Virus record (IMG/VR): IMGVR_UViG_3300033571_017531
Location: 1-30,540 of that record
Reading direction: 5' to 3' (one strand)
DNA from: a virus
DNA length: 30,540 nt
Position numbers and translations under genes: made by a program
Notes under the pieces: generated by a model
Told to the model about the DNA's origin: nothing
The model's input: only the letters and a program-made list of their open reading frames with translations
The model's database searches: none
Shown here: positions 1-30,540 of the stretch, piece after piece
Layout of the letters: every line of letters begins with the position of its first letter
Position numbering within the stretch: the stretch's first letter is position 1

Positions 1-247
1 GTGGTGGCATTCCTCCAGCTTGCTGTTGGTACTGCTGGAGTAGCATGGATAATACCTCTAGGATTTTACCCATTGAGTCTAAATCAGCTTGAGTTATGTA
101 TTCTCCAACAGCTTGCACCTCTCCAGGATTAGCTTGAGCAGCTATATCGGCTGCCGCAGCTATCTTGTGGAATGGAGTTCTATTAGATAATAGACCATAC
201 TCGACGAATGCTTTGTGCATGCCTATTATGTAAGCTGTCTTAATCAT
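1..247 (-). CDS. Partial phage protein, N-terminal 82 codons (function unknown)
   Basis: An open frame starts with ATG at 247 on the minus strand and runs off the left edge of the window. An AGGAG Shine-Dalgarno site lies about 7 bases upstream, inside the 10-base gap to the preceding gene. The visible N-terminus (MIKTAYIIGMHKAFVEYG) aligns with the N-terminus of the 382-residue protein encoded just upstream (LLKLAFIRGTQNALVAAG). Both have K-x-A-[YF]-I-x-G followed by A-[FL]-V-x-x-G. The end of the visible part is rich in Gln and Gly. It is the last visible member of the minus-strand array that begins with the RNA polymerase gene. I do not recognise a family. A virion or head-internal protein is an inference from the neighbourhood. 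Confidence 0.7.
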   Translation of the reverse strand, partial: MIKTAYIIGMHKAFVEYGLLSNRTPFHKIAAAADIAAQANPGEVQAVGEYITQADLDSMGKILEVLSMLLQQYQQQAGGMPP

Positions 248-257
248 AATACTACTC

Positions 258-1406
258 CTAGTACCTTCTACGCTTAGAAGATGACCTACTGCCTAACCCT
301 AATTGTCTTAGGATATAAGCAGCGCTCTTCTCTTCTTTCTTGTCCTCTGTAGAAGATTCTGCATCACTGTGTTCTTCTTCCATCTTACTTTCAGCGTAGT
401 CCTTCAAAGCTTCAGGTACGTCAGAGGAATCTTCTTCTTTCTTTGATTCTGAGTCTTCTTCCATAGCCCACTTGATTCTTTGGATATAGTTAGCTCTTTC
501 CCTATTGGACATTCCTATCATAGTCCTAAGGGCGGCAAGTTTATCCCTGCTGTTTAATCCTCTAGGTAAGTAAGCACCTACCTCCGAAGCTGTCTTTTTA
601 AGTAAGTAGTTATACGCGCTGGCCTTTTGCATATCCCCAGTGAATGGGGCAGTATCATTAAAAGCACCGCCACCTTGTTCAAAGTTAGCATAGCCTTCTG
701 GTCTAGGATCCTCTTCGATATTATCTGGGTCTGCTACGTCAGGCCCTACATTATATGCTGCATCCTCAGCCAATTTTCTAAGCAACAAAGAAGCAGTCTT
801 AGCGTCTAAGCTAACGCCTTCAGCTAAATCCTTCATGCTACCAGTAAATGGGGCAGCATTAGCCATTGGATCAGCTAACCCTTGGTCACCGCCAAGATGG
901 GCGTAGTCCTCACTGGCTCTATCTCCAGCTTCAGACTCATAGTCATCTAGAACTTGTGGCGCTGGGTTAGCTACACCGCCTCCGAATATGTCACCTTCGG
1001 CAGCTCGTTTAAGCATAGCAACAACCTCTTTAGCTTCTTGTTCCGATTCCATGTTCTCCAATGCGTCAGCAGCTTGTTCAGATGCGTTAGAGAAGGCATC
1101 AGCCATGTCAGCTTGGTGCTCCAAAGCTTCAGCAGCTTCATCAACATCCACACCTTCATCAGAGTCATCTTCCATAACAGCAGCAGCTTCTTCTGGGTGA
1201 AGTTCTTCTTCTGCGCCAGTAACCATAGAAGACATAGCATTAGCCACATCTTCTTCTGAAGCAAGCTTCCAATTCCTAGGTAAAGCGTAGGATGCTACCT
1301 TTACAGCTAAATCAGCATGCAATTCTGACTTGTATGGAGGTATAGCTCCTGCAGCAACTAAAGCGTTTTGAGTACCTCTAATAAAAGCCAATTTTAATAA
1401 TGACAT
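258..1406 (-). CDS. Acidic 382-residue protein with internal repeat (putative virion/scaffold-type)
   Basis: The start is ATG at 1406, with AGGAG 7 bases upstream. The protein is strongly acidic over residues 50-130 and 315-360, Ala/Glu-rich there with likely helix and coiled coil, and ends in a basic tail (RSSSKRRRY). It carries a degenerate internal duplication. Copy 1 has DYAH at 167-170, APFTGSM at 185-191 and AKTAS at 202-206. Copy 2 has GYAN at 238-241, APFTGDM at 253-259 and KKTAS at 270-274. The distance from APFTG to KTAS is 17 residues in both. The N-terminal 20 residues resemble those of the next gene. Composition and position fit a scaffold-like or internal virion protein, but no catalytic motif is visible and the function is inference only. 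Confidence 0.8.
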   Translation of the reverse strand: MSLLKLAFIRGTQNALVAAGAIPPYKSELHADLAVKVASYALPRNWKLASEEDVANAMSSMVTGAEEELHPEEAAAVMEDDSDEGVDVDEAAEALEHQADMADAFSNASEQAADALENMESEQEAKEVVAMLKRAAEGDIFGGGVANPAPQVLDDYESEAGDRASEDYAHLGGDQGLADPMANAAPFTGSMKDLAEGVSLDAKTASLLLRKLAEDAAYNVGPDVADPDNIEEDPRPEGYANFEQGGGAFNDTAPFTGDMQKASAYNYLLKKTASEVGAYLPRGLNSRDKLAALRTMIGMSNRERANYIQRIKWAMEEDSESKKEEDSSDVPEALKDYAESKMEEEHSDAESSTEDKKEEKSAAYILRQLGLGSRSSSKRRRY

Positions 1407-1420
1407 ATAAAATCTCCTGT

Positions 1421-1462
1421 TATACTTTCTATAAAGTATAGTATCGTGTTATTAATATAACA
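1421..1462. promoter_or_regulatory. Two adjacent inverted repeats in the 59-bp gap before the 382-residue gene
   Basis: TATACTTT at 1421-1428 and AAAGTATA at 1433-1440 form an 8-bp stem with loop CTAT. TGTTAT at 1447-1452 and ATAACA at 1457-1462 form a 6-bp stem with loop TAAT. They fill almost the whole gap between two minus-strand genes, in an array where other genes overlap. The second repeat contains GTGTTAT, also seen in the divergent promoter-like regions near 9790 and 13570. There is no T-run directly after either stem, so an intrinsic terminator is unlikely. An internal promoter, operator or RNA-processing hairpin is more plausible. Confidence 0.45.
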
Positions 1463-1465
1463 ATT

Positions 1466-2131
1466 CTATTTAAGTTCATCTAAGCCTGGGGCTACTCTAA
1501 GTGCTGCCTCAGGTATTGACATTTCTCTAGGCTGGCTATCGGAAGAGTCAAATACTCCACCGAGACCAGCACCTATCCTGCTACCTAGGGTACTTGCAAG
1601 CATGCCCGCGGGTAACCCGAAACCACTCGACAAAGCAAATCCCAGACCACTACCTAAGGCTGCACCTACCCCACGGCCCTTGTTCTCGCCGTACTCAGAC
1701 TCACCGGATAGTGCCCTTCCGGCGTCCATTAATGGGAATCCTAGAGTAAAACCAGCACCTAGAGCCAAGCCTGGTATTCCCTTAGCTACATTTTTCAAAT
1801 CCTCGGCAGTTATATCGTGTGGAGTATTAGGTGAACTACTTAGGTACTTGCGTATCTTCCTAGCCCCCGAGATAAACTTATCGTCTGGAGCAATATCACC
1901 TAGTATCAGCCCTCCTTTACCTAACAAACCCCCCTGAGCAAACCTAGCTTTAGCCAATGGTATAGCATGCTCGTTTCCTAGGAGTAAGCTTTTCAGCATA
2001 CCTCGGGAGCTCTTTACTTTTGAATACCCATGGCGGGTAACATACTTAGATACATTATCAAGCTGATCTGCTGTTAAGTTCTTATTACCAAACAGTGCTT
2101 TGGAAATAACATTGCTAAATGGCTTACTCAT
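1466..2131 (-). CDS. Gly-rich 221-residue protein with hydrophobic C-terminal half (unknown)
   Basis: I start the gene at ATG 2131 (MSKPFSNVIS), not at upstream in-frame codons. This ATG lies one base after the stop codon of the RNA polymerase beta' C-terminal gene and has AAGGAG in the right place. The longer frame would run inside the polymerase gene. Residues 1-110 are mixed and basic. From about residue 120 there are long Gly/Ala/Leu stretches of glycine-zipper type, which could insert in a membrane or pack as helices. Similar Gly-rich hydrophobic blocks occur in the 131- and 282-residue neighbours. Such proteins in phage virion modules can be internal or ejected proteins, but no named family is recognised. 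Confidence 0.75.
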   Translation of the reverse strand: MSKPFSNVISKALFGNKNLTADQLDNVSKYVTRHGYSKVKSSRGMLKSLLLGNEHAIPLAKARFAQGGLLGKGGLILGDIAPDDKFISGARKIRKYLSSSPNTPHDITAEDLKNVAKGIPGLALGAGFTLGFPLMDAGRALSGESEYGENKGRGVGAALGSGLGFALSSGFGLPAGMLASTLGSRIGAGLGGVFDSSDSQPREMSIPEAALRVAPGLDELK

Positions 2132-2132
2132 A

Positions 2133-3911
2133 CTAGTACTCTCCTTTTTCTCCGCGTCTAAATTCTTTACCAAGAGCAAGTGCCGCCATAGGATCATACC
2201 CGTGTACAGTACCTTTCTGCCCATAGCTAGCCGCATCTATAAGGGTATCTTTCTGGTAACGATAACCTAATCTTTGTAACCAGTTAGGATTTAATAATGG
2301 AGTTCTGGTAGCTGCCGCCATTATTGGTTGTATAACAGGGCTTCTATCAGTGCACTCTATCTCATCTTTCCCTTTAGAAAGTATATCCTCAGCTATCCTT
2401 CTAGTTATAGGCGTACCTACTGTGTGCTCAAATATTGGCTTTGTTAGTATCTTACCTATAGCCGAAGAAACTTTAGACAGATTACCTGTGTTACTAAGCT
2501 CTTTGGTAACTTGGTTCAATGGAACTATGTCACCCTCAGTTAGGTCCCCTATGGGATTTATTACCTTAACATAATTTAGCTGTGTCTTAGCCAATAATTC
2601 TAGGTTTCTTTGGTCTATCTTAACGCCAGATTCCTCAAATGCTCCGCGTAAAGATTTAACTAAGTACTCTCTGCCAGCACCAACACCCTTGTGCTTAAGT
2701 ACTTCGTCAGGGGCGGCTACCCCAGATGATAGTAAATCCCCTGGCTCAACTTCATCTCCCTCTGATATCTTTAGATCTCTTCCAGGAGGAACATAATGAG
2801 CAGAGCCATTTATATGTATGTCATATCCACCCTGTGGAGCTTTGCTAACTTTGTCAACCTTGCCCTTAGTGTCTGCTAGAGTTGCTTTGTAAAAGAAGTT
2901 CTTCGGTATCTCTACGAATTGCTTGAATGCTTTTAGGCCAGAAGGCTTGGCTACGTCTCCTTTAACAAGAGATACTCCGTGCTTAGAACTCAGCTGCATC
3001 TGAGTTAGCGGTTCTGACATGGCTTGAGCAGCCCTAACACCTACATTAGCTCCGACCTTGTAGTCCTTACCTTGTACTGATGTACCCATGCACTTTTGGC
3101 ATATTCCCTGGTCTAGCTCGCAAGTCATACTTGACCTAACTAATACCTTACCGCCAGAAGAACTTAGCTGTGAGGCTAACTTAGAGTTAATAAGTTCGTT
3201 AGTGCCTGCCCTATATCTCCCCTCTATACTAGCATCAGAAGAATCCATGGGTATACCGTTGTGTGTCCCGCAGTCAACATCGGCTACCACCGCCCCTGAC
3301 ATAACAGCCGAAAGAACTTTCTGCATTTCCCCAGGCTCTGCAGTTCCTAGCTGGCCTTTAATAACCTGACCCCTAGACTCATCACCCGCTATCCAGGCTT
3401 CAGCTGGACTCAACCCTTCAGCGTAGCTTCTTTTTATTAAGAAGGGTACAGGCCTACCTGAGTAGTCACCTACTACAACAGGGGTAGCTATGGCTTTCAT
3501 CAATTGATTAACGTTTCCTCTAGATCCTGCCCTAGCAGTCATAGCCATGTCACCCTTGTGATTTTTCGCTAAGGTCTGTATTTTAGTTTGAGCGTCTACA
3601 TAGGCATCAAAAGCTTGGTCTGATGTAGCCCCGAACTTTTTAATTTTATCTTCAGCCTCATGTAGTATAGCATCCCTTTGCTCATACTCTGGCTCTATGT
3701 CGTCTAAACCTACTGTTATACCTTCGTAAGTAGCAAACTCATCTCCTATTTTCTTAATTTTAGGAGCCACGAATTTGTAATGTTCTGGGGCTTCTTTCGC
3801 TAATTTAACTAAAGTGCTCTTCATGCCTTTAGTAGTTACTGGTCCTTGAATCCTAAAGTCCTTGGGTAAGGCGTTGTTAACTAGTACATCAGCTAATCTT
3901 CCTGTGATCAT
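2133..3911 (-). CDS. DNA-directed RNA polymerase, C-terminal part of beta' as a separate chain
   Basis: This 592-residue protein begins where bacterial beta' continues after its catalytic NADFDGD loop. In order it shows the F-loop (ARAGSRGNVNQL, about 126-137), the bridge helix (about 173-205, with the conserved Thr190-Ala191 pair), a four-Cys zinc site (C214, C264, C271, C274), and the trigger-loop region (about 296-312). Next comes a barrel-like domain (KISEGDEVEPGDLL), then KGVGAGREYLVKSL and the beta' C-terminal region. In the trigger loop the catalytic His is kept (H311), while the position of E. coli R933 is Ser308 by my alignment. It must combine with the beta-beta'N fusion to form an active enzyme. 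The start overlaps the stop of the preceding gene (ATGA), which implies translational coupling. The assignment is certain from motifs; packaging in the virion is inference. Confidence 0.96.
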   Translation of the reverse strand: MITGRLADVLVNNALPKDFRIQGPVTTKGMKSTLVKLAKEAPEHYKFVAPKIKKIGDEFATYEGITVGLDDIEPEYEQRDAILHEAEDKIKKFGATSDQAFDAYVDAQTKIQTLAKNHKGDMAMTARAGSRGNVNQLMKAIATPVVVGDYSGRPVPFLIKRSYAEGLSPAEAWIAGDESRGQVIKGQLGTAEPGEMQKVLSAVMSGAVVADVDCGTHNGIPMDSSDASIEGRYRAGTNELINSKLASQLSSSGGKVLVRSSMTCELDQGICQKCMGTSVQGKDYKVGANVGVRAAQAMSEPLTQMQLSSKHGVSLVKGDVAKPSGLKAFKQFVEIPKNFFYKATLADTKGKVDKVSKAPQGGYDIHINGSAHYVPPGRDLKISEGDEVEPGDLLSSGVAAPDEVLKHKGVGAGREYLVKSLRGAFEESGVKIDQRNLELLAKTQLNYVKVINPIGDLTEGDIVPLNQVTKELSNTGNLSKVSSAIGKILTKPIFEHTVGTPITRRIAEDILSKGKDEIECTDRSPVIQPIMAAATRTPLLNPNWLQRLGYRYQKDTLIDAASYGQKGTVHGYDPMAALALGKEFRRGEKGEY

Positions 3912-4303
3912 AATAGCTTAGCCTCCTCTGATAACGATTTAAGTCTAGTCTTTGGATCCACTGGCGCATCGTAGGTTACTGGCCCATCCTTGGTTAGGTA
4001 ATTTATGGCACCCAGGGCTCCACCACCTACACCTAGTATACCGGCCAGTGCAGCCAATCTTTTATCCATCTTCATTGATTTTTTCAACCCATAGGCTAGG
4101 CTACCACCTAACCCAGCAGACGCTCCTATTAACCCATAATTGGCCACTGCTGGGTGAAGCCAATTATTACCGTAGTTTTTCTTGTCGGATTTACCGTAAG
4201 CTGCTCCAGCTAACCCACCCAAAGCTATACCAGCCAAAGGTAACTTTAGGGAAGCTGTCTTACCTAATTTAGAGTACTCATTTTCTAATAATTTAAGACT
4301 CAT
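3908..4303 (-). CDS. Small glycine-zipper hydrophobic protein (131 residues, unknown)
   Basis: The start is ATG 4303 with GGAGG upstream, overlapping the previous stop by ATGA. The protein has three hydrophobic Gly/Ala-rich stretches, at about 20-37, 55-75 and 83-103, separated by short charged turns (KSDKK, KKSMKMDKR). It could span a membrane three times. Near the N-terminus it carries GKTAS, a tetrapeptide (KTAS) also found twice in the 382-residue protein. It lies directly upstream of the beta' C-terminal gene and is coupled to it. A membrane-active or internal virion protein delivered with the polymerase is an attractive guess, but nothing in the sequence proves it. Confidence 0.75.
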   Translation of the reverse strand: MSLKLLENEYSKLGKTASLKLPLAGIALGGLAGAAYGKSDKKNYGNNWLHPAVANYGLIGASAGLGGSLAYGLKKSMKMDKRLAALAGILGVGGGALGAINYLTKDGPVTYDAPVDPKTRLKSLSEEAKLL

Positions 4304-5148
4304 CTCATTCCTCCATAGTAAGAGTTATAGTTATTGCTGGCTAGATTACTTTGAGGGGGTACGTACTTGTTGGCTGCATTATCAATCCATGATTGGTAAG
4401 GTATCACCATAGGTGCGGCTAATGACCCCACCATTGCTCCAGTGCTTTTTATTCTACCACTTGACTTTAGTGCAGCTTGTGCAGCAGCTGAACCAGACTG
4501 AACAGCTTGGTTTGCTAAGTTAGAGGATTGTGTTACTAAATCCTGGAATCCCTTATTGGCATCTGTGCTCAACCTTCCCCCAAACTTATCTGCTTGAGAT
4601 TTAATCTGAGTTAGGCTAGCCCTAGTATTCTGATCCAACCTACTACCATATCTTTTAATATAGTCCCCTAATATTTTAGAGTGGTTAGTTCCACGCTCTA
4701 ATTGCTCTTTTAAGAAGTTCATCTCATTCTTATTTATCAGTGCTGCTGATTGATTGGCATCAAATCCCATATCTTTGTATCTGTTAAGATTAGACCGATT
4801 AAATCCTCTAGCAGCCTTGCTTCCAAGAAATCTACCTGCCCTCATTAGAGGCATAAAAGCCAAGCCACCTAAAGCACCAGTTGCAAATGCTCTACCCTTC
4901 TGACCTTCCTCAGCAGAAGCCGCGTTGAGTATACCACCACCTACAGCACTACCTAGCATAGGATTTAATAACCTAGCCTTGGTCATGCTAGACCCAGTGT
5001 ATGCTGGCATTCCCATCATCCATTTTAGCCCTTTAGCCAGAGCAGTACCCTTAAAAGCGTTAAATGCTGCGCCTATGAATGCCCTCTTCTCCATATACTC
5101 AGATATAGCTATGTTACTACCGAGCCCATAGAAGTTTTCTCTAGTCAT
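4300..5148 (-). CDS. Putative internal virion/ejection-type protein (282 residues, unknown family)
   Basis: ATG 5148 overlaps the preceding stop codon (ATGA). After about 20 residues comes KRAFIGAAFNAFKG, which resembles the N-terminal K-x-A-[FY] motif of several neighbours. Residues 50-115 are Gly/Ala-rich and hydrophobic with basic turns (GRFLGSKAARG). The middle, about 120-205, is a helical region rich in Gln, Asn and Lys. Residues 205-250 are again small-residue rich, and the C-terminus is rich in Asn, Tyr and Gly. This alternation of amphipathic and glycine-zipper segments is seen in phage pilot or ejection proteins, but I cannot assign a family. Its place between two RNA polymerase genes suggests shared timing or a shared destination. 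Confidence 0.75.
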   Translation of the reverse strand: MTRENFYGLGSNIAISEYMEKRAFIGAAFNAFKGTALAKGLKWMMGMPAYTGSSMTKARLLNPMLGSAVGGGILNAASAEEGQKGRAFATGALGGLAFMPLMRAGRFLGSKAARGFNRSNLNRYKDMGFDANQSAALINKNEMNFLKEQLERGTNHSKILGDYIKRYGSRLDQNTRASLTQIKSQADKFGGRLSTDANKGFQDLVTQSSNLANQAVQSGSAAAQAALKSSGRIKSTGAMVGSLAAPMVIPYQSWIDNAANKYVPPQSNLASNNYNSYYGGMR

Positions 5149-5381
5149 CTTGTAGGAACCCCCATATTAGAGGGTGTGGCTATCTCTATTTTATGTGACC
5201 AGGTATCGCCATTCCTAAACTCTGAATCTCCGGTCATCTTAGTCTTATCTTTAACGTCAGAATAGCCTTCATCGTTATCTGATTCAGTAGAACTAACCAT
5301 AGCGGAAGCCAAATCTTCAGCACTTTCCAGCTGAGCTAACTTACATCCTAGTCTGTAGGCTATTTGTAAACTCTTCATCAT
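5145..5381 (-). CDS. 78-residue acidic protein between RNA polymerase genes (unknown)
   Basis: ATG 5381 overlaps the stop codon of the RNA polymerase fusion gene (TGATG), and the stop overlaps the next start (ATGA), so it is coupled on both sides. The N-terminus (KSLQIAYRLGCKLAQLES) matches the K-x-x-A-[FY]-x-x-G pattern of the neighbouring proteins at 1-247 and 258-1406. The rest is polar and acidic (TESDNDEGYSDVKDKTK), probably disordered. No enzymatic motif is present. A polymerase accessory peptide or a small virion protein with a packaging signal are both possible. Confidence 0.7.
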   Translation of the reverse strand: MMKSLQIAYRLGCKLAQLESAEDLASAMVSSTESDNDEGYSDVKDKTKMTGDSEFRNGDTWSHKIEIATPSNMGVPTR

Positions 5382-8300
5382 CAGTCATCCTCCTCTATAG
5401 TGACATTGTCATTAACAGCTACTTCGCCACGCCTATACGCAGACTGGGCATCCTTCACTGTCTTAAATTTAAAGGATTTAGTACTGGCTGGTACAGCTTC
5501 CGTTGATTTATATATACCGGCTATTGCTTCCATCTTAGGGTAAGCCAGTATCTGGTCCCTATTTCTATCGCCTAGAACGTTATTCGATAGCAACATATTA
5601 CCAGCATCTTTTACTGCCCCATCGGTTGCAGGTAAGTGCACTTGAAGCGCATCGCCGTCATAATCTAGATTCATGCCATCCTCCATAAACGGACTCACAG
5701 TAATAGTTTTACCTGAGGTTGGTACTGGCTTAGCAGCTATCATATTAAATCTGTGTAGAGTAGGGGCTCTATTAAGTATTACAGGTCTATTCTTAGATTC
5801 TATCATTAGCTCCTCCCTAGCTGCAGACACTTTATTCTGTACCATCTCCTTAGCCTGAACAGCACCGTACCCGCGCTTAACTAAGTTCTTTATTATGAAT
5901 GGGCTATACATTCCCCACATCATATCTTCAGGTAACCCAACCTCATCCATACCTAGATTTGGGTCTGGAGCTGCAGTTCCTCTACCAGTAAGATCTAATC
6001 TCTTAGCTAAGACCTTACCATTAAAAAACCCTGTCTTTGTACCAACAATAGTATTAACTATGCCTTTTACTTCGGTCTGAGCTAACTTAGCTGATACTGG
6101 AGGATTAACACCTATGACAGCCCCGGCAGCTTGTTGTACGTGGGCTCTCATCTCCCGTATATCTTCATCTGGTAGATCAAGATCCTTGGCTTCTTGTAGT
6201 TTGTCTTTAGCTAATATAAGGTCCTTGTATAAATGATTAACGTCGCTAACTAGCAAGTCGCCATTTTGGCCTGGTACAATAGGTCTAAACTGCGCGGGTA
6301 TTACAGGGAAGTACTTAGTCATATAGGCTTCGCCTGGTTTGTGCCCGTTCTCTTTAAGGGCTTTTAGTGCCTTTATTTTTTTATATGCATTGTCTTTGTC
6401 AGCTCCCTTAAGTTTAGTAAGTGAGCTCTTAGTAGCTTCTAGCTCTTTATCTACGTCTAAAGAGTTTAACTTCTCCCTAACATAGTCTCCGCCTTTCTCC
6501 TGCACCATCTTAGATAAACCTGATTCAGTCGTCCCTAACAACCTTCTAGCAGGGTCATTAAATAGGGGATTCATTACTGATTCAGGAAGCTCTATATGCG
6601 TGTACTTAGTACCTTGCAACCCACCTGTTCTAGCTATGTCAAACAGGCCATCTCTCTCTGGCATTAGGTTCTTGGATAAAACCATCTTACCGTTTTTAAT
6701 CTCTCCAGAGGACATAGCCTTTACTTCCGAATCTAGCAGTGGAGTTAAGGTCATGTCATTCCCCTTCCTATCCATTCTAAGTCCAGCCCCTGTTAGCATG
6801 TGCTTAAATTTGTCATAGGCAAAACTACTTTGTGGCGGTGGAACGGGTCTGCCTAGCTGCACAGCTCTCCAGTACTCTGAGTTTCTAGTCCCTTTTATAA
6901 CAGCATTTTCTTTCAAGATGTCTCTGGCGTCATGAGCCAGAAGTGCATTAATTTCCATAAGGCCAGTACCCTTAGCGCCTTCGTCTCCGCCCTTACTAGG
7001 AGCACCATTTATATCATACCCGCCGTCAACACCTCTAGCCGAGAAGTTAGTATCAGTGTCCTTAAAAAGCCTGTATGTATACTGAGGCCCTACCATGATA
7101 TTCTTAATTGTCTTACCTGTAACAGGGTCGTAAATATTTTCTTTATCAGATACACCAGCCTTTTTAAGTTCCTGCCTGGCCATCTTAACGTTGTTTACCT
7201 TTTGGAAACTTGGTACTACGTACTTGGTGCCTTGCTTGTCCGCAGCTTTAGCCATTGCAGTTTCTATTACCTGACCAGGGTTAATACGGGACACTACAGC
7301 CAGACTAGATAGCAACATGTCTATTGGCTTACCAGAAGCATCTCTAAGCATGTTCTCATCTTCAACTATCTTACCTACAACGCCCTTACCTCCGTATCTA
7401 TTGCATACCTTGTCACCTATTCTTAAAGGCTCTTCTGATTTAACTACAACAGTTACCTTATTACCCTGCTGCTGAACATCCACTACCTCACCTGAAGATT
7501 GGCCATCCCACACCTCAGTCTTGTCGGTGTACTCTGCTCTTAGAGACTTGTGTATTTTACCAAGTATTTGGTTTTCTATACTTGGAGCTTTTTTCTGTAG
7601 CACAGTTATAAGTGGGTCACCAGGGTTAATAATGGCGCCTTTCTTTACTAAGCCTGAGTCCAGCTTAGCGTACTGATCTTTATTAAATACCTTAGGGAAG
7701 TTAGCCATGTGCCTATTGTGGTCTATCCTAGTATCTTTATCTACTTCTACTACGTATTTACTCATCTTAACGGACTTCATCTTCTCAGCTGCTGACTGAG
7801 ATATAACAACAGCGTCATTTGAATTTAGCCCATGGTAAGCTACGTATGCTATCTTTAGATTTTTGCCTAAGGCAAGCTCACCGTCTTTTGTGTAGTTACT
7901 CTCAGCTAGCATGTCACCCTTGCTTACTTTAGTTCCTGGTTTTATTTTTAGTGTATGATTCAAAAATGTCTTTGAAGCCATAGGAACATTTTCAGCATAA
8001 GGAACTTCAGTTATCTCGCCAGACTTCTGTTTTATCTTTATAATACCACCTTCAGCACTAACCACTTCACCTTCTACAGGGGATAGCTTGTCTACTGCAG
8101 CAGCTACGCTCTTCTCCATTGATACCCCACCCATCTTACCATCTGCCGATACCTGAACTAGCGGAGCTTCTCTATGTACCAACGGCACAGCTTGGCCAAC
8201 CATTTTAGAACCCATGATTATACGATTACCCTGAGTGCTATCTAGGAAAGGTACCATGTTAGTGTTTATAGTATACATATGCTTTACGTCCGGTATAGCG

Positions 8301-9742
8301 TAGTCAACTTCAGTTGATTTTACTTTACCTACCTTACCCTTAGCCATAACGTCAACATTACCCTTATCAAGGTCTTGCATCGGGAATGCTATGTTTAGAT
8401 CTTTAATCTTCCTAGCTGGTACCCATTCGTTTTCACCAGACTTCACGTTCTTTAGCCTAGTGTATAAGTTTCCGTCCTTATCCCTACCTGAACCCATAGT
8501 AAACTTAACATCAACGCCTGCATTGGAAGATTCAGGTGTCCTGAATGGATCTATTATAGCCATCTGGGTGGGGTTTAAAGTTCTCACATCCCCAGGTATA
8601 GCCCTGTCATTACCTATACCGCCCTCACCCAAACGGGTTACTGCAAAATTACTATCAGCTAGTTCAACAGGATTTATCTGTGATGGTATAACAGCTAATT
8701 GAGATGTGGATAAATACTTCTTTAGCTCTGGAGCTAACACCGTACTAGGTAAGACCTGCCCTACTTTAACCTCTTTGGCTAAATCCAGCTTGTTTTTAAT
8801 CTTATATGCCAGCTCCCTACCTTTAAGCCTTAGTCTTTCTTTAAACATATCCTCGGGCCCTAATACTCTTTGGAACTCCAAGCTGTCTCTATCGTCAGGT
8901 TCAGACTCACCTTTATATACCTTAACTAGTTTCTCCCCTGCTATTAAAATGCTTTCAGGAGTTACCTTAGAAAACCCTTTGCCCAATGTTCTCTCTGTTG
9001 TCTTCTCTGATAGTATAGTGTTATCAAAGTGGTTATTTATCTCAGCTAGTTTATCTGCCTGGCTAGTCGCATTTCTCTTATTTTCTGGAACTAGTTTTTC
9101 GTACAGCTTATTAACTGCCATAGTAGACTTGTCTCCGTAGTATTCGTTGTTTCTGTCTGCTAGCTCTTTGCCCCACCTATTAGCTATATCTGTATGTGTC
9201 ATACCCATGCTTCGCAATACAGGGTATAGCGGTATCTGGGTAGTGCCATATTCCATGTTAAGTAAGCCCTTTTGAGGATTCATATTCAATCTGAAATTTG
9301 AACCTCTAGCCAAGTTAAAACTAGCTTCAAGTTCCTCATTCTCTCGCTGCCTTGTATACACGCCAGGTAATGTTCTAAGTTGGTGTTTGAAAGCGTATTC
9401 GTTTCCACCGACCATAAATGCGCCATTCCAGGATAGCCTTGGTACTTGCAGTAGTGTATGACCTTTGCGCTTGTCTACTATATTGCCCTGCTTGTCCTTA
9501 ACTATGACGTCAGCTTTGAGAGGCTCATATATAGTACCTCGTTTATATAGAGTATCTTTGTGCACATTGTAGTCTACCTTTTTTTCATCAACTCTAGCAT
9601 TTTCTATATGTATCTCATGGTGCGTCCCTATTATAGGGAATAGATCCTGTATACCCTCTATGGACTTCTCACGTATCCTCTGCTGTTTTATATCGTTGCC
9701 TTGCACTATACTGTACACTTTTGGTTCGTTATTTTCTGCCAT
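5381..9742 (-). CDS. DNA-directed RNA polymerase: beta fused to N-terminal beta' in one chain
   Basis: This 1453-residue protein contains beta from its N-terminal half (FMVGGNEYAFKHQLRTLPGVY, about 110-129) through the active-site motif GDKVCNRYGGKGVVGKI near 780, then SRINPGQVIE and the beta C-terminal clamp (GAKGTGLMEINALLAHDA). Without an evident linker, beta' begins near residue 1000 with EVKAMSSGEI and PERDGLFD. It continues through THIEL to RAPTLHRFNMIAAKPV and the catalytic loop NLDYDGDALQVHLP near 1360, with all three metal-binding Asp present. The chain ends soon after. The rest of beta' is the separate 592-residue gene. The usual four Cys of the N-terminal beta' zinc finger are missing. 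No alpha or omega subunit is seen in the window. The start is ATG 9742 at a divergent promoter-like gap. Confidence 0.97.
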   Translation of the reverse strand: MAENNEPKVYSIVQGNDIKQQRIREKSIEGIQDLFPIIGTHHEIHIENARVDEKKVDYNVHKDTLYKRGTIYEPLKADVIVKDKQGNIVDKRKGHTLLQVPRLSWNGAFMVGGNEYAFKHQLRTLPGVYTRQRENEELEASFNLARGSNFRLNMNPQKGLLNMEYGTTQIPLYPVLRSMGMTHTDIANRWGKELADRNNEYYGDKSTMAVNKLYEKLVPENKRNATSQADKLAEINNHFDNTILSEKTTERTLGKGFSKVTPESILIAGEKLVKVYKGESEPDDRDSLEFQRVLGPEDMFKERLRLKGRELAYKIKNKLDLAKEVKVGQVLPSTVLAPELKKYLSTSQLAVIPSQINPVELADSNFAVTRLGEGGIGNDRAIPGDVRTLNPTQMAIIDPFRTPESSNAGVDVKFTMGSGRDKDGNLYTRLKNVKSGENEWVPARKIKDLNIAFPMQDLDKGNVDVMAKGKVGKVKSTEVDYAIPDVKHMYTINTNMVPFLDSTQGNRIIMGSKMVGQAVPLVHREAPLVQVSADGKMGGVSMEKSVAAAVDKLSPVEGEVVSAEGGIIKIKQKSGEITEVPYAENVPMASKTFLNHTLKIKPGTKVSKGDMLAESNYTKDGELALGKNLKIAYVAYHGLNSNDAVVISQSAAEKMKSVKMSKYVVEVDKDTRIDHNRHMANFPKVFNKDQYAKLDSGLVKKGAIINPGDPLITVLQKKAPSIENQILGKIHKSLRAEYTDKTEVWDGQSSGEVVDVQQQGNKVTVVVKSEEPLRIGDKVCNRYGGKGVVGKIVEDENMLRDASGKPIDMLLSSLAVVSRINPGQVIETAMAKAADKQGTKYVVPSFQKVNNVKMARQELKKAGVSDKENIYDPVTGKTIKNIMVGPQYTYRLFKDTDTNFSARGVDGGYDINGAPSKGGDEGAKGTGLMEINALLAHDARDILKENAVIKGTRNSEYWRAVQLGRPVPPPQSSFAYDKFKHMLTGAGLRMDRKGNDMTLTPLLDSEVKAMSSGEIKNGKMVLSKNLMPERDGLFDIARTGGLQGTKYTHIELPESVMNPLFNDPARRLLGTTESGLSKMVQEKGGDYVREKLNSLDVDKELEATKSSLTKLKGADKDNAYKKIKALKALKENGHKPGEAYMTKYFPVIPAQFRPIVPGQNGDLLVSDVNHLYKDLILAKDKLQEAKDLDLPDEDIREMRAHVQQAAGAVIGVNPPVSAKLAQTEVKGIVNTIVGTKTGFFNGKVLAKRLDLTGRGTAAPDPNLGMDEVGLPEDMMWGMYSPFIIKNLVKRGYGAVQAKEMVQNKVSAAREELMIESKNRPVILNRAPTLHRFNMIAAKPVPTSGKTITVSPFMEDGMNLDYDGDALQVHLPATDGAVKDAGNMLLSNNVLGDRNRDQILAYPKMEAIAGIYKSTEAVPASTKSFKFKTVKDAQSAYRRGEVAVNDNVTIEEDD

Positions 9743-9855
9743 TTTTCTATCTCACTTTATGTCAAAAATATGCCTAATTATATGTCATAAGTATACGTCC
9801 GACTAGGGCTACTCGTAAAGAGTCTAACAACACACAGTCATAAAGGAGTTTTACC
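9743..9855. promoter_or_regulatory. Divergent intergenic region with candidate bidirectional promoter
   Basis: This 113-bp gap separates the RNA polymerase gene (minus) from the 373-residue gene (plus). TATGTCATAAG lies at 9781-9791, followed by TATACGTCC, and a second TATGTCA is at 9759-9765. With its left flank the first element reads TTAT-n6-ATAA, a loose inverted repeat. Close relatives occur at 13562-13583 and 26035-26054. AAAGGAG at 9843-9849 serves the plus-strand gene. No clear -35 TTGACA with correct spacing is visible for the TATAAT read on the minus strand. Confidence 0.5.
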
Positions 9856-10977
9856 ATGACTAAAGAAAATAAATTTAGCGTCGTGCTAGTGGAACCAAAG
9901 AACAGGGAATCCGACAAAAGCGTATTGAGATCCTACGCACCATTAATGTTGGAAGTTACACTCGACGTATCCGGGAAATTTGATGATCCAGTAGTTGGCT
10001 GGAAATACAAGAATATGCAAACAGCCATCGAAGAAATCAAGTCACACATGGAAAGCATTTGTGCAGAATATCAATCAGTGCTTTCTCTGTCCATGGTGGA
10101 AACTGAGGTTATGGGCCAGCATAAAATCAAGGTATGTCATCGTACAACCGATGGTATGAAAGATGCGGACAGTCGCAGACAGAGCTATATGCCTTATGCA
10201 CACTGGGAAGGCGATACATTACCAGTACACTTGTGGGCTGCCAACTCCTTCAAGAGTGTTACACTCAAGTGGGGTGAAGTAGAAGTAAAGATTACTCCTA
10301 CTGAAGCTATGGCTATTCACAATTCCTTGTCCTGGGAAGGTCAAGACGCAAACCCCTACATTGGTGTGGAGGGGACTGTGTCTGACTTATTGTTTAGCAA
10401 AGCAGAAAAAGCTGGCATATCTATCACAAAAAGCTCGGACTACTTAAAGAGTATAAGTTCCCTAAAGATGGCTTCAATCAAGAGCAAGATCAAAGAGAAG
10501 GCAGATATGTTGGCTGCTCTGGCTGATCCAAGATTGGCCAACCTTCCAGCGTGCAGCGCCATTCTGAGGGACATACTAGATGCAATGCACATGGACAGCA
10601 TTGCGCTCAATGACACCGTAACTGATATGGTGTATGCAATGGCAGAAGGGTGCGTGGAGTTGGTGGATACTAAAGGAAGAAACTGGGCATCAGAAAAGGT
10701 GGAAGATTTCATCGCAGAGTGTGAACTAGCTCTAGAATACCTAGGGGCGGATACAGACCAAGATAGGATATACGGGTTTAATAAGTTCCTTAGCTGTATA
10801 GTCAGATACAAGGGCGAAAAACCTTCTAAATTTTCTGTAACAGACAAAGAGCTAAAGCTTATGCTTAACTCTGTAGGTATGTATCCTACGAGCAAGGGGC
10901 TAACACAAGATCTTGATGATGTTAATTTGGATGTACTTAAGATGCAGGAACTTAAAGGTCTACTACTAGGCGAATAA
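9856..10977 (+). CDS. Unknown 373-residue phage protein, first gene of the plus-strand island
   Basis: The start is ATG 9856 with AAAGGAG 6 bases upstream. The protein is soluble, mixed alpha/beta in appearance, with no signal peptide or membrane segment. I see no Walker motif, metal cluster or nuclease signature. The first half (to about residue 170) alternates hydrophobic and charged residues as in beta sheet. The second half is helical and Leu/Ala-rich. Codon use differs from most neighbours: its first third mainly uses ATC or ATT for Ile, whereas the surrounding genes prefer ATA, which hints at strong early expression. It is read divergently from the RNA polymerase gene. No family is recognised and the function is open. 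Confidence 0.85.
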   Translation: MTKENKFSVVLVEPKNRESDKSVLRSYAPLMLEVTLDVSGKFDDPVVGWKYKNMQTAIEEIKSHMESICAEYQSVLSLSMVETEVMGQHKIKVCHRTTDGMKDADSRRQSYMPYAHWEGDTLPVHLWAANSFKSVTLKWGEVEVKITPTEAMAIHNSLSWEGQDANPYIGVEGTVSDLLFSKAEKAGISITKSSDYLKSISSLKMASIKSKIKEKADMLAALADPRLANLPACSAILRDILDAMHMDSIALNDTVTDMVYAMAEGCVELVDTKGRNWASEKVEDFIAECELALEYLGADTDQDRIYGFNKFLSCIVRYKGEKPSKFSVTDKELKLMLNSVGMYPTSKGLTQDLDDVNLDVLKMQELKGLLLGE

Positions 10978-11030
10978 TTAATAGCATAGACGCGTGAGAC
11001 CACGGGAGCAGCTTGAGGTATGGATTATCC

Positions 11031-11318
11031 ATGCCTGACTTGGCTGTAAATGCTATGCATCTACGAATAGAGAATAGAGAAGAAGAACAAAAGTCCGGCT
11101 TAGTTGCAGAAGTCGGATGTGTATCTTTAGTACTTTTCGGTATGTGGATAGGTAAGACTTTGTTTGGCACTAGCCAAGAAAAACCTCAGCCCCCTACATA
11201 CTATAACAACTATGCGCAACCTACTCCTAATAACGGGGAAGACAAATATACCCCTCATCATAATCGCAGGGGGTACAAAAAGAGGAAAGGAGTAAGCAAT
11301 GATAGATCCAGGTTTTGA
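11031..11318 (+). CDS. Small single-pass membrane protein (95 residues, unknown)
   Basis: I chose ATG 11031 (MPDLAVNAMH). TTG at 11013 in the same frame has a closer GGGAG and would add six residues, so the start is uncertain. An N-terminal charged stretch of about 25 residues (RIENREEEQKS) is followed by one hydrophobic helix (LVAEVGCVSLVLFGMWIGKTLF). The tail is Pro/Asn/Tyr-rich and then strongly basic (RRGYKKRKG). It would sit in the inner membrane with a positively charged tail. Its position upstream of a micro-ORF and isolated from the replication genes suggests an accessory role. It is not obviously a holin, which would normally have a shorter tail or more helices. Confidence 0.65.
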   Translation: MPDLAVNAMHLRIENREEEQKSGLVAEVGCVSLVLFGMWIGKTLFGTSQEKPQPPTYYNNYAQPTPNNGEDKYTPHHNRRGYKKRKGVSNDRSRF

Positions 11319-11349
11319 TTTTGACTTTGACTTTGACTGGAGTATCTAG
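11299..11349 (+). CDS. Micro-ORF, 16-residue acidic/aromatic peptide
   Basis: The frame reads MIDPGFDFDFDFDWSI and stops at TAG 11347-11349. A strong AGGAAAGGAG Shine-Dalgarno site lies at 11283-11292, about 6 bases before the ATG at 11299. The start lies inside the end of the preceding membrane-protein gene in another frame, so translation could be coupled. Alternating Phe and Asp come from a short DNA repeat (TTTGAT then TTTGAC three times). A hairpin and T-tract follow at 11381-11402. No homologue is recognised. The Shine-Dalgarno strength and position are the main support, and chance remains possible for so short a frame. Confidence 0.45.
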   Translation: MIDPGFDFDFDFDWSI

Positions 11350-11380
11350 TCTTAGTAACTAAGGCGTAAGCCTCTATAAC

Positions 11381-11402
11381 ATAGCGACCTAGCTATTTTT
11401 TT
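11381..11402 (+). terminator. Weak intrinsic terminator after the plus-strand island
   Basis: ATAGC at 11381-11385 pairs with GCTAT at 11392-11396, followed by a run of T ending at 11402. A small hairpin AGGC-GTAA-GCCT with a GNRA-type loop lies just upstream, at about 11361-11372. The element sits between the end of the plus-strand island and the convergent end of the 123-residue gene. The stem is only 5 bp, so efficiency is doubtful. Confidence 0.45.
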
Positions 11403-11407
11403 AGCTA

Positions 11408-11779
11408 TCAGTATTTATCTACGGGCTCTAACCACTCCATATACACCTTGAATGCCACTGAACCTTTCATATCAGCTACTTCTTTTTTAGCTATCATAAC
11501 ATCCCCGGCAGCCCCCTTGCGTAGTACTGATTCAAAGTCTGGGTTTCCATCTTCCCCTACTAAAAATACCCTAGCGTAAGGTATGTACATTTCTTGCTTA
11601 GCCTTGGGCTTGGCATAGTCAGGGGGTGGCGGGCTAACTCCGTCTGTCCTGAGTGGATTATTCTCTGGGTTCCACCCTGGAGGCGGATCAGGTATCTCAG
11701 GGAATGGATCAAAATCTAAGCCCTTTTGTGTTTGAGATATCTTAGTTATGAAATCGCTAGATTCTTTATTATCAGCCAT
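11408..11779 (-). CDS. 123-residue proline-rich protein downstream of the portal (unknown)
   Basis: The start is ATG 11779, 14 bases after the portal stop. Residues 20-62 are Pro-rich and probably extended (PFPEIPDPPPGWNPE, SPPPPDYAKPKAKQ). Residues 63-123 look like a small folded domain (YIPYARVFLVGEDGNPDFESVL). There are no Cys and no membrane segment. Being in the same transcript as the portal, it is likely a head or assembly protein, but I do not recognise it. Confidence 0.75.
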   Translation of the reverse strand: MADNKESSDFITKISQTQKGLDFDPFPEIPDPPPGWNPENNPLRTDGVSPPPPDYAKPKAKQEMYIPYARVFLVGEDGNPDFESVLRKGAAGDVMIAKKEVADMKGSVAFKVYMEWLEPVDKY

Positions 11780-11793
11780 TTAATATTTCCTTA

Positions 11794-13539
11794 TTACATT
11801 GGTTGACCGCCGCCCTGCATCTGAGCATAGGCTTGGTTCTTCTGGTCTAGTTGCATTTGCTCTAGCCTCTGGATAACGACACTATACATCACATAGTCCT
11901 CAGACTGCAAACTAGATAACTGTGACTTCCTAGTTCCAGGATCCATCTGCATAAACTGCTGAGCAATACCATCAGCTTGGCCAATAACCGCCTGCTGGTC
12001 ATAAGTAAGTCCATTAGTCCCCATTTGCTGTTGCTGTTGCTGTTGAGCCATCTGCCTAGCTTGCATACCTATATCTTGCTGAAGAGCCTGCATTTCCAAC
12101 TCTACCTGCTTCTGATTCCTAGCGTCAGACAAGCTCTCTGTTTTAATCTTCTCCCGCTCTTCATTAATATCTATGCCATTCATCTCAGCTAGAGTTGTTT
12201 TAGATATAACTCCAGCTTGCCATAGCTGCATAGCCATCTGCCTTTGCTGCATATCGTCGATCATTCTAAAATCGCCTAGCTTTACTTTAATCTTCTCCCA
12301 TCCTAGGAAATTACTACATTTGTCAGATATCCACTTGAGTAACTGATTTAGCTGGAAAGTACTTGGCTCCAATTGATTTTCTAGCATTCTTAGGGTAACG
12401 CTTGACCCACTAAAACTCAAGCCGCCATATATAAATTCTTTGGGTATACCCATGCTAGCAATTATGTTATCTTCGGCCTGTGATATTTCTTGTGAAACCA
12501 TCAAAGACCTACCTTCGCCACCGACCTGAGCTACACCTATAGCTACAGGTGACATCATTATATGATTTGGGTCTCTGCGCCATCTCTTTATATTCTCCTC
12601 TACTTCACCCATAAATTTACCCATAGACAAGCTCATTATAGGATCAGCAGCCCCAGACACAGCCTGCGGGTGCATTACTCTTAGAGGAACCATTCTTTCC
12701 AAGGCTATAGACTCATTAGCTTTTCTCAATATACTAGCATGGTAGAACAAATGTATTGCAGAAGTTAAACTAGGATACCCCCATCCACTTTCTAACCCAG
12801 AAGGCGAATCAGATTTCATATGGAATATTTCATTCTTATTGAACTTGAATAACTGATCTTCTGCTACTGTTTGCAACATATTGAGTGGCATAGTTTCTAT
12901 GAGATGCCTATCCCCATTATATATGGCTGATTTTATATCTGAAGGTATACTGAAGTAATACTCATTATCTCCAGTAACTGTATTAGCAGATATATCCATT
13001 AGTTTAGGATCCCACCTAATTATGTTGATTTGCTCTGGCTCAAGTATCATTCTATCTTTTACTTCTGCTATATCAGTATGTTTGCACTCTGTACAGGTCA
13101 TATTGAAAGCTGCTGATGTAGGTTTATAGGTGTACTCAGCAGCTGCTACAGCTACTTCAAATGAGCAGTAAGTGCATTTAAGATACCTCTTAAAGGGTAG
13201 GTGTATAGATGTGAATGAGTTTCCGTATACTTGCAGGTCTAAGCTAGCCCTTATAAGAGCCCTCTTTATGCCTAGTATATCCTCAAGCAATCTTTTAGTT
13301 GCTGACACCAATTTCTCACTGTCGCTAAGGTAATTTATTTCAGTTACGGGGTACTCAGCAAACTTCTTAACGCCAGCGTATATTTGGGCAGAATTGTAGT
13401 ATAGGTATTCTGTCCATCTGAAAAGTTGTTTTAAATCTCTAGGACTAAAGGAGTGAACCCATAGCCTCATTGGATCAGCGTAATTACCTATGGATAGTCC
13501 TGTTGAGTCAGAGAACTCATTAACTCCTAGTGATGTCAT
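11794..13539 (-). CDS. Phage portal protein with embedded zinc-ribbon
   Basis: This 581-residue protein forms, by family analogy, the dodecameric DNA gate at the capsid vertex that binds terminase and tail connector. Portal-like signals are an N-terminal helical part, then HMKSDSPSGLESGWGYPSLTSA near 245, the long segment HIMMSPVAIGVAQVGGEG near 330, and ASMGIPKEFIYGGLSFSGSS with long helices after it. These are typical of portal stem and crown regions. A CxxC-x23-CxxC pair (C122, C125, C149, C152) suggests a zinc ribbon inserted in the wing, which is unusual for portals. The C-terminal 100 residues are Gln/Met-rich with a seven-Gln run. The start is ATG 13539 with GGAG upstream, divergent from the SNF2 gene. 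Confidence 0.85.
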   Translation of the reverse strand: MTSLGVNEFSDSTGLSIGNYADPMRLWVHSFSPRDLKQLFRWTEYLYYNSAQIYAGVKKFAEYPVTEINYLSDSEKLVSATKRLLEDILGIKRALIRASLDLQVYGNSFTSIHLPFKRYLKCTYCSFEVAVAAAEYTYKPTSAAFNMTCTECKHTDIAEVKDRMILEPEQINIIRWDPKLMDISANTVTGDNEYYFSIPSDIKSAIYNGDRHLIETMPLNMLQTVAEDQLFKFNKNEIFHMKSDSPSGLESGWGYPSLTSAIHLFYHASILRKANESIALERMVPLRVMHPQAVSGAADPIMSLSMGKFMGEVEENIKRWRRDPNHIMMSPVAIGVAQVGGEGRSLMVSQEISQAEDNIIASMGIPKEFIYGGLSFSGSSVTLRMLENQLEPSTFQLNQLLKWISDKCSNFLGWEKIKVKLGDFRMIDDMQQRQMAMQLWQAGVISKTTLAEMNGIDINEEREKIKTESLSDARNQKQVELEMQALQQDIGMQARQMAQQQQQQQMGTNGLTYDQQAVIGQADGIAQQFMQMDPGTRKSQLSSLQSEDYVMYSVVIQRLEQMQLDQKNQAYAQMQGGGQPM

Positions 13540-13610
13540 ATATCTCCTTAATTAGTGTATTTATGTGTTATAAGTCTTAGTCCACTCACTTTAGAAAGGA
13601 GAGAGCTAAA
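13540..13610. promoter_or_regulatory. Divergent promoter-like region between portal and SNF2 genes
   Basis: This 71-bp gap contains TTATGTGTTATAAG at 13561-13574 followed by TCTTAGTCC. The core TGTGTTATAAG is identical to that at 26035-26045 and close to TATGTCATAAG at 9781-9791. The TTAT...ATAA half-sites are arranged as an inverted repeat, which fits transcription in both directions. AAAGGAGAG at about 13595-13603 is the ribosome site of the plus-strand gene. Confidence 0.5.
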
Positions 13611-15482
13611 ATGGATATATCAATAGTACGAGGTATAGCTTTTAAGCTATCAGGCATTCTAGCCAAAGATGTACAAATTATCAAAGGCTTATACGGAGCT
13701 ACGTATCAGAAGTCTACAAATGCTTGGTACTTACCAGCTTTCTACCCCTATGGATTAGAGTCCCTAAAATCTCTATACGATAATAAAAGCTCTTTAGGCT
13801 GGGAGGAGACTGAAGAGATTATTAGCCATAAGGATTATCTAGAATCTACTTCGCATAAGATATCATCTAATGATATAGATGGTTATGTACCAGTGCTAAA
13901 GCCATATGCTCACCAGCTAGAAGCTCTTAGCTATATTATACACACACCTAGGGCAGGGCTATTCTATGATCCTGGATTAGGTAAGACCAAGATAGTATGC
14001 GACCTAATAAGATACCTACATAGTAAGAATGCAGATGTAAAGGTCCTAGTTCTAGCACTAAGGGTTAATTTGTTTACCTGGGTTAAAGAGATGTCCTCTA
14101 ATTCCGCTAACTGTATTAGTATGCAGGCTATAACTTCCAGTACTCCAAAGGCTAGATATAGAGCTATAGACTCTGCTTATGAAAAATCAACCGGGATTGT
14201 TCTAACCTACGACTCCGCTAAAGTATCTGTAGATAAACTTCAGAAACTAAAGTTTGACCTTATAGTAGCAGATGAGAGCCATTCACTAAGATCTCCAGAT
14301 TCAGAAAGAACTTCTAGCATACTCAGGCTACTAGAGACTAATCCTATACACAGAAGGGTGATACTTAGTGGAACTCCCTCTCTAGGTAGTCCAGTTCACC
14401 TGTGGGGGCAGCTTAAATTCCTATCTAATTTCCTGGTAGGAAACCAGTTTGAATTTAAGAATCAGTTCTTAACTTTCTCACCCTACAACAAGCACATAGT
14501 CACTGGGCTAAAAAATATATCAAAGCTAAATAATATAGTTAGCTCTAGCTCAATAAGGAAAAAAGCTGAAGATTGCTTAGATCTTCCTGATAGGACTATT
14601 CAGGTAATAGAGTTAGACGCGCCTAGCAAGATGTCTAACATATATAACAAGATAGTAAATTACTTACCAGTTACTATAAACTCTGAGACTATACCGGCAG
14701 CCGAGAATGCTGTTACAGCTATGACAAGGTGTGCACAAATAACATCTGGATTTCTATACAAGAGTAACAGAAACACCAATATATGCGATTCTTGCCCTAA
14801 CCTGCCTAAGTGCGTTAAAGACAATGTACAGCCATACACTCAAAGGTGCGAGATAGTTAAAGTAGACCCAGGTAGGACTATATTAGATATTAATGATAGC
14901 ACTATTATAGGCGGCGTTATGGAGTTAGTAGAGTCGCATATGACTAGTGGATCTGAGGACTCTCCAGTTAAAATAATACTATGGGCTAAGCACCACGAGA
15001 TGTTAAACAGGCTATACTCTGAGTCTTCATCTAAGTACAAGGTATTCAGATATGACCACACTTGTATTAGCCCTAAGGAAGTAGAGGAGGAGTTTAATAC
15101 CTACACTAATAGCTGCATAATACTAGCCCAGATAAGTATGGGTATAGGTGTTACATTCAAAGCTCCGATAATGATATACGCTGAGCTAAGTTTCTCACTA
15201 GATCATTGGCTACAAAGCCTAGATCGGAACTACGGGATAAGGGCTAAGGGATTTAAGTCACTACTAGTACAAGTAGTGGTTATTAAAGACAGCCTTAGCC
15301 ATAGCACAGTAGCACTTTTGAATAATAAAATAGACGTAAGTAATCTTCTATCCACTAAACCTAATTGCATAACATGTAGTAATGTACTAACCTGCCTGCA
15401 ATCTAATATACAGCCATTTAAAGATGGGTGCATACTACCTAAAGACGCTGACAAGGTGTCAATACCATTAAAGGAGATTTAA
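13611..15482 (+). CDS. SNF2-type helicase/ATPase with duplicated four-Cys motif
   Basis: This 623-residue superfamily 2 ATPase shows a Q-like motif (LKPYAHQLEAL, 96-106), Walker A DPGLGKT (120-126), DESH box (221-224) and SGTP motif III (253-256). Lobe 2 follows, with SMGIGVTFKAPIMIY (509-523) and the arginine-finger region QSLDRNYGIR (535-544). Residues 1-95 form an N-terminal extension that may bind DNA. Two Cys motifs share exactly the same spacing, C-x2-C-x5-C-x11-C. One is at C392, C395, C401 and C413, between the lobes; the other is at C586, C589, C595 and C607, at the C-terminus. Both contain N-[VI]-Q-P-[YF]. They probably bind zinc or an iron-sulfur cluster. The gene opens the replication operon. 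Likely roles are fork remodelling, recombination or replication initiation. Confidence 0.9.
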   Translation: MDISIVRGIAFKLSGILAKDVQIIKGLYGATYQKSTNAWYLPAFYPYGLESLKSLYDNKSSLGWEETEEIISHKDYLESTSHKISSNDIDGYVPVLKPYAHQLEALSYIIHTPRAGLFYDPGLGKTKIVCDLIRYLHSKNADVKVLVLALRVNLFTWVKEMSSNSANCISMQAITSSTPKARYRAIDSAYEKSTGIVLTYDSAKVSVDKLQKLKFDLIVADESHSLRSPDSERTSSILRLLETNPIHRRVILSGTPSLGSPVHLWGQLKFLSNFLVGNQFEFKNQFLTFSPYNKHIVTGLKNISKLNNIVSSSSIRKKAEDCLDLPDRTIQVIELDAPSKMSNIYNKIVNYLPVTINSETIPAAENAVTAMTRCAQITSGFLYKSNRNTNICDSCPNLPKCVKDNVQPYTQRCEIVKVDPGRTILDINDSTIIGGVMELVESHMTSGSEDSPVKIILWAKHHEMLNRLYSESSSKYKVFRYDHTCISPKEVEEEFNTYTNSCIILAQISMGIGVTFKAPIMIYAELSFSLDHWLQSLDRNYGIRAKGFKSLLVQVVVIKDSLSHSTVALLNNKIDVSNLLSTKPNCITCSNVLTCLQSNIQPFKDGCILPKDADKVSIPLKEI

Positions 15483-15483
15483 T

Positions 15484-16263
15484 ATGTATAACTTGCCTAA
15501 GAAGTTTTTGTCTGCCAGCCAGATAAACAAATATCTAACCTGCCCAAAGCAGTATGAGTTTGAGTATGTGTTAGCAGAGCCGACTGAGTTCAAAAGATCT
15601 ATAGCCCTAGTAACCGGATCTTCTGTGCATAAGTATGTTGAGACTCATATAAAGAGAATGTTAGCTACTGAGCTACAACCTCAATCCTACTCAGACGTAT
15701 TAACAGAAGCCGACACTGAAATTAAAGATATGTTTGCAGATACCTCAGTAGACTTAGGGGAGGATACAGTTGAATCTGGCTTATTATATTCACAAAATCT
15801 ATACAGATTGTGGCATAAGGAGCTGTCCCCTACAATCATGCCCTTAAAATCGGAATATAAATTCGAGGATAAGATAGGGGATGTGCCAGTACTAGGATTC
15901 ATAGACTATGTGGATGCTGGTTCTGGTAAGCAGGAGATATGCGACTTAAAGGTTGTGGATAAATCTAAGTCAGTATCTGACGCCAGGGACAGTGTGCAGC
16001 TAGCCATGTATGCTATAGTAGAAAATAACCCTTGCGTTAGGTTCGACTCTATTGTAAAAACTAAAACCCCAAAGATATCTCAGGTTAGGTACGAGTATTC
16101 TAAAGGGGAACTAAACTACTACACAGATCTCATAGGAGAAGTGGCTACTAATATTAGTGCCGGCAACTTCCCTAAGACTGCTCCAACCAGTTGGGCATGC
16201 AACGCTAAGTGGTGCCCATTTTACGATAAATGCAGAGGTTCATATGACAATGGAAAAGAATAG
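15484..16263 (+). CDS. Cas4/RecB-like PD-(D/E)XK nuclease with Fe-S cysteines (first of two)
   Basis: The gene starts one base after the SNF2 stop, with AAGGAG upstream (ATG 15484). N-terminal LSASQINKYLTCPKQYEFEYV is the usual first motif of RecB/AddB/Cas4 nucleases, with C20. The catalytic core is GFIDYVDAG then EICDLKVVDKS, providing Asp and the D-x-K pair, followed by QLAMYA (motif QxxxY). The C-terminal Cys triplet C239, C244 and C250 with C20 fits a 4Fe-4S site. The enzyme probably trims DNA ends with the helicase. Its C-terminal codons overlap the start of the ParB-like gene. A second, diverged member lies at 18936-19727. Confidence 0.88.
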   Translation: MYNLPKKFLSASQINKYLTCPKQYEFEYVLAEPTEFKRSIALVTGSSVHKYVETHIKRMLATELQPQSYSDVLTEADTEIKDMFADTSVDLGEDTVESGLLYSQNLYRLWHKELSPTIMPLKSEYKFEDKIGDVPVLGFIDYVDAGSGKQEICDLKVVDKSKSVSDARDSVQLAMYAIVENNPCVRFDSIVKTKTPKISQVRYEYSKGELNYYTDLIGEVATNISAGNFPKTAPTSWACNAKWCPFYDKCRGSYDNGKE

Positions 16264-17386
16264 CTTTAACTTCCCTACAGTAGACATCAGTGACGCTAGA
16301 CGCAAATACTCTTTAGTAGATTTCAATGACTTGGAATTCAAAAATCCAAGCTCAAGTGATGAACTGCAGGCCAGAGAGTTCTATGGGGATTCCGATACTA
16401 TCGACTCTTTGAAAATCTCAGTAAGAGAACGTGGTCTTCTTGAGTCACCAATTGTTATGGAGCCAGATAGCATTGGCGGTAAGTTTAGAGTGCTTGAGGG
16501 TAACAGACGTTGCTATGCTATTAAGTGCTTGCTAGACGATGGAGTAACTTCCACTAATAATGGTAAGAGCTTGAGCAAAGTAAAGTGCGAGGTTAGAAGT
16601 TCTAAACTAGCTTTAGTAGAGGAATTCTTCCAGGAATGGCTAGCTCTAAACGAGGGTGCAGCTGAAGATGAGCAAGATGCCGTTAGGGAGAATATTGAGT
16701 CTCAAGTTATTGCGCAACTGTCTACAGATGCCCTAACTAGAAATACACAAAGAATGAACTGGTCACCTATCGAACAGGCTAGAGCTATTAAGTCATTGAT
16801 AGATAGGGGAGAGCCTATGGATAAGGTAAGCAGAAGTTCTGGTCTAGCTGAGAATACAATCAAGGCTAGACTTAGCTTGCTGTCCCGTGAAGATGATATG
16901 CCCGAGGTCATTGAAGCCTTGGACAAGGGGCAAATCACATTCCATGTAGGTAAGATCCTCGCGAATGTAAAAGATGATGAAGCTAGAAAAGAAATCCTAA
17001 CAGAGGCAATTTCTAGCAACGCTTCAGGTAATGAGGTAAAAGACATCATCAATAAAAAGCATGAGGAGTCTGTGGCTGCTAAGGGTGAGGGTATCAAGGC
17101 TCAGCATAGAAACAAAGATTCATCAACTTCAGCCGCTAAACAACCTACTAAGGCTAGCTCAAGTAAACCTACAGTGCTATCATCACTAGGCATTAAGAAA
17201 GAAAGAGATATCCTAGAAGCTATCACAGACTTAAGTGCCGAGAGAGAAACACTACAAGCTATTAACGATGACGCTAGCAACAATTCTATCTTAGATATTG
17301 AAATTGCAGTTAAAGTTTTACAATGGGTTCTAAACCCTAATGACTCTACAAAAATTACTGGTGTTTTATTCGGTCAAGAAAATTAA
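16244..17386 (+). CDS. ParB-like DNA-binding protein
   Basis: I start at ATG 16244 (AGAGG 5 bases upstream); ATG 16250 is also possible. Both lie inside the end of the nuclease gene in another frame. The N-terminal ParB/Srx-type domain shows ESPIVMEP and VLEGNRRCYAIKCLL (82-96), corresponding to the GERR nucleotide-binding motif. After a polar insertion comes TRNTQRMNWSPIEQARAIKS, matching the ParB second motif, then a helix-turn-helix (MDKVSRSSGLAENTIKARLSLL). The C-terminal third is low in complexity (Ser/Lys/Ala) with a final helical part. No ParA partner is visible, so it may be a transcription or replication regulator instead of a segregation factor. Ile codons are nearly all ATT or ATC. 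The stop overlaps the sigma gene's stop. Confidence 0.85.
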   Translation: MTMEKNSFNFPTVDISDARRKYSLVDFNDLEFKNPSSSDELQAREFYGDSDTIDSLKISVRERGLLESPIVMEPDSIGGKFRVLEGNRRCYAIKCLLDDGVTSTNNGKSLSKVKCEVRSSKLALVEEFFQEWLALNEGAAEDEQDAVRENIESQVIAQLSTDALTRNTQRMNWSPIEQARAIKSLIDRGEPMDKVSRSSGLAENTIKARLSLLSREDDMPEVIEALDKGQITFHVGKILANVKDDEARKEILTEAISSNASGNEVKDIINKKHEESVAAKGEGIKAQHRNKDSSTSAAKQPTKASSSKPTVLSSLGIKKERDILEAITDLSAERETLQAINDDASNNSILDIEIAVKVLQWVLNPNDSTKITGVLFGQEN

Positions 17387-18075
17387 AACTGGCACCACTT
17401 ACGCAATTTACTAACAGCTTCTGTACGTATCTGCCTAACACGCTCTGAGCTTAGATTTAGCTTTTTACCTATATCTTTAAGGCTCTTGAAGTTCTTAGAG
17501 TTAAGAGTATAAGAATGCTCTAAAATATATCTCTCACGCTCAGATAAAAATCTAGACCATAGTAAGAGTGCTGCTTTGTCGTCATCTTCTTCAAGCAGTT
17601 CGTATAAATCTACCATATACATGCCTTGAGGTGCTTTTTCTTCACCTAAGTATTTGGGTGCTGCCTTGTCAGCCGGTGTTCTTACGGGCCCCTTCTGAAC
17701 TTTTCGCATGCACATATTTACCCAGTGCCCCGCATAAGTGCAGAATCTAACCTTGTACTTAGGGTCAAATTTATTCATGGCTAGCATCAATCCTTCGTTG
17801 CCCGCCGATATTAACTCTTGAAGTGTCTCTTTATTTTTATCCTGCCAAAGATTCTTGGCTAGAGAGAACACCAGTTTTAAATTGCTTTCTATAACAGCTT
17901 TTAATATACTATTCTTCCTATCCACAGAGGTTTCAGGGTTTGAGTACTCTTCCATGTATTTAAATTCTAAGTCTTTGTCTAATACAACCACTCGGGAAAG
18001 TTCCTCGTAGTATACGTCTAGTAAATCACCAACCTCAGCAGCAGCGGGTTGTTTTTTAGTAACAGGAGTTATCAT
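17383..18075 (-). CDS. Sigma-70-type RNA polymerase sigma factor
   Basis: From ATG 18075 the protein has 230 residues. Region 2 (about 58-125) reads ESNLKLVFSLAKNLW, ELISAGNEGLMLAMNKFD and VRFCTYAGHWVNMCMRK, covering core binding and -10 recognition. Region 4 (about 177-227) has LSERERYILEHSYTL and the helix-turn-helix LKDIGKKLNLSSERVRQIRTEA for -35 binding. Regions 1.1 and most of 3 are absent. GAGG lies 6 bases upstream of this start; in-frame codons further upstream would reach deeper into the SSB-like gene. The stop overlaps the ParB-like stop and the start codon overlaps the SSB-like start codon on the other strand. It probably directs host or phage RNA polymerase to later promoters. Confidence 0.93.
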   Translation of the reverse strand: MITPVTKKQPAAAEVGDLLDVYYEELSRVVVLDKDLEFKYMEEYSNPETSVDRKNSILKAVIESNLKLVFSLAKNLWQDKNKETLQELISAGNEGLMLAMNKFDPKYKVRFCTYAGHWVNMCMRKVQKGPVRTPADKAAPKYLGEEKAPQGMYMVDLYELLEEDDDKAALLLWSRFLSERERYILEHSYTLNSKNFKSLKDIGKKLNLSSERVRQIRTEAVSKLRKWCQF

Positions 18076-18871
18076 GGCAGACCTCAATTTAGACCAAATC
18101 TTAGCAAATATTTCTGATGAAGCGACAAGAAACAAGGTATCAGAACTTATTGATTTAGTAAAGCCCGGGACAGACGGTTTAGTTGGACTAGAAAGTTCCA
18201 GGCTAAAAATCCCTACATTAAAGATTGTTCAACCAATGAGCTTGACTAAAGCTGATTGTCCTGAGGGTGCTAGGGTGGGCCAACTATATATTCCAGGTAT
18301 TAACTTAGGAAATTCTTTAGAGATTATTCCAGTATTCGCATACAACTCACGTACTATGTTTGTAGCAGGTGAACAAAATGGACGCATTGAATGCTCAAGC
18401 GTGGACTCAGTGAATGGCTCTACCTATGGTAAATGCAGCGACTGTAGGCATCTACCTTGGAGGGACGATAAGAAGCAACTATGCATGGACAATATTAATG
18501 TGTTTGCACTGACCGGGGATATGTCTAGATTCATTAGAGTTATCTTTGCAAAGACTTCAGAGTCTAGCGGGAAATTCTTACTAAGACAAGCTGCCAGAGG
18601 TAGAAGAGTCTGGGATACTAAGTTCACTCTTGCTACAGAAAGCAAAAATAGCAATGGCAAATCTTGGCTTCAATTCAAGGTAAGTGTAGCTGCAGGTGCA
18701 CCTAGCACTGAGGTACACACAGCCGCGTCAGCATTTAATAAGCTAGTGTCAGATGACTATAATCAACTTAAAGAATGGAATGCGAATAAGCTGCTAGCTG
18801 TAGACGAGCCTAGAGCTAAGGAAATTGCAGTGGATTCTGATGACGATTCAAACAATAACTTCCCATTCTAA
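18074..18871 (+). CDS. Probable single-stranded-DNA-binding protein (SSB-like, zinc-binding)
   Basis: ATG 18074 has AGGAG 5 bases upstream. The 265-residue protein ends in DSDDDSNNNFPF, an acidic tail closing in Pro-Phe as in bacterial SSB and many phage SSBs, where it docks partner proteins. The body alternates beta-like segments (YIPGINLGNSLEIIPVFAY, RFIRVIFAKTSE, SWLQFKVSVAAG) compatible with an OB fold. Four Cys (C107, C121, C124, C137) could bind zinc, as in T4 gp32, though the fold is not shown to be the same. It sits with nuclease, primase and polymerase genes. No Ile codon among the first nine is ATA, unlike in adjacent genes, fitting abundant expression. Assignment rests on tail and context, not on direct family recognition. 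Confidence 0.7.
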   Translation: MADLNLDQILANISDEATRNKVSELIDLVKPGTDGLVGLESSRLKIPTLKIVQPMSLTKADCPEGARVGQLYIPGINLGNSLEIIPVFAYNSRTMFVAGEQNGRIECSSVDSVNGSTYGKCSDCRHLPWRDDKKQLCMDNINVFALTGDMSRFIRVIFAKTSESSGKFLLRQAARGRRVWDTKFTLATESKNSNGKSWLQFKVSVAAGAPSTEVHTAASAFNKLVSDDYNQLKEWNANKLLAVDEPRAKEIAVDSDDDSNNNFPF

Positions 18872-18902
18872 ATAAGAATAAATAACTACACATACCCTAA
18901 AC

Positions 18903-18915
18903 GCGGGTAGCCCGC
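18903..18915 (+). promoter_or_regulatory. Short GC-rich hairpin in a 64-bp leader
   Basis: GCGGG at 18903-18907 pairs with CCCGC at 18911-18915 around loop TAG. It lies in the gap between the SSB-like and second nuclease genes, 20 bases before the AAAGGA ribosome site. There is no T-run, so it is more likely an RNA-stabilising or processing hairpin than a terminator, and would let the highly expressed upstream gene differ in level from those downstream. Confidence 0.45.
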
Positions 18916-18935
18916 TACATATTAAAGGAACGAAT

Positions 18936-19727
18936 ATGAATTTTTTTAGCCCTGCAGCTATAAAATTAGGAGCATGGAGTCCTAGTAAAGCCGCTGTATT
19001 AGATGAGTGTGCTCTTAAGTTCCATTGGCAATATATGGATAAACCAGTAATCAGCAACGAGGATATAGTAAAGCCTGATACATCTGCCTTAGACGTAGGG
19101 TCGGCCACTCATAAATATGCTGAACTGCTATCAACTGGAATGCCAAAGCAAGAGGCTCTTGCAGAAGCTAAGTCAGGGTATGACCTTACAAGTAAGTCTG
19201 TAGCTAAAGTTGACTCACTAACCCAGTCAATAGACACTCTTCAGGTAAGGTTAGAGGCGTTAAAACAAAAAGGCTGTGTGTGGGACAAATGTGAGCTTAA
19301 GTTAAGCGTAGATAAAGACTTAAGATCAGTGTCTTTCTTTTCTAAAGACAGCGCTCTTAGGGGAGTAATAGACAGAGCCATAATGATGCAAAGCGACTCT
19401 GGTTCTAAGCATATAGTAGCAATAGATATAAAGACGGGTAAGCCAGGTAGTGTTGAAGATTACATGCTTCAGCTCGAAAGCTATGGTATACTTCTACACT
19501 CAGCCTATCCTGAGGCCGCATCAATACAACCTTGCCTTTATTTTACAGAATCTAATAGTGTGGTTTGGCATCCTAGAAAGATCTACAAGAGGGACATCTG
19601 CGAAGATAATCCCGCATTTATAGAGATAAATAGAATAGCTGACCTATACTCTACCCCTGCTAATAAAACTACTGGTATACACTGCAACTGGTGCGTCTAT
19701 AAAAAACTGTGTGACAAAAGGGGATAA
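18936..19727 (+). CDS. Cas4/RecB-like PD-(D/E)XK nuclease with Fe-S cysteines (second)
   Basis: ATG 18936 follows AAAGGA. The N-terminal part WSPSKAAVLDECALKFHWQYM carries the first RecB-type motif with C25. The catalytic part has LRGVIDRAIM, then IVAIDIKTGK (Asp and D-x-K) and QLESYGILL (QxxxY). C-terminal CNWCVYKKLC gives C250, C253 and C259, which with C25 makes a typical 4Fe-4S set. It shares architecture with the nuclease at 15484-16263 but little direct sequence, so the two are old paralogues or independently acquired. It stands three bases before the primase gene, so a role in processing replication or recombination intermediates is likely. Confidence 0.88.
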   Translation: MNFFSPAAIKLGAWSPSKAAVLDECALKFHWQYMDKPVISNEDIVKPDTSALDVGSATHKYAELLSTGMPKQEALAEAKSGYDLTSKSVAKVDSLTQSIDTLQVRLEALKQKGCVWDKCELKLSVDKDLRSVSFFSKDSALRGVIDRAIMMQSDSGSKHIVAIDIKTGKPGSVEDYMLQLESYGILLHSAYPEAASIQPCLYFTESNSVVWHPRKIYKRDICEDNPAFIEINRIADLYSTPANKTTGIHCNWCVYKKLCDKRG

Positions 19728-19730
19728 TAA

Positions 19731-22700
19731 ATGGAGACTCTTAAAACTCATATAAGGAAAATATGGGAAGAAGTAAGTCTCACTGCTTGGAAAGAAATCT
19801 TAACTGAAGCCGGATCTTCTAAGTGGGACATACGAGGTAAGTCGCTACGGGGGTGCTGCCCATTCCCTGGACATAGCGACAACTCACCTTCTTGCTATAT
19901 AAACACTGAGAAGAAATTCGTAAAGTGCTTTGGTTGTGGAGCGTTTGAATCTAACCCTGTTAAGTTCGTATCCATAATAACTGCGTCAAGCTGGTCTACG
20001 GCTCTTAAGACTCTTAAGGACAAAGGAGTGAAATCGTTACCAGTTAAGGTGGTTCAAGAACTGCAGGAGGCTCAACTACGAGCAGAACTAAAAGATGAGA
20101 TAGCTAAGGCATGCAATGATTGCTTAGTATCAGCTATACTAAACCCTAACGACGCTAATAATGCATACGCACAGCCGCTAATTAAATACCTTCAATCACG
20201 CGGTATACCTACAAACCAAGACTGTATAAAGTGGTTACCCGTAGGGGTACTACCTCCTTGGGTACTTCTGAGGGCTAACATATCACAGCCTGACAAAGCT
20301 CAGGAGTACTTAAAGGATTGGTTAACCGCTGAGTTCCTAGGCTCTCTTGTGTTTTTCTACCATAAGACTCCAACTGAGTTGTCTAGGTTTAAGCTTAGGG
20401 CCGATTTTCTAAGGAAGAATACCCAAGCCAAAGATATAGTATATGTTAAAGATGAGCATGAAGACTCTCTCGGTTTTTTCGGCTTGGCTAACTACAGAAG
20501 TAAGTACGGGGGAATATCTTCTTCCGGGCTAGATGCTGTACTAGTGGAGGGTGAATTTGACTGCCTAGCTCACCTAGTGAACTACTATGACACTGGGATA
20601 ACCTATGACATAGTCCTAGGTGTAGGTGGTGCTGCGGCTAGCAGCCCTGATCTTTTAAAAGAGGAATGCGGTGTGGATAAGCTGCTACTACTTATGGATC
20701 ATCCGGATCACAATGGTGACGAGATAGCTAAGGGTATATTGAGGAGTACTAAATTACCTTCTAGGGTATTTACCTGGCCTGGATGCGTAGACTCAAAGGA
20801 TCCAGATGACGCTATTAAAAAGCATGGGTGGGATAAATGGTTATCTACGATAACTGAAATAGATACACATGATATTAAAAGCGTTCACCGCAGATACTTT
20901 GAGACGTCACATAGATGGCTAGTTAAAGTAACTGCTAAAGAGTTAGCTGGTATAGATAGGGATGACTTAGCATCAATAAAGAAGATAGTTGGAGCTAATG
21001 GCACTTGCCTCAAGGATCCTGATGTGCAGAGACTATTTGCAACAGAGATTACTAAGTACGTTCCGCTAAGCCTAAGTACTGTGCTTGAGATTATAGTAGG
21101 TAATGACCCTAGTGAAGAAGGACTTGTGTCCAGGATAATTCAAGCTCTTAGGCAAGAGTTTTTCTTTATAGGCAGTATCGAAGGTAAGGGTAGCGACGCA
21201 GTTATCAAGGCCTGGCATCGTAGGAAAAAAGAACCTAGAGAGTGGAGAGTTTCTAAAGCTAACGAGCTATTCGGCCTGTTAGCTATTGATATAGGCCCAG
21301 CTGTTACATGGGTTAGAGACAATGTCGGTGTTCCAAGCTTTATCACTACTAAGCACAAAGCTAATGGATCTCCAGCTGAGGTTAGCTTAATTGATCAAAA
21401 TGCTGCACTTAGGAAATACATAGAGTTTGCGCTTGATACTATATCTAGCGAGCTACCAACACTAAAGTCTTTGCAGGAAGTCAAGGCCGGTGCTCACTAT
21501 CTAACTGCTAATCTAGGGCATGGGGATGAAACTATGTGGGCACTTGTCAATGGGCATGATGTATACCTAGGTAGATATATTAATAAGCAGCTAATATGGA
21601 GTATACTAGACGGACCTTCTATAGGTCATTATCACTTCAATATTTCTAGAGCAGCTTGGTCTAGAGAAATAAAAAGCTGCCACGACTTAGAGCAGGGCAA
21701 GAACTACTCAGTAGAAAAAACTTATTCTGATTTAGTGGGACTCATAAACTCTGCTTGGGGTCTACTTGATGGAATAACAGATTGCAAGTATCTAGCGGCT
21801 GCCATGATGGTTAATGCTATCTCTAGCTGCTTACCAAGGCAGTTATATACCTTACTTAACGGGGCAAGAGGTACTGGTAAATCTAAGCTACTGGACTTAG
21901 TGGCAGGAGCTGAGCCAAGACTTAGGCTAGTAGAGTCTACCTCTGATGTGCAGCAGGCTTATACAAGTGCAGGTTTCCGTAAGGACATGAACAACTGTGC
22001 CTTGGGTGCAGCTCTTGACGAGTTCGAGGACGACAGAGATGATTCACACTCAAATCAAGTAAGAGCTATTCTACGCGACATACGTGGTCTAACAAATGCG
22101 CCAGAGTGCAGAATCACTAGAGGTAATGTCGAAAGTGCTGATGCTACAGTATATACATTAAAGTGCCAAATATGGGCATGTGCTATTAATTACTTAAGGG
22201 AAGAGGCTGACATATCCAGATTTATGCAGATACATACGATAAAAGAGGATGATAAGTCTGACCCACATACAGTAGTGCTAGACACTTATTCAGAGGAAGA
22301 GCTAACTGAAATAAGAAGAGGCATTAGTGTAGGTCTATTCGACAAGGTGCCAAAGTTTTTAGAGTATGTAGCTGAGCTTAGATCTTATTATTCGCAGCCT
22401 GAAAAAATGGAAGAGCTTAGTAGAAAAGCTGGTGTAGCTGTACCTTCCAGATTTCTGGATGGCGTAGTTATCACTGCAGCTATGGTAAAGCTGGCTAATA
22501 ATGATCCACACAAGTACATACAAGAAGTTATATGTGCTAAGGTTAACTTGCTAAACATAATAACTGAGAGTACTCACGAGAAGGATTTGATGGGGGCTAT
22601 ACTATCTTCTAAGGTCGAGTACAAGAGACAGGGCATGGATATACGTAACACTACTATACGTACTATATTATCTAATCCTACAGATAGGCACAGACTAGTA

Positions 22701-23036
22701 GAGATGGACTGTGGTCTAAACTATGTAGAGGTTGAATCTAAAGACAGAGATTCTAAGACATACACCCAGAAATGGCTTATAGTAATGTGGCCTGATGTTC
22801 TTAGAAACTTACTATCCAAAACTAATAGATATGCTAAGGAGACTCCAGAACGTCTTAAGCGAATGGGAGATTCCAGCCACTCCGCAGTGCCTTACAACAC
22901 TGCTAGGAAGAAGGCTGGAGCCCTGAAGCAATTCTTAGGCCCTGGCATCAGTTCTTCTGAAATTACAATATTCAACATCACAGATATGATGGATGAATGG
23001 GACAATAGGAGTGTACCTGAAGATGATAAAACCTAG
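19731..23036 (+). CDS. Primase-helicase (CHC2 zinc finger, TOPRIM, P-loop ATPase)
   Basis: This 1101-residue replicative protein makes primers and probably unwinds the fork. The N-terminal zinc finger has C43, H48, C66 and C69 (CCPFPGHSD ... CFGCG). A TOPRIM-like core follows: AVLVEGEFDCLAHL near 269-282 with catalytic Glu, and LLLLMDHPDHNGDE near 318-331 with DxD. A long middle region precedes a P-loop ATPase: Walker A NGARGTGKS at 710-718 and Walker B ALDEFED near 760. The C-terminal region continues for about 340 residues. The single nearby Walker set and absence of RecA-type neighbours suggest a superfamily 3/AAA-like helicase and not a DnaB type; this is inference. Spacing to the preceding nuclease is three bases, and its end overlaps the polymerase start. 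Confidence 0.92.
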   Translation: METLKTHIRKIWEEVSLTAWKEILTEAGSSKWDIRGKSLRGCCPFPGHSDNSPSCYINTEKKFVKCFGCGAFESNPVKFVSIITASSWSTALKTLKDKGVKSLPVKVVQELQEAQLRAELKDEIAKACNDCLVSAILNPNDANNAYAQPLIKYLQSRGIPTNQDCIKWLPVGVLPPWVLLRANISQPDKAQEYLKDWLTAEFLGSLVFFYHKTPTELSRFKLRADFLRKNTQAKDIVYVKDEHEDSLGFFGLANYRSKYGGISSSGLDAVLVEGEFDCLAHLVNYYDTGITYDIVLGVGGAAASSPDLLKEECGVDKLLLLMDHPDHNGDEIAKGILRSTKLPSRVFTWPGCVDSKDPDDAIKKHGWDKWLSTITEIDTHDIKSVHRRYFETSHRWLVKVTAKELAGIDRDDLASIKKIVGANGTCLKDPDVQRLFATEITKYVPLSLSTVLEIIVGNDPSEEGLVSRIIQALRQEFFFIGSIEGKGSDAVIKAWHRRKKEPREWRVSKANELFGLLAIDIGPAVTWVRDNVGVPSFITTKHKANGSPAEVSLIDQNAALRKYIEFALDTISSELPTLKSLQEVKAGAHYLTANLGHGDETMWALVNGHDVYLGRYINKQLIWSILDGPSIGHYHFNISRAAWSREIKSCHDLEQGKNYSVEKTYSDLVGLINSAWGLLDGITDCKYLAAAMMVNAISSCLPRQLYTLLNGARGTGKSKLLDLVAGAEPRLRLVESTSDVQQAYTSAGFRKDMNNCALGAALDEFEDDRDDSHSNQVRAILRDIRGLTNAPECRITRGNVESADATVYTLKCQIWACAINYLREEADISRFMQIHTIKEDDKSDPHTVVLDTYSEEELTEIRRGISVGLFDKVPKFLEYVAELRSYYSQPEKMEELSRKAGVAVPSRFLDGVVITAAMVKLANNDPHKYIQEVICAKVNLLNIITESTHEKDLMGAILSSKVEYKRQGMDIRNTTIRTILSNPTDRHRLVEMDCGLNYVEVESKDRDSKTYTQKWLIVMWPDVLRNLLSKTNRYAKETPERLKRMGDSSHSAVPYNTARKKAGALKQFLGPGISSSEITIFNITDMMDEWDNRSVPEDDKT

Positions 23037-26016
23037 TTCATGCTCTGGATGTAGCTTATACAAATCCGATAAGATGGTAAATGGGGGTGGTGTTAGGCCA
23101 AGCCAGGTAACGTTTATCTCCTCCGGCCCACCTCCTTGGGGTGGATTGTTCACTGATAACGGAGGCAAGATACTAAAGCACATAATTAGCGATCTAGCTA
23201 AGAACTGTGATGATGCGGATAAAGAGGCAATAACCTTAATGGCACAGAAGCACTTCATGATGTATTCTGTATGCTGCCCGGGTAGCACAGTCAACGATAC
23301 TGTAGATAAATGCAAGTCTTCAGTGAGTGGTAATATCCTCGCCATGTCACAACCAAAGATTGTAGTTGCTATAGGTAAAGAGGCATGCCACTTTATGGGC
23401 ATATCTGGGAATATAACTGATATTAGAGGTACTGTGCACACCACTAAAGTCGCTGGAGTGGAGTATAAAGTAGTTCCCACATTGCCACTAAGTATGCTAG
23501 ATGACAAGCCTGGGCTGTATGAAATAGTAAAGTCCGACATCAGAAAAGCTGCGCTTACAGCTCATGGCTCTAAGCTAGATAACATAGATGTAGACTCGCT
23601 AATACAGGGGTATGACATACCTAGGAAACTTGAGGATGCTATATCAGTGCTAACTAAATACTCAGAATACGCTGGCGCTAATAAAGATATATCTCAAACA
23701 CTTATGTCACTGGACTTTGAGACTACTTCCCTATTTGCCTGGGATAATAAGGCTAGAGTTATAGCTATGTCTGGCTCTGTTGAGCCGGGTATGGCTTTTG
23801 CAGTTATGGTAGATCATAAAGACTCTAGCTACAAGTTTAAGGACATAGCTCCGTATGTAGTTAAGGTACTTAATAGCAAGCACCCAAAGGCGTGGTGGAA
23901 CTACAAATACGACTACGGGTTTGCAAGGTATTGCTTAACAAGGCAAATACTTGAGGTATGCAATGAAGATACCACATACTCTGAATGGTTTGAGAAAGAA
24001 TCTGGGTTAGGCTTAAAGGATCTTGTATCTAGGGGACCAGTTAATAATACTAGGTGGGATGGTATGCTAGGTGAGCATATGTTGCAAGAGGATAAGAAGG
24101 GATTCTACTCTCTAAAGGAAGTAGTAACCGAGTACTATCCAAGCCTTGTAGGGTATGAAGAAAAGCTGCATGCATTACTTCAAGAAGCCAAAGAAAAAGT
24201 AATTTCTTCTGAGCTAAGTAATTACCTGAAAAGAAACCCAAATAGCTGTGAGGGTATAGTTCTTAGCGATTCTTCTCCTACGCAGTGGGGGTTTGACTTA
24301 ACTAATGCCGAGGATATATGCAAAGCTAAAGTTAAGGAATTTAAGCGCTTAGCTAGATTGAAGAAAACGCCTGACGAGGAAAAGGCTGCATATGAAGATG
24401 CGTCCAACATACTCACTAATTGGATATCTGTTATCCATGAAGAATGTAAGATAGGTAAAGATGAGGTGTCCAGATGGTTAAGAGCTCTGGAGAGTACACT
24501 AGGTTCTTCTGGAGACCCCAGAAGAGGTTTGGTTACGTTTGAGGCTATAGATATAGATGTTATGCTACCTTATGCGGCAATAGACGCAGATCTAACTTTA
24601 CGCATCTCTAATAACCAGAGACTTGCCTGCTTAAAGGAAGACCCAGTAAAAAAGGCGGCTGCTGAGAATAGGCCACCTCTAGTAAAGCTAATGGACAATC
24701 ACTACATACCCTTGACAGAAGTATTGTGCGAGATGCAGGTAGAGGGTGTTAGAGTGGATAAAGATTTCTTGAGGTCTAGCCTTATAAAGCTAGAAGCTGA
24801 ATCCAGAGAACTAGAGAAGCAAATAGTAGAGACAGTAAAGGTTGACCTAAATAGAGACATAACACCCTCTGATATAACTAGTACTTCCACTCTAGCAGAT
24901 CTCCTAATTGCAGGATACAACTTGCCTAAGATAAAAGATACTAGTGGTGGGGCTGTTAGTACAGATAGAGAGGCTATGCAGAAGTATTCAGATATGGGCA
25001 ATAAATTAGCTGGACTTGTATTAAAATACAGGGACAATACTAAGGCTAGCTCTACCTATATAGAGTCTCTGCTAGACATGAGTGAGTATGATGGTAGAAT
25101 ACACGGTGCTATTCACTTGAATGGTACAGCTACAGGTAGGGCTAGCTCCAGTAACCCTAATCTGCAAAATATAACCGCTGATTTAGCGGGGCTTAATATT
25201 AAGAGTGCATTTGTACCTACTAATACCAGGGCTACTAGTGGCGTTGACTATAGGCTATGTGATAAATACGGTTGGACTAGAGATGACCAGCTTACTATGG
25301 TAGATATAGACTTTGCGGGGGCAGAGATAAGAGGTCTAACGGCTTACGTTAAAGACGAGCAGCTTATTGATGCTCTAAAAAGAAGCCTAGACATGCACTC
25401 ATGGATTGCATCTATGATATTCAATGACGACTATGAAACCATAAACAAACTTAGAAAAACTGACGACAGATACCATCAGATGCGGCAGAAAGCTAAGACC
25501 ATTGTATTTGGTTTGATCTATGGAATCTCTAATAAAGGGCTGTCAGACAGATTGAATATAACCATAGAAGAGGCTGACTCACTTATGAGTATATTCTTCT
25601 CAAGATTCCCTAAGATAGAAGAGTATATTAACATAACCAAAGCTAAAGTAACCCGGGAAGGTATACTTAGAACTCCTACAGGCAGAGCTAGAAGGTTTCC
25701 AATGGCGCAGATGGGAGGCCAATTCGAGAGTAGGAATCATAGGCAGGGCATAAACTACTTAGTGCAGAGCTTCTGCGCAGAGATAGTTTTGCGGCTAATA
25801 AATCACCTAAGACAAAACCTACATAAGATACGCGGTAGATTAGTACTTACTGTGCACGACTCTATAGTGATGGAGATACCAACTACTGAAGTAGATAATC
25901 TAAAGCAGTTTCTATCAAGTCATATAGACACATTCATAACTACTAATTTCCCTCAGCTACCAGTGTCGATGCCATACGACATAAAGCTAGGTAGATCATA
26001 CGGTGAAGCTGAATAA
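23023..26016 (+). CDS. DNA polymerase A fused to N-terminal uracil-DNA-glycosylase-like domain
   Basis: I start at ATG 23023 (MIKPSSCSGC), 11 bases after AGGAG and overlapping the primase end by 14 bases; ATG 22993 would add ten residues without a site. Residues 1-175 resemble Fe-S (family 4/5-type) uracil-DNA glycosylases: C7 and C10, then GPPPWGGLFTDNGGKIL, C84/C85 and C97. The usual HPS motif reads LPL (154-156). A 3'-5' exonuclease follows with DFETT (D231, E233), WNYKYDYG and YAAIDAD (D521). The polymerase domain has ATGRASSSNPNLQN, motif A DFAGAEIR (D763), motif B with R821, K825, F829 and Y833, and motif C HDS (945-947) in place of HDE. I recall a comparable fusion in SPO1-type phages. 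This is the replicase. Confidence 0.95.
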   Translation: MIKPSSCSGCSLYKSDKMVNGGGVRPSQVTFISSGPPPWGGLFTDNGGKILKHIISDLAKNCDDADKEAITLMAQKHFMMYSVCCPGSTVNDTVDKCKSSVSGNILAMSQPKIVVAIGKEACHFMGISGNITDIRGTVHTTKVAGVEYKVVPTLPLSMLDDKPGLYEIVKSDIRKAALTAHGSKLDNIDVDSLIQGYDIPRKLEDAISVLTKYSEYAGANKDISQTLMSLDFETTSLFAWDNKARVIAMSGSVEPGMAFAVMVDHKDSSYKFKDIAPYVVKVLNSKHPKAWWNYKYDYGFARYCLTRQILEVCNEDTTYSEWFEKESGLGLKDLVSRGPVNNTRWDGMLGEHMLQEDKKGFYSLKEVVTEYYPSLVGYEEKLHALLQEAKEKVISSELSNYLKRNPNSCEGIVLSDSSPTQWGFDLTNAEDICKAKVKEFKRLARLKKTPDEEKAAYEDASNILTNWISVIHEECKIGKDEVSRWLRALESTLGSSGDPRRGLVTFEAIDIDVMLPYAAIDADLTLRISNNQRLACLKEDPVKKAAAENRPPLVKLMDNHYIPLTEVLCEMQVEGVRVDKDFLRSSLIKLEAESRELEKQIVETVKVDLNRDITPSDITSTSTLADLLIAGYNLPKIKDTSGGAVSTDREAMQKYSDMGNKLAGLVLKYRDNTKASSTYIESLLDMSEYDGRIHGAIHLNGTATGRASSSNPNLQNITADLAGLNIKSAFVPTNTRATSGVDYRLCDKYGWTRDDQLTMVDIDFAGAEIRGLTAYVKDEQLIDALKRSLDMHSWIASMIFNDDYETINKLRKTDDRYHQMRQKAKTIVFGLIYGISNKGLSDRLNITIEEADSLMSIFFSRFPKIEEYINITKAKVTREGILRTPTGRARRFPMAQMGGQFESRNHRQGINYLVQSFCAEIVLRLINHLRQNLHKIRGRLVLTVHDSIVMEIPTTEVDNLKQFLSSHIDTFITTNFPQLPVSMPYDIKLGRSYGEAE

Positions 26017-26034
26017 CGCAAAAATATATAAAAC

Positions 26035-26054
26035 TGTGTTATAAGAATTCGTAT
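26035..26054 (+). promoter_or_regulatory. Promoter-like element in front of the structured non-coding block
   Basis: TGTGTTATAAG at 26035-26045, followed by AATTCGTAT, lies 19 bases after the polymerase stop. The 11-base core is identical to the one in the portal/SNF2 divergent gap (13564-13574), and close to the one at 9781-9791. Here the left half TTAT of the inverted repeat is absent (AAAC instead), and no divergent gene needs it. This suggests a dedicated plus-strand promoter for the downstream non-coding RNA. Confidence 0.5.
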
Positions 26055-26287
26055 TAACCAACGACTAGTTGTAAATACTCATATTCGTGGATTTCTAGCT
26101 GGTGCTAATCGCCAGTAACTATAAGTATGGAAGGTCAAACACACCTCAATCGCTGTGCTGCCACCGGCGCCGGATTGACAACTCCACTGGTCGGCTAAAG
26201 CCTACTGTGCTACGTTGTCTACCCAGGCTTCCGAGGGCTGCTCAGCAATGCGGTCGTATCTGCTTCGCAGCACGAACTAATGCTAAC

Positions 26288-26418
26288 TACAAGTAATGGA
26301 TCTAGTATAGATTAAAAGTCTATTGTCATAAATATGAACTGACATGATCATGCAGATTCTGGAAGCTACCTACGGGACTTCCTAAATCTTACAGGTTAGT
26401 TCTTCAGCATTACTTGTA
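26288..26418 (+). ncRNA. RNA domain: 11-bp helix enclosing a branched arm
   Basis: TACAAGTAATG (26288-26298) pairs perfectly with CATTACTTGTA (26408-26418). Inside, GAACTGAC (26336) pairs with GTTAGTTC (26395), including one G-U. Within that, AGATT/AATCT (26354/26385) and GGAAG/CTTCC (26361/26378) are separated by a symmetric 2x2 internal loop. ATAGA/TCTAT near 26307-26322 can form a side hairpin, giving a multi-branch junction. Confidence 0.6.
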
Positions 26419-26434
26419 ATTTATAAATTACATT

Positions 26435-26590
26435 TGCAGTAGCACGGATTATTGCTGACTACTAATGGCTAGCTTCATATAATACCAATAATGGTATGTA
26501 TGGGTTAAGAACCTCCAGGCTGCCCCCTGAAGGTTCTATACCTCTACTTATTCTAAGCGTGCTACTGCAGCGTAATCTACTGGGTATTAT
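26435..26590 (+). ncRNA. RNA domain: perfect 12-bp helix with possible pseudoknot
   Basis: TGCAGTAGCACG (26435-26446) pairs perfectly with CGTGCTACTGCA (26558-26569). Enclosed are hairpin ATACCA-ATAA-TGGTAT (26482-26497) and hairpin AGAACCT/AGGTTCT plus CAGG/CCTG (26508-26537). ATAATACC at 26479-26486, inside the 12-bp helix, is fully complementary to GGTATTAT at 26583-26590, outside it. This would be an 8-bp pseudoknot, competing with the first hairpin. Confidence 0.6.
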
Positions 26591-26657
26591 CTATTGGCGG
26601 ACTATCATAGGTTAGCACAAAGGCTAATCAACTGTACTATTCTTAAGAAAAAATAAA

Positions 26658-26786
26658 TGCGATCTTTCGACTGGTACAACCTACTTCGTTAGGGCTGGTT
26701 ATACCTGATTCATCCGTAGCGATGCTCTACTTCATCAGACATAGCCAGACCTAAACGAAGTAGACTGTACCAGCTTTCATCTCGCA
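26658..26786 (+). ncRNA. RNA domain: 129-nt rod of stacked helices
   Basis: Nested helices in register are TGCGA/TCGCA (26658/26782), CTGGTACA/TGTACCAG (26671/26766), CTACTTCGTT/AACGAAGTAG (26681/26754), AGG/CCT with one bulged A, CTGGTTAT/ATAGCCAG (26695/26741, one G-U) and CTGAT/ATCAG (26705/26734). About 39 pairs in 129 bases are far beyond chance for a coding-free segment. Confidence 0.7.
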
Positions 26787-26914
26787 GTTACATTAACAGC
26801 GCCAATCTAAAGCAATAACTATTGTTGCTTCTATTGTGTCATTAGCTACAGGAATACAGCCAATACTTATTATTGGCAACATGCTAATACGCGGTGAAGA
26901 AATGACCCGCATTT

Positions 26915-27037
26915 GGAAGCTCGACTGCCTCACTTGCATCCGCTCAGTAGCCCGAGTGCCGAGCTCTAAGTTTACTACTTCGAGCTCTATACTCGGGACT
27001 TCTAGAAGCTACTGCAAAACCAGGCCTACGAGCTTCC
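26915..27037 (+). ncRNA. RNA domain: 123-nt rod with symmetric internal loops
   Basis: GGAAGCTCG/CGAGCTTCC (26915/27029) is perfect over 9 bp. A 3x3 loop (ACT/CTA) is followed by GCCT/AGGC (26927/27022), then CAGTAG/CTACTG (26945/27009), CCCGAGT/ACTCGGG (26951/26991), a 3x3 loop, and GAGCTC/GAGCTC (26961/26982). An internal CTTCTAGAAG may form a side hairpin. All helices nest without conflict. Confidence 0.7.
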
Positions 27038-27241
27038 GAAACTGGGTACTATTCCCTAGCTGTAGCTCTAATGTTGGGTTTCTAGGCGTGGCAAGAAATC
27101 TTGGACTATCCAGGGTAACTATTTGATTACGAGGGTAATATAGTAGCCCTAAGGTTCTGGGCTCGATAAATCCAGCCCTGAACCTTCCAGGCAACTATAC
27201 TACTAAGCACGCCTCTACTTGGTGCCTAATGGATTTTTTTT

Positions 27242-27535
27242 AGCAGAGTTAAAAGCTTTGTGTTACGTAACAATAACCTTAAATGAATTGCGCCTTATCC
27301 AGGGCTGAGAAAGATAAGACGCACTAAGGTAAAAGCATTGGGCTAGCTAGGTGCATATCTAAGGGTTACCCTTAGGAACTTAATTAGTTGCACTTCCATA
27401 AGAAAGGATGACTTCATGCAACGCCTACCTGAATCGGAGGCGCTGCATTCAATAATCAATACTTGACTTAGCTATGTCACTATAATCCTGCTAATATATT
27501 TTAGGTCTAACCTATATACCTCAGTAGCTATCTTC
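27242..27535. other. Second gene-free structured stretch before the terminase 3' end
   Basis: These 294 bases hold no supported gene but have further stems: palindrome TGTTACGTAACA (27261-27272), ACCTTA/TAAGGT (27276/27325) around GCG-CTTATC/GATAAG-CGC (27290-27322), CTAAGGG-TTA-CCCTTAG (27359-27375) within GTGCA/TGCAC (27351/27389), and ATGCA plus CGCCT with AGGCG plus TGCAT (27416-27448). Two isolated A-C mismatches here would be G-U on the minus strand, so this part may belong to a minus-strand RNA, for example the 3' region of the terminase transcript. TATGTCACTA at 27473-27482 repeats exactly at 29067-29076. Confidence 0.5.
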
Positions 27536-29044
27536 TTAATAGAAGACTAAATCATGTGTTAAGATCTTACAAGCTACCCATGCAAATACACAAGCGTGTA
27601 AGCAGTCATCTGGAGTATTAGGTGAGTGTCTCCAAACTTTTTTACCTGAGGGAGTTACTTCTTCATACTCTGCTAAGAAGTCATCAAACGCTTCTTTCAT
27701 CTTAATGTAATTAGGGAATTCAAACCCACCCTTTTTTACAGTATAGAAAAAGCAGTCTATTAGAGTAGTTCTGTCAGCTGTGTATCTATCTACATTGTTC
27801 CAAGTAAGGGCTTTGTTCTGAGATCCGTATTGAAGTTGATACAACGGCTTGCCTGCTAATTTCTGTGTTAGCAATGAATTGGCTAAAGCACCCTCACCCG
27901 CATCAGCTACTATGAGTGACACATTGTGAATTGCAAGAAACCTAACAATATCATCTATGGTATCTACTGGATTTTGTACTGGGTAGATTTTGTAATCTAA
28001 TAAGGTAGTCTTACTGCCTGGATTTCTACACATTACTGACACTACAGTTCTGGACAAACCCTTAGTTCCACCCCCTGACCAGTCTACACCCGCTACTACA
28101 AAGCCTGACGGCGAAACAGAGCTTGAACAACATGCCTTTAAATCTTCTAGTGAAACTAATCTAGATCCTACTGCATCTGATACGCCCATGACTTCGTTCT
28201 TGAACTTAGATTCTGAATAAGTTTCTTTCTTTGTAAGAATTCTTTTCCACCTGTCTGGCTCTTGATTTGCTGGTAATATAACTTGAGGCACATGAAACGC
28301 TTGTATTAGCGATTGGTCTAACGGCTTCATATCTACCCAACACCCATTGCGAGGATTAACTAATTTACCGCAATGGAGGCAGGATAAACCTGCTTTAGAG
28401 ACGCCTTTATCGTCTCGGTAGAATGAATGCTTATTACAACCGTCGCACTTAATACACCATTCGGATTGAGTACTATGTTGCCATAGATACTCAATAGTGT
28501 TTTCTTGTGTCTTGGGAGTTCCCATATAAGTTATATACCCATACCTTGAGTTAGACATGGATTCATTGATTACAGGAACTACTGCGTCATAATCTATATC
28601 CTGCACCTCGTCGTATATTACTCTATCTGCAGTAATACCACGTACTCGGTCAGGGTCGTCTTGTGCGTAATTGAAGAGAAGTTCAGATCCATTTCCTAGA
28701 ACCTTTAGAAAAACGTTGTCATTAACAATCTCGCCCATCATCTGCTTAAGTAAAGGAGAATGCCTTATTAGTTTAGAAATACGAGTATTGCTAAACGTAC
28801 TTGTTTGCTTAGAACTTGGCGATATGTATAACGATTTAAAGTATGGTATGGCTATAGCCTCACATACTGAAAAACTAGCTGCAGATACAGACTTGCCTAC
28901 CTGCCTACCACACATCAATAATGTTTGGGGCCATATACCTTCGTAGAGTGCATCATAGAATGGGTACTCTTCCAAAGTGAACGGCTTGCCATCTAGCATA
29001 AGAACAGCTTCTGCAAGCTGTTTTCTAGACATAGAAAATTCCAA
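27536..29044 (-). CDS. Terminase large subunit (DNA-packaging ATPase-nuclease)
   Basis: This 502-residue packaging motor binds the portal, translocates DNA into the head and cuts the concatemer. Walker A is GRQVGKS (46-52) and Walker B VIYDEVQD (142-149). A zinc-ribbon-like element lies in the linker (C197, C200, C203 and C222, C225), reminiscent of GpA-type terminases. The RNase H-like nuclease has AGVDWSGGG (D321), IVADAG (D381) and TPDDCLHA (D479/D480). I keep the TTG start at 29044 because AGGAGG lies only 5 bases upstream of it; the first ATG (29032) would be 17 bases away. No small terminase gene is seen nearby. It is divergent from the MoxR gene. Confidence 0.95.
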   Translation of the reverse strand: MEFSMSRKQLAEAVLMLDGKPFTLEEYPFYDALYEGIWPQTLLMCGRQVGKSVSAASFSVCEAIAIPYFKSLYISPSSKQTSTFSNTRISKLIRHSPLLKQMMGEIVNDNVFLKVLGNGSELLFNYAQDDPDRVRGITADRVIYDEVQDIDYDAVVPVINESMSNSRYGYITYMGTPKTQENTIEYLWQHSTQSEWCIKCDGCNKHSFYRDDKGVSKAGLSCLHCGKLVNPRNGCWVDMKPLDQSLIQAFHVPQVILPANQEPDRWKRILTKKETYSESKFKNEVMGVSDAVGSRLVSLEDLKACCSSSVSPSGFVVAGVDWSGGGTKGLSRTVVSVMCRNPGSKTTLLDYKIYPVQNPVDTIDDIVRFLAIHNVSLIVADAGEGALANSLLTQKLAGKPLYQLQYGSQNKALTWNNVDRYTADRTTLIDCFFYTVKKGGFEFPNYIKMKEAFDDFLAEYEEVTPSGKKVWRHSPNTPDDCLHACVFAWVACKILTHDLVFY

Positions 29045-29107
29045 TTCTACCTCCTAGTAGTATGGTTATGTCACTAGTAATAAACGAATAAAGCATCGAG
29101 GTCAATT
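29045..29107. promoter_or_regulatory. Divergent gap between terminase and MoxR genes
   Basis: These 63 bp must hold start signals for both genes. TATGTCACTAG at 29067-29077 resembles TATGTCATAAG at 9781-9791, and its first ten bases repeat exactly at 27473. AGGAGG serves the terminase TTG start and GAGG at 29098-29101 serves the plus-strand ATG. Promoter function is inferred only from recurrence. Confidence 0.4.
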
Positions 29108-30241
29108 ATGAGAAACGCAAAAGTAACTTTCGCCGATAAGATTGGTATTCCAACCCTAGGTATCTCTTCCTGTATTCCAGAAGTTCTAAGAGTATTAAAG
29201 ACTGGCAAGGTTCCTTGCTTACATGGTGAGGCTGGTATTGGTAAAACAGCCAGTATGAATCAATTAGCTAAATCACTAGATAAGCCAATCTTCACATTTG
29301 TATGCTCACACCTAAGTGAGACAGACATGGGGATTCCTTTTAGAAGTGAGGGTAATTCAAAATACTTCGACATGCTACCACCTCAGCAAGTGTATGATGC
29401 TATCTCGTCACCCAATGGAGCTGTGTTATTCTTTGACGAGATTACACGTGCCGATAAAGCTACTCTTAACGCAATCTTTTCTGTATTGTCAGAAAGAAAA
29501 GTCGGCAATGCTACTTTAGGAGCTAATGTAGATATTGTGTGCGCCTGTAACCCCGATGATGGGGAGTACAGCGTTAACGATATTATTGGCGACCCAGCCT
29601 GGCGTAGACGTTTAGTACATATGTGGCTAGAAACAGACGCAATGTCCTGGCTAAAATATGCTAGGTCTAGCGGAATGAATAAGCACGTTATTGACTATAT
29701 CGAATCAAAGCCAGATCAATTGATTGGCTTGGAAGCTAGGGCAGCCGGTAAGATCTACCCAAACCCAGCTGCCTGGGAAACTGTATCTAAATACCTAACC
29801 GAGAACAATGGACACTTATCCACAGTCGGGCTAAGCGGTATCGTAGGTATGGACACCGCTAGAGATATCACTAGCTTTATTATCAACACCGAGTATAGAG
29901 TTGTACCTATGGATCTTTTAGAGAGTTTCTCTTCGCAGAAGAAGGTACTGGATAAGATCATCTCTGATGGCCGTGGCGATATCCTCGGCGAACTAGTTAA
30001 GGCAGTGGCATTGACTATAGCATTGAATATGCCTAAAGATGTTAAAGTTACTGCTAGTAACCTATTCCAATTCTGGGTACATATTCCAGAAGAAAATGCC
30101 GTACTTCTTAATCAAGAGTTAGAGAAAAGAAACATCGGTGATGCTGAAAACTATTTCAGACTACTATTTGAAGCATTGAAGGACCAGAAGGATTGGTCAA
30201 AGCACCTTCAAAGACTCAAGGGGATTATTAAGATTAAATAG
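29108..30241 (+). CDS. MoxR-type AAA+ ATPase
   Basis: The 377-residue protein has Walker A GEAGIGKT (40-47), Walker B VLFFDE (106-111) followed by ITRADKATLNAIFSVL, sensor 1 in CACNP (N148) and arginine-finger candidates R166-R168. This order is typical of MoxR/CbbQ-like AAA+ proteins, which act as chaperones and usually work with a von Willebrand A-domain partner encoded nearby. No such partner lies in this window; it may be just beyond. The C-terminal half is helical and not recognised. Only one ATA Ile codon was seen, towards the 3' end, suggesting high expression. ATG 29108 follows GAGG. The gene's end overlaps the convergent 99-residue gene by 8 bases. Confidence 0.9.
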   Translation: MRNAKVTFADKIGIPTLGISSCIPEVLRVLKTGKVPCLHGEAGIGKTASMNQLAKSLDKPIFTFVCSHLSETDMGIPFRSEGNSKYFDMLPPQQVYDAISSPNGAVLFFDEITRADKATLNAIFSVLSERKVGNATLGANVDIVCACNPDDGEYSVNDIIGDPAWRRRLVHMWLETDAMSWLKYARSSGMNKHVIDYIESKPDQLIGLEARAAGKIYPNPAAWETVSKYLTENNGHLSTVGLSGIVGMDTARDITSFIINTEYRVVPMDLLESFSSQKKVLDKIISDGRGDILGELVKAVALTIALNMPKDVKVTASNLFQFWVHIPEENAVLLNQELEKRNIGDAENYFRLLFEALKDQKDWSKHLQRLKGIIKIK

Positions 30242-30533
30242 ATTTCAAGGACTTTAGTTGTTCTTTACGTATATTAGATAATGAATTACAATACGCATCT
30301 ACCTCTAGATGCTTTCTCTTCTCAAGTAAACTTATAACTTCGTTTTTTAGGTCTGAGTTATTATCAAAGTATCTATGGTATATTGGTCTAACTATGTCTA
30401 ACTTGCTTGGAGGATTAATAAATCCATTTATCGCGCAGCAAGCACCCATATATATCTTTGGGGCATCTCCGTACAAAGGATTTAAGTCCTGAGCGCCCTG
30501 GTACTCATCGTACAATGAATCTATGTCTTCCAT
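30234..30533 (-). CDS. 99-residue unknown protein
   Basis: A complete frame from ATG 30533 to TAA 30234 fills the space between the MoxR gene and the window edge. The sequence is mixed alpha with a Cys pair (GACCAING) and a helical, Lys-rich C-terminus (LLEKRKHLEVDAYC, NIRKEQLKSLKSI). Only 7 bases upstream are visible, so its ribosome site cannot be judged. The tight convergent fit with the preceding gene and the lack of another frame support it being real. No family is recognised. Confidence 0.65.
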   Translation of the reverse strand: MEDIDSLYDEYQGAQDLNPLYGDAPKIYMGACCAINGFINPPSKLDIVRPIYHRYFDNNSDLKNEVISLLEKRKHLEVDAYCNSLSNIRKEQLKSLKSI

Positions 30534-30540
30534 AGCGAAA

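Follow-up and report, generated by a model that had tools for sequence, protein, structure and literature searches.

Few large structured RNAs are known from phages, and for two of them, GOLLD and ROOL, the functions are unknown. GOLLD and ROOL often lie near tRNA islands, and each forms a homo-oligomeric cage. Repetition is a feature of other RNAs: the sponge RNAs CsrB and RsmZ carry repeated hairpins, variable in copy number, that present one loop motif to a protein, and type III antitoxin RNAs such as ToxI are tandem structured repeats, each of them a short pseudoknot. GOLLD, ROOL and OLE are described in PMC12286853, where ROOL is a large ornate RNA found in phages and prophages.

Here we compare with these systems a locus in an IMG/VR virus record. 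The window, i.e. the whole stretch of DNA analysed, is 30.5 kb long and may be a genome fragment. Our data indicate that a gene-free stretch of roughly 1.5 kb in it is very probably the source of a long, folded RNA composed of repeated junction modules. The covariance models of Rfam 15 gave no family at threshold in the window (gathering) or in the block (E up to 10), nor in the relatives L001-L004, L030, L032, L033, L035 and L037. GOLLD (RF02032) gave no gathering-score match in these searches or in a GOLLD-only search, the latter having no control genome that gave a match. No tRNA or tmRNA was found in the 30.5 kb, which may hold only part of the genome. The preliminary description of this DNA, made without database searches, had offered either membership in the GOLLD/ROOL class or a new class, and had named GOLLD, ROOL, OLE and all other Rfam models as the search to run. 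With no family at threshold and no tRNA the first branch found no support, and the second fits because tandem three-way-junction modules occur at a hypervariable locus.

Location and folding of the block

The block (26017-27535) sits between the genes of a DNA polymerase and a large terminase subunit (Table 1). Its small ORFs have no Pfam or PHROG family match in a family search, in agreement with the gene-free block first described. Positions 26035-27241 fold at -411 kcal/mol, whereas dinucleotide shuffles give -321 +/- 9, a z of -10.4; coding controls gave z of -1.5 and -1.8. When the whole window was scanned in 200-nt stretches and these were ranked by how extreme their folding was, the first two, and four of the first five, fell within the block.

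The structured block noticed earlier is confirmed, with a fold z of about -10, and its long helices exist. Both of the rods said to exceed 120 nt exist as inverted repeats, of 103 and 143 nt, so that only the second has the claimed length. The right end had been drawn at a run of eight T residues, and this end could not be maintained: no terminator hairpin precedes the run, and structured sequence, including one canonical module, continues past it to about 27530, where it reaches the terminase gene. A long helix that would close the structure (26577-26587/27516-27527) was not retained, as chance alone should, by a rough estimate, produce a helix this long in 1.5 kb.

Table 1. Features of the block and its neighbours (window coordinates)
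Feature	Position	Strand	Remarks
DNA polymerase	22993..26016	+	phrog_17, E 2.5e-106; upstream neighbour and synteny anchor
Upstream promoter box CGCAAAAAT	26017..26025	+	CAAAA-type box ahead of TGnTATAAG in 12 blocks
Extended -10-like element TGTTATAAG	26037..26045	+	TG[GT]TATAAG also closely follows the polymerase gene in relatives
Predicted structured RNA (both ends inferred)	26052..27530	+	fold z about -10, promoter, synteny
Candidate variant module 1	26288..26418	+	P1 26288-26298/26408-26418, 11 bp, probability 0.96; fold z -3.9
Candidate variant module 2	26434..26570	+	P1 26434-26446/26558-26570, 13 bp, probability 0.96; fold z -6.1
Long rod	26671..26773	+	inverted repeat I1; helix probabilities 0.94-1.0
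Triloop hairpin AAGCAAUAA-CUA-UUGUUGCUU	26810..26830	+	predicted fold
Long rod	26905..27047	+	inverted repeat I2; helix probabilities 0.93-1.0
Candidate variant module 3	27084..27214	+	P1 27084-27090/27208-27214, probability 0.92
T8 run	27234..27241	+	not a recognisable terminator; paired internally in the extended fold
Canonical module	27344..27474	+	sole descriptor match at 7.5 or more; fold z -2.8
Terminase large subunit	27536..29044	-	phrog_675, E 1e-60; convergent neighbour

Elsewhere the window encodes a primase-like protein, a helicase, exonucleases, a sigma factor and a ParB-like protein. Two ORFs match multi-subunit RNA polymerase families; those at 2133-3911 and 5381-9742 match different parts of one RNA polymerase-related family, phrog_25354, and the pair looks as if a multi-subunit RNA polymerase had been split and rearranged. 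One 200-nt stretch outside the block, 10951-11150, has a + strand fold z of -6.3 and includes a hairpin at 11016, AGGTATGGA-TTA-TCCATGCCT.

Conservation of position and promoter

We sought relatives among IMG/VR contigs with the polymerase and the terminase as anchors. Blocks in the same place were found in L028, L031, L029/L030, L032, L033, L034/L037, L035/L036, L047, L054, L055 and L061, while the more distant L038 and L039/L040 share the position of the block only. The polymerases of L031 and L028 are 65% identical to that of the window, and those of L029/L030, L032, L033, L034/L037 and L035/L036 are 42-45% identical. The two flanking genes are convergent in most of the relatives. A search of GTDB genomes with the polymerase alignment found no relative. 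Most of the terminase relatives L005-L026 are without a comparable block; downstream of the terminase gene, L013 has a gap of about 720 nt and L015 one of about 390 nt, neither containing long ORFs. Salmonella phage Arash, whose RNA polymerase and terminase (about 33%) place it among the nearest isolates, was considered but lacks the module.

Twelve blocks, the window's included, share both position and promoter, starting close behind the polymerase gene with a CAAAA-type box followed by TG[GT]TATAAG (window, L028, L031, L030, L032, L033, L035, L037, L047, L054, L055 and L061). In the eight blocks measured, the second element begins 1-41 nt after the polymerase stop. The fuller form CAAAAAT ... 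TGnTATAAG is present in the window directly 3' of the polymerase gene. The preliminary description had seen this element in two divergent promoter regions as well, and both are there: TGTTATAAG recurs exactly at 13566-13574 in a divergent gene gap before the helicase gene at 13611, and a near copy, TGTCATAAG, with an upstream TCAAAAAT box, occupies 9783-9791 in the divergent gap before a gene at 9856. These two elements may define, together with the promoter of the RNA, one phage promoter class. The weight of the promoter evidence lies in the positional conservation among relatives; the count of TGTTATAAG within the window is not above chance. In the contigs of L033 (60622 and 124138) and L039 (29929, 108360 and 128795) TGGTATAAG stands 3-42 nt ahead of ORF starts, a placement as expected of a phage promoter.

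Sequence turnover and compensatory changes

The blocks of the relatives range from about 230 to 1500 nt, and all of those folded are more stable than shuffles on the + strand, with z from -2.9 to -15. Most cannot be aligned with one another. L028 and L031 have polymerase proteins that are 97% identical and flanks with 89% nucleotide identity, and their blocks align in the leader and in short pieces only. L054 and L055 have flanks about 90% identical and blocks of different lengths, the difference being apparently of whole modules. By these comparisons the block is a hypervariable locus. In L028 two ORFs (9425-10643) separate the RNA block from the terminase gene, and much of this region has little or no remaining similarity to L031 despite the 89% identical outer flanks.

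Where relatives are close enough for alignment, the changes are compensatory. The alignment of L032 and L033 has 630 common columns, and its + strand consensus fold reaches -178.9 kcal/mol versus -74 +/- 6 for column shuffles (- strand: -166.9 versus -79 +/- 7). Between the two, 31 pairs changed on both sides, compared with 12 on average and never more than 18 in controls. Among L054, L055 and L061 we counted 10 double changes on the + strand versus a mean of 2.6, the excess being weak in the pairwise comparisons L054/L061 and L055/L061. The alignment of the window with L031 shows no excess, and neither this comparison nor that of L028 with L031 gives a usable signal, the sequences being too different. 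The main block of the window stands outside the covariation evidence, as no homologue is near enough to align. Paired segments changing without compensation, which the preliminary description had named as grounds for rejecting a structured RNA, did not occur in the relatives checked. The central claim of that description, a structured phage RNA of large size under a promoter of its own, is upheld by synteny, by conservation of the promoter and by the compensatory substitutions in relatives, and the RNA nature of the block is well supported.

Module architecture

The folds of L032, L033, L035 and L037, from which we drew a descriptor by eye, contain a recurrent module: an outer helix P1, GCU, a triloop hairpin (NNA, often G-C closed), a variable arm, UUG, and the second strand of the helix, P1'. 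With overlapping alternatives counted, the pattern from P1-GCU to UUG-P1' has 16 matches in L032, nine in L033 and six each in L037 and L035; in these four the shuffle means are 0.07-0.19 and the reverse strand gives 0 or 1. The triloop hairpin is present in 34 of 35 module candidates versus 38% of shuffled interiors. Because the descriptor was built on these four, the independent evidence comes from the window and from L030, L031, L047, L038 and L039, which a slightly wider form of it matches. Modules are about 95-140 nt long and number about 1 to 7 per phage. When the triloop was required, 16 matches were obtained in 2.59 Mb of phage contigs, seven of them forming clusters in the known L032/L047 contigs; a loose pattern run over IMG/VR gave, among the matches listed, clusters only in the known L032 and L047 contigs.

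In the window the proposed features (P1-GC to UUG-P1', and towards the 5' side a hairpin with an NNA triloop) occur in one canonical copy, the only descriptor match of 7.5 or more in 61 kb (whole window, both strands). It reads P1 TAGCTAGGT, GCAUA, the hairpin CUAAGGG-UUA-CCCUUAG (27359-27375), UACUUG and ACUUAGCUA, and is placed beyond the end drawn in the earlier description. The main block (26052-27241) has zero strict descriptor matches, and its putative modules are of variant form only. Three P1 helices there, starting at 26288, 26434 and 27084, have G on both inner sides, a number that is not significant (shuffle mean 0.75, maximum 5); judged by the predicted folds, they may represent variant modules. 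In the first, P1 is followed by the hairpin AUCUA-GUA-UAGAU, and the second has several inner hairpins.

Strand and alternative explanations

The reverse strand of 26035-27241 folds as well as the + strand, with z -12.2, so that the strand of the RNA cannot be told from fold energy alone. After correction for composition the + strand is not favoured in the window or in L028 and is weakly favoured elsewhere, so that fold energy as a strand test was mostly undecided. Counts of G.U versus A.C at isolated mismatches were dropped, as E. coli rRNA failed this test too. In hairpins, the excess over shuffles is larger for G.U than for A.C in all three groups, the window clade included: about +87 versus +52 in the canonical group, +44 versus +4 in the L054 group and +35 versus +7 in the window clade (summed over hairpin classes), with an rRNA control, at +33 versus +17, that shows no more than partial asymmetry. 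The G.U excess, combined with the promoter, favours the + strand.

The near equality of the strands would also suit an array of palindromes acting in the DNA, as hairpins or cruciforms of an origin, a packaging site or a recombination site, and the hypervariability and the adjoining terminase gene agree with such a site. We regard this as quite unlikely, given the G.U excess, the stronger + strand consensus fold of L032/L033, three-way junctions with conserved unpaired bases, and a promoter kept directly in front in 12 blocks. That promoter also speaks against reading the block as a 3' untranslated or terminator region of unusual size, serving to insulate the operons of the polymerase and the terminase, which converge here, from each other. 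The gene arrangement in most relatives would invite this explanation, which seems improbable to us: the block spans 1.0-1.5 kb where a short hairpin would suffice, it has no terminator-like site, and in L028 and L031 more ORFs follow downstream on the same strand. An antisense or seed-type RNA that pairs with a fixed host or phage target would find many loops available. We saw no long unpaired stretch conserved between lineages, and L028 and L031, for all the likeness of their polymerases, have hardly any block sequence in common apart from the leader and a few short segments, which makes a fixed target very improbable.

The main rival in our analysis is an RNA-only homo-oligomer or cage of the GOLLD/ROOL kind, with the modules as assembly units and no dedicated protein partner. 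Repeated modules could serve in this way, and in size, phage origin and helix density the block resembles GOLLD and ROOL as presented in the consulted sections of PMC12286853. We consider such an assembly unlikely: there is no Rfam match and no tRNA island in the window, and tandem modules and extreme turnover are not among the GOLLD and ROOL features described in those sections. A multivalent scaffold or decoy for a protein is the most economical reading. Promoter, place, junction bases, triloop and modularity are kept, whereas helix sequence, module number and any long unpaired stretch are not, a contrast that suggests recognition of shape rather than pairing with a fixed target.

Proposed mechanism and implications

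We propose that the block is a gene for a structured noncoding RNA of about 1.2-1.5 kb, which would be transcribed rightward from the phage promoter that directly follows the DNA polymerase gene. Such an RNA would be a chain of three-way-junction modules, each consisting of P1, the hairpin with its three-base loop and a variable arm that returns straight to P1. Across the relatives base pairs change freely, with compensation, and the fixed elements are the NNA triloop, the GCU and UUG of the junction, the promoter and the position. Each module could then offer the same three-dimensional knob, made of triloop and junction, to a phage or host protein, and multivalent binding would make the RNA a scaffold or a decoy. 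We give a probability of roughly 0.45 to this reading, a new, hypervariable, multi-module + strand phage RNA whose modules present a shape to protein. We suggest, tentatively and at less than even odds, that it belongs to an undescribed class of viral RNA genes under selection for shape only, possibly arising from an arms race with a host factor.

If this is true, nearly the whole sequence has been replaced even between phages whose polymerases are 97% identical, and promoter, position and the three-way-junction design have been kept. Homology searches would miss such RNAs, since flanking genes that are 89% identical can enclose blocks that cannot be aligned. The simple repeated module (about 100-140 nt), the conserved promoter and the natural variation in copy number make it feasible to test a single module for its partner or its structure.

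Comparison with known systems

The window family resembles CsrB and RsmZ in its repeated hairpins with one loop motif and variable copy number, but has a different loop motif and three-way junctions. Tandem structured repeats are shared with ToxI, whereas the module here is about 95-140 nt and not a short pseudoknot, and no toxin gene was recognised beside the block. Like GOLLD (RF02032), the window RNA is long, highly structured and phage-borne, with its function likewise unknown; it differs in having no covariance-model match, in its tandem small modules, in the lack of tRNAs in the window and in its extreme turnover. From ROOL, which often lies near tRNA islands, it differs in its place behind a DNA polymerase gene and in matching no Rfam family. 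The likeness to ROOL, which PMC12286853 describes from phages and prophages, is that of one large ornate phage RNA to another.
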